Below are positions 1 to 64,000 of a stretch of DNA of 64,000 nt, piece by piece. How positions within the stretch are numbered: the first letter of the stretch is position 1; every line of letters begins with the position of its first letter. Below the pieces are notes generated by a model. That model was not told the origin of the DNA and searched no databases. It worked only from the letters and a program-made list of their open reading frames with translations. Where the stretch lies: NCBI GenBank assembly GCA_031292175.1, contig JARLHQ010000003.1:124001-188000 (forward strand), given 5' to 3'. Position numbers and translations under genes: made by a program. Origin of the DNA: Humidesulfovibrio sp. GTDB taxonomy: Bacteria > Desulfobacterota > Desulfovibrionia > Desulfovibrionales > Desulfovibrionaceae.

Positions 1-948
1 CGGCACGTAGCCCAACAGTCCGCCCAGGCCGCGCAGAACAAGCCTGCGGGCAGTCCGGCCGTCGCCGCCGTCATCACGAAGCGCCTGCGCCAGGACCTCG
101 CGCGCGACCGCGCCGCTGGCGACGACGCCGCGAAGCGGGGCCGGCCGGCCGAGGCGCTCCGGCTCTACGCCGCCGCCCTTGTGCGCGCGGAGGATCTTGG
201 CGGGGCGGATGACCAGGATCTGCGCCTGCACGTGGTCCGATACGCGGGCTCGCTGCCGCAGCCGCCAGCCATGCCCGAGGCCGCGCGCGAACACCTGGTG
301 CGGGGGCAGTACTTCCTCAGCAAGGGGCAGGACATGGTCGCCGTGGAACGCGAGCTGACTGAGGCCCAGCGCCTTGCCCCCTGGTGGGCGGAGGGCTACT
401 ACAACCTCGGCATTATCCAGTACGGCCGTGGCGAATTCGACGAGGCCACGCGCAGCCTGCAGCTCTTCATGGCCGCTGCTCCGGGCGATCCCAGGGTCCG
501 CGCCGCAAAGGACAAGATCTTCGAAATACGCATCGCCAGGGAGCAGAAGGAAAAATTGCACGCGATGCAGGGTGCTTGGCGCTCGCCCAACGGCGTCGCC
601 CACGTCGTGGCCATCGACGGCGACGACATGACCATCAACGGCGGCGGCCTGATCTACACCCTGGCCATCAAGGAAACGGGACTCGAGGGTTCCACGGCTG
701 GCGGCGGCGGCACCGGGCCCGAGGGCTGCGCCATCCCCTCGCAAACACACCCGGTCACTGGCCGCTATGACGCCGACGCGCGGATCATCACCCTTGAGTA
801 CCAGTGGTCCAACTATGCGGAGCATTACCACTGCGTGGACATGCTGGGCACGCCGTCCAACTGCTGCATCTTCTGTGACAAGGTCTGCGACGCCGCCACC
901 GTCGCCTCCACCAGCAAGGCCAGCATCGAGCTGACCCCGGCGCAATAG
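1..948 (+). CDS. TPR-repeat protein, 5'-truncated
   Basis: The frame is open from the first base of the window to a TAG at 946-948, so the true start lies outside; a GTG at 181 is possible but has no clear ribosome site and the upstream codons look equally coding. The central part holds a tetratricopeptide-type helix pair (AEGYYNLGIIQYGRGEFDEA and the helix after it), usually a protein-protein contact surface. The C-terminal 90 residues are different: rich in Gly and Cys, with a cluster CVDMLGTPSNCCIFCDKVC that could form disulfides or bind metal. It lies 7 bases upstream of a second gene on the same strand and probably shares its transcript. The function is not recognised; an exported or periplasmic place is suggested only by its secreted neighbours. 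Confidence 0.75.
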   Translation, partial: RHVAQQSAQAAQNKPAGSPAVAAVITKRLRQDLARDRAAGDDAAKRGRPAEALRLYAAALVRAEDLGGADDQDLRLHVVRYAGSLPQPPAMPEAAREHLVRGQYFLSKGQDMVAVERELTEAQRLAPWWAEGYYNLGIIQYGRGEFDEATRSLQLFMAAAPGDPRVRAAKDKIFEIRIAREQKEKLHAMQGAWRSPNGVAHVVAIDGDDMTINGGGLIYTLAIKETGLEGSTAGGGGTGPEGCAIPSQTHPVTGRYDADARIITLEYQWSNYAEHYHCVDMLGTPSNCCIFCDKVCDAATVASTSKASIELTPAQ

Positions 949-955
949 GTCCGCC

Positions 956-1909
956 ATGAACACCCGCGCCGTCCTCCGTCCCGTCCCGGCCCTGGTGCTC
1001 CTTTTGGGCCTGCTCGCCCCGCAGTTTTCCATGGCCGGAGCCCTCGACCAGCTGCAGACCATCGGCGGCTCGACCGGCAACGTGCCCGATCCCGGCACCC
1101 CCGTCTGCGTCGCCAACTGCGGCGGCGCATCGGGCGGCTCGTCCCGCCAATCGGACGACGGCTACCAGCGCGCGCCGGCCCAACGCCAGTCCGCTCCCCG
1201 CAAGGTCGATCCCGTCAAAGCCGGCGTCTACCAGGGCCTCAAGCAGGGACTGGACAACGCCTTTAAGATCGACCCGCAGGCCATACAGCGGGCGCACCAG
1301 AAACAGATGCAGGGCGCGCAGATGCTGCAGGACGCGCAGACGGCCGAGCAGCAGACCGAGGATGCCCGCCGGACCAAGGCCGCACGCGACGCCGCCTCGG
1401 AACGCGCCCAGCGTGTCCGGGCCATCACCGGCGATCTGCAGGCCATGCCTGCCACGGGAAACGACCTCAGCGGCCTGGTGCCTGGCCTGCCCGCCGGCCA
1501 GCAGCCGCTAGACACGGATCTGGAAACCCTGCGCGCCCGGGCCGGTTCCGGCTTCGACACGCCAGGCAGGCTCATGGGCGACACCCCCAGGCAGCCCCCA
1601 CCACCCGCCGCACCGCGCCCGGACCCCGCCGCGCAGTCCCTGGACCAGCGTCTGGCCCGCATGGCGGCGCAGGGCAAGCTTACACCGGAGATGCAGAAGA
1701 AGATCAAGGAGCGTGACGCCCTGCGCGAGCAAAAACGGGATTTGGAGCAGCAGCTCGCCCGCATGGAGTCCAAAGGCCAGCTCAGTCCCGCCGAAACCGT
1801 GGAGCTGTCCAAGCTCAAGCAAGAGATCAGCACCGCCCAGAACAAGGAGAATTACTCCGGCTTCACCATTAACCAGGAGCTGGAAAGTGTTTCGGACAAT
1901 GCTCCCTAA
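956..1909 (+). CDS. Secreted coiled-coil protein, unknown function
   Basis: 317 residues starting at ATG 956. The first 28 residues form a typical Sec signal peptide (basic start, a Leu-rich core, cleavage likely after SMAGA), so the product is exported. The mature part begins with a Gly/Ser/Cys stretch containing PVCVANCGG, then long Gln/Glu/Lys/Arg-rich helices (about residues 85-155 and 220-300) of coiled-coil character, separated by a Pro-rich linker (QPPPPAAPRPD). It sits between two proteins of similar style and overlaps the next start by 11 bases, so the three are probably translated together. I recognise no family. The organisation (export signal, flexible linker, helical rods) suggests a structural or scaffold role in the envelope, but that is inference. 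Confidence 0.75.
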   Translation: MNTRAVLRPVPALVLLLGLLAPQFSMAGALDQLQTIGGSTGNVPDPGTPVCVANCGGASGGSSRQSDDGYQRAPAQRQSAPRKVDPVKAGVYQGLKQGLDNAFKIDPQAIQRAHQKQMQGAQMLQDAQTAEQQTEDARRTKAARDAASERAQRVRAITGDLQAMPATGNDLSGLVPGLPAGQQPLDTDLETLRARAGSGFDTPGRLMGDTPRQPPPPAAPRPDPAAQSLDQRLARMAAQGKLTPEMQKKIKERDALREQKRDLEQQLARMESKGQLSPAETVELSKLKQEISTAQNKENYSGFTINQELESVSDNAP

Positions 1910-2936
1910 GCCTGTCCACGGCGTGGCGTTCGCGCTGGCGGTCCTGTCCACGCTGCTGGCCGCTCCCAGCCTGACCACCGCCGCGACCGACGAGGCTGCG
2001 GCCCTGAAGCGCGACCTGGAGACGCAGCGCACGTCCATTGAGGCCAGCCGGAAGGCGCTCAACGCCGACTGCGCCTCCGTGCCCTCCAGCGACCAAGCGA
2101 AAATGGCCGACTGCCGCCAGCGCCACGACGACGTCGCACAGCGCATGGCTCAGTACAGGGAGGGTCTGGCGCGGCTAAAGGCCCTGCGGACCGGCGCGCC
2201 CACCTGCGCCGAACTGGGCGCAAAGCTGACGCGCATGGAGAATGGCGCACGCCACGCGGCGGACGACATTGCCAAAAACGATGTCATGCTGCGGCAGACC
2301 GAGGAGGACCGGCGGGGGGCCGTGGGCGAGGGGCTCAGGACGGCCGGCGAGGTGGCTGGATCCGCCGCTGCGGACGCCCTGCACGACAGGCTTACCGCCT
2401 TTCTGCAGACCGAAAAGAACCTGCAGGTGATGAAGAAAGGGCTGGACGAGCTGGAGAAGACCGCCAGCCTGCGTGAGCGCGCCCGCAAGCTCAGCCCGTC
2501 GCAGCTGGAGGCGGCGCGCCAGTGGGTGGAGCGCGGCGACAAGGCTGCGGCCGATGTGGCCGACCTGGCGTCCATGACCTACGACGCCATGCACGCCAAG
2601 GGTGGCAAGGCCACGCCTGACGCCGGTCTCATGGCCCGGCTGGGCCACGCCATTTCGCGCTTCAACGAGACATTCATGGAGGACGCCGGTGGCTGGGAAT
2701 TCGCCGGCGAGCACCTGGCCGAGTATGGCGGCGGCCCCGGCGGAAAGCTGGCCTTTCAGACCGCAGTCGTCGGCATCAAGCTCAGCGCCGCCGCCGGCGG
2801 GTTTGCCATCAGCCAGCGCGAGATGAACGAGCTGCGCCGTAGCCAGGAGGTCATGAACGCAGAGCTGGCCAAGCTGCAGCAGAATATCCACGACCTGCGC
2901 GACGCCATGGCTGGGCGTAAGTGCCCGCAACGCTGA
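1899..2936 (+). CDS. Secreted helical protein, unknown function
   Basis: The start chosen is ATG 1899, which overlaps the previous stop by 11 bases and begins a signal peptide (MLPKPVHGVAFALAVLSTLL, cleavage near TTAAT); upstream in-frame codons are the shadow of the preceding gene. About 345 residues. The mature part is mostly alpha-helical and charged, with two Cys pairs around residues 49-72 (NADCASVPSS, MADCRQRHDD) and a further Cys at the C terminus (GRKCPQR). A Gly/Ala-rich stretch near residues 265-300 (AEYGGGPGGKLAFQTAVVG) could insert into or lie along a membrane. It is the last gene of the three-gene run; 330 bases without a gene follow. No family recognised. Confidence 0.75.
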   Translation: MLPKPVHGVAFALAVLSTLLAAPSLTTAATDEAAALKRDLETQRTSIEASRKALNADCASVPSSDQAKMADCRQRHDDVAQRMAQYREGLARLKALRTGAPTCAELGAKLTRMENGARHAADDIAKNDVMLRQTEEDRRGAVGEGLRTAGEVAGSAAADALHDRLTAFLQTEKNLQVMKKGLDELEKTASLRERARKLSPSQLEAARQWVERGDKAAADVADLASMTYDAMHAKGGKATPDAGLMARLGHAISRFNETFMEDAGGWEFAGEHLAEYGGGPGGKLAFQTAVVGIKLSAAAGGFAISQREMNELRRSQEVMNAELAKLQQNIHDLRDAMAGRKCPQR

Positions 2937-3266
2937 GCCAGGCCTGACTTTCGCCGCACGGGCCGCGCATGAGGGTGCGCGCGCATAGCCGGACAGCCCG
3001 TTGGTCACCCCGTCGGAAGCAGTCTCGGGTGGCCTTCAGCGATGCCAGGCCTCCCAAATAGCGCACAGATAGCCCATGGCGTGGTCTCGACGTGCGTCCA
3101 CCTGCACTGGCCTTTCACCTCGTCTAACACGCCGGTGGTAACCGTCAGCTTGAGACCGTCCTGGCCATAGCCTCCAGCGCCTTGCCTCCTGCTACCACGA
3201 TGAGCCGCGCCCCTCCGGGGTGAATTATTCCCCCAGAAGTCCAAACACTTGCGGCGGCGGTTCCCG
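2937..3266. other. Intergenic, no intact gene
   Basis: No convincing start-to-stop gene on either strand. On the minus strand two short stretches in different frames read like protein (around 3150-3230 IIHPGGARLIVVAGGKALEA, and around 3010-3170 LTVTTGVLDEVKGQ), which could be a frameshifted remnant of an old gene, but high-GC shadow frames can look like this. No clear terminator follows the upstream gene cluster. Confidence 0.4.
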
Positions 3267-3467
3267 CTAGCTGCGGCTGAACGGAGCAAGCTCCGGCAAC
3301 CGGGCGAAGGCGGGCGGCGGCGCGGGGCGCGCGCCAGCGGCGGGGAAAGTTTTTCCGCGCACCAGCCGGGCCAGACAGTCCTGGCACAGGGTGCCGTCAG
3401 AGGGCTCAAAGAAACGGTCCGTGCGATTGATGGGGCGTCCGCAGGCGGCGCAGCAATGGCGGATCAT
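3267..3467 (-). CDS. Small zinc-ribbon-like protein
   Basis: 66 residues, minus strand. Two CxxC pairs (CAAC at residues 6-9 and CQDC at 28-31) spaced as in a treble-clef or zinc-ribbon knuckle would bind one zinc ion. The flanking text (GRPINRTDRFFEPSDGTLCQ) resembles the short zinc-binding proteins common in sulfate reducers. A good ribosome site (GGGAGG) lies a few bases before the ATG at 3467, which supports real translation despite the small size. The last 20 residues are Ala/Pro-rich and unstructured. It is divergent from selD; the 150-base gap between them holds a perfect 12-base palindrome. Function unknown; nucleic-acid or protein binding is possible. Confidence 0.6.
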   Translation of the reverse strand: MIRHCCAACGRPINRTDRFFEPSDGTLCQDCLARLVRGKTFPAAGARPAPPPAFARLPELAPFSRS

Positions 3468-3502
3468 GCGACCTCCCGTGTTGGGGTGCGATGCTTGCCG
3501 GT

Positions 3503-3514
3503 ATGATGCATCAT
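3503..3514. promoter_or_regulatory. 12-bp palindrome, possible operator
   Basis: ATGATGCATCAT reads the same on both strands and lies in the gap between the divergent zinc-ribbon gene and selD, where a repressor or activator site would be expected. No matching regulator was identified. Confidence 0.3.
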
Positions 3515-3618
3515 GCGTGCCTTTCCGTATGTCCTTATCGGTGCTTCATAGAAAGACCTTATCCCTGACAGAAAATATTCCTCTTGGCGCGGCAAGGCGG
3601 CTCTGCTACCTTTGCAAG

Positions 3619-4695
3619 ATGCAACACTTCACACCCATTCCCACGGCACCGCAGAAGGTCAGGCTCACCCAGGGCGTCCGCGCCGCTGGTTGAGCCGCCA
3701 AGGTGGCTCCAGGGGACCTGGAGCGGATTCTCGCCGGCCTTTTGACAGGCCAGGATGATCGTATTCTCTCGGGACCGCGCGGCGGTGGCGAGGACGCGGT
3801 GGTGGTGCGCTTTCCGGCGGGCCATGCCCTCGTGCAAACCGTGGATTTCCTGACGCCGGTGGTGGATGACCCCTATCGCTTCGGCCAGATCGCCGCGGCA
3901 AACGCCCTGTCCGACGTATACGCCGTGGGCGGCGAGCCCTACACGGCCATGAATGTGTGCTGTTTTCCGGCGCGCAGCATGGATCCCGGCATCCTGGCGG
4001 CCATCCTCAAGGGCGGTCTGTCCAAGATCGAGGAGGCCGGGGCGGTCCTGTGCGGCGGGCACAGCGTGGAAGACACGGAGATTAAATACGGCCTGTCCGT
4101 GTCCGGGGTGGTGGACCCGGCAAAGATCGCCACCAATCGGGGCCTTGCGCCCGGCGACCTGTTGCTGCTCACGAAACCCATCGGCACGGGCGTGGTGGCC
4201 ACAGCCATCAAGGCCGAGCGGCCTGGCGCGGACATGCTTGAAGAGTTGCTGCATTTCTGGTGCTCGCGGCTGAACCGCGCAGGCGCACGGGCCATCCGCG
4301 AACTGGGCCTCAAGGGCAGCACGGACGTGACCGGCTTCGGCCTGGGCGGCCACTTGCTGGAGATGGCCGCAGCCAGTGGCGTCACCGCCGAGATTGTCCT
4401 GGAAGACGTGCCCTTCCTGCCCGAGGCGCTCGACATGGCGAGCCTGGGCCTCATCCCGGCGGGCAGCATCCAGAACCGCACCCACTATTTGCCGCGCACG
4501 CAAGTGCGGCCCGGGCTCGACGAACTTCTGACGACCCTTGTCTTCGACGCCCAGACCTCGGGCGGGCTCATCCTCGGCGTCCCCGAGCACAAGATTGCGC
4601 AGGCGCGGGACATCCTCACCCAGGCGGGCGACCTGGCCGTGGTTATCGGCCGTGCGGTCGCGCCGCTGGCGGATCGCCCGCTGGTGCTGCTCTGA
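3619..4695 (+). CDS. selD: Selenide, water dikinase (SelD), selenocysteine-containing
   Basis: Makes monoselenophosphate from selenide and ATP, the selenium donor for selenocysteine tRNA. I read the gene from ATG 3619 through an in-frame TGA at 3691-3693 to the stop at 4693-4695 (358 residues with Sec at position 25). The TGA falls at the catalytic position: RAAG-U-AAK has the same spacing as the catalytic Cys17-Lys20 pair of E. coli SelD. Downstream, the AIR-synthase-like fold is complete, with the metal- and ATP-binding segments DFLTPVVDDPYRFGQIAAAN, LCGGHSVEDTEI and STDVTGFGLGGHLLEM all present. A hairpin just after the TGA fits a bacterial SECIS element. A caller that treats TGA as stop would give a short peptide plus a protein starting at GTG 3703 that lacks the active site. 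No strong ribosome site is visible before ATG 3619, so the exact start is less certain. Confidence 0.9.
3691..3724 (+). promoter_or_regulatory. UGA selenocysteine codon plus bSECIS hairpin
   Basis: The Sec codon is TGA 3691-3693. Bases 3706-3713 (GCTCCAGG) pair perfectly with 3717-3724 (CCTGGAGC), an 8-bp stem with a three-base loop GGA at 3714-3716. Bacterial SECIS elements are hairpins lying directly 3' of the UGA, with the loop some 16-37 bases downstream and a G at the loop start for SelB contact; here the loop begins about 21 bases after the UGA and starts with G. The stem lies inside the coding region, as it must in bacteria. Confidence 0.8.
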
Positions 4696-4724
4696 TTGCC
4701 AAGCATCGAATTTTACTATATAAA
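4696..4724 (+). promoter_or_regulatory. Sigma-70-like promoter after selD
   Basis: TTGCCA at 4696-4701 and TATAAA at 4719-4724 are separated by exactly 17 bases, one mismatch from consensus in each hexamer. It starts one base after the selD stop codon. The predicted transcript begins near 4731 and runs into the structured RNA below. Confidence 0.55.
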
Positions 4725-4730
4725 ATTGTT

Positions 4731-4838
4731 GGAGTCAGCCCCCCTCCCCAAGCGGAAGGGCTTGGCCGCCAGCCAGTTCAAAACCGCAAAATCGGTCTTT
4801 CCCATTGCGGCTTTTGAACGCTGGGGGGGCGTTTTTTG
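4731..4838 (+). ncRNA. Candidate small structured RNA
   Basis: About 107 bases between a near-consensus promoter and a T-run, with no coding start. Predicted folding: an outer stem GCCCCCC (4738-4744) with GGGGGGC (4824-4830) encloses two hairpins. Hairpin 1 is CCAAGC/GCTTGG at 4748-4765. Hairpin 2 pairs 4773-4789 with 4805-4824 (about 17 pairs with small bulges). Six T residues at 4832-4837 follow the outer stem, as in an intrinsic terminator. It does not match tRNA, SRP RNA, tmRNA or 6S RNA features that I can recall. The alternative is an elaborate terminator of selD alone. Confidence 0.5.
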
Positions 4839-5168
4839 TCGAGAGGATGCTCATAGCGTTCCGCCTCCATTGCAGATTTTCCCGCTCCCCCTTCATGGCC
4901 GGGCATTTGCGGCATTTTGTCCTCCACAAACTTCTTGATCTTTTTCTGTTGCCAACTGGAAACAACGGGTATATTGAGGGGCGCGTGAGGGGTTTGAAGC
5001 GCCCCATGTGCGGGCGTTCTGCGCATGGGTCCTGTTTCTGCCCTTGCTCCCGGGCCTGAGGCCAGAGACCATACGGTTTTCGGCCAACGGCAAAGATTCC
5101 GCTGGAGTCTCCCGGGGAACGGAATTTCTGTCCAGAGTTGTACCACCACAAATAGAGAGGAAGAGTCC
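4839..5168 (+). promoter_or_regulatory. Promoter and long leader of the small lipoprotein gene
   Basis: No gene. A possible promoter is TTGCCA 4949-4954 with TATATT 4970-4975 (15-base gap, shorter than ideal). Transcription from it would give a leader of roughly 185 bases before the lipoprotein start. The leader holds several self-complementary segments, for example ggggcg/cgcccc around 4978-5004 and attccg/cggaat around 5097-5133. No known riboswitch class was recognised. Confidence 0.35.
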
Positions 5169-5399
5169 ATGAAAAAGCTGTTCGCCGTCATGATCGTTGC
5201 TGCCCTGGCCCTTAGCGTTTCCGCTTGTGGCGAGAAGAAGGCCGAAGAGAAGAAGGCCGACGAGCCCGTTGCCGCCGCTCCGGCCCCCGCCGCCCCGGCC
5301 GCTCCTGCTGACGCCACCGCCAAGCCGGCTGACGCCGCTGCCGCCCCGGCCGACGCCGCCGCCGCTCCGGCCGCTCCTGCTGAGACCAAGAAGCCCTAA
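5169..5399 (+). CDS. Small Ala/Pro-rich lipoprotein
   Basis: 76 residues from ATG 5169, preceded by a strong purine-rich ribosome site (GAGAGGAAGAG). The signal peptide MKKLFAVMIVAALALSVSAC ends in a lipobox with Cys20 as the lipidated residue, so the product is anchored in the membrane. The mature chain has a short Lys/Glu helix (EKKAEEKKADE) followed by about 45 residues of Ala/Pro/Asp low-complexity sequence ending ETKKP. Such tails act as flexible spacers, for example reaching peptidoglycan. Length and composition recall small abundant envelope lipoproteins, but no enzymatic role is visible. The gene is closed by two consecutive terminator hairpins and appears to be transcribed alone. Confidence 0.75.
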   Translation: MKKLFAVMIVAALALSVSACGEKKAEEKKADEPVAAAPAPAAPAAPADATAKPADAAAAPADAAAAPAAPAETKKP

Positions 5400-5455
5400 G
5401 GCTTTTTTCGTCTAGCTATTTGAGAGGGGGGCCTTCGGGTCCCCCTCTTTTTTTG
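5391..5455 (+). terminator. Tandem intrinsic terminators
   Basis: First hairpin AAGCC-CTAA-GGCTT (5391-5404) followed by Ts, overlapping the lipoprotein stop codon. Second and stronger: a GC stem at 5422-5447 with a TTCG loop (5433-5436) followed by seven or more Ts. Together they isolate the lipoprotein gene from the one downstream. Confidence 0.85.
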
Positions 5456-5601
5456 TCTGCACACAAGACTTGGCCCACCCCTGGCGCCCCTCCAGCTCAT
5501 GGCAACCTCTTGACTTTTTTCCCATCACTGCCAATCGTGAAAGCAATCACGTCCGGACGCCCCCCAGGCACGGGCACGGATGCAGCAGACAAAGGAAACG
5601 C

Positions 5602-8600
5602 ATGCCCGAGAGCACATTCCCACGCCCCCAGACAGGCGTGGATTTCGACCTTGCCAGACCCAGCCGGGCTTTTTTCGACCGCAAGGACTATGAACTGTTG
5701 CGCATCGTGCGCGACGTCATCAACCGCGCCGATGCGCCGAGCCACAAGAAGCTCCTTGCCCCATACATGCACCCCCACGGCATCAAGGAAATGGCCGCCG
5801 CGCGCGGCCTGCGCATCGCCTACGCCGTGGTGCACCTCCTGGGCTCGCTCGAAACCGGCAAGGCCGAGGACAGGCTCTCCGCCCTGCGCTCGCTGCACGC
5901 CGAGGTCTTGACGACCGCCCGGAGCGGGCTGCGGCGCAACACCGCCCGCGTGCTGGTGCAGCTCATGAAGGACATGGTGCGGGCAGGCGGCGACACTTTG
6001 GCCCAGCTCCTGTTCGCCCGTGATTTTCGCGAGGCCTGCTCCGGCAAGCCCAGGGTCATCCGCAGGCACCTTGCCAACTATCACCTGCTGGAAATGCCCG
6101 AGGATCAGAGCCAGATCGCCTTTGACGACCATGTGCACGACGCCAACACCAAAGGCCGCAAATCGAGCACGCACCTGGTGCTGGACGCTTGGATCAAGGG
6201 CATACAGAACCTCACCGTGGTGTATTACAACCACGTGCCGCACACTGCGGCGGCCGAACTTCTGGAAGCCGCGCGCGTGCTCGAATTGAAGGTCCGCATC
6301 GGCATTGAATTCACCCCCCGCTTTCGCGGACGCTTCCTAAAGGTCATCTGGGTGCCGGGAGGCTTCGCTTCTCCGCCAGAATTTCTCGACTTTCTCAGCC
6401 AACCCGCCACGGTCGCCTTTATGGACGAGGGGCGCGAGGTTTCGCTGTTTCATCAGCGTTATGTGGCGGATGTGTTCAACGTCTTCAATGAGTTGCACCG
6501 AAACACCTTGGAGCGCGACTACGGCCTTGTCCTTCCGCCGCTGTCGCTGGAGCAGTTTCAGCGCTTCGTGGGCGCGGGGCAGGCCTCGCTGTGGCACTTA
6601 GGCAAGTTCATCCACGAACGGCTCTTGCCCCTGATGCAACGCCAAGCCGAGGCCCTGCGCCACGAGATGCAGAGCGCCACCGGCCCCGAACGCGAGGAGA
6701 TCCGCCAGCAGATTGGCAAGCTCGCCAAGCTGGACACGGACGAGCTCATCGCCCTGTTCCTTGAGCCTCTGCGCAACCCCATGCTGCGCAGCCCGGATAT
6801 CCCGAACGAGGATCCCGCTACGCCGCAGCTCCTGCGTCTTTCGCCCCAGGAACTGACCCGCAGGCTTCAGGACATCCACCCCATCGGGCGCATCACCTTG
6901 AGTCTGGGCAACCTTCGCGTCGAGGAAGTGCTGGAGATTCTTTACGATTGCCGTGGAGCCATCACGCACCTGGAAATAGTGAACATGAAGGACCGCGCCA
7001 TGGGGCGCGAGATCGACCGGGAGCGCGTCAACGCCCTGCAAGAGGCGCTCAACACCTCCAATATCATCAAGCTCAAGAAGCTGATCCGCAGCATCATTGA
7101 GGCCGTGCCCGAAAAGAGCGTGCGCGACAAGCTGGAAGAGATCCTTTTTGACATCGCCACACTGCACGCCTGCTATCGCAAAACTCCGCTGGCTTCGTGC
7201 ATCGGCACGGACTCCACGGGACAGTCCAGCCGACTCTATGGCATGGGCATGGTCATTGAAGACACGCTGCCCGCGCGCGCGCGCCGCGCCCTGCGTGGCA
7301 TGCCGGAGGCCGCCTCCAAGCGCCTGGACGTGCGGGCCGAGACCCACAGGCGCACCACCGAGCTGCCCGATGACGACCACGAGCCCGAACGCGGGCTGCT
7401 GTATGTTTTGGCCGTCTCCGTTCCCCGACTCCGTTTTTTGGTGCGGCGCACCAGCGTGGAATGGCTGTCCGAGACCTTTCGCCTGACGCCAGGGCGTCCC
7501 GGCAATGTGTCGCTTCTGGGCGGCATCCAGCGAGAAAATGGGCAGGCGTCCGGCCTGGGGCTTGAGCCGCCCGCCAAATCAACGATGCCGCGCCTGCTGC
7601 ACCCACGCTACCTGAACACCACGCTCAAGATCGGGCTCAAGATTCTTGCCGGATTCATCCCCGCGGCCCTTACCTTCGGCCTGACCAAGGACTGGTGGGT
7701 GCTGGCCTATTTCGGAGCGTTCATCTGGTTCGCAATCACCGGCGTGCGCAATATCATCCAGATGGTGCTGTCTGCGGGCGGGCTGGTGCGCTCCTCACTG
7801 CTGCGCTGGAACGACCTGGTGAGCTGGGACCGCTTGGCGGACTCGCTGCTCTACACTGGCTTTTCGGTCCCGCTGCTGGACTATCTGGTCAAAACCCTGC
7901 TGCTCAACAGGGAGCTGGACGTCACCCTCGCCACCTCCCCGCTTCTGCTGTACACCGTGGTCGCCCTGGCCAACGGCCTGTACATCATGTGCCACAACTT
8001 CGTGCGCGGTCTGCCCAAGGGGTCCGCCTTCGGCAACCTGTTCCGCTCGGTGCTGTCCATCCCGCTGGCCCTGCTCTACAGCAATGTCATCGTGCTTCTG
8101 CTCAAAGCCGCCGGGCACCAGGACGCGGCCCTGTTGGTGGAGCCCTGGGCGGCCGTGATCTCCAAACTCGCTTCCGACTGCGTCGCCGGGGTCATTGAGG
8201 GCCTGGTGGACCGCGCCCAGGCCACCCGCCTGCGCGTGTGGGACTACAAAGGCAAGCTGGCCCAGCTGTTCGATACCTTCCAGAAGCTGGAGCTGCGCTT
8301 TCCGCAAGAGGACGTGCTTGCGCTCCTGGAGTCACCCAAGCAGTTTATGCTGACCATGAACTACGAGGACAAGGGGCTGGAGAACATCATCATCGTCAAC
8401 GCACTGGACTTGTTGTATTTCTGGATGTACCAGCCCCGCGCGCGCACCGTTTTGGCCGAGTACCTCAAGGAAATGGGCGTCGAGGAACGCAAGGTGTTCC
8501 TGCTCTCGCAATACGTTCTGCTGCGCGAGCGCGAGATCAGCCAGCTCTTTCTCGACGGTCTGGTGGGCAAAAACTTTGCCCCGGCCCTGGCCTTCTACCT

Positions 8601-8691
8601 CGACACCTGCCACGAATACCTGGAGGACATCCAGGCGCTGGCCGCGCGCTTAGAGAGCGCCGAGCCGCGCCAGCTGCCCGCCAGGGCATAA
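5602..8691 (+). CDS. Large membrane protein, unknown function
   Basis: 1029 residues from ATG 5602, which has a ribosome site AAAGGAAA four bases away; upstream in-frame codons read as non-coding. The first 660 residues are soluble and helical, with a barrel-like segment near 210-260 (LTVVYYNHVPHTAAAELLEA, then IGIEFTPRFRGRFLKVIW). Around 674-840 there are four to six hydrophobic segments (KILAGFIPAALTFGL, WWVLAYFGAFIWFAITGV, SPLLLYTVVALANGLYIMC, LSIPLALLYSNVIVLLL). A C-terminal helical domain of about 190 residues follows (TRLRVWDYKGKLAQLFDTF to the end). No catalytic motif is recognised. It stands alone between terminators. The size and soluble-membrane-soluble layout suggest an envelope or lipid-linked machine, but this is inference. 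Confidence 0.75.
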   Translation: MPESTFPRPQTGVDFDLARPSRAFFDRKDYELLRIVRDVINRADAPSHKKLLAPYMHPHGIKEMAAARGLRIAYAVVHLLGSLETGKAEDRLSALRSLHAEVLTTARSGLRRNTARVLVQLMKDMVRAGGDTLAQLLFARDFREACSGKPRVIRRHLANYHLLEMPEDQSQIAFDDHVHDANTKGRKSSTHLVLDAWIKGIQNLTVVYYNHVPHTAAAELLEAARVLELKVRIGIEFTPRFRGRFLKVIWVPGGFASPPEFLDFLSQPATVAFMDEGREVSLFHQRYVADVFNVFNELHRNTLERDYGLVLPPLSLEQFQRFVGAGQASLWHLGKFIHERLLPLMQRQAEALRHEMQSATGPEREEIRQQIGKLAKLDTDELIALFLEPLRNPMLRSPDIPNEDPATPQLLRLSPQELTRRLQDIHPIGRITLSLGNLRVEEVLEILYDCRGAITHLEIVNMKDRAMGREIDRERVNALQEALNTSNIIKLKKLIRSIIEAVPEKSVRDKLEEILFDIATLHACYRKTPLASCIGTDSTGQSSRLYGMGMVIEDTLPARARRALRGMPEAASKRLDVRAETHRRTTELPDDDHEPERGLLYVLAVSVPRLRFLVRRTSVEWLSETFRLTPGRPGNVSLLGGIQRENGQASGLGLEPPAKSTMPRLLHPRYLNTTLKIGLKILAGFIPAALTFGLTKDWWVLAYFGAFIWFAITGVRNIIQMVLSAGGLVRSSLLRWNDLVSWDRLADSLLYTGFSVPLLDYLVKTLLLNRELDVTLATSPLLLYTVVALANGLYIMCHNFVRGLPKGSAFGNLFRSVLSIPLALLYSNVIVLLLKAAGHQDAALLVEPWAAVISKLASDCVAGVIEGLVDRAQATRLRVWDYKGKLAQLFDTFQKLELRFPQEDVLALLESPKQFMLTMNYEDKGLENIIIVNALDLLYFWMYQPRARTVLAEYLKEMGVEERKVFLLSQYVLLREREISQLFLDGLVGKNFAPALAFYLDTCHEYLEDIQALAARLESAEPRQLPARA

Positions 8692-8718
8692 AAAAGGCGG
8701 CCGCCGAAGCAGCCGCCC
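8690..8718 (-). terminator. Terminator of the kor-aroE operon
   Basis: Read on the minus strand: GGCGGCTGC-TTCG-GCGGCCGCC followed by six Ts, a nine-pair stem with a stable tetraloop. It lies between the converging aroE and the large membrane protein gene and may serve both. Confidence 0.8.
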
Positions 8719-8742
8719 TGTAGAGCATCAGTTTCCCCGGGC

Positions 8743-9582
8743 TCAGCCGCCGGTCAGGATCATGTCGGCCATGAGCACTTGGCGCGCGCGGCCCTCGTCC
8801 AGGCGGACGCCGGTCCAGATCTCGAACTGCGCCAACCCCTGGTGCAGGAACATGGACAGCCCGGACAGGCAGGCCACGCCAGCCGCCTGCGCGTCTGCCA
8901 TGAACCGCGTCCGCACGGGGTTATAGACCAGATCGAACACCAAAGAGACGCCGCCGAATGCGTCGGCCGGCCAGGGCGACTGGTCCTGGTTCTCGCCCAA
9001 CATGCCGAGCGGCGTGGTGTTGAGCACCAGCGACCACGTCCCCACGCGCTCCTCCCAGGGCACCGCGCGCACGCCGAAGTCCGCGGCGAGCTTTTCCACC
9101 TTGGAGGCCGTGCGGTTCGCCACAGCGATGTCCGCCACGCCAAGCTCCTTCAGCGCCGCACAGGCGGCCCTTGCCGCTCCACCAGCCCCAAGCACAAGCG
9201 CGCTCTTCAACGCGCCCCTATGGGCCTCCAGCGGCTTCACAAGGCCTTCTACGTCAGTGTTGTCGCCCAGGAGCTTTCCCTCTCGCCAAAAGAGCGTGTT
9301 CACCGCGCCCACGGCCTTGGCCCGGTCGGTAAGACCGTCCAGAAAGGGCATGACCGCCTGCTTGTGCGGGATGGTGACGCTGACGCCCTTGATGTGGCGC
9401 GCGCGCACCTCGGCCACGAAGGCCTTGAGCTTCGCCGGCTGCGTGGGCCAAGGCACGTACGCCCCGGGCAGGCCCGACTGCTTGAGCCCCCAGTTGTGCA
9501 GGAGCGGGCTTTTGCTGTGCCCCAGGGGCCAGCCGATGATGCCGTACTGTCCCTGGGGCTTTTTGTTGGCGTTCGGCTGCAC
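8743..9582 (-). CDS. aroE: Shikimate dehydrogenase
   Basis: Reduces 3-dehydroshikimate to shikimate with NADPH in aromatic amino acid synthesis. 279 residues, usual for AroE. Visible motifs: the shikimate-binding segment IIGWPLGHSKSPLLHN near the start, VSVTIPHK with the catalytic Lys, AVNTL, GDNTDVEG with the catalytic Asp, the Rossmann loop VLGAGGAARAA for NADP, and NTTPLGM. It is the last gene of the minus-strand run; its start lies one base after the stop of the oxidoreductase gamma subunit, so it is probably co-transcribed although functionally separate. The N-terminal extension MQPNANKKPQGQ is a little longer than usual. Confidence 0.95.
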   Translation of the reverse strand: MQPNANKKPQGQYGIIGWPLGHSKSPLLHNWGLKQSGLPGAYVPWPTQPAKLKAFVAEVRARHIKGVSVTIPHKQAVMPFLDGLTDRAKAVGAVNTLFWREGKLLGDNTDVEGLVKPLEAHRGALKSALVLGAGGAARAACAALKELGVADIAVANRTASKVEKLAADFGVRAVPWEERVGTWSLVLNTTPLGMLGENQDQSPWPADAFGGVSLVFDLVYNPVRTRFMADAQAAGVACLSGLSMFLHQGLAQFEIWTGVRLDEGRARQVLMADMILTGG

Positions 9583-9583
9583 G

Positions 9584-10210
9584 CTATTTCTTCTTTGCTG
9601 CGGGCTTTTTAACGGCGATTTTCTTGGCGGCGTTTTTCATGGCGACGGAAACGGGCGCGTCCGCAAGCTGCTTCAGGGCGTGCTCCGCTCCCGCGCGCAG
9701 GGCCGCGATGTTCAACGGCACGATCTTGGCGGGCATGACGGACGAGAGGCAGCCTTCCACGGTCTCCAGCTTCACCATGCCCGTGGCCGCCACGTACGCG
9801 CCCAGCATGACGGTGTTCACCGCGCGGGCGTTGCCCACCTGGTCGGCCAGTTCGTTGGCGGGCACCAGCACCGTGCGGATGCGGCCGCCCTTCTCCACCA
9901 GCTCCGGATCCACCAGCGAGGCGTTGATGATCTGGATGCCGCCGTCCGCCAGTTTGGGCTGGAACTTGTCCAGGCTGGGACGGTTCATGATGATGAGGCT
10001 TTTCGGCGCGTTGATGATGGGCGAGCCGATTTCCTCCTCGGACAGGACCACTGTGCAGTTGGCCGTGCCGCCGCGCATCTCCACACCGTAGACGGGGATG
10101 TAGGTGACGTTCAGCTTTTCCCGCATGCCCGCGTAGGCCAGCAGGTTGCCGATCAGGAGCACGCCCTGCCCGCCGAAGCCGGCCATGATGACGTCAATGT
10201 AGCGTTTCAT
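9584..10210 (-). CDS. korC: 2-oxoacid:ferredoxin oxidoreductase, gamma subunit
   Basis: Gamma subunit of the CoA-dependent 2-oxoacid:ferredoxin oxidoreductase, which decarboxylates a 2-oxoacid and passes electrons to ferredoxin. 208 residues; the hallmark GFGGQGVLLIGNLLA at the N terminus and the segment YGVEMRGGTANCTVVLSEEE are typical of this subunit. The C terminus carries an Ala/Lys-rich tail (KNAAKKIAVKKPAAKKK), unusual for the family and probably disordered. Its start codon overlaps the beta-subunit stop by one base. The likely substrate is 2-oxoglutarate or a branched-chain 2-oxoacid; sequence alone does not decide. Confidence 0.9.
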   Translation of the reverse strand: MKRYIDVIMAGFGGQGVLLIGNLLAYAGMREKLNVTYIPVYGVEMRGGTANCTVVLSEEEIGSPIINAPKSLIIMNRPSLDKFQPKLADGGIQIINASLVDPELVEKGGRIRTVLVPANELADQVGNARAVNTVMLGAYVAATGMVKLETVEGCLSSVMPAKIVPLNIAALRAGAEHALKQLADAPVSVAMKNAAKKIAVKKPAAKKK

Positions 10211-11019
10211 TATTCGCCTCCCGCAACCGTCGAACCGCAGGTGCCATCCGCGGCCACGTCCCGGTACACGCCCAGGGGGAAGTAGGGGATCATCTCGTCG
10301 GTGATGCGCTTGTTGGCCGCCACCGGCGTCATGCGCCAGTTGGTGGGGCAGCCGGACAGAAGCTCCACGAAGCCGAAGCCCAGCCCCTTGGTCTGAACCT
10401 CGAAGGCCTGGCGCATATACTTCTTGGCTTGGCGGATGTCCTTCACGGAATCGAGCGAGCCGCGCGCGCAGAAGGCCGTGCCGCCCAGCTGGGCGATGAG
10501 CTCGGCCATGCGGATGGGCGAGCCTTCACGGTCCTTGCACCGGCCGACGGGACAGGTGGTGGTCTTCTGGCCAAGGAGCGTGGTCGGGGCCATCTGTCCG
10601 CCAGTCATGCCATAGACCGTGTTGTTCACGAACACGACGCTGATGCGCTCGCCGCGGTTGGCCGCGTGCATGATTTCGGCCATGCCGATGGAGGCCAGGT
10701 CGCCATCACCCTGGTAGGTGAACACGAACTTGTCGGGCCGGGCGCGCTTTACGCCTGTGGCGACGGCCGGGGCGCGGCCGTGCGGCGACTCCACGCTGTC
10801 GGCGTCGATGTAGTTGTACAAAAACACGGAACAGCCGATGGAGGCCACGGCGATGGTCTTCTCTACAAGCTCAAGCTCATCCAGCAGCTCGGCCACCAGA
10901 CGGTGGGCGATGCCGTGGTGGCAGCCAGGGCAGTAGTGCGTGGCGCGATCGACCATGGAGGCGGGCCGGGCAAACACCAGCTCCTCGCTTGCGCTCGCGT
11001 CTTTAGTGGGCATGGACAT
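10210..11019 (-). CDS. korB: 2-oxoacid:ferredoxin oxidoreductase, beta (TPP) subunit
   Basis: Binds thiamine diphosphate and carries out the decarboxylation. 269 residues. The N-terminal YCPGCHHGIAHRL is typical. The TPP/Mg signature is visible as YQGDGDLASIG followed by FVNNTVYGMTGGQ, a GDG-to-NN motif of the right spacing. The ribosome site GGGAGG lies before ATG 11019. Gene order alpha-beta-gamma with a separate ferredoxin-like delta subunit upstream matches the Kor/Vor class rather than fused pyruvate:ferredoxin oxidoreductase. Start and stop almost touch those of the neighbours, indicating one translationally coupled operon. Confidence 0.92.
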   Translation of the reverse strand: MSMPTKDASASEELVFARPASMVDRATHYCPGCHHGIAHRLVAELLDELELVEKTIAVASIGCSVFLYNYIDADSVESPHGRAPAVATGVKRARPDKFVFTYQGDGDLASIGMAEIMHAANRGERISVVFVNNTVYGMTGGQMAPTTLLGQKTTTCPVGRCKDREGSPIRMAELIAQLGGTAFCARGSLDSVKDIRQAKKYMRQAFEVQTKGLGFGFVELLSGCPTNWRMTPVAANKRITDEMIPYFPLGVYRDVAADGTCGSTVAGGE

Positions 11020-11021
11020 GG

Positions 11022-12104
11022 CTATTTCCTCCCCAGCGCGCGCAGGATGGGCGCTTCGAAGTCATCGGGGCTCGGCATGTTGCCGGGGTAGACGCAAAAC
11101 AGGTCCGAGTCGGCATACTTGCGCACGGACAGGCGCACATCTTCGACCATCTGGCCCAGGTTGTGCTCAATGGTCAGGAAGCGCTTGCCTTCCTTCGCCA
11201 GCTTCTCCAGCGCCTTTTCCGGGAAAGGATAGAGCGTCTTGGGCCGGAACAGACCGACCTTCTTGCCCTTGGCGCGCAGCGCGCGCACCGCGTTCTTGGC
11301 GATGCGCCCGATGGAGCCGTAGGCCACCACCACCAGATCCGCGTCCTTGACCTCGAAGGTCTCGAAGTCCACGAGCTTCTTCCAGGCGTCGTACTTGGCC
11401 TGCAGTTTCATGTTCTGCCCGGCCAATTCGCCGTCCATGAGGAAGAGCGACTTGATGATGCGGTGCTCACGCTTGCCCGCCCCGCTCTTGGACGCGCCGA
11501 TGAGCCGCCAGTCGCCGCCCTCTTCCGGGTCCACGACCTTGGGCGCGCGCGGAACAATGGGCTCCTTCATCTGCCCGATGATGGCGTCGCCCAGGATGAG
11601 CACCGGATTCTTGGAACCAAACGCCAAGTCAAAGGCGTCGTACGTCATGTCGTAGGCTTCCTGTGCGCTGGAAGGCGCCAGGACGAGCAGTCGGTAGTCG
11701 CCATGCCCGCCGCCGCGCGTGGACTGAAAATAATCGCCCTGGCTGGGGCCGATGTCGCCCAGGCCCGGGCCGCCGCGGTTCATGTTCACGATGACGGCCG
11801 GGATCTCGCTGCCGGCCATGTAGCTGATGGCCTCCTGCTTCAGGCTCATGCCCGGGGAGGAGGAGCTGGTCATGGCGCGGACGCCGCAGGCCCCGGCGCC
11901 GAGCAGCATGTTCGCCGCGGCGACTTCGCTTTCGGCCTGGACGAACTCGCCGCCGGCCTCGACCAGATGCTTGCTCATGAATTCGGGAATGTCATTCTGC
12001 GGGGTGATGGGATAGCCAAAGAAACAGCGGCACCCGGCGGCCAGGGCGCCCATGGCGATGGCCTCGTTGCCCTTGACGAACAATTTTTCCATTTTGTCTG
12101 CCAT
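11022..12104 (-). CDS. korA: 2-oxoacid:ferredoxin oxidoreductase, alpha subunit
   Basis: Contributes the pyrimidine-binding half of the thiamine site and the CoA-contacting domain. 360 residues. Typical segments: GCRCFFGYPITPQNDI, FVQAESEVAAANMLLGA with the activating Glu, SSSSPGMSLKQEAISYMA, and NRGGPGLGDIGPSQGDYF. The C-terminal part (AYGSIGRIAKNAVRALRAKG to YPFPEKAL) is the transketolase-C-like domain. Ribosome site GGAGG before ATG 12104. It follows the ferredoxin subunit by 8 bases. Confidence 0.92.
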   Translation of the reverse strand: MADKMEKLFVKGNEAIAMGALAAGCRCFFGYPITPQNDIPEFMSKHLVEAGGEFVQAESEVAAANMLLGAGACGVRAMTSSSSPGMSLKQEAISYMAGSEIPAVIVNMNRGGPGLGDIGPSQGDYFQSTRGGGHGDYRLLVLAPSSAQEAYDMTYDAFDLAFGSKNPVLILGDAIIGQMKEPIVPRAPKVVDPEEGGDWRLIGASKSGAGKREHRIIKSLFLMDGELAGQNMKLQAKYDAWKKLVDFETFEVKDADLVVVAYGSIGRIAKNAVRALRAKGKKVGLFRPKTLYPFPEKALEKLAKEGKRFLTIEHNLGQMVEDVRLSVRKYADSDLFCVYPGNMPSPDDFEAPILRALGRK

Positions 12105-12112
12105 ACGCCCTC

Positions 12113-12346
12113 CTAGGCAGCCTTCTTGGGCTTTTTGCTGCGCCAGACCTCAATGGCCACGTCCGGGCAGATGGTGGCGCAGGACGCGCACCCGGTGCAC
12201 TTGCCCATACTCTCGGCAGGGACCTCGGTCACCTTGTAGCCGTGCTGGTTGATGCGCTCACTCTGCCGGATGATCTCCACCGGGCAGACCTGGGTGCACA
12301 GGAGGCACCCTTTGCAGCGCTCCTCCGAAACGGTGATGCGGGACAT
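12113..12346 (-). CDS. korD: 2-oxoacid oxidoreductase delta subunit, 2[4Fe-4S] ferredoxin
   Basis: 77 residues starting at ATG 12346 (MSRITV), with the ribosome site AAAGGGG just upstream; longer readings in this frame are not needed. Two complete clusters, CKGCLLCTQVCP and CTGCASCATICP, each CxxCxxCxxxCP, bind two [4Fe-4S] clusters that carry electrons from the thiamine site to soluble ferredoxin. The C terminus is Lys-rich (RSKKPKKAA). It is the first gene of the kor operon. Confidence 0.92.
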   Translation of the reverse strand: MSRITVSEERCKGCLLCTQVCPVEIIRQSERINQHGYKVTEVPAESMGKCTGCASCATICPDVAIEVWRSKKPKKAA

Positions 12347-12404
12347 GGAACACCCCTTTGGCCGCGCGCATTCGCATGCCGCTGGCTCTTTCAAAATCTC
12401 CGGT

Positions 12405-13532
12405 TCACACGATGAACATGGCGTCGCCGTAGGAAAAAAAACGGAAGCCCTGGGCGAGCGCCAAAGCATAGGCAGCCATGATGCGTTCACGGCCCGCCAG
12501 GGCCGAGACCATAATCAGGAGACTTGATTCTGGCAAATGAAAATTGGTCAGCAAAGCGTCCACCACGGCAAAGCTTTTACCTGGAATGATGTAGATTTCC
12601 GTCTCGCCCTGGAAGGCCGCGACCTCGCCTTGGGCGGCGAACATGCCCTCCAGGCTGCGCGCGCTGGTGGTGCCCACGGCAATCACCGGCAGTCCCGCCG
12701 ACTTGGCCTCGCGCACGGCCAGGGCCGTGGTCTCCGGCACCTCGACGTACTCCGCGTGCATCTTGTGTGCGCGGATGTCGCCCTCGCGCACCGGGCTGAA
12801 GGTCCCATAGCCCACGTAGAGTGTCACTTCGGTCCAACGGAAGCCCTTGGCGGCTAGGCTTGCGCACACCTCGGGCGTGAAATGCAGGCCCGCGGTCGGC
12901 GCGGCCACGCTCCCGGCCTTGGCGGCGTCGGCGTACACGGTCTGATAGCGCTCGCGGTCTGCGGCGTCGTCGGGGCGCTCCAGATACGGAGGCAAAGGCA
13001 TATGCCCTATTTCATTCAATATAGATGCGATATCGCCCGTCCACTCCAAACGCACGCGGCACCGCCCGAACTCGCCGCGCTCAAGCAGCGTCACCGTCAA
13101 CGGCGCGTCGAAGAGCGCGGCCTCGCCCAGCTTCATACGCTTGGCCGTGCGCACCAAGGCCACGGCCTCGGCACTTTTGCGGCCCTCGGGCAAAGGTTTC
13201 ACGTGAAGCAACGGCAGGGGGGTGAGCAGAAGCAGCTCCACGCGCCCGCCCGTGGCCCTGCGCCCGAAGATACGCGCCGGGAATACCCTGGAATTGTTGG
13301 CGACAAGCAGCCCGCCCTGGGGGAAACGCTCGGCCAGAATCTCCGGCAGCTGGACAAAGGCGTCCACGCGGTCCGCGCCTGAACCACGATCCAACACGAG
13401 CAGACGCGAGCCGTCGCGCCTTTCGGCCGGACGCCGGGCGATGCGCTCCTCTGGCAGTTCGTAGGTGTAGCTAGTCAGACGGAAGACTTCGGGGATGGCC
13501 GGATTTTCCGGCGCGTTTTCGTTGTGCCGCAT
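12405..13532 (-). CDS. queA: tRNA preQ1(34) SAM ribosyltransferase-isomerase
   Basis: Transfers and rearranges the ribosyl part of S-adenosylmethionine onto preQ1 in tRNA, giving epoxyqueuosine. 375 residues from ATG 13532; the conserved core starts at YELPEERIARRPAERRDGSR. Typical motifs are LLVANNSRVFPARIFGRR, SVAAPTAGLHFT, TLYVGYGTFSPVREGDI, HAEYVEVPE, VGTTSARSLE and LLTNFHLPESSLLIMVSA. It stands alone, with the kor operon downstream on the same strand 58 bases away. A 16-base near-match to parS lies inside the gene (13195-13210). Another queuosine gene, queD, is in this window at 53 kb. Confidence 0.95.
   Translation of the reverse strand: MRHNENAPENPAIPEVFRLTSYTYELPEERIARRPAERRDGSRLLVLDRGSGADRVDAFVQLPEILAERFPQGGLLVANNSRVFPARIFGRRATGGRVELLLLTPLPLLHVKPLPEGRKSAEAVALVRTAKRMKLGEAALFDAPLTVTLLERGEFGRCRVRLEWTGDIASILNEIGHMPLPPYLERPDDAADRERYQTVYADAAKAGSVAAPTAGLHFTPEVCASLAAKGFRWTEVTLYVGYGTFSPVREGDIRAHKMHAEYVEVPETTALAVREAKSAGLPVIAVGTTSARSLEGMFAAQGEVAAFQGETEIYIIPGKSFAVVDALLTNFHLPESSLLIMVSALAGRERIMAAYALALAQGFRFFSYGDAMFIV
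13195..13210. other. parS-like site inside queA
   Basis: GGTTTCACGTGAAGCA matches the ParB-binding consensus TGTTTCACGTGAAACA at 14 of 16 positions with the central TTTCACGTGAA intact. It lies 4.9 kb from the two intergenic parS sites. Whether ParB binds it is unknown. Confidence 0.4.
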
Positions 13533-13699
13533 GGTGGGGGCATACTATCCGATCTCCACGCGATCGCAACCCTTCACGGAGCGCTCACGCCCGCACGGCG
13601 GACCGGCAGGACGTGCACAGCGCCACGCGATTTTCCGCAAACCCCCGGATGACGCTAGTTTTCCCTTGATCTTCAGCCTGATCCTGGTATGGACGGGAC

Positions 13700-14398
13700 A
13701 TGGAACTCCTGGCCCTGAGTGATATTGCCAAACGCACCGGCATTCCCGCGCCCACCGCGCGGCGTTACGCCGCCCTGTTTAAGGACTTCCTTTCCGGCCG
13801 CCGTCTGGGGCGCATGACACGCTACCCTGAAGAAGCCGTCGGCATCTTTCAGCGCATTGGTGAGCTGTATGCGGAGGGGCGCATCACTGCTGAGATTGAG
13901 GACATGCTGCGCCTGGATTTTCCGCGTACTATTGAGATCGGCCCCGCCATGGAGCCCATCGCCCTGCCCGCCGTTGCCCAGGATTTGCCCGGCAACCTCG
14001 CTGAAGTTTTGTCCGATGCCCTCTCCGAAGCTCTGTCCAGTTCCATTGCTCATTTTTCCGAAGCGCTGGACAAACTTTCCGAGCAAAAAACCAGCCTGGA
14101 CTCTCATCAGACGGACATCAACAAACTGAAGAACGGTTTTGTGCTTCTGGCGCGCAACCTCAAGCGCATCGCTAAGCGTGACCAGGCCGACGTCTCAGCG
14201 CAGGTGGCGAAGCTCGCGGAGCGGCTCAAGGCTATTGAGCCAAAACTTGCGGTCATGGAAGAGATCTCTCTGACACTGACCAGCGACAATGCCGACCTCA
14301 AGGCGCGGCTCTCCGCACAGGAGGTGGAGCTCCGCCGTCTGCGCGAGGAGCGGGACCACTTCGAAGCGCAGTTCCGCCGCGCGAGCGGACAAGGCTGA
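13700..14398 (+). CDS. MerR-like HTH protein with coiled coil
   Basis: 232 residues from ATG 13700. The N terminus (LALSDIAKRTGIPAPTARRY, then a wing ending RYPEEAVGIFQRIGELYAEG) is a MerR-type winged helix-turn-helix. The middle (residues 95-130) is amphipathic, and residues 130-228 form a long charged heptad-like coiled coil (LKRIAKRDQ to LRREERDHF style). No metal- or ligand-binding Cys is seen, unlike metal-responsive MerR proteins. HTH plus long coiled coil is the layout of RacA, the Bacillus origin-anchoring protein, and of some phage and plasmid partition proteins. The gene lies 4 kb from parS and parA. DNA binding is likely; a role in chromosome organisation is a hypothesis. Confidence 0.7.
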   Translation: MELLALSDIAKRTGIPAPTARRYAALFKDFLSGRRLGRMTRYPEEAVGIFQRIGELYAEGRITAEIEDMLRLDFPRTIEIGPAMEPIALPAVAQDLPGNLAEVLSDALSEALSSSIAHFSEALDKLSEQKTSLDSHQTDINKLKNGFVLLARNLKRIAKRDQADVSAQVAKLAERLKAIEPKLAVMEEISLTLTSDNADLKARLSAQEVELRRLREERDHFEAQFRRASGQG

Positions 14399-14520
14399 TT
14401 TTCCTTCCGCTTTCTCTGCGCCCTCCAGGCGTTGAGCTTTTTCCTTCTTTCAGATAGTGAGCGCAAATGAACCGTGCAGCATACGGTTTGCGGCCGCATC
14501 CAACCATGAGGAGCCGATTC

Positions 14521-15081
14521 ATGAAACAAGCACACCTTAGATTCTTGGTTTATCCCGCTCTTGCCCTCTCCCTTTGCGCCTGCTCCGGGCTGAGCAGCCG
14601 TACAAACTCCGATCCGGCTCCGGCCCCTGCCTCTGGCGGTCAGGCGGAAACCTATGACAATCCGAATTATTACTATTTATTCGATGACATCCTGATCCCG
14701 AATGGGATGGAGCACTCCACCGACGACGATTTTTCCTTTGATACCCAGCAATTCAAAGCCGGTATTCAGATTTTTCAAGGCCGCGTCGTGTTTGATGACC
14801 TGATCAACTTCTTTCAGAACAGCATGGTCAAAGACGGCTGGAGCAAGGTTTCAGCGGTGCGCTCCAAGAAGAGCATCCTTGTCTTTGAAAAGTCCAACAA
14901 GGCCGCTATCATCGAGTTGGAAGACGGGTTCAAGGCTAAGGCCACCGTGTTCGCGTTGGAGTACAAAGCGGGTGCTCCCGCAGCGCACAAAAGCTCGCTT
15001 CGCTCCGACACCGCGCGTAGCCCAGTCGCTCCGAGCGCGCCCACCCGCAGCAGCTTCTCTGAAAAGGACATTAGCAATTGA
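14521..15081 (+). CDS. Predicted lipoprotein, unknown function
   Basis: 186 residues from ATG 14521, preceded by GAGGAG seven bases upstream; an earlier in-frame ATG at 14467 lacks such support. The signal peptide ends LSLCACSGLSS with a lipobox Cys. The mature part has a conserved-looking domain (residues about 55-145: FDDILIPNGMEHSTDDDFSF, FKAGIQIFQGRVVFDDLINF, SKKSILVFEKSNKAAIIELE) with alternating strands and helices, the style of small outer-membrane-linked lipoproteins. The C-terminal 35 residues are Ala/Ser/Pro-rich. Its TGA stop overlaps the TTG start of coaBC, so the two are translationally coupled, although a functional link is not obvious. Confidence 0.75.
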   Translation: MKQAHLRFLVYPALALSLCACSGLSSRTNSDPAPAPASGGQAETYDNPNYYYLFDDILIPNGMEHSTDDDFSFDTQQFKAGIQIFQGRVVFDDLINFFQNSMVKDGWSKVSAVRSKKSILVFEKSNKAAIIELEDGFKAKATVFALEYKAGAPAAHKSSLRSDTARSPVAPSAPTRSSFSEKDISN

Positions 15082-16313
15082 ACACTGCCCACCTGCGCTT
15101 TCCCTGCTTCCTTGGCAGGCGCGTGCACCTGGGGGTCACTGGCAGCATCTCCGCGTACAAGAGTCTGGAGCTGCTCCGGCTCCTTGTTGACTCCCAGATC
15201 TCCGTCAGTGCGACACTGACCTCCTCGGGCCAGCGTTTCATTGGCGCGGAAAGCTTTCAGGCCCTCGGCGCAGTTGCTGTGCACACGACCATGTTCCCTG
15301 ACGTTCCCACGGATGATCCCTTTGCGCACCTGACTCCCAGCCGCGCCGCCGATGCTTTCGTCATCGCCCCGGCCACCGCCAACATCCTCGCCAAGATCGC
15401 CCATGGCATCGCGGACGACATGCTCTCCACCCAGGCGCTGGCTTTTCGCGGGCCGCTCATCCTCGCCCCGGCCATGAACCCGGCTATGTGGGCCGCCCCT
15501 GCAACCAGGGAGAATTGGCGCACCGTTCTCGAACGCGGTGGCGTGGGCGTTGGCCCCGCCGCTGGCGCGGTGGCTTGCGGCGACACTGGCGAAGGCCGCC
15601 TGAGTCCTGTTGAGCATATTTTCGCGGCTGTTCTGCGCGCCCTGTCCCCCAAGGATCTCCTAGGCCGCAACATCCTGGTGACCCTGGGCCCCACGCGCGA
15701 ACCTTGGGACGCCGTACGCTTTCTCAGCAACCCGTCGAGCGGGCTTATGGGCGCGTGCCTGGCCGTCTCCGCCTGGATGCGCGGCGCCACGGTCAATGTC
15801 GTTGCAGGGCCGACCTCTTTTGACTTTCCGCCGGGCATCACCGTCACACCCGTGAACACGGCCCAGGAAATGCTGACCGCCGCGTCCGAACTCTTCCCTG
15901 CCGCTGATATCGCCTGTTGCACGGCTGCGGTGTGCGACTTCCGTCCCGTACCCCCAGCATCAGGTGCTGAACGGAAACTTAAAAAGCGCGACCTCGGCTC
16001 TTGCTTGCCGTCCATCGAATTGCTCGCCAACCCCGATATCCTGCGGACCCTTGGCGCCACCAAACGCCACGGCCAAACGCTTATCGGCTTCGCCGCCGAG
16101 ACGGATGACCTTCTGGCGCAGGCCAAGCTGAAGCTTGCGGAAAAGCACTTGGATCTTATCGTCGCGAACCGCGTCGGCGTGCCTGGCAGCGGTTTTGAAA
16201 GCGCGACGAACGCCGTGACGGTCCTGGACCGCACAGGCCGCGTCGAGCAGTGGCCGGAACTGCCCAAAACCGAGGTCGCTTGGCGCATATGGGATCTTTT
16301 GCAGCATCTATAG
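15078..16313 (+). CDS. coaBC: Phosphopantothenoylcysteine synthetase/decarboxylase
   Basis: Bifunctional enzyme of coenzyme A synthesis: CoaB joins 4'-phosphopantothenate and cysteine using CTP, CoaC decarboxylates the product with FMN. 411 residues from a TTG start at 15078 that overlaps the previous stop; AAAGGA sits about nine bases before it. CoaC motifs: HLGVTGSISAYKSLEL, APAMNPAMW and ACGDTGEGRLSP with the active-site Cys. CoaB motifs: TLGPTREPWDAVRFLSNPSS, CTAAVCDFRP, KLKKRDLG and GFAAETDD. Domain order and length are standard. The rare TTG start may keep expression low. Confidence 0.93.
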   Translation: MNTAHLRFPCFLGRRVHLGVTGSISAYKSLELLRLLVDSQISVSATLTSSGQRFIGAESFQALGAVAVHTTMFPDVPTDDPFAHLTPSRAADAFVIAPATANILAKIAHGIADDMLSTQALAFRGPLILAPAMNPAMWAAPATRENWRTVLERGGVGVGPAAGAVACGDTGEGRLSPVEHIFAAVLRALSPKDLLGRNILVTLGPTREPWDAVRFLSNPSSGLMGACLAVSAWMRGATVNVVAGPTSFDFPPGITVTPVNTAQEMLTAASELFPAADIACCTAAVCDFRPVPPASGAERKLKKRDLGSCLPSIELLANPDILRTLGATKRHGQTLIGFAAETDDLLAQAKLKLAEKHLDLIVANRVGVPGSGFESATNAVTVLDRTGRVEQWPELPKTEVAWRIWDLLQHL

Positions 16314-16918
16314 ATTTGCCGGAGCAGCTGCGCGCTTTTGCCAACGCCGGGCTTGATCTGTTGTTCCTTCCGGATGGAGCGATTCTGGCGGAGCCGGCGG
16401 CAGACTACGAGGCTCCGCAGCAATGCCCAACGACAGAAGCCGCCCCCGCCATACCGACTGCCGAGCTGGTCCAGGACACCTGGCCGGCCCCCTGGAGTGT
16501 GCTGAGCGCGCGCATTCGCACCCCACCACGCGTGATCATCACCTATGCATCACTGGCCGACGATGTGGCTGGCGCCGCTGATCCTGCACGCCGAAAATTG
16601 TTCCAGACCATCCTCGCCTACCTTGCCTGGCCACAAGGCACAACACTCTTCTGGCCCATCTCTTTTCCGTCCGGGGTAGATCCCGGTCCGCACTTCGCGG
16701 TGGACATCTTCGCCTCCGGAGTGCGCCGTTTTGATGTGCGACACGTCATCTGCTTTGGCGTCCGCCCGGCGGAACGTGCGCTCACCTTATTCCCCCAAGA
16801 AGGGAAAACGCCTTCTGTTCTGGTGCACCGTGCACCGGAACCAGAGGCACTCATCACCTTGTTGCCCCACGAGCTGCACCAAGCCCTGGCCTTTCTCAAA
16901 AGCATTACGCTCTCCTGA
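16289..16918 (+). CDS. Conserved-looking protein, unknown function
   Basis: 209 residues if started at ATG 16289 (MGSFAASIDLPEQL); the frame is open to 16250 but the earlier part is the shadow of coaBC. It overlaps the coaBC end by 25 bases, so it is likely co-translated with it. The sequence is soluble, with a mixed alpha/beta layout (LRAFANAGLDLLFLPDGAIL near the start, PPRVIITYASLADDV, then LFQTILAYLAWPQGTTLFWP and VRHVICFGVRPAERALTLFP). No catalytic motif or metal site stands out, and I recognise no family. The pattern of a short uracil-glycosylase-like or regulatory fold is possible but unproven. Confidence 0.65.
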   Translation: MGSFAASIDLPEQLRAFANAGLDLLFLPDGAILAEPAADYEAPQQCPTTEAAPAIPTAELVQDTWPAPWSVLSARIRTPPRVIITYASLADDVAGAADPARRKLFQTILAYLAWPQGTTLFWPISFPSGVDPGPHFAVDIFASGVRRFDVRHVICFGVRPAERALTLFPQEGKTPSVLVHRAPEPEALITLLPHELHQALAFLKSITLS

Positions 16919-16987
16919 GCTTGCCTTTGCACGCCTGCGCGGGTAAATCTGCGCCCTTCACTCACAACCGAAACAAAGGACTGAACC

Positions 16988-17995
16988 ATGAAGGTACTTG
17001 TCACCGGAGCGGCCGGATTCATCGGCTTTCATCTTTCCCGCCGCTTGCTCTCCATGGGCTTCGATGTCGTCGGCCTGGACAACATCAACGACTATTACTC
17101 CGTTGATGTGAAGCACTCCCGTCTGGCCATGCTTGAACCCGATCCCAAATTCACCTTTGCGAAGATGGATCTTGCCGACAACTCCGGTGTCGCAAAACTG
17201 TTTTCCGATCATGGCTTCACGCACGTGGTGAACCTGGCCGCCCAGGCCGGTGTGCGCTACAGCATCGAGAACCCCCGTGCCTACATCGACTCGAATGTCG
17301 TGGGCTTCTTGAACATTCTGGAGGGCTGCCGCCACAATAAGGTGCAGCACCTGGCTTACGCCTCCTCCAGCTCTGTCTACGGGCTGAACACCTCCATGCC
17401 GCTCAGCGTCCACGACAACGTCGACCACCCTATGAGTCTCTACGCGGCCACAAAAAAGTCAAACGAACTCATGGCCCACACCTACAGCCACCTATACGAC
17501 TTGCCCACCACCGGCCTGCGCTTTTTCACCGTCTACGGCCCCTGGGGCCGCCCCGACATGGCGCTTTTCCTCTTCACCAAGGCCATCATCGCAGGTGAAC
17601 CCATCAAGGTCTTCAATCACGGCAAGATGCGCCGCGACTTCACCTACATCGACGACATCGTCGAGGGCGTTGTCCGGGTGACCATGCATACGGCGGAGCC
17701 CAACCCAGAATGGTCCGGCGCCAAGCCCGACCCCGCCACCAGCCCCAGTCCCTACCGCCTTTACAACATCGGCAACAACAACGTTGTTGAGCTTTCCCAT
17801 TACATCGAAGTGCTGGAGGACTGCCTGGGCAAGAAGGCCATCAAGGAATACCTGCCCATGCAACTGGGCGATGTCCCGGCCACGGAAGCGAATGTGGACG
17901 ACCTTGTCCGCGACGTCGGCTTCAAGCCCGCTACCAGCATCGAGGTCGGGATTTCCCGCTTTGCGCAGTGGTACCGCGAGTACTTCAAGGTCTAG
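16988..17995 (+). CDS. NAD-dependent nucleotide-sugar epimerase (UDP-glucuronate 4-epimerase type)
   Basis: 335 residues, extended short-chain dehydrogenase family. NAD is bound by [17 protein letters not shown]; the catalytic triad is visible as the Ser of ASSSSVYG and the Tyr-Lys pair of [10 protein letters not shown]. Segments such as [46 protein letters not shown] and [17 protein letters not shown] are characteristic of UDP-glucuronate (capsule or LPS) 4-epimerases. It probably supplies UDP-galacturonate for surface polysaccharide. It is preceded by a ribosome site (aacaaagga) and stands 70 bases after the previous gene; two parS sites follow its end. Confidence 0.88.
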
Positions 17996-18072
17996 CCGAT
18001 TTTCTTTCGCCTTCGCGCCACAATCTCTTGATTTTGGCGCGGCAGACATTTACCCTGAGGATCACTGCGCTG

Positions 18073-18088
18073 TGTTTCACGTGAAACA
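18073..18088. other. parS: parS site 1
   Basis: TGTTTCACGTGAAACA, a perfect match to the 16-base ParB-binding palindrome used by chromosomal ParABS systems. It lies 60 bases upstream of parA. Confidence 0.95.
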
Positions 18089-18103
18089 GCCCGTACGGCA
18101 GAA

Positions 18104-18119
18104 TGTTTCACGTGAAACG
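18104..18119. other. parS: parS site 2
   Basis: TGTTTCACGTGAAACG, 15 of 16 positions matching the consensus. Its centre is 31 bp from that of site 1, close to three helical turns, so ParB dimers would load on the same face. Confidence 0.92.
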
Positions 18120-18147
18120 CAAAACTTGTTCCTAACGCGGAGGTTCC

Positions 18148-18918
18148 GTGGCTCGCAGAATTGTTGTTGCAAATCAAAAGGGTGGCGTTGGCAAAACCAC
18201 AACGGCGGTAAACCTCGGGGCGTCGCTCGCCGTTATGGAAAAGCGCGTCCTCTTGGTGGACTGTGATCCGCAGGGAAACGCTTCAAGCGGCTTGGGCTTC
18301 TACCCGGGCGACGACAGGGACAACATCTACACGGCCTTGTTTGACCCGGATAACGTGCGCAAGTGCATCGTGAACACGGCGATTCCATATCTTTCCCTCC
18401 TGCCGGGAACCCAAGACCTGGTGGGCGCAGAGATCGAGCTTGCGGATAAGCTCGGCCGGGAATACTACGTGCGCGACTTGCTTGCTGCGGTAGAGGATGA
18501 TTACGACTTCATCCTCATCGACTGCCCGCCTTCACTGGGCATCCTGACTGTGAACGCCTTGTGCGCGGCGCGTGAACTGCTCGTTCCGCTGCAGTGTGAG
18601 TACTATGCGTTGGAAGGCCTGTCGCAGCTGCTCATGACCTATGAGTTGGTGAAGAAACGACTCAACCCGGAGCTGAAGGTTCTGGGCGTTGTGCTCACGA
18701 TGTATGATCAGCGCAACAAGCTTTCATGGCAGGTAAAAAACGAGGTGCGCAAGGCTCTGCCCCAGCATCTGTTCGAGGTCATCATCCCACGGAATGTCCG
18801 ACTCTCCGAGGCGCCAAGCTTTGGCAAACCGGTTATCACGTACGACATCCGGTCCAGCGGAGCAGAGGCCTATATGGCCCTTGCGCAGGAGGTTGCGCGG
18901 AGCAAGGTCCGCGACTAG
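18148..18918 (+). CDS. parA: Chromosome partitioning ATPase ParA
   Basis: 256 residues from GTG 18148. ParA binds DNA non-specifically with ATP and is released by ParB, giving the gradient that moves the replicated origins apart. The deviant Walker A motif KGGVGKTT is at residues 11-18, Walker A' in LLVDCDPQGNASSGL, and Walker B in FILIDCPPSLGILT. Length and C terminus (RNVRLSEAPSFGKP) match the short chromosomal Soj type, without an N-terminal HTH. It follows two parS sites; parB comes 555 bases later with an opposite-strand gene between, an unusual split. Confidence 0.95.
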   Translation: MARRIVVANQKGGVGKTTTAVNLGASLAVMEKRVLLVDCDPQGNASSGLGFYPGDDRDNIYTALFDPDNVRKCIVNTAIPYLSLLPGTQDLVGAEIELADKLGREYYVRDLLAAVEDDYDFILIDCPPSLGILTVNALCAARELLVPLQCEYYALEGLSQLLMTYELVKKRLNPELKVLGVVLTMYDQRNKLSWQVKNEVRKALPQHLFEVIIPRNVRLSEAPSFGKPVITYDIRSSGAEAYMALAQEVARSKVRD

Positions 18919-18935
18919 CCAGCCGAGGAAAGGGG

Positions 18936-19370
18936 CTAGCCTGGGCGGCCAAGGTTTCTTGCGCTCTTTTCCGGCAGAAAGGGCTTCGCTTCCACTTTGA
19001 TGCTGTCTTTGAAATGGCGCTTCATAACCTTGGCCTGACAGCCAAGGCAGCGGAAAGTAACCAAACCGCCAAGATTGGCCGCGGTGAGGCGGAATTTCCG
19101 CGGTTCATCCTGCTGCCAATCAAGGGTTTCGTTGCCACACAAAGAACATTTCACGTCAAGGTCCACGGGGTACTTGAAGTCCCAGAACTGGACGAGATCA
19201 TGCCAGTCCTGAAGCGGCTCCACAACCTCGGGAGCAGCAACCTGGGCAGGGGCAAAACGGGCAAGCACCAGGTCACGCACCGTTAGCCAGGCCTCAGGGC
19301 CGAGAATTGCGCCGAGGCACTGCCCTTTGGCATCAAAAAGTTCTTGAAATTCAGAAGAAATGGGATACAT
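18936..19370 (-). CDS. Zinc-ribbon protein antisense between parA and parB
   Basis: 144 residues from ATG 19370 (MYPISSEF), with GGAG seven bases upstream; a TTG two codons earlier is less likely. The C-terminal half has two CxxC pairs, CSLC and CLGC, about 35 residues apart, as in a zinc ribbon, with KFRLTAANLGGLVTFRCLGC between strands. The N-terminal half is soluble and mixed (FDAKGQCLGAILGPEAWLTV). It runs opposite to parA and parB and sits fully between them. Family and role unknown; the text looks like a real, selected protein rather than a shadow, since neither par frame crosses it. Confidence 0.75.
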   Translation of the reverse strand: MYPISSEFQELFDAKGQCLGAILGPEAWLTVRDLVLARFAPAQVAAPEVVEPLQDWHDLVQFWDFKYPVDLDVKCSLCGNETLDWQQDEPRKFRLTAANLGGLVTFRCLGCQAKVMKRHFKDSIKVEAKPFLPEKSARNLGRPG

Positions 19371-19472
19371 GCACAACTCCGTACCGTTCGATTTCCAGTC
19401 TTATAGTGTCCAGGCGCAGCCCTGGCAAGATAGGAATGCGGAAGTAAGAGTAAAGAGACTTGGAGGATATCC

Positions 19473-20396
19473 ATGGCGATAGGTCAACGCGGATTAGGGC
19501 GAGGACTGGATGCTCTGCTTGGGAGCATCAAACCGGAATCAGTGAACTCGGCGGAGGTGAAACATCTGCCGATCGCCTCGATCCGTCCAAATGCGCACCA
19601 ACCGCGCAAAGAATTCGATCCGGAAGCGCTGGAAGACTTGTGCAATTCCATCAAAAGCCAGGGGGTGCTCCAGCCGATTCTGGTGCGTCCACTGACGGAT
19701 GAAATCGCGGCCTACGAGTTGGTGGCGGGTGAGCGACGCATGCGCGCCTCTAAAATGGCCGGACTCACGGAGATTCCGGCGCTTGTCCGCGTTCTCACGG
19801 ACATGGAGACGCTTGCGATCGCGCTCATCGAGAATCTTCAGCGCGCTGATTTGAACGCGATTGAAGAAGCGCGCGGCTTCCAACAACTGCTCAAAGACTT
19901 TGGTCTCAGCCAGGAAGAGTTGGCGCACCAGGTTGGCAAAAGCCGCTCAGCATTGGCCAACTCCTTGCGGCTGCTGAACCTGCCCGAAAACATCCAGACG
20001 GATATCCAGACAGGCGTGCTCACAGCCGGGCATGGCCGCGCCATCATGTCTGTCGACGTCCAGGCCTGCCACGATCTCTACCAGCGCATCAAATCCTTCA
20101 ACCTTTCCGTGCGGCAGGCGGAAGCCGAGGCAAGCTTCGTAAAGGAAAACGGGAGGATGGCCGCTCCGGAAGAGTTGTATGGCAGCGAAAAACCCCGTGG
20201 AAAGACCCCACGCGGCGCGCGCAACGCCAAGGTCGTGGACGAACACCTGTTGAGCATCCAAGGGCGCCTGGCGCAGGAGCTTGGCGAACCGGTTAAAATT
20301 ACAGGTAATATGGAACGTGGCGTGATCGCAATCCAGTACCAGTCTTCCGAACAGTTGGGCGAACTCGCGCAACGGCTGGGGATCATCCTTGATTGA
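19473..20396 (+). CDS. parB: Chromosome partitioning protein ParB
   Basis: 307 residues from ATG 19473. ParB is the parS-binding CTPase clamp that spreads on DNA and stimulates ParA. Order of domains: a Gly/Arg-rich N-terminal ParA-contact peptide (QRGLGRGLDALLG), the CTP-binding domain with the box GERRMRAS and ENLQRADLNAIEEA, the HTH (SQEELAHQVGKSRSALANSL) that reads parS, and a C-terminal dimerisation helix (SEQLGELAQRLGIIL). All expected parts are present. Its cognate sites are at 18073 and 18104. A short Gly/Arg-rich linker near residue 230 is variable in the family. Confidence 0.95.
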   Translation: MAIGQRGLGRGLDALLGSIKPESVNSAEVKHLPIASIRPNAHQPRKEFDPEALEDLCNSIKSQGVLQPILVRPLTDEIAAYELVAGERRMRASKMAGLTEIPALVRVLTDMETLAIALIENLQRADLNAIEEARGFQQLLKDFGLSQEELAHQVGKSRSALANSLRLLNLPENIQTDIQTGVLTAGHGRAIMSVDVQACHDLYQRIKSFNLSVRQAEAEASFVKENGRMAAPEELYGSEKPRGKTPRGARNAKVVDEHLLSIQGRLAQELGEPVKITGNMERGVIAIQYQSSEQLGELAQRLGIILD

Positions 20397-20492
20397 TCAA
20401 GGTAATCACCAGATCATCACCACGAGCAATATTCTGATTTAGCACATGTTATTTCCTAGCAACAGCACACACAGACGAGAAACTGAGGCTTC

Positions 20493-21527
20493 ATGATCAC
20501 TCAGGAAATGGAAAAACTGCTGCGGAGAATGCAGGGCAAGCGCGTGATGATCGTGGGCGACGTCATGCTTGATCACTACACGTTCGGGTCGGTCTCGAGG
20601 ATCTCGCCCGAGGCTCCAGTGCCCGTGGTTGAGGTGATCGACGAGCAATACCTGCTTGGCGGCGCGGGAAACGTTGCGCGAAACATCGTGGCTCTTGGCG
20701 GCTTGGCCACCATGGTCGGGCTGATCGGCGATGATCGCGATGGCGATACCCTGAACGGTCTGCTCGCGGAGAGCTCCATCGACACGGCCCTTATTCACGA
20801 TGATCGCCGCCGCACAACGCGAAAGACACGTATTCTCGCTCAAAATCAACAGATCGTCAGAGTCGATCGCGAGCACACGGCCCCCCTCTGCGAACCGGTC
20901 GTTGGAGCCCTGCTGGAGACGCTTACAAAGCTAGGCCAACACCATGATATCGTAATTGTTTCTGACTACGGGAAAGGTGTGATCACCGGCCCGATCATGG
21001 ACGCCCTGCGCTCACTCAGGGGCAAGAACGGGATCCGGCCGCGCATTCTTGTGGATCCGAAACCCCAAAATTACGATTTGTACCACGACGTGGACATCCT
21101 GACGCCCAACGCAAAGGAAGCCAGCGAAGGCGCGGGTATTTCCTGCGCCTGGCCCAGCGGCCCTGCAAAAGTTGCCGAGGCGCTGTTCAAGCGGCTGCAA
21201 TGCCGGGACCTGCTCATCACACTTGGCGCCCAGGGCATGGCCCTCTTCGAGGGGCCGGGCAAGGCGAGCCATATCCCGACCTTTGCGCGCAAGGTCTTTG
21301 ACGTCACCGGCGCAGGCGACACGGTCATCGCCACCTTGGCCCTGGCCATGGCCGCGGACGCGCCACTCATAGACGCCGCAGTGCTCGCCAACCACGCCGC
21401 AGGCATCGTCGTCGGGCAGGTCGGCGCGGCCACGCCAACCCTTGAGGGACTGCGCAAGTCGCTGGCAAGCACGCAGGCGACGAGCGTTGCAGCGCTGCCT
21501 GGTCCGGACGGACTTGCTCAGGATTAA
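20493..21527 (+). CDS. rfaE1: D-glycero-beta-D-manno-heptose-7-phosphate kinase
   Basis: 344 residues, PfkB/ribokinase fold. Phosphorylates heptose 7-phosphate at C1 on the way to ADP-heptose for the LPS inner core. Typical text: VMIVGDVMLDHYTFGSVSRI, ISPEAPVPVVEV, LGGAGNVARNIVALGG, and the catalytic anion-hole region DVTGAGDTVIATLALAMAAD. Only the kinase half of HldE is present, with no adenylyltransferase domain, so the gene corresponds to HldA/RfaE1 and a separate HldC partner is expected elsewhere. Ribosome site GAGG before ATG 20493. The next gene, a phosphofructokinase, is 90 bases away on the same strand. Confidence 0.93.
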   Translation: MITQEMEKLLRRMQGKRVMIVGDVMLDHYTFGSVSRISPEAPVPVVEVIDEQYLLGGAGNVARNIVALGGLATMVGLIGDDRDGDTLNGLLAESSIDTALIHDDRRRTTRKTRILAQNQQIVRVDREHTAPLCEPVVGALLETLTKLGQHHDIVIVSDYGKGVITGPIMDALRSLRGKNGIRPRILVDPKPQNYDLYHDVDILTPNAKEASEGAGISCAWPSGPAKVAEALFKRLQCRDLLITLGAQGMALFEGPGKASHIPTFARKVFDVTGAGDTVIATLALAMAADAPLIDAAVLANHAAGIVVGQVGAATPTLEGLRKSLASTQATSVAALPGPDGLAQD

Positions 21528-21617
21528 TGCAATTGTTTCGCGCAACGTGTTTACGCAACGCGGGATATTCGCTACAGCAAGGTGTCTAGAACCGCACGCC
21601 GTCACGGAGGGCGCATT

Positions 21618-22961
21618 ATGCCAAAATCAACAGCCGTAAAGAAACATGCCCTGGACACCGCAATCCCGACCCTTGGCATCGCCAAGATACCGTCTCCTCT
21701 GAGTAATGGCCACTACATCGGTCAGGAGGAGCGGCTGGAGCTGAACCTCACCGAAGAGGAGGCAGACATTTCCGGGGCGCATGGCCAGCCTTTGCTGTTC
21801 GAAAAGGCCGGGCCGCGTGGAAAACTGTATTTCGACTCCAGCAAGGTCAAGTGCGCCATCGTCACCTGTGGCGGCCTCTGCCCCGGGATCAATGACGTCA
21901 TCCGGGCCATCGTCATGGACGCCCACCACCACTACCACGTGGCCTCGGTCATCGGCATCCGCTACGGACTGCAAGGATTCATCCCAAAATACGGGCACGA
22001 CGTCATTGAGCTGAATCCGAACAACGTAAGCAATTTCCACGTTTTTGGCGGCACAGAACTTGGTTCGTCACGGGGACCGCAGGCGGCGGATGAGATTGTG
22101 GATGCCCTGGAGCGGATGAACGTGGGCGTCTTGTTCATGATCGGCGGCGATGGGACCATGAAGGCCGCCGCGCGCATCGTGCAGGAGATCAAAAGCCGTA
22201 ATTCCCGGATCAGCATCATCGGCATTCCCAAGACCATCGACAATGACATCAACTTCGTGGGTCGATCATTCGGCTTTGACACAGCCGTGGAAAAAGCCAC
22301 AGAGGCCATTGCCTGCGCCCACGTGGAAGCCAATGGGGCTTACAACGGCATCGGCATCGTGAAGGTCATGGGGCGAGAATCAGGCTTCATCGCCGCGCAG
22401 GCCACCTTGGCGCTTAAGGAAGTGAACTTTGTGCTGGTGCCGGAGAACAACTTCTCCCTCGATGGCCCGGACGGGCTGCTGGAGCAGCTTGAAAAGCGCC
22501 TCAGCTACCGCAAACACGCCGTCATCGTCGTGGCCGAAGGCGCCGGACAGCACCTGTGCGCGGCCAGCGGCAACGCGGATGCTTCAGGCAATCCGGTGCT
22601 GTGCGACATTTGCGGCATTCTCATCACGCGCATCAAGGAGCATTTCAAGGCGCGGAACGTGGACGCCACCATCAAGTTCATTGACCCCAGCTACATCATC
22701 CGCTCAGTGCCAGCCAACGCCAACGACAGGGTCTACTGCGGTTTCCTGGGTCAACACGCCGTACACGCCGCCATGGCGGGCAAAACGGGTATGGTGGTGA
22801 GCCGGTTGCAGTCCCGCTTTGTTCACGTGCCCCTGGAGCTGGTGACCATGAAGCGCAAGAAGCTCAACACCGAGTCCGACTACTGGCGCGCTGTCATTGA
22901 GTCCACCGGTCAGGAGTCCATGTCCGTGCAACCCCCATCAGAACAGAAGGTCCGATCCTAA
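21618..22961 (+). CDS. 6-phosphofructokinase, group II-like
   Basis: 447 residues from ATG 21618 with GGAGG eight bases upstream; an earlier in-frame start lacks support. Phosphorylates fructose 6-phosphate. The phosphoryl-donor loop reads MIGGDGTMKA and the catalytic loop PKTIDNDINFVG. A Gly after GGD indicates ATP use (PPi enzymes have Asp there), while the Lys of PKTIDND is otherwise PPi-like; this combination occurs in ATP-dependent plant-type and spirochaete-type group II enzymes. Other typical parts: CGGLCPGINDVIRAIV, VMGRESGFIAAQATLA and the N-terminal extension of about 70 residues. A strong terminator closes the gene. Confidence 0.9.
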   Translation: MPKSTAVKKHALDTAIPTLGIAKIPSPLSNGHYIGQEERLELNLTEEEADISGAHGQPLLFEKAGPRGKLYFDSSKVKCAIVTCGGLCPGINDVIRAIVMDAHHHYHVASVIGIRYGLQGFIPKYGHDVIELNPNNVSNFHVFGGTELGSSRGPQAADEIVDALERMNVGVLFMIGGDGTMKAAARIVQEIKSRNSRISIIGIPKTIDNDINFVGRSFGFDTAVEKATEAIACAHVEANGAYNGIGIVKVMGRESGFIAAQATLALKEVNFVLVPENNFSLDGPDGLLEQLEKRLSYRKHAVIVVAEGAGQHLCAASGNADASGNPVLCDICGILITRIKEHFKARNVDATIKFIDPSYIIRSVPANANDRVYCGFLGQHAVHAAMAGKTGMVVSRLQSRFVHVPLELVTMKRKKLNTESDYWRAVIESTGQESMSVQPPSEQKVRS

Positions 22962-22990
22962 GCGCAACGGCAACAAACACCGACAAACGC

Positions 22991-23026
22991 AAAAGAAGAC
23001 GCCCGGCTTGCCGGGCGTCTTCTTTT
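22991..23026. terminator. Strong bidirectional terminator
   Basis: AAAAGAAGACGCCCGG (22991-23006) pairs perfectly with 23011-23026 around the loop CTTG, with A/T tracts at both ends. It ends the phosphofructokinase transcript and, on the other strand, the gene starting at 23442. Confidence 0.93.
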
Positions 23027-23043
23027 GTTGGCCTGAAAGGCTG

Positions 23044-23442
23044 CTAGTCCTCGTTGACTGCCGGACGCATCTGGACATGCTCCCCAACGGTCTGACGGGC
23101 GTCCTCCGCCTGCAAAGCCATCATCAAGAACTCATACAGATTGTCCACAGGGAGTTCCACGGCGTAACATCCGTTGTCGGCCAGAACCGTATCCCCCTGC
23201 TCGTCCAGCAGATAGGCGCGGCGCTCGCGGCTTTCGCCGGAAGCGGAAATGATGCCATATCCGGTTTTGCCCTCAGGAGTGCGATACAGCTTCTCCACGG
23301 TGAGCACCCCGGAGCCGGTGCAGAAGTGGATGTCCTCAGCGATCATGCTGGCAGTGATGCTGAGGGGATTGCCGAAATCATTGGGCAGGGTCACCGGCCG
23401 AGGGCCAAGGGCCTGGCTCATATCCTGTGGCGTACGGTTCAT
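23044..23442 (-). CDS. Small soluble protein, unknown function
   Basis: 132 residues from ATG 23442, preceded by AGGAGAG. The text is soluble and beta-rich (LTVEKLYRTPEGKTGYGIIS, RRAYLLDEQGDTVLADNGCY) with a closing helix DNLYEFLMMALQAEDARQ. It ends 17 bases before a strong terminator and follows the HTH gene on the same strand by 22 bases. I recognise no family. A small ligand-binding or regulatory role is possible; nothing in the sequence proves it. Confidence 0.65.
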   Translation of the reverse strand: MNRTPQDMSQALGPRPVTLPNDFGNPLSITASMIAEDIHFCTGSGVLTVEKLYRTPEGKTGYGIISASGESRERRAYLLDEQGDTVLADNGCYAVELPVDNLYEFLMMALQAEDARQTVGEHVQMRPAVNED

Positions 23443-23464
23443 GCGCTCTCCTGAGTCCTGAACG

Positions 23465-23728
23465 TCATAACGGCAGCTTGTACTGCCTGGGCCTGTTGCG
23501 CGCTGGTTCCGGCTTCCAGTGCCGCCAGCCGCTCGCCACATAGTCATGCAGGGCGTCTTCGGTAACGCGCCACTGCGTGCCCACCCGGATGGCGGCCAAA
23601 TTGCCGTCCTTCACCAGCCGATAGGCGGTCCGGGCATGGATGCGTAAGATATCGGCTACTTCCCGTATGGTCAGCAACCTGGGGAGAACCCCTCCCCCAT
23701 CCTGCGCATGGGCATCAATGTCTATCAT
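23465..23728 (-). CDS. Excisionase-family helix-turn-helix protein
   Basis: About 87 residues from ATG 23728 (MIDIDAHAQD); an upstream GTG at 23755 is possible, and neither has a clear ribosome site. Residues 22-70 form the short MerR-like/excisionase HTH seen in many small chromosomal DNA-binding proteins: LLTIREVADILRIHARTAYR then LVKDGNLAAIRVGTQWRV. The C-terminal tail is basic (WRHWKPEPARNRPRQYK) and probably contacts DNA. No integrase is near, so it is more likely a chromosomal regulator than part of an element. Three phased TGTCA repeats lie directly upstream and may be its own operator. Confidence 0.75.
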   Translation of the reverse strand: MIDIDAHAQDGGGVLPRLLTIREVADILRIHARTAYRLVKDGNLAAIRVGTQWRVTEDALHDYVASGWRHWKPEPARNRPRQYKLPL

Positions 23729-23759
23729 AGGACACCGATGTACAGCGGTATGCACCCGT

Positions 23760-23784
23760 TGTCAAAGAATGTCAACGATTGTCA
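23760..23784. repeat. Three TGTCA repeats with 10-bp period
   Basis: TGTCAAAGAA, TGTCAACGAT and TGTCATGAAA follow one another with exactly 10-bp spacing just upstream of the HTH gene. On the minus strand these read as tandem TTGACA-like -35 elements (one lies 17 bases from TACATC). They may be repressor-binding sites overlapping the promoter. Confidence 0.45.
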
Positions 23785-23837
23785 TGAAAGAACATGAAAG
23801 TATCAGCAATCTCACAAGGCGGGACAACCCTTGCCGG

Positions 23838-25445
23838 CTAAAAAGGAGCGTTTTCCTGACGGGGCCAGACGCCCTTGTAGCCATAGCATAGGTAGTAATA
23901 GAACGGACGCACCGGGTGATCCCGGAAGGTCGCCACATAGCGGAACGGGCCGGAGAAACTGGCAAACATATCCGAGGCAACCGACGGATATCCGGGAGAA
24001 TCACCACGCAAAACAAGGATGGCATCCCAGCCGAGCTTGTCCTTCGGTCCACCCCACAGGTCATACTGATTCATGCGCCGATCAGCGCCCCAAAGGCAAT
24101 AGGCCTGAGCCTGGCCAGGGACATAAAAAGCAAGCTCTGCCGTGATGTCATAAACATTGCTCATAAAAAAAACGCGCGATGGATCCTGAAAACGTGTTTG
24201 CGAAATTTCGTGCACGTGCTGCGCCATGTCCTCCCAGCCCTTGAGCCGATTCGCCGGGTTCAGGGAGGGAGGAAGGGGAAGAACCTGGTGCACATGGATG
24301 AACACGACCAGGAAAACGCTGGCCCAGGCAGCGGTCTTAAGCCACCGCCAGGAACGGACGGACAGTTCGGCATGCAGGAGGCGTTCTATCTCGACAGCGC
24401 ACAGCAAGCTTCCAGCAACAAAACTGACCGTATTCCAGTTGGCCAAAACCTTGGTGTGAAAGCTCCAGGACAGAAAAAACAGCGTAACGGGCCAAAAAAA
24501 CACAGCCAACAAGGAGGCCTGCGGCAGCGTGAGCGCCAAGGGATTGTTGTTGTCCGTTGCGGAACGCCAAACCTGCTTGGCAATCCGCCAGCCGGCGATA
24601 ACCGCAAGGCAAAACCACCAGGGCAGCGCAAAGCCAAGTTGCCCCCCGACGTACTCGGGAACGCGGGAGATGCGGAAAACAGTCTGGGCGCCCTTACCTG
24701 AAAGTCCAATGAGATACATGACATGCTTATAACCAACGAAGTTATTCTGCATGTTCCAGATCAACGTGGGCAAGAAGCCGCCCAGGATGCCCAACGTGAG
24801 GGCAAGGGCAAGCCGGAGCCAGTAGCGCGCAGGCAAGGCGCCACGGCGTTGGAGTAGATACCCATGGAGCACGGCAAGACCAGCGAGCCCAAGCATGGTG
24901 TATTTCGCCAGAATGCCTACGCCATACGCAAGCGCGAGCAGAACAAAAGGCCACAAGCCACGGTCCCTGCCCTCCTCGTCCGGCGTTGTCGCGGCGTACA
25001 GGGCGATCATGGCCAAGGCCCAGCAGACAACAAAAGGGTTGTCCGTGGTCATGAGGATGCCCAAGGCTTCAAACAACGGGGCAACGCTGAGCACAAAGAT
25101 GGACAGCACGGCGAGGACAGGCCGCTTCCAGAGCTTGGCGACCAGCAGCCACACCAGGGCTGGGAAAAGCACCATGCCCACGATGGCACCCAACCGCACG
25201 CCCAACTCGGTGTTGCCGAACACCTGCGTCCCCGCCCAGATGATCCAGGCGATGAGCGGGCCCTTGGAATAGTAGGTAAGTTGCATGTGCCGGGTCCAAT
25301 CCCAGTACTGCGCTTCATCCTGCACGAGACCAAGCTGGTGCGTGCCCACAAACCAGAAACGCAACGCGGTGGACGCGGCAATCAGCAAGAAAGCCCAGAG
25401 CCCGGGGCGGGCTGTGAGGCTGGCGAGAAGCCTGTTTCGGCTCAT
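23838..25445 (-). CDS. ArnT-like family 39 glycosyltransferase
   Basis: 535 residues from ATG 25445 (MSRNRLL), with GAGG nine bases upstream. A polytopic membrane enzyme, about 10-12 hydrophobic segments, that moves a sugar from a polyprenyl-phosphate carrier to an envelope target in the periplasm. The first periplasmic loop carries LGLVQDEAQYWDWTRHM with the catalytic Asp-Glu pair of the GT-C fold, followed by YYSKGPLIAWIIW as in ArnT and family PF13231. The C-terminal 170 residues are periplasmic (HEISQTRFQDPSRVFFMSN). It directly follows a methyltransferase gene (11-base gap), a pairing suggestive of surface glycan or lipid modification. Confidence 0.85.
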   Translation of the reverse strand: MSRNRLLASLTARPGLWAFLLIAASTALRFWFVGTHQLGLVQDEAQYWDWTRHMQLTYYSKGPLIAWIIWAGTQVFGNTELGVRLGAIVGMVLFPALVWLLVAKLWKRPVLAVLSIFVLSVAPLFEALGILMTTDNPFVVCWALAMIALYAATTPDEEGRDRGLWPFVLLALAYGVGILAKYTMLGLAGLAVLHGYLLQRRGALPARYWLRLALALTLGILGGFLPTLIWNMQNNFVGYKHVMYLIGLSGKGAQTVFRISRVPEYVGGQLGFALPWWFCLAVIAGWRIAKQVWRSATDNNNPLALTLPQASLLAVFFWPVTLFFLSWSFHTKVLANWNTVSFVAGSLLCAVEIERLLHAELSVRSWRWLKTAAWASVFLVVFIHVHQVLPLPPSLNPANRLKGWEDMAQHVHEISQTRFQDPSRVFFMSNVYDITAELAFYVPGQAQAYCLWGADRRMNQYDLWGGPKDKLGWDAILVLRGDSPGYPSVASDMFASFSGPFRYVATFRDHPVRPFYYYLCYGYKGVWPRQENAPF

Positions 25446-25456
25446 AGGGGGGGGCC

Positions 25457-26284
25457 TCAACGTGTCGTGGAGCAGATGAAGGGGGGGTGGCCGTCTTCCT
25501 GACGGAGGGCGGAAACGATAACATCCTTGCCGTAGAAAAGCGCAGGGCTGGTGATAGTCTCAGCGATGTACGCGTTGTATGCGCGGTTCAGCGGAGTGGT
25601 CTTGTCATGCTCCTGCGCACGGGGCTTGCGCTTGAGCACGGCGAGGGCCGTTGTAAAGCGCACAAGCCAACGCAGGGGCGCGAAAAGGCGGTCCGACGAG
25701 GCGAAATAGCTGCTTGTGGCTCCCGTGACCGTAAAACCGCTTTTGCGGAGAAAATAGTCCATCTCGGGATAGCCGATCAAATTGATGTGCGCCTCGCCAA
25801 AGGGGACATCCAGGTTGATGGGCGAGGCCATGCCCCGGTAGAAACCGGAGAAGAGATGAAAAATACGCGAACGCACCTGCAGGCGGTTGGGAAAGGTAAG
25901 CACCAGCCTTCCACCAGGGGCGAGAACGCGCCGAAACTCGCGCAGCGTGTGCGGAACACTCTCCACATGCTCGATGACCTCGCGGCAAAGCACAACGTCA
26001 AAACTGCCATCGGCAAAGGGCAGCGGCTGATTCAGGTCCACTTCAATCTCGCGCACACCGGGCGTGCCCATGAGACGGTAATTGGAGACCGTCACGTCAT
26101 AGCCCTGGTCGGCCAGTTCCCTGGAAAGATAGGCCGCGCCGCCGCTGGCCTCGTAAATGCGCAAAGGAGCGCCCTTCGCGGTCAACTCCGGCGCAAGATC
26201 AAGCATCCGCGCGTCCTTGGTGATGTCACGAACGTGCTTGCCGACGGTCACGCCGCCAAGGCTGATGGCCATGTGTTTGCTCAT
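25457..26284 (-). CDS. Class I SAM-dependent methyltransferase
   Basis: 275 residues from ATG 26284 (MSKHMAISL). The SAM-binding motif I is degenerate but recognisable (LRIYEASGGAAYLSRELADQ), followed by motif II VREIEVDLNQPLPFADGSFD, the post-I box DVVLCREVIEHVESVP and LREFRRVLAPGGRLVLTFPN. This is the Methyltransf_11 type used on small molecules, quinones and glycans. The canonical GxGxG is replaced by EASGGAA, which may alter SAM binding. It is placed between fliQ and the glycosyltransferase and probably shares a transcript with the latter, pointing to a surface-polymer substrate. Confidence 0.82.
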   Translation of the reverse strand: MSKHMAISLGGVTVGKHVRDITKDARMLDLAPELTAKGAPLRIYEASGGAAYLSRELADQGYDVTVSNYRLMGTPGVREIEVDLNQPLPFADGSFDVVLCREVIEHVESVPHTLREFRRVLAPGGRLVLTFPNRLQVRSRIFHLFSGFYRGMASPINLDVPFGEAHINLIGYPEMDYFLRKSGFTVTGATSSYFASSDRLFAPLRWLVRFTTALAVLKRKPRAQEHDKTTPLNRAYNAYIAETITSPALFYGKDVIVSALRQEDGHPPFICSTTR

Positions 26285-26392
26285 GATTGGGAAACCTTTG
26301 GGCGCTGTGGCGCGTGATGGGTCTTCTAGCGCGCCCCAAAAGCTTTGGCAAGGACGCGGCAAAATGGTGGCATCACGCAGGCCGGAAGCGGA

Positions 26393-26668
26393 TTATCGAA
26401 TGTATGTTGGTATATTTATCAAAAGATTGGTAGTGTACGTTATCATTTTGTCCATAATCCAGGGAAAAGCCAGAATGAGCGCCAGGAACATGGCAATGAG
26501 CTTGGGCACAAGGGTAAGCGTGGCATCCTGAATCTGCGTGGCGGCCTGGAAAATGCTGATAACCACACCAACAATGAGCCCAACGCCCATCATCGGCAAG
26601 CAGATGACCAGCGTGAGCTCCATGGCCTCGCGGGAAAAGCCCACCACGAATTCGGGAGTTATGGCCAT
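26393..26668 (-). CDS. fliQ: Flagellar export protein FliQ
   Basis: 91 residues from ATG 26668 (MAITPEFVV). Two transmembrane helices (LTLVICLPMMGVGLIVGVVI and LIAMFLALILAFPWIMDKMI) joined by the conserved loop FQAATQIQDATLTLVPK, diagnostic for FliQ/SctS. It forms the helical export gate with FliP and FliR. It follows fliP by 10 bases. fliR, usually next, is absent here: a methyltransferase follows instead. Confidence 0.93.
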   Translation of the reverse strand: MAITPEFVVGFSREAMELTLVICLPMMGVGLIVGVVISIFQAATQIQDATLTLVPKLIAMFLALILAFPWIMDKMITYTTNLLINIPTYIR

Positions 26669-26678
26669 GCGCGCCTCG

Positions 26679-27491
26679 TCAGTTGAAGGAGTTGACGAGG
26701 GAGCCGATAAGCAGACTCCAGCCGTCAACCAGGATGAACAACAAAATCTTGAAGGGCAGGGCCACGGTCGCGGGCGGCAGCATCATCATGCCCATGGAGA
26801 GCAGGATGCTCGCCACGACCATGTCGAGAATCAGGAATGGAATGTAAATGAGAAAGCCGATGGAGAAGCCAGTCTTAAGCTCGCTGATGGTATACGCCGC
26901 CACGAGCATAATCGTGGACACCTGTTCCTTGTTCTCTGGGCGGGGCTCCTTCGTGATGCTGTAGAAGATGGACAGGTCCTTCTCGCGGGTGTGCTTGAAC
27001 ATGAACGCGCGAATAGGCACCTGGGCCTTGTCCAGGGCGTCCTTGAAGCCGATTTCTTCGTTAAGATAGGGCTGCAGGGCCTGGTCGTTCACAGTCTTGA
27101 TGACCGGCCCCATAATAACGATAGTCATGAACAGGGCCAGGGAAGCCATAATCTGCGCGGGCGGCATCTGGGGCGTGCCCATGGCCTGGCGCAGGAAGTG
27201 GAAGACGATAATGATGCGCGTGTACGAGGTCATGGTCAGCACAATGGACGGAGCGATGGCGAGGACCGTGAACAGGAACATCAGCTCCAGGGCGACGGAA
27301 ACCCTGCCGGGCTCGGTCTGTCCCGCGGAAAGCTGCATCGTGAGCGTGGGTGCGGCGGGGGCGGCTGCGCTCTGCGCCGGAGCTGCGGCCTGCGCCAGGG
27401 CCGGCAGCAGGACGAAAAACGCCAGCAGCAGCAGGACCGGCAGGCTAGCGCGAAGGGCGCTCGCCAGGGGCGAACAAGCGCGGGCCGTCAT
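26679..27491 (-). CDS. fliP: Flagellar export protein FliP
   Basis: 270 residues from ATG 27491 (MTARACSPL), which starts a cleavable signal peptide (LPVLLLLAFFVLLPALAQA), as usual for FliP. Core motifs: LTMTSYTRIIIVFHFLRQAM, TPQMPPAQIMASLALFMTIV, and the C-terminal membrane pair GFLIYIPFLILDMVVASILL and MMLPPATVALPFKILLFILV. It forms the five-subunit ring of the export gate in the inner membrane. The start overlaps the end of fliO by 47 bases, so translation is coupled. A longer in-frame reading upstream is the shadow of fliO. Confidence 0.93.
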   Translation of the reverse strand: MTARACSPLASALRASLPVLLLLAFFVLLPALAQAAAPAQSAAAPAAPTLTMQLSAGQTEPGRVSVALELMFLFTVLAIAPSIVLTMTSYTRIIIVFHFLRQAMGTPQMPPAQIMASLALFMTIVIMGPVIKTVNDQALQPYLNEEIGFKDALDKAQVPIRAFMFKHTREKDLSIFYSITKEPRPENKEQVSTIMLVAAYTISELKTGFSIGFLIYIPFLILDMVVASILLSMGMMMLPPATVALPFKILLFILVDGWSLLIGSLVNSFN

Positions 27492-27915
27492 CGGAGCCAC
27501 CAGCGGAAGGCTGCTTGGCCGCGCCGGCGCGGACAGGCTCATCACCGGATGCGCCGGAGCGCGGAGCGGCCGCAGGGCCGTCTTTGCGCCAGGACAAGAG
27601 GTCGGCGAAGATTTTTGGATCATCAGCTTCCTTCTGGGCGGCCTGACTTTGGGTGGACAGTTCTGCAAGGGTGTTGATGGACTCTTCCGTGATGCCGATG
27701 AGGAGCGTTCTACCCTGCACCCGCAACGCACACACGCGCTGCCGTGAGCCCAGGGAAATCTGCCCCAAAATCTGCATGCTGATACGGTCTGCGGCGGAGC
27801 TGATCGACCCGGGCATAAGCCGCTTAAGCACATACACCACGCCAAAGATCAGGCCGACGATGCACGCCAGCGCCACAACCATCTTTACGATGTCAAAAAA
27901 AAGCTGATCAGGCAA
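27445..27915 (-). CDS. fliO: Flagellar export protein FliO
   Basis: 156 residues if started at TTG 27915, which overlaps the fliN stop by eight bases and has GAGGG about nine bases upstream; an internal ATG at 27882 is the alternative. One N-terminal transmembrane helix (IVKMVVALACIVGLIFGVVY) is followed by the FliO cytoplasmic domain (LKRLMPGSIS, ILGQISLGSRQRVCALRVQG, LLIGITEESI). FliO helps assemble the FliP ring. The C-terminal 60 residues are Ala/Pro/Gly-rich and disordered. Its place between fliN and fliP is the normal order. Confidence 0.88.
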   Translation of the reverse strand: MPDQLFFDIVKMVVALACIVGLIFGVVYVLKRLMPGSISSAADRISMQILGQISLGSRQRVCALRVQGRTLLIGITEESINTLAELSTQSQAAQKEADDPKIFADLLSWRKDGPAAAPRSGASGDEPVRAGAAKQPSAGGSDDGPRLFAPGERPSR

Positions 27916-28435
27916 GCTGCTTCACCCTCTCGATGGGGCTGATGATGTCCGTGAGGCGAATGCCAAACTTCTCATTGATGACGACGGCTTCGCCCCGCGC
28001 CACCAGCTTGCCGTTGACGAAGATTTCAAGGGGTTCGCCAGCCAACTTGTTCAGTTCGACGACGGAACCCTGGCCAAGCTGCAAAAGTTCGTTGATGAGC
28101 AGCCGGGTGCGGCCAAGCTCAGCGGAAACCTCAAGGGGGATGTCCAGGATGAAGTCAAGGTCGCGCTTCGTGCCGGGATTCTGACGCTGCGCCTTGTGCT
28201 CGGCGGTCATGTCCCTGAATTCAGGCTCATGGGTCTGCGTGCGCAGAAAGGACTGTTCCTTGTCCTTCTTGACGTCGTCGGCCTCCTGCGTTGCAAGGGC
28301 TTTGGCCCACTCATCGGCCAGGGCATCGTCTGAGCCGCCTGGGGCGGCTCCGGTCTCGGCAGCGGCGGGCTCTGACTCCAGAAGCGCGTTGGCCCACTCC
28401 TCGGCGAGCTTGTCCTGGTCCTTGTCGTCGGCCAT
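27908..28435 (-). CDS. fliN: Flagellar motor switch protein FliN
   Basis: 175 residues. The C-terminal 80 residues are the SpoA/FliN domain that stacks at the base of the C-ring (FILDIPLEVSAELGRTRLLI, LLQLGQGSVVELNKLAGEPL, VNEKFGIR-like end in VVINEKFGIRLTDI). The N-terminal 95 residues are acidic and contain a repeated motif, LAEEWANALL near residue 10 and LADEWAKALA near residue 39, that I do not see in short FliN proteins; it may be a docking peptide. It is followed by fliO with an eight-base overlap. Confidence 0.93.
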   Translation of the reverse strand: MADDKDQDKLAEEWANALLESEPAAAETGAAPGGSDDALADEWAKALATQEADDVKKDKEQSFLRTQTHEPEFRDMTAEHKAQRQNPGTKRDLDFILDIPLEVSAELGRTRLLINELLQLGQGSVVELNKLAGEPLEIFVNGKLVARGEAVVINEKFGIRLTDIISPIERVKQLA

Positions 28436-28561
28436 TCTGACCTCTCTTGAGCTGAAGGTTCGGCCCGCTATGGTCGAAAAGGGCCATTGTCACGGGTCAC
28501 TTTCGAACCTACTGCAAAACCCATGCTGACGCAACAGCCGCCGGGTTGGCTGCGGCCAGGG

Positions 28562-29161
28562 CTACTGAATGACGATCTCGGTGATGTACACGCGCAGCAC
28601 CTTCTGCTCTCCCAGCGCCAGGGTCAGGCGCTCCACAATCTCCTTCTTGAGCAAAATCTTGTCCTCAAGGGTGCTCAGATCTTCGTAGGTCTTGCTGGAG
28701 AGCAGCAGCAAGAGCGCATCCTTGACCTTGGGCATGTTTTTATTGAGCTCATCGGCAGCGGCCTTGTCCTTGACCTCAACGTCAAGCGCAAGCTTGAGGT
28801 AGCGGCGTCCCTGGGGCTCCGCCAAATTTACAAGCAGCGGCGGTATGCTGACAATCTCTCCTGCGTTCGCCACAGCCGGGGCGGCCTTGTCGCCAGGCGC
28901 GGCTTCCTTGCTTTCGCCGCCATGGGCTGCCTCGGTCTTTTGCACCGTTGCATTGTCGGCGCCCGGCGCGGACTTCTTGCCCATCCATAATTTGTAACCG
29001 AAGAAACCACCTACGCCGAGCGCGGCTAAAAGCAGCACAAGAATAGCGATCATAATGATCATCTTCTTCTTGGAACCCTTTGGGGCCTCGCCTTCCAAGG
29101 CGACTTCTTCTGCTGGTGCCTTATCCGCTTTCTTCGCCACGTGAATACCCGCCTTCTTCAA
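28562..29161 (-). CDS. fliL: Flagellar basal body-associated protein FliL
   Basis: 199 residues from ATG 29161; a GTG at 29140 has a better ribosome site (AAGAAGGCGGG just upstream) and may be the true start, which would shorten the protein by 7 residues. One transmembrane helix (MIIMIAILVLLLAALGVGGF) after a basic cytoplasmic tail, then a Gly/Ala/Lys linker and the periplasmic SPFH-like FliL domain (VSIPPLLVNLAEPQGRRYLK, LTLALGEQKVLRVYITEIVI). FliL strengthens the stator-motor interaction. It is the first flagellar gene of the operon, with a sigma-28-like promoter upstream. Confidence 0.92.
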   Translation of the reverse strand: MKKAGIHVAKKADKAPAEEVALEGEAPKGSKKKMIIMIAILVLLLAALGVGGFFGYKLWMGKKSAPGADNATVQKTEAAHGGESKEAAPGDKAAPAVANAGEIVSIPPLLVNLAEPQGRRYLKLALDVEVKDKAAADELNKNMPKVKDALLLLLSSKTYEDLSTLEDKILLKKEIVERLTLALGEQKVLRVYITEIVIQ

Positions 29162-29206
29162 TGCGACCGGGAACGCCCGGCCTCGTGCGCCAGTGTACCA
29201 GGAATA

Positions 29207-29233
29207 TTATCGGCCGCACGACGAGAAAGTATA
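29207..29233 (-). promoter_or_regulatory. Sigma-28 (FliA)-like promoter of the fliL operon
   Basis: On the minus strand, TATA (29230-29233), a 15-base gap, then GCCGATAA (29207-29214). The FliA consensus is TAAA-N15-GCCGATAA: the -10 is perfect and the -35 has one mismatch. It lies 46 bases upstream of the fliL ATG, facing it. Confidence 0.7.
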
Positions 29234-29330
29234 GCCGTTATCCAAACTCAATGGCAAGTCTGCGCCAAAACAAGTCCACATGTTGCGCGATTGAGTACGC
29301 CCTTCGGTCCAAGCTAGTGCGCGGCGTACC

Positions 29331-30233
29331 CTATTTTGCGCTTACCCTGCGCCTCGGCACCTCGGCGCTGCCCGCATGCTCAATGTCCTGCAGCTGCGTG
29401 TCGTCAGGCTGGAGATGCGCCACGGCGGGACTTTCGTTGCGCTGGCCGAGGGAAGCCAGACGGCTGATGATCACCTCGGGGTTGGGATAGGTATCTTTGA
29501 GGGAGGTGAGAAGCTCACGGGCCTTGGGCAGGTTGCGCTCAGCCTCATACACGTCGGCCAACAGAAAGGTGCTCATGACCTTGACGTCCTGCGGGGCCTT
29601 CTCCATAGCCAAAATCTCTTCGACGATGGACTTGGTCTTGGGCCAGTTCCAAGCCAGGCTGTAAGTTTGCGCCAGCTCGTACATGGCGCGGCTTTTGGAC
29701 TCGTCGTCCTTGGCCTGGTGGATGCACTGGTTCAGGAGATCCTCGGCCAGGTCGGCCTTGCCCAGGGCGCGGTCGGCGATGGCCATGCGCATTTGCGCCT
29801 GCACGGCCTTTGCCTTGTCATCGCCAGCGGTGTCGAGACAGCGGCCCCAGGCGTCAAGGGCCTTTTTGCGCTGCCCACGCTGTTCATACAGCTCGCCCAG
29901 GCGGAAAAGCAGCGGCCAGTTGTCCTTTGGCCGGGAGGCATATTCCAGGGTCGCCGTCTCCAGCAGGGTGATGGCCTTGTCCGGATCGCCCTTGACGCCC
30001 GAGCAGATGTCCACCAGCCGGGTCCAGGCCTCGAGCCTGTGCTTGCCCTGTGGATCGGACTGCAGATAGCGCTCATAGGCCGTCTCGGCCTCCAGGAAAT
30101 ATCCACTCGAATAGGCTTGTCTGGCGATCTCAAGATCCTCCGCCGGACCCGAGGAAGCGCCCCGGCCGCAGGCCGTCAGAACAACGGCCAGGACCAGGGC
30201 GCATGCAATCAGGATAGGATGTGAGCGGCTCAT
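29331..30233 (-). CDS. TPR-repeat lipoprotein
   Basis: 300 residues from ATG 30233, which follows the gyrA stop codon directly (TAG-ATG), so it is translationally coupled to gyrA. The signal peptide MSRSHPILIACALVLAVVLT ends in the lipobox LTAC. The mature part consists of TPR helix pairs (SGYFLEAETAYERYLQSDPQ, PLLFRLGELYEQRGQRKKAL, MAIADRALGKADLAEDLLNQ, LLADVYEAERNLPKARELLT), about six repeats. Such proteins act as adaptors at the inner face of the outer membrane. A role related to gyrase is not implied; it may simply use the same transcript. Confidence 0.85.
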   Translation of the reverse strand: MSRSHPILIACALVLAVVLTACGRGASSGPAEDLEIARQAYSSGYFLEAETAYERYLQSDPQGKHRLEAWTRLVDICSGVKGDPDKAITLLETATLEYASRPKDNWPLLFRLGELYEQRGQRKKALDAWGRCLDTAGDDKAKAVQAQMRMAIADRALGKADLAEDLLNQCIHQAKDDESKSRAMYELAQTYSLAWNWPKTKSIVEEILAMEKAPQDVKVMSTFLLADVYEAERNLPKARELLTSLKDTYPNPEVIISRLASLGQRNESPAVAHLQPDDTQLQDIEHAGSAEVPRRRVSAK

Positions 30234-32702
30234 CTATTCCTCGCCGGGAAGCTCCTCGTCCAGACCGTCCACAGGATCCAGGCCTTGGCGCTGCACCAGG
30301 TCGAAACCGGCCACGACGCCGCCCTCGCCCAGATTCACCAAGCGCACGCCCTGGGTGGCGCGGCCAAGGTTCAGACTCACCTGGGACACAGGGAAACGCA
30401 CGATCTTGTTGGCGCTCGAAAGGACGACCATCTGGTCGGTCTCGGCCACCATGACGGCGCCCACGACCTTGCCGGTCTTCTCGGTGACGCGCATGTTGAT
30501 GATGCCCATGCCGGAGCGCGACTGGGCTCGGTATTGGTCGAGCGGCGTACGTTTGCCATAGCCGTATTCACTCACGGTCAGAATCTGCTCGCGGTCCGGG
30601 TCGCCGGTGACGACGCCAGCGACCACGCGGTCCTTGGAGCGCAGGGCGATGCCCTTCACGCCTTCTGTGGCGCGGCCAGTGGGCCGCACATCGGCCACGG
30701 CAAAACGAATGGCCGTGCCCTGCTCGGTGATAAGCAGGATCTCGGCGTCATTATGCACGTCGCAGACCATCATCAGCTCGTCCTCGGGCTTGAGGCTGAC
30801 GGCACGGATGCCCGTGGAACGGCTGTTGGCGTACAGCGCGGCGCTGGTGCGCTTCACCATGCCCCGGCGGGTGATGAACAGGAACTGCCGGTCCTCGGCG
30901 AATTCACGCAGCGTGATGGCCGTGGCGATGTTCTCGTCCTTCTCCAGGGGCACCAGGTTGGCGATGTGCGCGCCCTTGGCGTAGCGCCCGGCCTCCGGCA
31001 CCTGATGGGCCTTCAGCTGGTACATGCGGCCCTGGTTGGTGAAGAGCAGCAAATATTGGTGATTGCTGGTCAAAAGGAAGGTATGCACGAAATCGCCGTC
31101 GCTGGTGGAAACGCCAGCGATGCCTTTGCCGCCGCGCTTCTGCTGCTGGTAGTGTGAGAGGCTGGTGCGCTTGATGTAGCCGCGGCGCGACAGGGTGATG
31201 ACCGCCTCCTCGTCGGGGATCAGATCCTCGATGGCGATATCGGAGGCCTCATCCGCCATAATCTGGGTCTTACGCGGCGTGGTGTAGTCCTCGCGGATAC
31301 GCTTGAGCTCGTCGCTGATGACGCCCTTGAGCACGGCCTCGTCGGACAGGATGCTTTTCAGGTAGGCGATGAGCTTCAGCAACTCCTCAAACTCGGCCAA
31401 CAGCTTCTCGCGCTCCATGTTGGTCAGACGCTGGAGGCGCATGTCCAAAATGGCCTGGGACTGGATGTCCGTAAGGCCGAAACGCTCCATGAGGCCGCTC
31501 TTGGCCTCCAGCACATTCTTGCTGCCACGGATGAGCGCCACGACCTCATCAATGTTGTCGATGGCGATCTTGAGGCCCTCAAGAATATGGGCACGGGCCT
31601 CGCTCTTGTCCAGATCGAAACGCGTGCGGCGGATGACCACCTCGCGCCGGTGCTCCAGGAAGTGCGAGAGGATCTGCTTCACGTTGAGCAGACGCGGCCT
31701 GTTGCCGACAACGGCCATCATATTGATGCCGAAGGAGGTCTCCAGGGGCGTGAACTTATACAACGCATTGATGACGATCTCGGCGATGGCGCCACGCTTG
31801 AGCTCCAGTACGATGCGGATGCCCTTGCGGTCGGACTCGTCACGCAGGTCGGAAACACCGTCGATCTTCTTGTCGTTCACGAGCATGGCGATCTTTTCCA
31901 CCAGGCTCGACTTGTTCAGGGCGAAGGGGATCTCCGTGATGACCACGTTCTCCTTGCCGCCCTTCTTGGCCTCCTCCACGTTCAACACGCCGCGCATGCG
32001 GATGGAGCCGCGTCCGGTCATGTAGCCATCGACCAGACCCTTGCCCGCGAAGACCATGCCACCCGTAGGGAAATCCGGGCCCTTAATGAAGGGCAGCAGA
32101 TCGCGCGGGCCACAGTTGGGATTGTCCAGCACGTAGAGGGTGGCGTCGATAAGCTCGCCCAGGTTGTGCGGCGGAATATTGGTGGCCATGCCCACCGCGA
32201 TGCCCGAGCTGCCATTCAACAGCAGATTTGGCACACGGGCAGGCAGCACCGAGGGTTCTTCCAGGGTGTTGTCGTAGTTGGGGCGGAAGTCGACGGTGTT
32301 CTTGTCGATGTCGCCCAAAAACTCGCTGGCCAGCTTGGCCATGCGCACTTCTGTGTAACGCATGGCCGCCGCGGCGTCGCCGTCAATGGAACCAAAGTTG
32401 CCCTGGCCATCGACAAGGGTGTCGCGCATGGAAAATTGCTGGGCCATGCGCACCAGGGCGTCATAGACCGCCGTGTCGCCGTGCGGATGGTACTTGCCGA
32501 TAACGTCGCCGACCACGCGGGCGGACTTCTTGTAGGCACGGTTGTATGCGTTGCCGAGCTCGTGCATGGCGAAGAGGATGCGCCTGTGCACGGGCTTGAG
32601 GCCGTCGCGCACATCCGGGATGGCGCGGCCCACGATGACTGAGAGCGAGTACTCCAGATAGGATTTCTGCATCTCGCGTTCAATGGTGACGTTCTGACTC
32701 AC
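30234..32702 (-). CDS. gyrA: DNA gyrase subunit A
   Basis: 822 residues from GTG 32702, with GGAGG six bases upstream (a longer reading upstream is non-coding). Cuts and reseals DNA for negative supercoiling in a GyrA2GyrB2 complex. The catalytic Tyr is Tyr116 in AAAMRYTE. The quinolone-resistance region reads [15 protein letters not shown]: Thr77 stands where E. coli has Ser83 and Asp81 where it has Asp87. The C-terminal beta-pinwheel has the GyrA box QQKRGGKG and later repeats ([34 protein letters not shown]). The end is acidic (DELPGEE-like), as usual. It is separated from gyrB by 227 bases. Confidence 0.97.
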
Positions 32703-32929
32703 GTATGTCCTCCGTATAAGGCGGGCTGGGTGGAACCGGGGGTGAGGCTTCGCCTTCGTTCCCGGACCCCCTGCTCCACCAGGGGCCTGAGGCCCCTGGG
32801 AACCACTCAAAGATGGGACCAGGGGAATCACTCAGAGTAATCTACAACAAACTCCAATAACAACGGGATTCCATGGGACAACGTCCCTTCGACGGGGCCA
32901 GAGAGCGGTGTCCCCGGCCTCTCCTCCCG
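32703..32929 (-). other. gyrB-gyrA intergenic region with palindrome
   Basis: No gene. A perfect hairpin CCAGGGGCC-TGA-GGCCCCTGG lies at 32779-32799, and GC-rich segments around 32733-32770 can pair with each other. It could attenuate, process or protect the mRNA between gyrB and gyrA. No T-run follows on the minus strand, so it is not a standard terminator. The gyrA ribosome site GGAGG is at 32709-32713. Confidence 0.5.
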
Positions 32930-35398
<2,469 letters not shown>

Positions 35399-36562
35399 TT
35401 AGGCATTTTCCTCAGCGTAATAAGTCTCTTCCTGGATCATCATCGGCATGATGATGACGTTGTAATTCTGATCCTTGGCCCCGGAGACGCCGCACGGCGC
35501 CTCGGCCCCGGTAAGGGTCAGGGTGACTTCCTCGGAGGAGTAGTGCGACAGAATCTCCATGAGATTCTTCGTGGGGAAGGCAATGCGCTGCAGGTCGCCT
35601 TGGTAGGTGGCCGCCAGGGGCTCCTGGGCCGTGCCCACATCCTGGCCCTGGCTGTAGAGCACCACTTCGCCGGGGCTAAAGAGGAAATAGGTGCAGCGGT
35701 TGGAATCCGTGTTGAAGATCAAGATACGTTCCAGCGTGTCGATGAGCTCGGACCGGTTCACCGTAAGCCGCGAGGCTTCCGGGTCCTTCAGTTTGGATAA
35801 AAACCCCTGATAATTCGGGTACTGGTAGAAGGAGAGCGGCAGGCTGAAGGTTTCGCGGTGGTCCCCAGTGCGCAGGTACATGCGCTTTTCGCCCAGGGCC
35901 AGCTCGATTTCGTCAGCACCGAGCCATTTCTTTAGCTCAGAAAGATACTTGCGCTGAATGAGCGCACCCTCGCGCGGAAGCAAGCCAAAGATGTCGTCAT
36001 TCACGAAGGTGAACATGGCGAACTGATGCCCGTTCAGGCCGCAGACCTCCACGCGCTTGCCGGCCGCGTCCTGCTCCGGCTTGAGGTACAGGCAGGCAAT
36101 GGCCTCCATGCTGTCCTCCTCGCTGATGCAGAAGCCGATCTTTTCAATAACCTCATGCAGGAAATCGCCACTCCAGAACACTGTCTCGCCCTCGGGGAAA
36201 GGGGCGAAGGACTGGAACCACTCCGGCTCATTGGCAGGAAGCTTGTACTTGCGCCGACCCTGCTCAATGAGCACATTCTTGCCTTCGGCGTCGGCCTTGA
36301 TCACCAGTTCGCCCTTGGGCAGGTTGCGCACGAGATCACAGAAGGCGCGGCCCTGAACGCCAACGCGGCCGGGCGTCTCCACCTGGGCGGGATACTCGCC
36401 GCAGAACTCCAGGCTGGAATCCGTGGACATGATCTTGAGGCTCGCGTCCTGGGCCTCCAGCCAAATGCTGCGCAAAAAAGCCGCACCGGTCTTGGCGGGG
36501 ATGATGCCAGCGGACTTTTGCAAGCCTTCGATGATTTCGTCGCGATTTACTTTAACAAACAT
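35399..36562 (-). CDS. dnaN: DNA polymerase III sliding clamp (beta)
   Basis: 387 residues from ATG 36562, with AAGGAG before it. Forms the ring clamp that holds DNA polymerase III on DNA. Three similar domains of about 120 residues: the first begins MFVKVNRDEIIEGLQKSAGI; the second and third contain the strand-helix pattern around VFWSGDFLHEVIEKIGFCIS and TVNRSELIDTLERILIFNTD; the C terminus ends with YNVIIMPMMIQEE instead of the common MPMRL, a modest difference at the client-binding cleft. It lies between dnaA and gyrB in the classical order. Confidence 0.95.
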   Translation of the reverse strand: MFVKVNRDEIIEGLQKSAGIIPAKTGAAFLRSIWLEAQDASLKIMSTDSSLEFCGEYPAQVETPGRVGVQGRAFCDLVRNLPKGELVIKADAEGKNVLIEQGRRKYKLPANEPEWFQSFAPFPEGETVFWSGDFLHEVIEKIGFCISEEDSMEAIACLYLKPEQDAAGKRVEVCGLNGHQFAMFTFVNDDIFGLLPREGALIQRKYLSELKKWLGADEIELALGEKRMYLRTGDHRETFSLPLSFYQYPNYQGFLSKLKDPEASRLTVNRSELIDTLERILIFNTDSNRCTYFLFSPGEVVLYSQGQDVGTAQEPLAATYQGDLQRIAFPTKNLMEILSHYSSEEVTLTLTGAEAPCGVSGAKDQNYNVIIMPMMIQEETYYAEENA

Positions 36563-36704
36563 AGATATTCTCCTTGATGGCTATTATTAGCCGCGCCGTT
36601 TTGTTCTTAACTTCTACAACACGGTGAATTTGTTTACTATGATACAAACAACCCCTGTCGCTTCACAGGAACAGCCTGGTGTTTCACGGGGCCTTGCCCA
36701 GGCT
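36563..36704 (-). promoter_or_regulatory. dnaA-dnaN intergenic region
   Basis: AT-richer than its surroundings. It holds an inverted repeat TTGTTT/AAACAA at 36630-36651, and CCTGT/ACAGG around 36653-36670, a possible weak terminator for dnaA. It probably contains the dnaN promoter. No clear DnaA box was found, so it is a weaker origin candidate than the gap upstream of dnaA. Confidence 0.45.
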
Positions 36705-38030
36705 TCAGACAGGTTGCCGACAACGAAGCTTCAAATCTTTCAACACCTGTTTCATTTCCTTTGTATCTTCTTGCAATTCATGTATTTTTTTAACTGAATA
36801 AATAACCGTGCTGTGGTCCTTGCCGCCAAAGGAGCGGCCCAGCGCCGGGTAGGACAGGCCAAGCATGTGTCGGCACAGGTACATGGCCACCTGGCGGGCC
36901 AGGGCGATATTCTGGCGACGGTCCTCGCCGAGCACGTCCTTCTTGTTCACTTGGTAATGCTGGCAGACGGTGTCGATGACCACGTCGACCGTGATCTGCG
37001 GCTGGTCGCGTTCCTCGGTGTTGGAGAGGATTTGCTCAAAGTCGCGGGCGGAGATATCGCGGCGCACCAGCTCGCGGAAGGCCAGCAGCTTGATGAGGAT
37101 GCCGCCCAGGGCCCGAAAATTCTGGAAGCGCTGCGCCAGGGTCAGCACCTGCTCCTTAGAGAGCGGCAGCTTCTTGGCCCGCACCCGTTCCTGGATGAGC
37201 GCCACGCGCACTTCCATGTCCGGCTGCTTCAGACCCACCACAAGGCCGCCTTCCAGTCTGGAGCGCAGGGTGGGCAAAAGCTCTTCCCATGCGCCGATGC
37301 GGTCCTGGCAGGTAAATACCATTTGCCTGCGGGTGTCCTGGAACTGGTTGAAGAGCACCAGCAGTTCCTGCTGCAGGCGTTCGTCCCCGGCCAGCCAATG
37401 GATATCGTCCACGAGCAGGAAGGCGTGCTGGTTCACGTGCTCGCGCGCGGCCAGGATTTCCGGGCCGGACAAAAGCGCCCGCAACCCCTCGCCCGTGGTC
37501 ACCAGGATGTCCGAGAGCGGATGCGTCTTGGCGATCTCGTTGGCGATGGCCTTCAGAAGATGGCTTTTTCCAGAACCGGACTTGCCGCAGATGACGAAGG
37601 GGTTGAATTGCGCGCCGTCCGTGCGGGCCACCTGGCGGGCCGTCTCCAGCGGAAAATAATTTTTGGAGTTGGTCAGAAAGCTTTCGAAACTGTACTGGGC
37701 GTCAAAGGGGAAAGCCAGTTTGCGTTGAAATTTTGGAGCGGTGTCCGAAAAGCTCGCGCCGTAGCCGTTGCCGCCTGGCTGCGCGGGTCCGCGCCGATTG
37801 GCCGGCGCGGCGTACCGGATGTCGCAGGCTCGCCCCTGGAAGCGGAACAGCTCGGCCTCGAAGCGGTCCTGCATGCGCCCAGCGAACCACTGGGCAAAGT
37901 AGCTGTGCGGAAAGGTGACGCGCACCTCATGTCCACCCTCGGACAGTTCAATGTCCAGGGGGTCGAACCAGCGTTTGAGCTCCTGTTCGGAGCAACTGGC
38001 GGACAAATGTTCACGCAGGGCTTTCTTCAC
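36705..38030 (-). CDS. dnaA: Chromosomal replication initiator DnaA
   Basis: 441 residues with the GTG start at 38030 (VKKALREHLSAS). The frame stays open to a TTG at 38075, but that has no ribosome site and overlaps a DnaA box, so I prefer the GTG. DnaA binds DnaA boxes and melts the origin with ATP. Domain I: LREHLSASCSEQELKRWFDP. AAA+ domain: Walker A VICGKSGSGKSHLL, Walker B FLLVDDIHWLAG, then the sensor region FTCQDRIGAWEELLPTLRSR. Domain IV HTH: ALGRSFGGKDHSTVIYSVKK, the signature that reads the box. The Walker A GKSGSGKS differs slightly from the usual GxxGxGKT. First gene of the dnaA-dnaN-gyrB-gyrA run. Confidence 0.95.
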   Translation of the reverse strand: MKKALREHLSASCSEQELKRWFDPLDIELSEGGHEVRVTFPHSYFAQWFAGRMQDRFEAELFRFQGRACDIRYAAPANRRGPAQPGGNGYGASFSDTAPKFQRKLAFPFDAQYSFESFLTNSKNYFPLETARQVARTDGAQFNPFVICGKSGSGKSHLLKAIANEIAKTHPLSDILVTTGEGLRALLSGPEILAAREHVNQHAFLLVDDIHWLAGDERLQQELLVLFNQFQDTRRQMVFTCQDRIGAWEELLPTLRSRLEGGLVVGLKQPDMEVRVALIQERVRAKKLPLSKEQVLTLAQRFQNFRALGGILIKLLAFRELVRRDISARDFEQILSNTEERDQPQITVDVVIDTVCQHYQVNKKDVLGEDRRQNIALARQVAMYLCRHMLGLSYPALGRSFGGKDHSTVIYSVKKIHELQEDTKEMKQVLKDLKLRCRQPV

Positions 38031-38337
38031 GGCCTTGGTCGCCTCGCAGTGGCGGTGCAATTTGTGGATAAACAAGGATATTTTTTTCGGTCCAGGCGAC
38101 AGGGCAAAGACCGCACAACATCACCCGCCCTTCTACCGTAAAACCCTTCCGATGCCAAGCGAAAGCACGCCGCATGCACGGGAAAAAGCATTGCCTTCCA
38201 GGGCGTTTTGAGACATGTTGTGCAGCGCCGGGGAATGGTGTTTTTTCCACAGATCTCCGGTGAGTTTTCCAGAGAGTGTTCAAATGCGCCATGCGGATTC
38301 TTGATCCGGACGACGGGCGCGCAACGACGGCGGAAGC
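38031..38337. other. Candidate origin of replication (oriC)
   Basis: No gene. A perfect DnaA box TTATCCACA lies on the minus strand at 38063-38071, and TTTTCCACA, fitting TTWTNCACA, at 38243-38251, with a weaker TTTTCCAGA at 38265-38273. Runs of T at 38081-38088 and 38241-38247 could ease melting. The large genes on the two sides point away from it (dnaA-gyrA leftwards, DUF39-pyr rightwards), as expected around an origin. It also holds the dnaA promoter region. Confidence 0.5.
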
Positions 38338-38511
38338 ATGGGCGGCAAGAAAAAGAAAGGCACGGCCTTCACTCTGGTCATTCCCGCCGGGGAAGCGCGG
38401 GTGCGCAAGACCTTTGCCCCGTCGACGCGCGTTCTGGAGGATGTCCGGCGCAAAAAGCCTCGGCGCCATCCGGACCTTTCCGCAGAAACAGACGATTTGA
38501 GCCCCCTCTAG
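38338..38511 (+). CDS. Small basic protein upstream of DUF39 gene
   Basis: 57 residues, ATG 38338 to TAG 38509-38511. It begins with a Lys-rich stretch (MGGKKKKGTAFTLVIPAGEA) and stays basic to the middle (KTFAPSTRVLEDVRRKKPRR), ending acidic (SAETDDLSPL). Third codon positions are mostly G or C, matching genuine genes nearby. GGCGGAAG lies just upstream as a possible ribosome site. The next gene starts 20 bases after its stop, so the two probably form an operon. No family is recognised; RNA or DNA binding is possible from charge alone. Confidence 0.5.
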   Translation: MGGKKKKGTAFTLVIPAGEARVRKTFAPSTRVLEDVRRKKPRRHPDLSAETDDLSPL

Positions 38512-38531
38512 CGGGCGTCAGCGGAGGATGC

Positions 38532-39704
38532 ATGGCCGTTAAAGCCAAGACAGTCAAGACCATCGCCGAAATCAATGAGCGCATTAAGAAAGGCAAGGCT
38601 GTCGTCCTCACCGCCGAGGAGATGGTCGAGACCGTGAAGCGTCTGGGCAAGACCAAGGCCGCCAAAGAGGTGGACGTGGTCACCACGGGTACCTTCTCGC
38701 CCATGTGCTCCTCCGGCATGCTCTTCAATTTTGGGCAGGAGCCGCCGCTCATGCGCGCTTCGCAGGTTTGGCTGAATAACGTGCCCTGTTACGGCGGCCT
38801 GGCCGCGGTGGACGCCTACCTTGGCGCCACGGAGCCCTCGGCCGACGATCCGCTGAACAAGGTCTATCCCGGCCGCTTCGCCTACGGCGGCGGTCACGTC
38901 ATTGAAGATCTGCTGCGCGGCAAGCCCGTGCGGCTGCGCGCCAAGTCGTATGTGACGGACTGCTATCCGCGCCGCGACCTGGAAAAGGACGTCACGCTCA
39001 CCAGTCTGCCTTTTGCCGAGCTATTGAACCCGCGCAACTGCTATCAGAATTATAACTGCGCCGTGAATATGAGCGGGCGCACTATCTATACATATATGGG
39101 CCCGCTGAAGCCCGGCTGCCGCAACGCCAACTACGCCACCTCGGGCCAGCTTTCACCCTTGTTCAACGATCCCTACTTCCGCACCATCGGCCTGGGCACA
39201 CGCATCTTCCTCGGCGGCGGCACGGGTTACGTCATCGGCGCGGGCACCCAGCACAACCCCAAGCCTCCGCGCAACGAGCGCGGCCTGCCGCTGTGCGGCG
39301 CGGGCACGCTCATGCTCAAGGGCAATTTGAAGCACATGGACCCCCGGTACGTGCGCGGGCTGTCCCTGGTGGGCTATGGCTGCTCCCTCAACCTGGGCGT
39401 GGGCATCCCCATTCCCATTTTGGACGAGGACATGGCCTGGTTCACTGGCGTCTCCGACGCGGACATCCAGATGCCCATCAAGGACTATGGCTACGACTAC
39501 CCTACCGGCGTGCAGCGCGTCATGGGCTACGCCACCTTTGAGGAGCTCAAGAGCGGTTCCATCATCGTGAATGAGCGCGAGGCCCAGACCGTGCCCGTGA
39601 CCAGCTACACCATGTCGCTTGAGATAGCGGAAACGCTGAAGAAATGGATAGAGGAAGGGAAATTCTTCCTCACGGAGCCGCAGGACAAGATACCGTCCAT
39701 GTGA
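38532..39704 (+). CDS. DUF39 homocysteine biosynthesis protein
   Basis: 390 residues from ATG 38532, with GGAGG five bases upstream; the frame continues upstream but that part is non-coding. It matches the DUF39/HcyBio family (COG1900): KTIAEINERIKKGKAVVLTA, VVTTGTFSPMCSSGMLFNFG, GGGHVIEDLLRGKPVRLRA, NPRNCYQNYNCAVNMSGRTI, ATSGQLSPLFNDPYFRTIGL and GYGCSLNLGVGIPIPILDED. In methanogens and Desulfovibrio, genetic work links this family to making homocysteine from aspartate semialdehyde and sulfide, with an NIL-ferredoxin partner. That partner is not adjacent here. The conserved Cys (PMCSSG) may carry the sulfur. Confidence 0.9.
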   Translation: MAVKAKTVKTIAEINERIKKGKAVVLTAEEMVETVKRLGKTKAAKEVDVVTTGTFSPMCSSGMLFNFGQEPPLMRASQVWLNNVPCYGGLAAVDAYLGATEPSADDPLNKVYPGRFAYGGGHVIEDLLRGKPVRLRAKSYVTDCYPRRDLEKDVTLTSLPFAELLNPRNCYQNYNCAVNMSGRTIYTYMGPLKPGCRNANYATSGQLSPLFNDPYFRTIGLGTRIFLGGGTGYVIGAGTQHNPKPPRNERGLPLCGAGTLMLKGNLKHMDPRYVRGLSLVGYGCSLNLGVGIPIPILDEDMAWFTGVSDADIQMPIKDYGYDYPTGVQRVMGYATFEELKSGSIIVNEREAQTVPVTSYTMSLEIAETLKKWIEEGKFFLTEPQDKIPSM

Positions 39705-39707
39705 GAG

Positions 39708-39736
39708 AAAGGGAGGCCGAAAGCCTCCCTTTTTTT
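39708..39736 (+). terminator. Intrinsic terminator after DUF39 gene
   Basis: AAAGGGAGGC-CGAAA-GCCTCCC followed by seven Ts: a seven-pair GC stem extended by A-T pairs. Confidence 0.92.
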
Positions 39737-39823
39737 GACGGGCAAGAGGCAATGCGCAGACGCGCCGCAGGGGCTCCGCTTGGCGGGGCGCGGCGCGCAA
39801 ACCTTGAACGACCAGGCGGATCC

Positions 39824-40990
39824 ATGCCCGAACTATTTCGCGCGGCCCAGGTCGCGCCCATGACTGCCGGCCACCTCCTGCTCACAGACGCCGTCGTGGT
39901 CGTTGACGGGCAGGAGATTGTGGACGTTGGCGGCGTTGCGGACATGAAGCGCGTTTACTCGGGTCCCGTGCGGGACCTGGGCGACGTGGTGCTGGCTCCG
40001 GCCACCTTCAACAGCCACGTGCATCTGGAGATGAGTCACCTGTTGGGCGTCACCACCCAGGGCCAGGGCTTCGTGCCCTGGGTCAAGAGTCTGGTGGCCC
40101 AGCCGCTCTATGCGCTCGACCGCGCGCGCGTGCGCGCCGAGCTGTTGCGCATGGAGCAGCGCGGCGTGGCCTTCGTGGCCGACATCAGCACGCACAACGC
40201 CTCCGCCGTGGGCGAGATCCTGTCCGGCTCGGGCCTTGGGTTCACGGCTTTTCGCGAGGTCATCGGCCGTGAGGTGCCCGCGGACCCGGCGGAGCTTTTG
40301 CCCCAGGTGCGCGCCGTGGAGGACTGTGGCCGAGGCGTCATGTCCGTGGCCGGGCATGCGCTCTACAGCACCAGCGCGGAGCGCCTGCGCGCGGCCAAGG
40401 CTGTGGCGCGGGAGCGTGGCCTGCCCTACTCGCTGCATCTGGCCGAGCATACGGACGAGGACGGCATCCTGCTCACGGGCAAGAGCGAGTTCCTGGACCT
40501 GCTCATCAGCCGGGGGGTCATCACAGGCTACGACGCGCCGGGGAAGCGCCCCGCGCCCCTGGCGGCGGAACTTGGCCTGCTGGATGAGGACACGCTCTGT
40601 GTGCACGGTGTCACCCTGACCGACGCCGACGTGGCCCTGGTGGCCAAGAGCGGGGCCTCGGTGTGCCTGTGCCCCCGCAGCAACGAGTACATCGGCGTGG
40701 GCCAGGCCCCGCTGCGCACGTACTTGGCGGCCGGGGTGAATGTCTGTCTGGGCACGGACGGCTTGTGCTCCAACACGGACCTGGACCCCTACGGTGAGGT
40801 GGCTTGGCTTTTGGCCCACTATCCGGAGCTGAGCCTAAGCGAGGTTTTGGCCCTGGCAACGGTGAATCCGGCGCGGTTTTTCGCCCGCTCCGTGGCCCAG
40901 GCCGCTCGCCTGGGCAGCTTGGCTCCCGGCAAGTTGGCGCGGTTTTCAGTGGTGCCGCAGGCCGTTTTGGATATTTTGTCTCAAAGGTAA
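39824..40990 (+). CDS. Metal-dependent amidohydrolase, aminofutalosine deaminase-like
   Basis: 388 residues from ATG 39824, with AGGCGG upstream. TIM-barrel hydrolase of the TRZ/ATZ deaminase group. Metal ligands visible: HVH in ATFNSHVHLEMSHL, the His of LPYSLHLAEHTDEDG, CVHGV and the Asp of CLGTDGLCSNTD. The text around FNSHVHLEMS and GFVPWVKSL resembles deaminases of 6-amino-6-deoxyfutalosine in the futalosine route to menaquinone, which sulfate reducers use; guanine- or S-adenosylhomocysteine-deaminase activity is the alternative. It stands upstream of pyrB by 58 bases with no terminator between, so the three genes could be co-transcribed. Confidence 0.78.
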   Translation: MPELFRAAQVAPMTAGHLLLTDAVVVVDGQEIVDVGGVADMKRVYSGPVRDLGDVVLAPATFNSHVHLEMSHLLGVTTQGQGFVPWVKSLVAQPLYALDRARVRAELLRMEQRGVAFVADISTHNASAVGEILSGSGLGFTAFREVIGREVPADPAELLPQVRAVEDCGRGVMSVAGHALYSTSAERLRAAKAVARERGLPYSLHLAEHTDEDGILLTGKSEFLDLLISRGVITGYDAPGKRPAPLAAELGLLDEDTLCVHGVTLTDADVALVAKSGASVCLCPRSNEYIGVGQAPLRTYLAAGVNVCLGTDGLCSNTDLDPYGEVAWLLAHYPELSLSEVLALATVNPARFFARSVAQAARLGSLAPGKLARFSVVPQAVLDILSQR

Positions 40991-41048
40991 CGACCCGCCC
41001 CCTAGGGGGAGACGCCCGGCGTGAGGCCGGGGGAGGAAGAACACCGCT

Positions 41049-42005
41049 ATGCAATGGAAACACAAAGACCTGCTGGACGTCTCCCAGCTATCCGTGGACG
41101 AGGTGCGCCACATTCTGGCCACCGCCGCGTACTTCCGGGAGATCAACAGCCGACCCGTGAAGAAGGTGCCCACGCTCAAGGGCCGCAGCGTGGTGCTCTT
41201 TTTCGCTGAGCCGAGCACGCGCACCAAGACCAGCTTCGACATGGCGGGCAAGCGCCTCTCGGCCGACACCTTCGCCCTGGCCAAAAGCGGCTCCAGTCTG
41301 GTCAAGGGTGAAACCCTGAAGGACACGGCGCTGACCCTCCAGGCCATGAATCCCGACGGCATCGTCATCCGCCACTCCTCCAGCGGCGCGGCGCAGTTCC
41401 TGGCCGAGCGGCTGGAGTGCAGCATCATCAATGCGGGCGATGGACGCCATGCCCACCCCACCCAGGCCCTGCTCGACGCGTTGACCTTCTCGCGCCGCTG
41501 GAACGGCGACTTTGCGGGCAAGACCGTGCTGATTTTGGGCGACATCGCCCACAGCCGCGTGGCGCGTTCCAACGTCATCCTGCTGAACTTGCTGGGCGCC
41601 AAGGTGCGCCTGTGCGGACCGCGCACCCTCATGCCGCCAAGGCTTGACACCTGGCCCGTGGAGGTGTTCAGCGACCTCGGGAAGGCCTGCCTGGGCGTGG
41701 ACGCCGTCATGTGCCTGCGCTTGCAACTGGAGCGCCAGCAGGCGGGCCTGTTGCCGGAGCTGCGCGAGTATGCGCGGACCTTTGGCCTTGGCGCAAGGCA
41801 TATGCGTGACGCCGCGCCCGGCTGCTGCATCCTCCACCCCGGCCCTATCAATCGGGGCGTGGAGATCGATTCCGCCCTGGCTGACTCGGCCGGGAGCCTG
41901 ATTTTGGAGCAGGTGGAGAACGGCGTGGCCGTGCGCATGGCCCTGCTCTTCCTGTACCTCACCCGCAAATCGCCGGACGCCAGCCAGTCCGGCATTCCCG
42001 AATAG
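41049..42005 (+). CDS. pyrB: Aspartate carbamoyltransferase catalytic subunit
   Basis: 318 residues. Condenses carbamoyl phosphate with aspartate in pyrimidine synthesis. The carbamoyl-phosphate site is [13 protein letters not shown], followed by the loop [14 protein letters not shown], the segment [19 protein letters not shown], and the aspartate-binding [11 protein letters not shown]. Full length and complete. pyrC follows 11 bases later, the common pyrB-pyrC pair. No pyrI regulatory-subunit gene is adjacent. Confidence 0.95.
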
Positions 42006-42015
42006 GAGGCCGTCC

Positions 42016-43377
42016 ATGCCCGAGAAGCAGAAGAAACTCGATCTCGCGGTGCGCGGCGCCTTGTGGTTCGGTCCGCTCAAGGCCGACAGCAAAGGCGGGA
42101 AGGCGAAGAAAGGCGGCCAGCCGCCGAAGGGCCAACTTGTGGACGTACTGGTGGCCCGGGGCAAGATCGTGGCCCTGACGCCGGCCGGCAGCCTGGACCT
42201 GCGCGCCACGCACGAGGTGGAGGCCCACGGCCTGGTGTTGTTGCCCAGTCTCACCGACGTGCATGTGCATTTTCGCGAGCCTGGCCAGGAGTACAAGGAG
42301 GACATCGCCAGCGGTCTCTCGGCCGCGGCGCATGGCGGTTTCGCGAACCTCATGTGCATGGCCAACACCAAGCCCGTGAACGACAATGCCAGCGTCACCG
42401 AATTCATGCTGGAGCAGGCCCGCAAAAGCTGGCCGCAAGGCCCGCGCCTGTTCCCCATCGGCGCGCTAACCAAGGGCCTCAAGGGCGAGGAGCTGGCCCC
42501 CATGGCGGAGCTCAAGGCCGCTGGCTGCCAGGCCTTTTCCAACGACGGCCGTCCCGTGGCCAACACGGAGCTGTTCCGCCGCGCCGTGGAGTACGCCCAG
42601 GATCTCTCACGCATCGTCATTGACCACTGTGAGGACCCTTTCCTGGCCCCAGCCGCAGGCATGAACGAGGGCGTGGTCTCCAGCCGTCTGGGACTGCCCG
42701 CGCAGCCCGACGTGGCCGAGGCCATCCAGGTGGCGCGCGACGTGCTGCTGGCCGAGTACCTGCATGCGCCCATGCACCTGGCGCATATCTCCTGCGAGAA
42801 GAGCGTGGCCCTTATCCGTTTCGCCAAGGCGCGCGGCGTGGACGTCACCGCCGAGACCTGCCCGCACTACCTGACCCTCACGGAGGACGAGGCGGGCGGC
42901 TTCAGCGCGTTGGCCAAGGTGAGCCCGCCTCTGCGCGCGCGGGAGGACGTGGAGGCCTTGCTCGCGGCCCTGGCGGACGGCACCATCGACATGCTCGCCA
43001 CGGACCACGCGCCCCACGCGGCGCACGAGAAGGAGGTGGAGTTCGATGAGGCGCCTTGCGGCATCTCTGGTCTGGATACGGCGCTCGCCACCACCTGGGA
43101 GCTGGTGCGCTCCGGGCGGCTGCCCTTCGGCGCTTTTCTCCGCGCCTGGACCACGGCTCCGTGCAAGCGTTTCGGACTGCCGGTGAACGCCTTCAATCCC
43201 GGCGATTCGGCGGACTTTGTGCTGTTCGACCAGGACGAGTCCTGGACCGTGGACGCAGAGACCATGCACAGCAAGAGCAAGAACACCCCGCTCCTGGGGC
43301 GCACCCTGCGGGGACGGGTTGCGGCCCATTTCCTTGCGGGGAAATCCGTGCTAGGAACGGCCCCGGCGGGCGCGTAG
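42016..43377 (+). CDS. pyrC: Dihydroorotase, class I
   Basis: 453 residues. Closes N-carbamoyl-aspartate to dihydroorotate. Metal motif TDVHVHFREPGQEYKED, the NTKPVNDN segment, AHISCEKSV, and the catalytic region MLATDHAPHAAHEKEVEFDE with the metal-binding Asp. Between residues 17 and 36 there is a Lys/Gly-rich insert (LKADSKGGKAKKGGQPPKGQ) that splits the first beta strand region and is unusual; it looks disordered and may sit on the surface. pyrB lies 11 bases upstream with its own ribosome site (GGAGG). The rest is standard. Confidence 0.93.
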   Translation: MPEKQKKLDLAVRGALWFGPLKADSKGGKAKKGGQPPKGQLVDVLVARGKIVALTPAGSLDLRATHEVEAHGLVLLPSLTDVHVHFREPGQEYKEDIASGLSAAAHGGFANLMCMANTKPVNDNASVTEFMLEQARKSWPQGPRLFPIGALTKGLKGEELAPMAELKAAGCQAFSNDGRPVANTELFRRAVEYAQDLSRIVIDHCEDPFLAPAAGMNEGVVSSRLGLPAQPDVAEAIQVARDVLLAEYLHAPMHLAHISCEKSVALIRFAKARGVDVTAETCPHYLTLTEDEAGGFSALAKVSPPLRAREDVEALLAALADGTIDMLATDHAPHAAHEKEVEFDEAPCGISGLDTALATTWELVRSGRLPFGAFLRAWTTAPCKRFGLPVNAFNPGDSADFVLFDQDESWTVDAETMHSKSKNTPLLGRTLRGRVAAHFLAGKSVLGTAPAGA

Positions 43378-43451
43378 CTCCGCCCCAAGCGAATGTTGAG
43401 AACCCTGGGCGCCGCCCTTTGTCGTTCGCGGAGCCTTCAAGCGGAGGAGCA

Positions 43452-44783
43452 ATGAGCCAGCCTTTCAAAGACGCGGTGGGTCTGTGCAAGACCATCATGC
43501 GCAACGGCTACGACGCCTACGTCATCAATGCGCGCCTGCAGAAGTCCTTCCTGGCCGAGGTCGGTTCGGAACTGGCCATGGACATCAGCACGGAGCTGGA
43601 TTTCGAAGGTTTGAAGCGTTTGTTCCCGACCATTGAAGTCTGCAACGCCGACGGCGTCGTCGGCTTCTTGCGCCAGGGCGAAGGCTGCTTTTTCTTCCAC
43701 CCGGCCGCGGTGGAGGACGGCGGCCACCCCGAGGAGTGCGTGGCCCGGCTCACCCCGCGCCTCTTGAAGCTTCTGCAGGAGAAGGGCGAAATCCCCATCT
43801 CCGCCGCATGCCCGTACCTGCCCGCGCCCCAGGAGCAGGACCATGGCCTGATGTTCGACAGCGGCGAGGTGCGCATCAAAGGCTTCCCGGATCAGGCCCT
43901 GAAGCGGGACTATCTGCTCGCCGTGCGCGTCATGCGCTTTGCCGCCAACTACCACCTGACCATCGAGCCCAATACCTGGCTGGCCATCATTCGGGGTGCG
44001 CGCCGCGTGTTGGACTATTGCCCCGTGTCCGACATCATGGACGAGTGGCGCAAGGTCGAGGCCGAGAACATGCACGCCTTCGTGCAACTGCTGCTGGAAT
44101 GCCAGATCCTGCACGGCCTGCTCCCGGAAATCGCCGCACTTGCGCGCGTGAAGCAGATCAAAAACCCGGAGGAGGGCGAGGAAACCGTTTTCGCCCACAC
44201 CATCCTGGTGATGCAGCACTACCCGGAAGTGTTGCCCTACGACTGGTACGGCACACTGGCCTGCATGTTCCACGACGTGGGCAAGCTGTATACGGCGGAG
44301 TACTCCGAAGGCCAGTGGAGCTTCCTGCAGCACCACCGCGTGGGCGCCAAGGTCACGCGGAAAATCTTGACCCGCTTGCACTTCCCGCCCGAGGACATCG
44401 ACCTCATCTGCACCCTGGTGCGCGATCACATGCGTCCGCACTTCATGCTCACGGACAAGGGCATGCGCCGGCTCAAGGCCATCGACGAGTACCCGCGCAT
44501 CCTGGAGATGGTCCGCGCGGACATCAAGGCCCGCAATGCCTCCTATCGCGAGTTCAACCACAACCTGAAAATGCTGGAGCGTGGCGACACGCCCGAGGAG
44601 GCCCTGGAGCCGTACCTCAATGGCCGCGACATCATGCTGGCCACGGGCCTGCAGCCCGGCCCCACTGTGGGCATGATCCGGGATGCGCTCCTGAAGGCCC
44701 AGATCGCGGGCGATGTCACGAATATCGAGGAAGCCAAGGCCTTTGTGGTGCGTTACGCGCGCGAGGAAGGCCTCGTGGGCTAG
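43452..44783 (+). CDS. HD-domain protein with degenerate CCA/poly(A) nucleotidyltransferase domain
   Basis: 443 residues from ATG 43452, with GGAGG upstream. The N terminus reads like the tRNA nucleotidyltransferase head domain (NGYDAYVINARLQKSFLAEV, then ELAMDISTELDFEGLKRLFP) but the Gly-Gly of motif A and the DxD pair are lost (INA, MDIS), so catalysis there is unlikely. The middle carries a complete HD phosphohydrolase core: HTILVMQHYPEVLP, CMFHDVGKLYTAEY, LQHHRVGAKVTRKIL and LVRDHMRPH. The C terminus (GLQPGPTVGMIRDALLKAQI) is the usual end of the family. It probably keeps an HD phosphodiesterase activity with an RNA-binding head. It closes the pyr region and ends with a strong terminator. 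Confidence 0.85.
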   Translation: MSQPFKDAVGLCKTIMRNGYDAYVINARLQKSFLAEVGSELAMDISTELDFEGLKRLFPTIEVCNADGVVGFLRQGEGCFFFHPAAVEDGGHPEECVARLTPRLLKLLQEKGEIPISAACPYLPAPQEQDHGLMFDSGEVRIKGFPDQALKRDYLLAVRVMRFAANYHLTIEPNTWLAIIRGARRVLDYCPVSDIMDEWRKVEAENMHAFVQLLLECQILHGLLPEIAALARVKQIKNPEEGEETVFAHTILVMQHYPEVLPYDWYGTLACMFHDVGKLYTAEYSEGQWSFLQHHRVGAKVTRKILTRLHFPPEDIDLICTLVRDHMRPHFMLTDKGMRRLKAIDEYPRILEMVRADIKARNASYREFNHNLKMLERGDTPEEALEPYLNGRDIMLATGLQPGPTVGMIRDALLKAQIAGDVTNIEEAKAFVVRYAREEGLVG

Positions 44784-44808
44784 CGTCCGCAGGGCACAAG
44801 GCGCAATC

Positions 44809-44850
44809 AAAGAGCGGCCGCGGGAGAAATCTCGCGGCCGCTCTTTATTT
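44809..44850 (+). terminator. Strong intrinsic terminator
   Basis: AAAGAGCGGCCGCG pairs with CGCGGCCGCTCTTT, extended inwards to about 18 pairs and capped by a GAAA tetraloop, followed by a T-rich run. It ends the pyrB-pyrC-HD transcript and faces the converging MFS gene. Confidence 0.93.
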
Positions 44851-44936
44851 GTGCCTATTGGTGTTTGTTGCTGTTGTTGCGGATGGCTGGGAACCTCCTA
44901 ACAGCAACGCATGCGGTTCAGTCCCTGGGCTGTCGG

Positions 44937-46163
44937 TTAGCCGCCGTGGCAGAGGCTCTGGCGGTCGCGCAGGGCTGGAAAGAGCCGCATCCAGACGACG
45001 ACCACAAGGAGGGTGCAGACACCGCCGAGGACCACGGCGGGCGCGGCGCCGAACCAGGCCGCGGTGACGCCGCTTTCGAACTCGCCCAGCTGGTTGGAGG
45101 TGCCGATGAATACGGAGTTCACGGCGCTCACCCGGCCGCGCATGGTGTCCGGGGTTTCCAGCTGCACCAGGGACGAGCGCACCACAACGCTGATCATGTC
45201 CGACGCGCCAAGGACGATAAGCGCGGCCAGGGACAGCGCGAAGCTGTGCGACAGGCCAAAAACGATGGTCGACAGGCCGAAGATGGCCACGGCCGCGAAC
45301 ATCTTGAGGCCTGCGGCGCGGGTCATGGGCACGCGTGCCAGGTACAACGACATGCTGAGCGCACCCACCGCCGGGGCCGCGCGCAAGAGGCCCAACCCCA
45401 GCGGGCCGACGTTCAGGATGTCGCGCGCGAAGAGGGGCAAGAGGGCCGTGGCCCCGCCGAGCAGCACGGAGAACAGGTCCAGCGAGATGGCTCCCAGGAC
45501 CTCGGACTTGCTCCTGATGTAGGCGATGCCGCCCAGGATGTAGCCGAGAGTCAGGGGCTCGCGCCGTCCGACCGGGCAGCTGGCGCGGATGCGGGAAAGC
45601 GTCACGATAGACAGCAGGAAGGCTGTGGCGCTGGTGATGTAGACCGTGGCCGCTCCGGCTGCGTACAACGCGCCGCCCAAGGCTGGGCCGATGATGATGC
45701 CAGTTTGCCGGGCCGAGGCGCTGAGGGCCAGGGCGCGCGGCAAAAGGCGCGTCTCCACGAGCGTGGGCAGATACGCGGACATGGTGGGGTGCACGAAGGC
45801 CCGTGCTCCACCCATGGCGGCCGCGCATACGAGCATGGCCGTCTCGGTGAGGCTGTGGGTCAGGCTGCCCAGGGCCAGGACCACGCAGACGCACAACAAC
45901 ACGCCTTGGCTGAGCATGACCACGCGGCGACGCTCGTATCGGTCGGCCACATGGCCCACCACCAGGGTGAGCAGAAACTGCGGCAGGAACTGGGCCAAGC
46001 CCACCAGTCCCAGGCTCAGGGCGCTGCGGGTCAGGTCGTATACCTGCCAGCCTACGGCTACTGTGAGCATGTTGTAGGCGAAAAAGTCAGCTGTCTGGGC
46101 ACTGACAAAATGGGGGAATGGGGTGTTGCGCAGGCTTGCTGCCTGCGACGGCGACTGGTCCAT
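44937..46163 (-). CDS. MFS transporter (MFS_3/EntS-like)
   Basis: 408 residues with about 12 transmembrane helices and the intracellular signature GHVADRYERRRVVMLSQGVL between helices 2 and 3. The family exports siderophores, drugs and other small molecules by proton antiport (EntS-like). Other parts: PTMSAYLPTLVETRLLPRAL and RGRVSAVNSVFIGTSNQLGE, typical of PF05977. It is the last gene of a minus-strand run copA-copZ-MFS; the 123-base gap after copZ has no terminator, so co-expression with copper export is possible but its substrate is unknown. Confidence 0.85.
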   Translation of the reverse strand: MDQSPSQAASLRNTPFPHFVSAQTADFFAYNMLTVAVGWQVYDLTRSALSLGLVGLAQFLPQFLLTLVVGHVADRYERRRVVMLSQGVLLCVCVVLALGSLTHSLTETAMLVCAAAMGGARAFVHPTMSAYLPTLVETRLLPRALALSASARQTGIIIGPALGGALYAAGAATVYITSATAFLLSIVTLSRIRASCPVGRREPLTLGYILGGIAYIRSKSEVLGAISLDLFSVLLGGATALLPLFARDILNVGPLGLGLLRAAPAVGALSMSLYLARVPMTRAAGLKMFAAVAIFGLSTIVFGLSHSFALSLAALIVLGASDMISVVVRSSLVQLETPDTMRGRVSAVNSVFIGTSNQLGEFESGVTAAWFGAAPAVVLGGVCTLLVVVVWMRLFPALRDRQSLCHGG

Positions 46164-46286
46164 GGGGGGCCCTCCGGGGTGGCGGAGCGCAACCTACGCG
46201 CATCGGGCCCGGGCATCAAGACGACCGACGGGGCCGGGCGGACAGCCAGCCGTGTCCACCCGGTCCCGTCGGCCGGTCCGGGGCCT

Positions 46287-46487
46287 TTAGGCCACCACCT
46301 CGAATCCGATCTTTTCGATAGCCTTTTTGACCACAGCCGGGTCGAGCGGTTGGGCGGCGTCAAAGCTGGCCGTGCCGGTGAGCAGGTCGACGTTGACATT
46401 GGTCACGCCGGGCAGCGACTCCAGGGTCTTGGTCACAGACATGCGGCAGTGGTTGCAGGTCATGCCTTTCACGTTGATGCTGGGCAT
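46287..46487 (-). CDS. copZ: Copper chaperone (HMA domain)
   Basis: 66 residues. The single HMA fold starts with the copper-binding loop GMTCNHC, and the strand-helix order (MSVTKTLESLPGVTNVNVDL, LDPAVVKKAIEKIGFEV) is full length. It carries Cu(I) to CopA in the cytoplasm. The ribosome site AAAGGAGGTCC upstream of ATG 46487 is an almost perfect anti-SD match, implying high translation. It lies 21 bases after copA, so the pair is translated as one unit. Confidence 0.92.
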   Translation of the reverse strand: MPSINVKGMTCNHCRMSVTKTLESLPGVTNVNVDLLTGTASFDAAQPLDPAVVKKAIEKIGFEVVA

Positions 46488-46508
46488 AGGGGGACCTCCT
46501 TTCGCGGG

Positions 46509-49037
46509 TTATGGTTGGAAGAAGCGCAGGCGCAGGGCGTTGCCCACCACGGTGACGGAACTGAGGCCCATGGCGGTGCCCGCGAGCACGGGGTTCAGCG
46601 TGGGGCCGCCGAAAAGGTACAGAAGCCCGGCGGCCACGGGGATGCCGATGGAGTTGAAGGCGAAGGCCCAAAACAGGTTCTGGCGGATGTTTGTCATGGC
46701 CGCGCGGGAGAGCGCCAGCGCCGTGAGCACGCCGGAGAGGCCGCCGGAGAGCAGCACCATGTCCCCGCTCTCCACCGCCGCGTCGATGCCCGAGCCCATG
46801 GCCAGGCCCACGTCCGCACCTGCCAGGGCCGGGGCGTCATTGATGCCGTCGCCCACCATGATGACGGACTTGCCCGTGCCCGCGAATTCGGTGCGCAGCC
46901 GTTCCACCGCCTCAGCCTTGCCATCGGGCAGCACTCCGGCCACGATGTCCGTCACCCCGGCGCGCGCGGCGATGGCCTTGGCCGTGCGCTCGTTGTCGCC
47001 GGTCAGCATCACCAGACGCAAGCCCTGGGCCTTGAGCCTGGCGAGGACGTCCACGGTCTCGGGCCGCAGTTGGTCGGCAACGCCCAGCACGGCGGCGGGC
47101 TGGGCGTCCACCTCCAGGCACAGCGGGGTCTGGCCCGCGTCGGCCATGCGCGTCACGGCTTCGCCCAAGGGGCCCTCGGCAAAGGCCATCCCGGCGAAGG
47201 CCGCATTGCCCAGGCGCACCGTGTGGCCGGAAACCTGGGCCTCAATGCCCTGGCCGGGCAGGGCCTGGAAGGAGTCTGGCGTGGAAATGGCGACGCCGCG
47301 CGACGCGGCTCCGGCCAGCACGGCCTGGGCCAGCGGGTGCTCGGAGCGGCTTTCGGCCCCGGCGGCCAGGGCGAGGAGCTCGGCCTCGGCCAGGCCTGTG
47401 CCGGGCGCGACGACGACCTCCACCAGTTCCGGCCGGCCGTGGGTCAGGGTACCCGTCTTGTCGAAGATGACGACGCCCGCCTTGCCGGCGGCCTGCAGGG
47501 CCTCGCCGCTCTTGATGAGCACGCCGAGCTGCGCGCCGCGTCCGGTGGCGACCATGATGGACATGGGCGTGGCCAGGCCCATGGCGCACGGGCAGGCGAT
47601 GACCAGCACCGCCGTGAAGATCTTGAGGGCGAAGGGCGCGCCCGCGCCGTGCAAAAGCCAGCCCAGGCCCGCGAACAGGGCGATGGCCATGACCGTGGGC
47701 ACAAACACCGCGCTGATGCGGTCCGCCAGATTGGCGATGGGCGCCTTGGAGCCCTGCGCCTGCTGCACCATATCCACGATGCGCGCGAGCATGGTGTCCT
47801 CGCCGGTCTTGTCCGCGCGGATGGTCAGCGCGCCCGAGCCGTTGAGCGTTCCGGCCGCCACACGGTCGCCGGGGCCCTTGGCGCACGGCAGGCTCTCGCC
47901 CGTGAGCATGCTCTCGTCCACGCCGCCCGCGCCCGTCAGCACCGTGCCGTCCACCGGGATGCGTTCGCCGGGGCGCACGAGGGCCACATCGCCGGGAATG
48001 ACCTCGGCGGCGGGCACCTTGACCTCCTTCGGTCCGAGTTGGCCCTTCTCTGGGGCTGCCGGACGGATGACCGTGACCGTTTCCGGCGCAAGGGACAAGA
48101 GCGCGCGCACCGCACCCGTGGTCTTGAGCCGGCTGCGCGCTTCCAGGTACTTGCCGAGGGAGATCATGGTCAGCAGCACGGCTACGGACTCGTAATACAG
48201 GTCGTGGGCGCGCAGCATGGGCATGTCGCCCAGCAGGATGAGCAGGGTGTTCCAGAAGCTGTGCAGAAAGGCCGCGCCCGTGCCCACGGCCACCAGGGTG
48301 TCCATGCTGGGGGCCTTGTGCAACAGAGCCGGAACGCCGCGCAAATAGAACCCGCGCCCGGCCCAGAGCACGGGCAGGGTGAGGGCCAGCTGCGCGCAGG
48401 CGAAGGCCGCCGGGCTCAGCTCCGGGCTCAGGAAGCCTGGCAGGGGCAGGCCGATCATGTGGCCCATGGACAGCAGGAGCAGCGGCAGGGAAAAGCCGAA
48501 GGCCGGAATAAGCTCGCGCTTCTGCGCCCGCAGGCGCTTCTCGGCGTCGCGGCGGCGTTCCTCGAACTGCGCGGCCGAGCGCGACACGATCTGGGCGCCG
48601 TACCCGGCGTCGGCGATGAGCTGGATGAGCGCCGAGGGCCGTACCGCGCGCGGGTCGTAGACCACGTTCGCGCTCTCCATGGCCAGATTCACGGCTGCCT
48701 CGCGCACGCCGTCCGCAGCCTTCAGCACGCGTTCAATGCGCGCCGCGCAGGCCGCGCAGGTCATGCCTGTCAACGCCAGGTGCAGGTTGGCGGCGTCCGG
48801 GGCGTTGGCCTCGGCCGTCTCAAACAAGGCTTCAAATCCGGCGTCGGCGATGGCTTGCGCCATGTCGGCCGTATTGTCGCGGTCCGGGTCGTAGGCCACT
48901 TCCAGGCTTTCGGCCGCCAGGCTTACGTCTGCGCGGGCCACGCCCTCCCGCCCGCGCAGGATGCGTTCGATGCGCGAGGAACAGGCCGCGCAGTGCATGC
49001 CCTTGATGCGGGCACGGGCGAGAATTTCTTGGGCCAT
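46509..49037 (-). CDS. copA: Cu(I)-exporting P-type ATPase
   Basis: 842 residues from ATG 49037 (MAQEIL), with AGGAGG five bases upstream. Two N-terminal HMA domains (GMHCAACSS near residue 13 and GMTCAACAA near 90) bind Cu(I). About eight membrane helices follow; the transport helix holds the ion motif [20 protein letters not shown], and the catalytic loops are present: TGES in the actuator, [16 protein letters not shown] with the phosphorylated Asp, and the hinge [20 protein letters not shown]. It exports copper to the periplasm. It is divergent from the histidine kinase; an inverted repeat in the 199-base gap may be its operator. Confidence 0.95.
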
Positions 49038-49086
49038 AAAACCTCCTGCCGGGGCTGACGACACCCCGAAGGCAAAGGTAATGCCT

Positions 49087-49106
49087 GGGCTTTGCGTGTA
49101 AAGCCC
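49087..49106. promoter_or_regulatory. Inverted repeat, possible metalloregulator operator
   Basis: GGGCTTT-GCGTGT-AAAGCCC: seven-base arms around a six-base spacer, 50 bases upstream of the copA start and between copA and the divergent kinase. It fits the size of a MerR-type or CsoR-type operator, though the base sequence is not a known consensus. Confidence 0.35.
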
Positions 49107-49236
49107 CAGCTATGACGATTTGTATCCCCGGACGGTGGCGGCCGCAAGCGCTGCCCGAGCGGGCGGTTTGCTCCGGCATTGCCTCTTGCTGGCGGCTTTG
49201 ATAGGCATACCCTAGCGCAGAAAGCCAGGAGGACCA

Positions 49237-51555
49237 GTGCCGCAACCCAGTACCCGGAAGCCGGCGACAGCTGGCGGGAGCCATCCGCTCTTGCCGTTTT
49301 GCGCGCTGTTGGTGTTTGCCGCCTTGGGCGTGCTGGCATTACGGGCGGACGGCGGTGCTTCGCCCGGCTCGCACAGGTTCCTGTTTCTGCTTGGGCTGGC
49401 CCTCGTCCTGACTTTGATCCCGACGTTGATCCTGGCGCTGGTCCTGCGCCGGGCCAGACGCCGCCTGCGCCTTCTGGAGCACGCGGAGCAGGGCCGCGCC
49501 CAGGCGAATCTGGCCGGGGTGCTGCGCGCCGCGAACCGCATTTCCATCATCGCCACTGACGCCCTGGGCGTCATCCAGGTGTTCAATGCCGGGGCCGAGC
49601 ATATCCTGGGCTACCAAGCCGGAGAGCTGGTCGGCAAGGGCACGCCGGAGTCCTTCCACCTGCCCGCGGAACTCGAGGCTTACGCGCGGGAGCTTACGGA
49701 GCGCCTGGGCCGTCCGGTCCGGGGGTTCGAGGTCTTCGTGGTCCAGGTTCGGGAGAACGGGCCCGAGGGCTACGACCGCCGGGAGTGGACCTATGTGCGC
49801 AAGGACGGGCGGCACGTGCCGGTGGAGCTCACCGTGACGGGCGTCTATTCCGAAGCGGGCGAGCTGGAAGGCTTCCTGGGCGTGGGGCAGGACCTCTCCG
49901 TGCGCAAGGCCCTGGAGGCCGATCTGCGCCAGGCGCAACTGAGTGTGGATTCCGCTAGCGATATGATTCTGTGGGGCCGCATTGAGGACGGGCGCATCAC
50001 ATATGCCAACCAGGCGGCCAGCGTGGTTCTGGGCTACACGCGCGAGGAGCTGCTGGCCATGACCGCGTTTGATCTCAACCCGGCGCGGACCCAGGAGAAC
50101 TGGCGCGATCATTGCCAGGCCCTGCGCGCCCAGGGGCACATCACGGCCGAGATGAACTTCCGGCGCCGGGACGGGAGCCTGATCCCCGTGGAAAGCGCCT
50201 TTTCCCTGGTGGAGCACGGGGGTGTGGAATATTCTTTGGGCATTGTGCGCGACATCGCCAAGCGCAAGGTCGCAGAAGAACGCCTCCAGCTTGAAACGCG
50301 CCTGAACCGTAGCTTGGCTGAGGCCGCCCGCACGCTTCTCGCCGCCGCGCCGGACATGAACGAGGTTGCCGGGTTGCTGCTCGGCCGAGCCCGTGAACTT
50401 ACCGGCAGCCGCCACGGCTATGTGGCCTTCTTTGACCAGCAGGCCGATGGGATGCGGCCGTGCGTCATGAGCGCCATGATGAGCAGCGGAGAATGCGCTT
50501 TGAACAAGCTGTCCAGCTCTTTCCAGACGGAGCCTGGCGGCGGGTGCCGGGGACTCTGGGGCCATAGCCTGAACATGCGCCTAGGTTTTTTCGAGAACAA
50601 TCCCGAGGCCCATCCCAGCGCCATTGGCCTTCCGGAGGGGCATATCCGCATCGAGCAGCTGCTCACCGTGCCCGCCCTGAGCAAGGGCCGTCTGGTGGGG
50701 CAGATCGCCCTGGCCAATCCAGGCCGTGACTACACTCAGACGGACCTGGACACCGTGGCCTCCCTGGCCGACATCTTCGCCCTGGGTGCGGAGCAGGTCC
50801 TTTCCCAGCGCGACCTCCTGGCCGCGAAAGAGGAGGCCGAGAGTTCCAGCCGGGCCAAAAGCGATTTTCTGACCAACATGACCCATGAGGTGCGCACGCC
50901 GCTCAACGGTGTTCTGGGGATGCTTCAGGTGCTGCAGAGCACCGGGCTGAACCCCGACCAGCAGGAATACGCCAATGTGGCCCTGGAGTCCGCGGAACGC
51001 TTGAATCAGCTGTTGAGCAATGTCATCGAGTACGCGCGCCTGGACGCCTTCAAGGGCGAGGGCGAATGTCTGCTCTTTCCCCCCACGGACCTGCTCAACG
51101 CGCTACGCGCCGTGTATGAACCGCAAGCCCGGGCCAAAGGGCTCGACTTTCGCCTGGAGTCCGCACCCGGCCTGCCGGAACTGGTGCGCACCGACCCCCA
51201 GGCCCTGCGCCAGATTTTGACCAAGCTGCTGGACAATGCCATCAAATTCACTCGCGTTGGCCATGTCGGCCTGGGCGCCGCGCGGGATCCGCACAATGCG
51301 GAAGCGCTCGTCTTTCGCGTGGAGGACAGCGGCATCGGCATCCCGCTGGAAAAGCGCGAGCAAATCTTTGAAGCCTTTGTTCAGGCCGACGCGAGCATCA
51401 CCCGCACCTTTGGCGGCGCCGGGCTTGGCCTGGCCATCGCCCGCAGGCAGGCCCGGTGCATGGGGGGGACCCTGGAGGTCCAGGACCGTCCTGGCGGCGG
51501 CACCGTCATGCTCTTGACTATTCCCGCGGACTGCTCCACACAAACTCCCGCGTGA
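49237..51555 (+). CDS. PAS-PAS-GAF sensor histidine kinase
   Basis: 772 residues from GTG 49237, with AGGAGG before it. Two N-terminal membrane helices (LLPFCALLVFAALGVLAL and FLFLLGLALVLTLIPTLILA) bracket a short periplasmic loop. Then PAS 1 (IIATDALGVIQVFNAGAEHI), PAS 2 (DGRITYANQAASVVLGYTRE), a GAF domain around residues 370-530 with several Cys, HisKA (LTNMTHEVRTPLNGVLGMLQ, phosphorylated His550) and HATPase (LTKLLDNAIKFT, EDSGIGIP, TFGGAGLGLAIARR). No response regulator is adjacent, so it is an orphan. A link with copper is suggested only by position. Confidence 0.88.
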   Translation: MPQPSTRKPATAGGSHPLLPFCALLVFAALGVLALRADGGASPGSHRFLFLLGLALVLTLIPTLILALVLRRARRRLRLLEHAEQGRAQANLAGVLRAANRISIIATDALGVIQVFNAGAEHILGYQAGELVGKGTPESFHLPAELEAYARELTERLGRPVRGFEVFVVQVRENGPEGYDRREWTYVRKDGRHVPVELTVTGVYSEAGELEGFLGVGQDLSVRKALEADLRQAQLSVDSASDMILWGRIEDGRITYANQAASVVLGYTREELLAMTAFDLNPARTQENWRDHCQALRAQGHITAEMNFRRRDGSLIPVESAFSLVEHGGVEYSLGIVRDIAKRKVAEERLQLETRLNRSLAEAARTLLAAAPDMNEVAGLLLGRARELTGSRHGYVAFFDQQADGMRPCVMSAMMSSGECALNKLSSSFQTEPGGGCRGLWGHSLNMRLGFFENNPEAHPSAIGLPEGHIRIEQLLTVPALSKGRLVGQIALANPGRDYTQTDLDTVASLADIFALGAEQVLSQRDLLAAKEEAESSSRAKSDFLTNMTHEVRTPLNGVLGMLQVLQSTGLNPDQQEYANVALESAERLNQLLSNVIEYARLDAFKGEGECLLFPPTDLLNALRAVYEPQARAKGLDFRLESAPGLPELVRTDPQALRQILTKLLDNAIKFTRVGHVGLGAARDPHNAEALVFRVEDSGIGIPLEKREQIFEAFVQADASITRTFGGAGLGLAIARRQARCMGGTLEVQDRPGGGTVMLLTIPADCSTQTPA

Positions 51556-51677
51556 CGGCCCGCCCAAGGCCGATTCCCGAACATTGGAACAGACCTTGCT
51601 TGAGTGGCTTCGGGGGACGCAGTGAAACGCGACCGACGCTCGGCAAGAACATCTCTCGCGTCCTCAAGGAGATTCCC

Positions 51678-52172
51678 ATGACCCGGCACCTCTCCATCGC
51701 CGTGTTGCTGGCCCTGGCCGCGGCTCTGGTCTGCTCCCTGGCCGCCCTGGCCGCACAAGCCAGTGAACTGCGCGCGCTCAAATGCTCCACCGGCACCGAA
51801 TACCGGGCCGAAGTCACCCGTATGATCGTCACGGATCAGGAATACCTGCGCCGGCTGGAAGCGCAAACGCGGCCTGTGGCCATGGTCACGGTCACCGCCT
51901 ATAACGCCGATCCCGCCCAGACGGACTCCGATCCGGACATCGCCGCCTCCATGCGCCACGTGCGGCCCGGCACCATCGCCGTGTCCCGCGATCTCTTCGA
52001 CAAGGGCTGGGTGTTCGGCAGAAAGGTGCGCATCGAAGGCATCGGCATCTTTGAGATCAACGACCTCATGGCCGCCCGGCACGACAACAGCGTCGACATC
52101 TTTATCGGCAGCAACCAGCAGTGCCTGGCCTTCGGCAAGCGTCATATCCGCGCCGCCTTGCTGAATATCTAG
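51678..52172 (+). CDS. Secreted 3D-domain (DPBB) protein
   Basis: 164 residues from ATG 51678 with AAGGAG upstream. A signal peptide (LSIAVLLALAAALVCSLAAL, cleavage near AQASE) is followed by a 3D domain, the small double-psi barrel named after its three conserved Asp residues: VTVTAYNADPAQTDSDPDIA, RHVRPGTIAVSRDLF, and GIFEINDLMAARHDNSVDIF. The family is found in lytic transglycosylases and cell-wall-associated proteins, so the product probably acts on or binds peptidoglycan. Only the one domain is present. It follows the histidine kinase by 122 bases. Confidence 0.8.
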   Translation: MTRHLSIAVLLALAAALVCSLAALAAQASELRALKCSTGTEYRAEVTRMIVTDQEYLRRLEAQTRPVAMVTVTAYNADPAQTDSDPDIAASMRHVRPGTIAVSRDLFDKGWVFGRKVRIEGIGIFEINDLMAARHDNSVDIFIGSNQQCLAFGKRHIRAALLNI

Positions 52173-52337
52173 GACGCCGGCACGAGCGCCATTTTTGGCG
52201 GCCTTTGCGTTGGGACAGGTCCTCAAGAAAAATACGGACCCAAGAATCTTTTTCTCCCAAGCCCTTCCGCGTGATATACGGGGGGCTGTGGGAAATCCTT
52301 TCGCCCAGGAAATGGTTTCTTTTCCCTCTGTCCCCAC

Positions 52338-52811
52338 TCAACCCTTTTCATACTCTGCCGAATCCAGCAGGATAGTCACCGGCCCCCAATTGATGAAGTC
52401 GAGGCGCATCTCCGCGCCAAACACGCCCTGGGCGAAGGGGCCGGGACACTGCGCGGCGAAATCGGCGGCGAGGTGGTCGTAGAGGCTGCGGGCTAGGTCC
52501 GGCGCCGCGGCGTTGGAGAAGGAGGGCCGCCTGCCCCGGCGGGTATCGGCGTAGAGGGTGAACTGCGACACGAGCAGCAGGCCGCCGGAGGTTTCGCGCA
52601 GGCTCAGGTTCAGCTTGCCCTCGTTGTCGGGAAAGACGCGCAGATCGAGGACCTTGGCGCAGAGGGTGTCCCACAGGCGTGAGCCCGGCAGCTCCGGGCC
52701 GTCCGCCTTGCCGAATCCGACCAGGACCAGCAGGCCCTGGCCGATCTCGCCCACGCGTTGGCCCTCAATGTCCACGGCGGCATGGGTGACGCGCTGGAGC
52801 AGCAGGCGCAC
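52338..52811 (-). CDS. dtd: D-aminoacyl-tRNA deacylase
   Basis: 157 residues, probably from GTG 52811. Hydrolyses D-amino acids from tRNA, protecting translation. Typical text: LLLQRVTHAAVDIEGQRVGE near the start, the catalytic loop LLLVSQFTLYADTRRGRRPS, and the cross-subunit Gly-cisPro motif NWGPVTILLD, here with Trp where Asp is common. Length and all motifs fit. It follows queD by three bases, so the two genes are translated as an operon. Confidence 0.93.
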   Translation of the reverse strand: MRLLLQRVTHAAVDIEGQRVGEIGQGLLVLVGFGKADGPELPGSRLWDTLCAKVLDLRVFPDNEGKLNLSLRETSGGLLLVSQFTLYADTRRGRRPSFSNAAAPDLARSLYDHLAADFAAQCPGPFAQGVFGAEMRLDFINWGPVTILLDSAEYEKG

Positions 52812-52814
52812 GGC

Positions 52815-53204
52815 CTAGTCCTCAAAATACGTGGCGCGCGAGGTGCCTTTCTCGGACACGCTGACGCTTTTGAGCCGCGCTTGGGGCGCGAGCTGGGCCA
52901 GCCGGTCCTTGAGGTCCAGGTAAAGGTGCCGGGCGATGTTCTCGCTGGACGGGTTGTGCTGGCTGAAGGCGGGCAGGTCGTTCAGGTGCACGTGGTCCAA
53001 TTGATCCACTGCCTCGCGGGTCAGGCGCTTCAGGTCGCCGAAGTCCACCAGAATCTCCACGGCGGGATCGAGGGTTTCGCCCTCCACCTCAACGTTGACG
53101 CCGAAGTTGTGGCCGTGCAGATGCTCGCACTTGCCATTGTAGTTGCGCAACTGGTGCGAGGCGCAAAAGGCCTCGTCGATGGTGAGCCGCCATTTTCCGG
53201 CCAT
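52815..53204 (-). CDS. queD: 6-carboxy-tetrahydropterin synthase (QueD)
   Basis: 129 residues from ATG 53204 (MAGKWRL), with GGAGG upstream. Converts 7,8-dihydroneopterin triphosphate to the queuosine precursor. Zinc is held by the His of FCASHQL and the HxH of LHGHNFGV; the catalytic Cys lies in NGKCEHLHGH; the Asp-His pair is in LDHVHLND and the closing Glu in SVSEKGTSRATY. It shares the family with eukaryotic PTPS but has the short bacterial form. Queuosine synthesis also has queA in this window at 12-13 kb. Confidence 0.93.
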   Translation of the reverse strand: MAGKWRLTIDEAFCASHQLRNYNGKCEHLHGHNFGVNVEVEGETLDPAVEILVDFGDLKRLTREAVDQLDHVHLNDLPAFSQHNPSSENIARHLYLDLKDRLAQLAPQARLKSVSVSEKGTSRATYFED

Positions 53205-53247
53205 GAATCCTCCGTTTCGCTGATGTGGGCCCTGCGCGAGCGTGGCT

Positions 53248-53278
53248 AGGATATTGGCGCTGTCCGTGGTTTTGTCAA
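53248..53278 (-). promoter_or_regulatory. Promoter of the queD-dtd operon
   Basis: On the minus strand TTGACA at 53273-53278 is a perfect -35; downstream, AATATC (17-base gap) or TATCCT (19-base gap) could be the -10. It lies about 45-70 bases before the queD start and fits a sigma-70 promoter. Confidence 0.45.
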
Positions 53279-53430
53279 CAGCCAGGGGGCGCGCGCCGGG
53301 GCGGGGGATGTGGCCGCTACGCCGGGCTGTTCGAAACACCGGCGGGCTGAACCGCACCGTTCACCTGCGGCTTGGGCCCGTTCCCCGGAATTGCGTTGCC
53401 TGTTGACTCCGGCCAGGGCATTCCGGCCAC

Positions 53431-54375
53431 ATGGACACCCACGCCGACATCCCTTTGACGCCCGCTCCGCCAAGCGTCTCATCAAACGCTCCGGTCGTGC
53501 TCTTGTCCACGGGCTCGTTGTTCCTGCTGCCCCTGCCTTCCATCGCGGGCATTGCCCAGGCGGCGGGCTTTGCCGGGCTGGATCTGGTCATGGGCTCGGC
53601 CAAGATCGCGCCGGGCGAGGCCGTGGCCCAGGCTCACGCCATCTGCCCGGTGCGTGTGGTGCACGCGCCTTTCCGCAATTGGAGTGCCTGGGGCGGGCAC
53701 ATGAACGCCTGGCGCGCCGCTGTGGGCTTGGCCGCCAGCCTGCTCGACGCCCGCAACGGCCACGCTGTGCATGTGACCCTGCATCCACCCGCGGGCACCT
53801 TGCAGGACGCCATCCAGACGCGTTGGTTCGCGCGGGCCGTGGATCTGCCGCGGCTTCTGGACGCCCCGGCGGGCATCGGCCTCTCGCTGGAAAACCTGCC
53901 CTGGGCGGCGCGTGCCCTGGGCGCTGGAGGCTTCTTTGGCCAGGACCCGTTGGAGGCCCTGTTGGACCAGTGCCAGGCCAAGGACCTGGGGCTGACCCTC
54001 GACGCGTGCCACCTGGGCGTGTCTGGCCGGGATGTGCTGGCCGATTTGGCGCGTGTGCCCGCTGATCTTCTCCGCCATGTGCATTTCTCCGATGCCTCGG
54101 GCTTTGCCGAGCACCTGCCCCCAGGCGCTGGCGGCTTGCCTTTGGGGCCGTTCTTAGAGCGGCTGGGCGCGGACGGTTACGCGGGCACGGTGAGCCTGGA
54201 GCTGGATCCGGCGCATCTTTCGGAGGATGAGTCGGACCTGGTGCGCGAGTTGGCGCGGCTGCGCGCGAGCATGGAACGTGCCCTGGCCGGAAACGCCCCT
54301 CCGGATTGGTCCGGTGGCCGGACGGGCGGAAGCCACGCCGCCCCTGGCGCGCAAAGCTTTGCCGCCCTGGGGTGA
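53431..54375 (+). CDS. AP-endonuclease-2-type TIM barrel, CbiR-like
   Basis: 314 residues from ATG 53431; no strong ribosome site, so the start is uncertain. The xylose-isomerase-like TIM barrel has a full set of likely metal ligands in the right order: His of VVHAPFRNW, His of VTLHPPAG, Glu of LSLENLPW, Asp and His of TLDACHLGV, His-x-His region HVHFSDASG, and Glu of VSLELDP. The same superfamily holds endonuclease IV, sugar-phosphate isomerases and CbiR, a cobamide amidohydrolase that removes the lower-ligand loop for remodelling. The gene lies 105 bases before a CobD-CobQ fusion that rebuilds that loop, which favours CbiR. Function not proven. Confidence 0.7.
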   Translation: MDTHADIPLTPAPPSVSSNAPVVLLSTGSLFLLPLPSIAGIAQAAGFAGLDLVMGSAKIAPGEAVAQAHAICPVRVVHAPFRNWSAWGGHMNAWRAAVGLAASLLDARNGHAVHVTLHPPAGTLQDAIQTRWFARAVDLPRLLDAPAGIGLSLENLPWAARALGAGGFFGQDPLEALLDQCQAKDLGLTLDACHLGVSGRDVLADLARVPADLLRHVHFSDASGFAEHLPPGAGGLPLGPFLERLGADGYAGTVSLELDPAHLSEDESDLVRELARLRASMERALAGNAPPDWSGGRTGGSHAAPGAQSFAALG

Positions 54376-54480
54376 ACCGAGGCTGCCCGCCCGACGCGAA
54401 ACGCGTCTTGCCCCGCAGGGCCATCCGGGCTATAGCATGGAAGTCGCGATCCTCCCTTCACCCTCGCCAAGGAGCGCCCC

Positions 54481-57261
54481 ATGCGCCAGAACTTGCTGGG
54501 CGGTCTGTCCCAGTTTCCCGGCTCCACAGCCAACTCCCCGGTAGGCGGCCCTGCCGCGCTGCTGCGGGAGGGCGACCGCTACGCCCATGGCGGCAATATT
54601 TGGAAGATGGCCGAGCGTGCGGGCGTGCGTCCCGAGGAACTTGTGGACTTTTCGGCCAGCATCAACCCGCTGGGGCCACCGCCTTGGCTGGCGGAGACCG
54701 TGGCTGATGCCCTGGCTCAGGTGGCGCACTATCCGGATCCGGAAGCCAGCGACCTCACCCTGGCCGCCTGCGAGCTGTACAAGGTCTGGCCAACCCAAGC
54801 CCTGGCCGGAAACGGTGCGTCCGAGCTGCTGCCCGCCATCTGCCAGCTCGCCGCGCGCCAAGGGTTCACACGGGCTGTCATTCCGGTGCCCGCGTACGTG
54901 GACATCGACCGTTGCTGCCGTTTGGCGGGGCTCAACGTGGAGCCGTTGGTCTGCACCGCGCAACGGGGTTTCGCGCCGGATCTGGAGGCCTTGGCGAGCC
55001 TTCTGGCCACGCCAGCGCTGGTGCTTTTGACCAGTCCGAACAACCCCACAGGCGTGTGCGTTTCGGCACGCCACGTGCGCGACCTCGCCCGCGCCTTTCC
55101 GCAGAGCCTGTTTGTCGTGGACGAGAGCTTCGCGGACTTTGTGCCCGGCATTGACAATGAAGATGGCCATGGTGCGGCTGGCGGCAACGGTCGCTTGGTT
55201 CGCCAACGTCCGGACAACGTCATTGTGCTGGTCTCCTTGACAAAATTCTATGCGGTGCCCGGCCTGCGCCTGGGCTTGTGCTTTGCCGCGCCGGACAACG
55301 CCCAGCGTCTCAAACGCCACCTGCCCTCGTGGAACGTGGGCACCCTGGCCCAGAAGGTGGGCGCGCGTTGCCTGCGCGACCTGGACTACCGCGACCGCAC
55401 CATCCGCGAGGTGGCTTCCTTGCGCGAGGCGCTGACCCTGGACCTGCGCGAGATTCCCGGCCTGCGCGTGTTCCCCGGCCAGGCCAACTTCCTGCTCTGC
55501 CGCCTGGACCGCGTGGGCATGAGCGCTCAGCCGCTCTTTGAGCGCCTGCTTGCCGAGGGCTTGGCCATCCGCCTGTGCAAGAACTTCGATGGCCTGGACG
55601 ACAGCTATTTCCGCATTGCCGTGCGCACCAGCGAGGAGAACGCCCGGCTGGTGGACGCGCTGGCCCGCTTCTCCGGCATCGTCAAGGCCCCGGCCGTGGT
55701 CGTCCGAAAGAAGACCCCGTCGCTCATGATCCAGGGCACTTGCTCCAACGCGGGCAAAAGCGTGCTGGCCGCCGGGTTGTGCCGGATCCTCCTGGAGGAC
55801 GGCTTCGACGTGGCGCCTTTCAAGGCCCAGAACATGTCCAACAACTCCGCCGTGACGCCGGACACCGGCGACGGTGGCCGTGAGATTGGCCGCGCCCAGG
55901 CCACCCAGGCCCAGGCCTGCCGCTTGACACCCGACGCGCGCATGAATCCCGTGCTTCTGAAGCCCACAGGCGATACCGGTTCCCAGGTGCTGATCCTGGG
56001 TCGCCCCGTGGGCAACATGAGCGTGCGGGAGTATCACGCCTACAAGCCCGAGGCTTGGCGCGCCGTGACCCAGGCCTACGACTCGCTCTCCGCCGAGCAC
56101 CAGATCATGATCCTGGAGGGTGCCGGTTCCCCGGCCGAGGTGAACCTCAAGGCCCACGACATTGTGAACATGAAGATGGCGCACCACGCCGGGGCCAAGG
56201 TGCTCCTGGTGGGCGACATCGACCGGGGGGGGGTGTTCGCCGCGCTCTCCGGCACCTTCGACATCCTGGACGAGGCCGAGCGCGCGCTCGTCATCGGGCA
56301 TGTGCTGAACAAGTTCCGCGGTGATGCCAGCATCCTGGGCCCGGCCCTGGACTTCCTCTACCGGCGCACCGGCCGCCCGGTCCTCGGCGTCGTGCCCTGG
56401 CTGCCAAGCCTCGCACTGCCCGAGGAAGATTCCGTGGGCCTCCACAACATCGTTGCGGATCAGAAGGCAAAGCATCCTGGCGGTCTGGATATCGCCGTTG
56501 TGGTTCCGCAGCGTATCGCCAACTTCAACGACCTCGATCCCCTGGCCGCCGAGCCCGACGTGCGCCTGCGCCTTGTGGTGAACGCCCTGGATTTGGGCGC
56601 GCCCGACGCGGTCATCCTGCCCGGCAGCAAGAACACCATCGAGGACATGCGCGCTCTGCGCGGCGCGGGCTTCGCCGCCGCCCTGCGTGGCCTTCGGCAG
56701 GACGTACGCGTCATCGGCATCTGCGCTGGCCTGCAGATGCTGGGCGGCAGCGTCCAGGACCCCCTGGGCCTGGAATCCGCCCAGCGATCGGCCGAGGGCT
56801 TCGGCCTGCTGCCGCTCTCCACCGAGCTCAAGCGTGAGAAGACCCTCACCCGCGTCACCGTGCGCGACCCGCGCAACAAGCAGAACGTGTCCGGCTATGA
56901 GATCCATCACGGCGAGACCCTGCTGGACGCCAGCGCCGACACGCGCGCCGTTCCGCTTCTGGAGCATCCTTCCGGCCGCGCGTTGTCCTTCGGCCTGGAC
57001 GACGCCGACCTCGTCCGCACCGGCTTTCCGCGCGTCTGGGGCACGTACCTGCACGGTGTGTTTGACGAAGACGGCTTCCGGCGCGCCTTCCTCGACAGTC
57101 TGCGTGTTATCAAGGGGCTGCAGCCCCTTGGCGCGCCGCAGACCAGCTTCGGCCTCGAACCCGCCTTGGAGCGCTTGGCCGCCAGCCTGCGCCAGCACCT
57201 CGACATGGGCCGCGTGTACCAGGCCTTGGGTTTGCCGAAGCCCGGCGGATTGCTGGGATAG
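54481..57261 (+). CDS. Threonine-phosphate decarboxylase/cobyric acid synthase fusion
   Basis: 926 residues from ATG 54481, with AAGGAG seven bases upstream. Residues 1-380 are CobD, a PLP enzyme that makes (R)-1-aminopropan-2-ol phosphate: FSASINPLGPPPWL, TSPNNPTGVC, and Lys255 in SLTKFYAVPGLRLG as PLP anchor. Residues 410-926 are CobQ/CbiP, which amidates adenosylcobyrinate: the P-loop-like GTCSNAGKSVLA (Lys426), FKAQNMSNNSAVTPD, and a C-terminal class I glutamine amidotransferase with Cys748 in IGICAGLQMLGG and His858 in TYLHGVFDEDG. Joining them ties the side-chain donor to the corrin amidation step. No break or frameshift was seen at the join. Confidence 0.9.
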   Translation: MRQNLLGGLSQFPGSTANSPVGGPAALLREGDRYAHGGNIWKMAERAGVRPEELVDFSASINPLGPPPWLAETVADALAQVAHYPDPEASDLTLAACELYKVWPTQALAGNGASELLPAICQLAARQGFTRAVIPVPAYVDIDRCCRLAGLNVEPLVCTAQRGFAPDLEALASLLATPALVLLTSPNNPTGVCVSARHVRDLARAFPQSLFVVDESFADFVPGIDNEDGHGAAGGNGRLVRQRPDNVIVLVSLTKFYAVPGLRLGLCFAAPDNAQRLKRHLPSWNVGTLAQKVGARCLRDLDYRDRTIREVASLREALTLDLREIPGLRVFPGQANFLLCRLDRVGMSAQPLFERLLAEGLAIRLCKNFDGLDDSYFRIAVRTSEENARLVDALARFSGIVKAPAVVVRKKTPSLMIQGTCSNAGKSVLAAGLCRILLEDGFDVAPFKAQNMSNNSAVTPDTGDGGREIGRAQATQAQACRLTPDARMNPVLLKPTGDTGSQVLILGRPVGNMSVREYHAYKPEAWRAVTQAYDSLSAEHQIMILEGAGSPAEVNLKAHDIVNMKMAHHAGAKVLLVGDIDRGGVFAALSGTFDILDEAERALVIGHVLNKFRGDASILGPALDFLYRRTGRPVLGVVPWLPSLALPEEDSVGLHNIVADQKAKHPGGLDIAVVVPQRIANFNDLDPLAAEPDVRLRLVVNALDLGAPDAVILPGSKNTIEDMRALRGAGFAAALRGLRQDVRVIGICAGLQMLGGSVQDPLGLESAQRSAEGFGLLPLSTELKREKTLTRVTVRDPRNKQNVSGYEIHHGETLLDASADTRAVPLLEHPSGRALSFGLDDADLVRTGFPRVWGTYLHGVFDEDGFRRAFLDSLRVIKGLQPLGAPQTSFGLEPALERLAASLRQHLDMGRVYQALGLPKPGGLLG

Positions 57262-57635
57262 GACAGGGGAGGGCGGGCAAGGGTTTTCTTGGGGGGGGAG
57301 CTTTTGCCGCACGCATTCGATGCCGCGAAAACAATTTCCTTGAAGAGCACCAGTGCGTTGGGGCCCAGAGTATCGATTTCGAAATGCGCCCCGAACGTTA
57401 TCCGGGCCACGAGACCTCCCTGGCCGTACTGCCCGCCGCCGCCCCTGCATCTCTTCTCGTATTGTTGGCTGTCTGACGCCGCGCCTCATGCAATCGCAGG
57501 CACTTCTGGAACAGGAGCGGGTTTTCACTGGTCCGAAGGGGGGCAGCCGTGCGTTGCGTGGTCCGCCGGGCTTACGGCTGACAACGGCATTGCTGGGGCA
57601 CATGCTCCCCGGTCTGCGGAGTATTGTCTACGTGA
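57262..57635. other. Intergenic, no intact gene
   Basis: No clear gene on either strand. On the minus strand, from 57410 downwards, about 30 residues look like the start of a protein (ARITFGAHFEIDTLGPNALV), after which the frame becomes the shadow of the fusion gene; a relic or chance. No hairpin with T-run marks the end of the fusion transcript. Confidence 0.4.
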
Positions 57636-58742
57636 TCAGTACAGGGCCAGCAGGGCCTGGATCTGGGTCTTGGCCTGCTGTTGCGTGGCGGTATCGGCGG
57701 CGACGGACAGGCGGTCGGAGATGGACAGATCGCGGTCCTGGGCCACCTGGCCGGCGAGGGCGAGCAGCTCGGCCCGGGCGCGTGGATTGGCCTCGCGTTG
57801 GGCCATGGCGGTGAGTTTTTGTTGCATGTGCAGACGGGTCTTGTTCACGGCGGTGGCGAGGGGCGCTTGCGCCCGCTGCGGGGCCAGGGAGGCCAGGCGT
57901 GGGGCCAAGTGCGGAGGCGTTGGCGCAGAACTGGCCTGGGCGAACGGGATGGGCGTATTGGGCAAGGGCTGGGGGTCGTCCTGCCGGGTGAGCCCGACGG
58001 GGGCATCCTCATCGCCAGGTTCCAGCAGATAGAGCCGGTTGGTTTGGGCGTGCCCGGTGGCGTATTCGTCGCGGATGGCCAAAAGTGAGAGCGTTGGCTT
58101 CCCGGTCACGGTTTCGAGATACTGGATGATATCCAGGGCCTCGGCGTGGGTGCCCACGACGCCCGTGAGACAGAGTTGGCCATCCACGGCCTGGATGTCG
58201 ACCCCGGCGTTCTTATGCAGGATGTGCCGGCCAAGGGCCATGCGGGCGCGGAGCTCCAGGTCGTCGTCGGCCAGACGGTTCTTTTGCGTTTCGTCGCCGC
58301 GCAGGCGGATGTAGCCTTTGACGGCGCCCACGCCCTTGACGTTTTGCATGGCCGCGATGGCCCGGTCGCGGTCGGCCTGGGTGTCCACGACGCCCACGGC
58401 GAAGAGTTCGCCATTGTACGCGTGGACCTGCACGCCGGAGGAGCCGTGCGCGGTGAGGATCGCGCTCTGCGCCTTGAGGCTGAGCATGTTGTCGCGCACG
58501 ATGGTGTTGATGTTGCGCTCGTCGCTGGCGAGATAGGCGGTGTTGTACATGCCCTTCACCCCGGCCATGGCCAGGGAGGCGTTTTGCGGCATGGCCAGCG
58601 AGGCGGTGGTGGTGAGGGCGAAGGGCAGCATGGCGCAGCCGCCGGCGCAGAAAAGCCACAGCCCCAGCGCAATCATGATGACCGTGCGCAGGGTGTTGGG
58701 GGCGAGGGCGTGGCTTGGGCTTGTGCTCATGCCGCTACGCAT
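57636..58742 (-). CDS. BON-domain lipoprotein
   Basis: 368 residues from ATG 58742, or 364 from ATG 58730; no strong ribosome site decides. A hydrophobic signal (TVIMIALGLWLFCAGGC) ends in a lipobox, so the protein is lipid-anchored in the envelope. Two BON domains follow: residues about 75-145 (AYNGELFAVGVVDTQADRDR) and 165-220 (AVDGQLCLTGVVGTHAEALD). BON domains bind phospholipid or glycan and stabilise the outer membrane. The C-terminal 130 residues are Pro/Ala/Gln-rich with a final helix. It is divergent from nothing nearby and faces the fusion gene tail to tail. Confidence 0.82.
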   Translation of the reverse strand: MRSGMSTSPSHALAPNTLRTVIMIALGLWLFCAGGCAMLPFALTTTASLAMPQNASLAMAGVKGMYNTAYLASDERNINTIVRDNMLSLKAQSAILTAHGSSGVQVHAYNGELFAVGVVDTQADRDRAIAAMQNVKGVGAVKGYIRLRGDETQKNRLADDDLELRARMALGRHILHKNAGVDIQAVDGQLCLTGVVGTHAEALDIIQYLETVTGKPTLSLLAIRDEYATGHAQTNRLYLLEPGDEDAPVGLTRQDDPQPLPNTPIPFAQASSAPTPPHLAPRLASLAPQRAQAPLATAVNKTRLHMQQKLTAMAQREANPRARAELLALAGQVAQDRDLSISDRLSVAADTATQQQAKTQIQALLALY

Positions 58743-58859
58743 GCAAGACCAGGGCCAGAGAGGGGGAATTTCATGCGGAGGCTGAAGTTACCCTATGCTC
58801 ATGGTTCTATCACAGACAGGGACGTCAACCATATGGCGTCCCTGTCTGTCCATAGGGAC

Positions 58860-61800
58860 TTATAATACTTTGGTCAAGAAAAAGTCTAGACCAGACTTTT
58901 CCAATCCGTCCCGCCCACCGGCAACGACCACGGGGCCGTCCTTCAGCACGGCGTTCACGGCCTCGCCAAAGACAGCGAAGTCTTGCTGGCTGGTGGCGAG
59001 CACGGCCTCGCGAGCGGCCTGGCGGTAGGCCTCGTCCTCGCCGGTTATCTCGCGTGCCAGGGCTGTGAAGCCCTTGGCGTCGGGCAGCATGTAGTGGTCC
59101 ATGTCGCCTATGCTGCCAACGACGCTCTTCTCCAGTTCCGAGGGGTCGATGGACAGGCCGGTGAGGTAGGGGCCGACGCCCGCGTAAGCGTCCAGGGTTC
59201 GGCCCACGTTGGGGTCGCGGTAGGAGGCGAAGACCAGGTTGCCGGAGAGTCTGCTGTAGGCGCAGGAGGCCCCGTAGGCGCCGCCTTGCACGCGCACGCG
59301 CTCCCACAGGTAGCCCGCGCGCAGGAACTTTGCGGCCACGGAGGCGGACGCGCCGGGCTCCTGGCCCAGGGCGCGGGCGTTGCCGCCGGCGGCCACGTAG
59401 TTCACCTGGGCGGGCAGGCACAGGCCCTCGCGCCTGGGCAGGTTGGGGATGGCGCGCGGGGCGGCGGTGAAGGCCACGTCGGGCAGCGCGCCGACGACCT
59501 CGGCGATGCGCGGCAGGGCCTCGCCGATGGTCTTGGCATCGGTGGTGAGGTTCACGAGGAGCCCCTGGCGGGAGAGCAGCAGCGAAAGCAGACGGTGCAG
59601 GTCGGCGCTCACGTCCCCGGGCGCGGCGTCCATGCGTCCAGCCTGCTCGCGCACGAAGTTCAGCCCGGTCAGGCCGCCCATGGCCTCGTTCATGGCCTGG
59701 GCCACGCCGGTGCGGGCCTTGAGCCGCGTGGCGGCCAGGCTGTGGCCGGAGGGGATGAGCCGCTGCTCGCGCCGGGCCTTGGATTCCAGGATGATTTTGC
59801 CCAGGCGCTCGGGGTCGCCGAAATCGGCCTCGGTGAGCACCTCGGTGATGAGGCTGAGGAGCGAGGGCAGGTTCTCCGCCGTGGACTTGCCGCGCAGGAA
59901 CAGGCGCTGCGCCGCCGTGTCCGGGCCCTTGCCGCGCACGGAGGACACGAAGGTCTGGGCCCAGAGGCCGCCCGTGGTCATGGCGATGGCCCGGGACAGG
60001 TCCACGAAGCTGCTGCGCCTGGTGCCCATCTCAAGCAGGGCCCGGCCCAGGATTGGCACCAGCGGGACAAGTTCATCGGGCACGGCCGCGAGGTCGAAGG
60101 CCAAGTCCAGGTACACCACGCCGCTGGTGGGCAGGTCATGCACGAAGGTCTGGGGCGCCGAGCCGCTGAGGCCGGGCAGGCTCACGGACTCGTGGGGGAT
60201 GCGGGCGTTTTCGCGCGGCAGGTCGGCAAGGGTCAGGCGCGGGATCTTCGCCAAGTCCTCGGGCGCATCCGGGGCCTCCTGCAGGGCGTGCAGCTCGTGG
60301 GTTTCCGTGACCAACCGCTCCAGCTCGGCCGGGGTCAAGGCGTCCTTCACGGCCTTAAGCCGGGCCTGCTCGCTGGCCTCGCGCCGTGCGCCCAGGCCGG
60401 TATCCGGCACCAGGACCACCAGGGTGCGGTGCGTGTTGCGCAGAAAATGTGTGCGGATGAGATCCTCAAAGACCTGCTCGCCCTTGTCCAGCCGGGCCTT
60501 GAGGCGCGCCAGGGGGCCCTCGAAGGGCAGGTGCGCCAACGGGTCGCCGTCGTAGAGCCAGGTGGCCAGGGCCTCGAAGAAGATCACCAGGCCGCGTGGA
60601 TAGCTGCCGGTGTTGTTCTCGCGCAGGTCGAACTCCACGCTGTTGATGCCCGCGCGGATGTCGTCCGGGTGTAGGCCGGTCTCGGCCAGCTGACGCAGGG
60701 TCTCAAGCACCAGCGCCTCGACCTTGTCCGCCGTGGGCTCAGCCGCGCCGCCCGCCGTGGCGATGCCTTTGAGGCCCACGGAGAAGGACATCTGACGCAG
60801 ATCGGTCTCCAGTCCTCCGCCAGCCAGATCCTCGCCTAAGCCGGAGTCCACCAGGGCCTTGCGCAGGGGCGACGAGGGCAGGCCGATGAGCACGTGCTCC
60901 AGCACTTCAAGGGCCAGGCTCAGGTCCGGGTTTTGAGTGTCGGGCAGGCCAAAGTTCACGGTGCACATGGCCCGGGCCGCTCCGGCGTCCTGCGTGTCGT
61001 GTTCGTCCTCATCCCCGGCCTCCTCGCCGATGGCTTCCGCCACCGCGCCATCCATCATGCCATCCATTGCGCCATCGGCCGCATAGGGATGCACGAAGCG
61101 CCGTGGCGCGTCGAAGGGCGGCTGCGCCGCGACGTCCGAGGCGGGCTGGCCCTCGGCCGGGGTCTCGAACTGCGAAAAGTACTCGTCCAGCAGGGCCAGG
61201 CGCTTTTCCGGATCGTCGTCGCCGGAGAAGAAGGCGTAGGCGTTGGACGGGTGGTACAGGCGCTTGTGGAAGTCCATGAACTGCGTGAAGGTCAGATCAG
61301 GAATGCACTCCGGGTCGCCGCCGGAGTCGAGCCCGTAGCAGGTGTCGGGGTAAAGCGAGCGCTGGGAGTATTCGGCCAGCAGGCTGTCGGGCGAAGAGTA
61401 CACGCCCTTCATCTCGTTGAACACAACGCCCTTGAAGGTCAGCGGATCCTCGGCACGTTCCACATCGTAGTGCCAGCCCTCCTGCTTCAGCGTGTTCGGC
61501 GTGAGGCTCGGGAAGAACACCGCGTCCAGGTAGACGTCCACGAGGTTGTAGAAGTCCTGCAGATTGGCGCTGGCCACGGGATAGCAGGTTTTGTCCGGAA
61601 AGGTCAGGGCGTTCAGGAAGGTGTTCAGCGAGCCCTTGATGAGCTCCACAAAGGGCTCCTTGACTGGGAATTTGCGCGACCCGCAGAGCACGCTGTGCTC
61701 CAGGATGTGCGGCAGGCCGGTGGAGTCCGCCGGCGGGGTGCGGAAGGCCACGCCGAAGACTTTGTTCTCGTCCGGGCTGATGAGCGACAGGAGCCGGCCG

Positions 61801-61895
61801 CCTGTCTTGGCGTGGCGGTAGATGCGCGCCGTGGCGGCGAGCTCGGGGATCTGCTGTTCGCGTTCAAGGGCAAAGCCGTGGAGGAGCTGGGTCAT
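58860..61895 (-). CDS. M16C-family zinc metalloprotease (presequence protease-like)
   Basis: 1011 residues. Two clam-shell halves of about 500 residues each. The inverted zinc motif HILEH (residues 63-67) with Glu161 in VVFNEMKG forms the active site in the first half. PreP/Cym1-type text: DENKVFGVAFRTPPADSTGL, SLNTFLNALTFPDKTCYPVA and LYHPSNAYAFFSGDDD. Residues about 260-310 hold an acidic, Met/Asp-rich insert (DGAMDGMMDGAVAEAIGEEA) absent from most relatives and likely a surface loop. The enzyme degrades unfolded peptides up to about 65 residues. No signal peptide, so it is cytoplasmic, or exported by an unknown route. Confidence 0.9.
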   Translation of the reverse strand: MTQLLHGFALEREQQIPELAATARIYRHAKTGGRLLSLISPDENKVFGVAFRTPPADSTGLPHILEHSVLCGSRKFPVKEPFVELIKGSLNTFLNALTFPDKTCYPVASANLQDFYNLVDVYLDAVFFPSLTPNTLKQEGWHYDVERAEDPLTFKGVVFNEMKGVYSSPDSLLAEYSQRSLYPDTCYGLDSGGDPECIPDLTFTQFMDFHKRLYHPSNAYAFFSGDDDPEKRLALLDEYFSQFETPAEGQPASDVAAQPPFDAPRRFVHPYAADGAMDGMMDGAVAEAIGEEAGDEDEHDTQDAGAARAMCTVNFGLPDTQNPDLSLALEVLEHVLIGLPSSPLRKALVDSGLGEDLAGGGLETDLRQMSFSVGLKGIATAGGAAEPTADKVEALVLETLRQLAETGLHPDDIRAGINSVEFDLRENNTGSYPRGLVIFFEALATWLYDGDPLAHLPFEGPLARLKARLDKGEQVFEDLIRTHFLRNTHRTLVVLVPDTGLGARREASEQARLKAVKDALTPAELERLVTETHELHALQEAPDAPEDLAKIPRLTLADLPRENARIPHESVSLPGLSGSAPQTFVHDLPTSGVVYLDLAFDLAAVPDELVPLVPILGRALLEMGTRRSSFVDLSRAIAMTTGGLWAQTFVSSVRGKGPDTAAQRLFLRGKSTAENLPSLLSLITEVLTEADFGDPERLGKIILESKARREQRLIPSGHSLAATRLKARTGVAQAMNEAMGGLTGLNFVREQAGRMDAAPGDVSADLHRLLSLLLSRQGLLVNLTTDAKTIGEALPRIAEVVGALPDVAFTAAPRAIPNLPRREGLCLPAQVNYVAAGGNARALGQEPGASASVAAKFLRAGYLWERVRVQGGAYGASCAYSRLSGNLVFASYRDPNVGRTLDAYAGVGPYLTGLSIDPSELEKSVVGSIGDMDHYMLPDAKGFTALAREITGEDEAYRQAAREAVLATSQQDFAVFGEAVNAVLKDGPVVVAGGRDGLEKSGLDFFLTKVL

Positions 61896-62001
61896 GGGGC
61901 CTCTTTTTGGATATGGGTGGTCGTTTTGCCTGGCGGGTATATGCCGCGTGCGTGGCGCTATAGATACAGCACGAAGGCCCGCGAGGGAAGGGGGGCGCGG
62001 C

Positions 62002-62030
62002 TTGACTCCCCTGGAGAGAGGCTCTATCTC
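62002..62030 (+). promoter_or_regulatory. Possible promoter of the peroxiredoxin gene
   Basis: TTGACT at 62002-62007 and TATCTC at 62025-62030, 17 bases apart. The -35 is one mismatch from consensus, the -10 is weak. No PerR- or OxyR-like box was recognised. Confidence 0.35.
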
Positions 62031-62104
62031 GTCTAAATACGGGGAAGGGCTGCGGCCTGTTGCGTGGCCGGCCCCGCCAACACGAAAACAACGGAGAAGC
62101 CATC

Positions 62105-62746
62105 ATGGAATGCTGTGACCACGATCACGACGACGACGATTTCATGGAATGCGCCAAGGTCGGCCAGAAGATCAGGAACTTCACCCTGGAGGCCTTTGAT
62201 CCCAGCGAGGGCGGTTTCACCGTGGTGGATTCCGAAAAGGTCCAGAAGAAAAAGAAGTGGCTGGTCCTTGTGTTCTACCCGGCGGATTTTACCTTCGTGT
62301 GCCCCACCGAGCTGGCCGACCTGGCCGCCAAGCACGCCCAGCTCAAGAAGCTCGGCGCGGAGGTCGTCAGCGTTTCCACCGACACCAAGTACGCCCACAT
62401 GGCCTGGCAGACCAGCGAGCTCCTGCTTAAGGACGTGAAGTTTCTCATGGGCGCGGACCCCAATGGCAACGTGTCCCGATTCTTCGACGTCTGGGACGCG
62501 GAGTCCGGCCTGGACCTGCGCGGCACCTTCATCATCAATCCCGAAGGCGTGCTGGTTTCGAGCGAGGTGAACTTCTACAACGTGGGCCGCAACGCCGACG
62601 AACTGGTCCGCAAGCTGGAGGCCAACGCCTACCTCATCAAGAACCCCAACGAAGTCTGCCCGGCCAAGTGGACCCCCGGCGCCAAGACCCTGACCCCCAA
62701 CGACGCCATGGTGGGCAAGGTCTACGAGGCCCTGCACGACAAATAG
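62105..62746 (+). CDS. 2-Cys peroxiredoxin with Cys/His/Asp-rich N terminus
   Basis: 213 residues from ATG 62105 with GGAGAAG upstream. AhpC/Prx1-type thiol peroxidase: the peroxidatic Cys66 in YPADFTFVCPTELADL, the resolving Cys185 in NEVCPAKWTPGAKTL, and the typical SVSTDTKYAHMAW. Peroxide is reduced with thioredoxin or AhpF-type partners. The N terminus is unusual: residues 1-16 read MECCDHDHDDDDFMEC, with three Cys and several His/Asp before the fold begins, which could bind metal or form an extra disulfide. No reductase gene lies next to it. A GC hairpin follows the stop. Confidence 0.93.
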   Translation: MECCDHDHDDDDFMECAKVGQKIRNFTLEAFDPSEGGFTVVDSEKVQKKKKWLVLVFYPADFTFVCPTELADLAAKHAQLKKLGAEVVSVSTDTKYAHMAWQTSELLLKDVKFLMGADPNGNVSRFFDVWDAESGLDLRGTFIINPEGVLVSSEVNFYNVGRNADELVRKLEANAYLIKNPNEVCPAKWTPGAKTLTPNDAMVGKVYEALHDK

Positions 62747-62763
62747 GCCCTTCGGGGTCTGGC

Positions 62764-62796
62764 CGCCCCCGGTCCTCGCAAAAGGACCGGGGGCCT
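62764..62796 (+). terminator. GC-rich hairpin after peroxiredoxin
   Basis: GCCCCCGGTCC (62765-62775) pairs perfectly with 62784-62794 around an eight-base loop. No T-run follows, so termination would be weak or Rho-dependent. Confidence 0.5.
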
Positions 62797-62834
62797 TCAC
62801 GCCATAACGCACAAGGAGCCCGGGCAGGCCGCGC

Positions 62835-63563
62835 ATGGATTGGGACGCATCCCGCTACGAACAGTGGTTCGCCACACCGGGGGGGCGTTTCGCCCTGGGG
62901 GCGGAGCGGCATCTTCTGGACAGCGTGGTGGCCGAGTGGCCGCGCCGCAACCAGCGCGTGCTGGAGATCGGCTGTGGCACGGGCATATTCCAGCACATCC
63001 TGTTCGACGACGGCTTCTCCGTGGCCGGCCTGGACAAATCGCCCGCCATGATTGCGGCCGCGCGCCGTCGGCTGGGTTCCGATGCCGAACTCTATGTGGG
63101 CGACGGCTCGGCCCTGCCCTTTGCGGACAATGAATACGATTTCTGTGTGCTCTGGACCGTGCTGGAGTTTTGCGACGATCCGGGCAAGGTGCTGGCCGAG
63201 GCCGCACGCGTGGCGGCCAAGGGGCTGCTCATCGGCTTCCTGAACCGGCACTCGGCCTACTGGCTTTCGCGCGGCTGCCCCTGGCCCTGGTGCCAGGGCC
63301 ATCTGCTGGCCAAGGCACGCTGGTTCACCTGGCCGGAAATGCGTGCGCTGGCGCTTATTCATACGGGCAAGACGCCCGCGCGCACACGCTCCGTCCTGCC
63401 TGGGCCGCCCTGCACCTGGAAGAACGCGCAGCCCTGGAAGTTCGCCAACAACCTGGTGCTGCCGCCGATGTTCGGGGCCATCTGCGCCATGCGCATTGAT
63501 TTGGTGGACTATCAGCCGCTTACGCCCATTTACTCCTGGAGCACGGAACCGGGCATCGGGTAG
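62835..63563 (+). CDS. Class I SAM-dependent methyltransferase
   Basis: 242 residues from ATG 62835, with AAGGAG upstream. Motif I RVLEIGCGTGIFQHILFDDG is intact, followed by SVAGLDKSPAMIAAARRRLG (adenosine-binding Asp) and the post-motif YDFCVLWTVLEFCDDPGKVL, as in Methyltransf_11 proteins. The C-terminal half has aromatic and Cys-rich text (RGCPWPWCQGHLLAKARWFT and LPGPPCTWKNAQPW) that may form the substrate pocket. Substrate unknown. The next gene is on the same strand after 123 bases. Confidence 0.87.
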   Translation: MDWDASRYEQWFATPGGRFALGAERHLLDSVVAEWPRRNQRVLEIGCGTGIFQHILFDDGFSVAGLDKSPAMIAAARRRLGSDAELYVGDGSALPFADNEYDFCVLWTVLEFCDDPGKVLAEAARVAAKGLLIGFLNRHSAYWLSRGCPWPWCQGHLLAKARWFTWPEMRALALIHTGKTPARTRSVLPGPPCTWKNAQPWKFANNLVLPPMFGAICAMRIDLVDYQPLTPIYSWSTEPGIG

Positions 63564-63686
63564 GCGTAGAGCACCTGACAATATTATGCCATGCGCTGCC
63601 AGAAGTCTTGACAGAGTCCGCCGGCAAGGCGATTATCAGTAAGCCTTACACACAGCATTCCCATCCACCGACGGAAGGAGGCTTTT

Positions 63687-63983
63687 ATGTTCAAGGACAG
63701 CGCCCACAGCGAGGAAATGGCCCAGGAACTGCGCGAGGTCATCAGCCACGCCCAGAAGCTTATTGAGGCCACCGCCGGCGAGCTCGACGACCGCACCCGT
63801 GCCGCGCGCACCGTGCTGGAAGAGCGTCTGGCCATCGCCAAGGTAAAGTGCGGCGAACTCGAAGGCCACCTCAAGAACCGTTTGCAGGACACGGACAAGA
63901 TCATCCGCGACAAGCCTTACTACGCCATCGGCGGCTCTTTTGTCGTTGGGCTCATGCTCGGCTGGCTCATGGGCCGGAAGTAG
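63687..63983 (+). CDS. DUF883-family membrane-anchored protein
   Basis: 98 residues from ATG 63687, with GAAGGAGG upstream. Long N-terminal amphipathic helix (SHAQKLIEATAGELDDRTRA and LEERLAIAKVKCGELEGHLK) followed by a C-terminal glycine-rich membrane helix (YAIGGSFVVGLMLGWLMGRK), the ElaB/YgaM/YqjD layout. Relatives bind ribosomes at the inner membrane and are induced in stationary phase. The next gene begins seven bases after the stop; in many genomes a YqjE-like holin partner follows. Confidence 0.85.
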   Translation: MFKDSAHSEEMAQELREVISHAQKLIEATAGELDDRTRAARTVLEERLAIAKVKCGELEGHLKNRLQDTDKIIRDKPYYAIGGSFVVGLMLGWLMGRK

Positions 63984-63990
63984 GCGCGCC

Positions 63991-64000
63991 ATGGCTTTGC
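63991..64000 (+). CDS. Start of a following gene, cut by the window
   Basis: ATG GCT TTG C: only three codons are visible, seven bases after the DUF883 stop, which suggests co-translation. A YqjE/phage-holin-like partner is common there, but the sequence shown is far too short to tell. Confidence 0.3.

Follow-up and report, generated by a model that had tools for sequence, protein, structure and literature searches.

The gene at 3619-4695 on the forward strand of the window (the whole stretch of 64,000 nucleotides that was analysed) very probably encodes a selenophosphate synthetase, SelD, with selenocysteine (Sec) as its catalytic residue, the UGA at that place being recoded by way of a hairpin located downstream. 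From the sequence comparisons set out below, we give this reading a probability of about 0.96. The features of the window to which it refers are as follows.

3619..4695, forward strand: selD coding frame of 358 residues, with predicted Sec at residue 25 and a putative ATG start (TIGR00476; AIRS and AIRS_C domains)
3691..3693, forward strand: in-frame TGA at the catalytic position, predicted to encode selenocysteine (paired with Cys in two solved chains; TGA in 53 of 55 loci)
3706..3724, forward strand: SECIS-like hairpin, stem 3706-3713 with 3717-3724 and loop 3714-3716 (GGA) (folding; biased codons and changed pairs among the 53 TGA genes)

The region forms one frame with a lone internal TGA at residue 25 and a TGA as its terminal codon. 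The assignment to selD made by the first-pass annotation was borne out, in that the read-through product scored 324.6 bits against the TIGR00476 selD model (cut-off 125) over residues 15-324 of 359, and both AIR-synthase domains, AIRS and AIRS_C, were found in it with Pfam. Two further models, NF002098 (271.4 bits against 299) and NF010705 (133 against 291), remained below their own cut-offs. Homology begins from about residue 12-15, and the start codon is probably the ATG at 3619. The single in-frame TGA was also confirmed to lie exactly at the catalytic Cys position, as had been claimed for it, since the residue it encodes pairs with a Cys in 2yye and 3u0o, the two solved SelD chains with printed alignments.

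Exchange between Sec and Cys at this site, which had been proposed as a check, was observed among the relatives. The site codon was read directly in 55 of 56 loci (L114 was left out), these being best matches together with chosen extras and hence a sample that is not random, and it was TGA in 53 loci, TGC in one and TGT in one, the last two encoding Cys. In the 52 further TGA loci, all from other genomes, the residues preceding the TGA were kept SelD-like. A search of the Desulfovibrionaceae returned a selD match in 133 of 149 genomes; by our reading of the table 131 of these were of SelD grade, with two weak matches at paralogue level (G035, G141) set aside, and the site was covered in 130, the match in G014 being a fragment that does not reach it. 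TGA was in frame in 128 of the 130, a count that takes the TGA inside the match, or in the locus in the case of G017, from a table that records the number of stops without their place. The two genomes without it (G008, G111), like 2yye and 3u0o, have a Cys-containing SelD, which belongs to the same enzyme family and uses the same residue position as the window's SelD but has a Cys codon where the latter has TGA. Class-wide, 187 of 199 genomes were matched, with TGA in every one among the matches listed. A collection of named genomes yielded seven relatives, of which the best was 82% identical, too distant to be the genome of the window itself. A possible second Sec in G032 was rejected, the extra TGA lying 16 codons before the Sec site and just upstream of the likely start.

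The hairpin at 3706-3724 reads GCTCCAGG-GGA-CCTGGAGC, and the 40 bases from the TGA onwards fold into its perfect 8-bp stem and 3-nt loop with an energy of -17.3 kcal/mol. A perfect 8-bp hairpin with a loop starting in G had been described in the first-pass annotation and was found, while the distance given there, about 21 bases, suits the loop and not the stem: from the TGA it is 12 nt to the stem and 20 nt to the loop. The E. coli fdhF SECIS carries a bulged U in its stem, and the stem of the window's selD differs from it in being perfect and without a bulge. The available part of a 2026 review gives the limits of a bacterial SECIS as a loop of 3-9 nt with a G in one of its first two places, a stem of 4-16 bp, a UGA-to-loop distance of 16-37 nt and an energy of -7.5 kcal/mol or lower (PMC13188914). 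The window's hairpin lies within all of these published limits and resembles the bacterial SECIS described there in its 3-nt loop, early-loop G, 8-bp stem, UGA-to-loop spacing of 20 nt and energy.

Taken alone, this hairpin is weak evidence and is only mildly unusual by folding. When the next 20 codons were reshuffled among synonymous codons, a stem of at least 8 pairs arose in 419 of 20,000 cases, and the fold z-scores for stretches of 40, 50 and 89 nt were -1.79, -1.09 and -1.50. In the lowest-energy structure of the 89-base fold the region is paired otherwise and the hairpin is absent. Rfam at gathering thresholds gave zero matches over the whole window; the sole weak match around the gene at E up to 5, isrK (15.1 bits against 50), was taken as chance. 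It is because of the comparative evidence from relatives that we judge the hairpin to be more than chance.

That comparison shows what appears to be selection acting at the RNA level on the codons of the hairpin. Of the 53 TGA genes, 45 encode Ala five codons past the TGA, and 43 of these use GCT for it, where the Ala usage of each gene would predict 6.4 (overall, 13.5% of Ala codons are GCT). The sixth codon, for Pro, has A or G as its third base in 52 of the 53, a share that is 44% in the gene bodies; these counts, and the pair counts that follow, are not independent events, because the loci are related. With the T of the TGA numbered 0, the stem pair 22-26 is G-C in 38 genes, A-T in eight, G-T in one, C-G in one and non-standard in five, and the pair 15-33 is G-C in 35, C-G in two, T-G in one and non-standard in 15. 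A complete 8-pair stem is present in 31 of the 53, and a G stands within the first two loop places in all 53. Of the two Cys forms, L107 has five pairs at the hairpin site; in L106 eight pairs form as well, around a loop whose second base is G, which counts against a simple reading. The hairpin of the window is intact, its bases identical to those of most genus mates. The claim that a SECIS-type hairpin follows the TGA is upheld, both by the published limits and by the codon bias across the 53 TGA genes.

In the mechanism that we propose, SelB with Sec-tRNA-Sec would be held at the UGA at 3691-3693 by the hairpin that closely follows it in the mRNA, and insertion of Sec would compete there with termination. 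The resulting enzyme would make selenophosphate from selenide and ATP, and SelA would use this selenophosphate to make more Sec-tRNA. What SelA, SelB and SelD do in this pathway is established knowledge (PMC1794560 and PMC13188914, in the parts available of each). As SelA consumes selenophosphate to make Sec-tRNA, SelD would require its own product for its own synthesis; this circular dependence is real if the recoding is true, and it is long known that SelD can be a selenoprotein. We infer that the UGA is indeed recoded, that the product is an active enzyme and that the organism possesses selA, selB and selC, which fall in gaps of its assembly.

The assembly of the window's genome (G000) is a draft of 2.60 Mb in 32 contigs and is 81.05% complete. 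It contains three further genes with an in-frame TGA, which score 1470.4, 1328.5 and 1290.1 bits as FdhA and which are independent support for the use of Sec.

G000:C5:65268-68330: formate dehydrogenase alpha gene (L138-L140 set), one in-frame TGA, then His
G000:C15:201798-204803: formate dehydrogenase alpha gene (L138-L140 set), one in-frame TGA, then His
G000:C15:196637-199639: formate dehydrogenase alpha gene (L138-L140 set), one in-frame TGA, then His

The absence of selA, selB and tRNA-Sec from the genome had been named beforehand as a result that would refute a Sec-containing SelD, and formally that absence is what was found in this 81%-complete assembly, while all three were found in 8 of 8 near-complete genus mates. 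selA was not found in the assembly. No selB match lay above the cut-off, the best (195.4 bits, over the first 267 positions and adjoining tRNA genes) being in our reading EF-Tu. tRNA-Sec was not found among the 150 of 527 candidates that were scored, where seven matches all fell on tRNAs for Trp, Ser, Gly, Tyr and Leu and the top one barely exceeded the gathering score (47.3 against 47). Across the genus, selB was over its cut-off in 12 of 15 genomes, selA in 11 of 15, and a tRNA-Sec above 80 bits was present in 13 of 15; all eight genomes that are at least 90% complete carry the three.

The neighbourhoods of these genes were also compared. In G144, which of the relatives has the closest selD, selA and selB are flanked by tRNA-Arg and tRNA-His, and next comes an ORF that we take from its sequence to be murA. 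The selA of this relative (L104, 7176-8591) has one in-frame TAG in a draft assembly, which may be an error; the frame is open in three genus mates. The stretch of 1,461 bases holding tRNA-His and the presumed murA found matches of 84-87% in three of three genus mates and zero matches in the window's assembly, where 40 of 141 candidates were scored. The 20-kb selAB region gave 25 matches there with 40 of 274 candidates scored; the best covered bases 2-994 at 70% and the others were mostly short or 64-70% alike, and within bases 3,891-16,142 there were two matches, of 41 and 30 bases, in selB. For the 20-kb selC region, with 40 of 217 candidates scored, four matches of 39 to 86 bases were obtained, three of them at tRNA-Val. 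As a control, the selD loci of relatives matched the window at 76-80% over about 1.3-1.4 kb. That the neighbourhood is absent from the window's assembly rests partly on the strong matches of the same query in all three genus mates.

The neighbourhoods of selAB and selC are thus missing together with the genes, as is expected for assembly gaps, and we judge the absence of selA, selB and selC to be most simply the result of an incomplete assembly, because tRNA-His and the presumed murA are missing too, all eight near-complete mates have the three genes and three fdhA genes carry TGA. The same absence could instead reflect a true loss of selA, selB and selC, with selD and fdhA as recent relics whose UGA stops translation or is read through without Sec, and this is what the failure to find any of the three in the assembly speaks for. 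Against it, the assembly is 81% complete and lacks also the tRNA-His and presumed murA ORF that stand beside selB in a relative, four genes (selD and the three fdhA) keep a frame that is otherwise open around the TGA, and the selD hairpin is intact, matching that of most genus mates base for base. We regard such a loss as very improbable, and equally so the case of a cell that truly lacks selA, selB and tRNA-Sec but has retained the UGA codons of selD and of the three fdhA genes together with an intact SECIS in selD, which would mean that UGA is decoded otherwise or that the loss is very recent.

Recoding of the UGA also bears on how the gene is annotated. The mechanical ORF list offers a 330-aa ORF from the GTG at 3703, without the catalytic loop, just as the first-pass annotation had foreseen that a gene caller would lose the active site. 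That ORF would be the true product if the TGA were a genuine stop and a shorter SelD were made from this GTG, an explanation with next to no probability, since 52 loci of other genomes share this TGA and have conserved SelD residues ahead of it, and since the shorter product would be without the residue aligned to the Cys of solved SelD. An error of sequencing or assembly in a Cys codon, conceivable in a draft of 32 contigs, is just as improbable, since the position is occupied by TGA in 53 of 55 loci drawn from different genomes. A simple ORF caller cuts the gene short; its correct entry is 3619-4695 with Sec at residue 25.

A Sec-containing SelD is nothing new, either in kind or for this group of bacteria, and its presence here is ordinary, because about 19% of prokaryotic SelD are reported to carry Sec and two Desulfovibrio species are listed with such a SelD. 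In the available part of their paper, Zhang et al. (2006) list, for Desulfovibrio vulgaris as well as for D. desulfuricans, SelD and three FdhA as selenoproteins (PMC1794560). The window's genome is alike in having TGA in selD and in three FdhA genes, and we see no difference in kind, the likeness being drawn from that published selenoprotein listing. According to the part available of Mariotti et al. (2015), Sec is encoded by 19% of the SelD genes that they detected in their reference prokaryotes, and its position is invariably the same (PMC4561486), and in-vivo recoding of UGA was put at 30-40% in one study (PMC4513850, also available in part). Use of Sec in SelD is widespread among Desulfovibrionaceae, and the gene described here is a further example.

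As regards the rest of the window, ARAGORN reported zero tRNAs in it, and a crude scan yielded 69 other TGA-bearing frames with a nearby Cys, none of which was convincing by eye. On the 3' side of selD, a GC-rich stretch at 4730-4840 resembles by eye an inverted repeat ending in a T run, and is absent from the list produced by the terminator scan. Further downstream, at 5169-5399 on the forward strand, lies a small Ala/Pro-rich ORF, the start of which we read as lipoprotein-like; its lone sub-cut-off Pfam match was taken as chance. Divergent from selD, at 3267-3467 on the reverse strand, is an ORF of 66 aa with two CxxC motifs, for which Pfam gave zinc-ribbon-like matches below cut-off only (DUF4428, 19.8 against 27.8 bits). 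This ORF stands beside selD in 9 of 9 loci of the genus (L015-L023) and in the named records L153 and L155, giving 11 of 33 loci overall.
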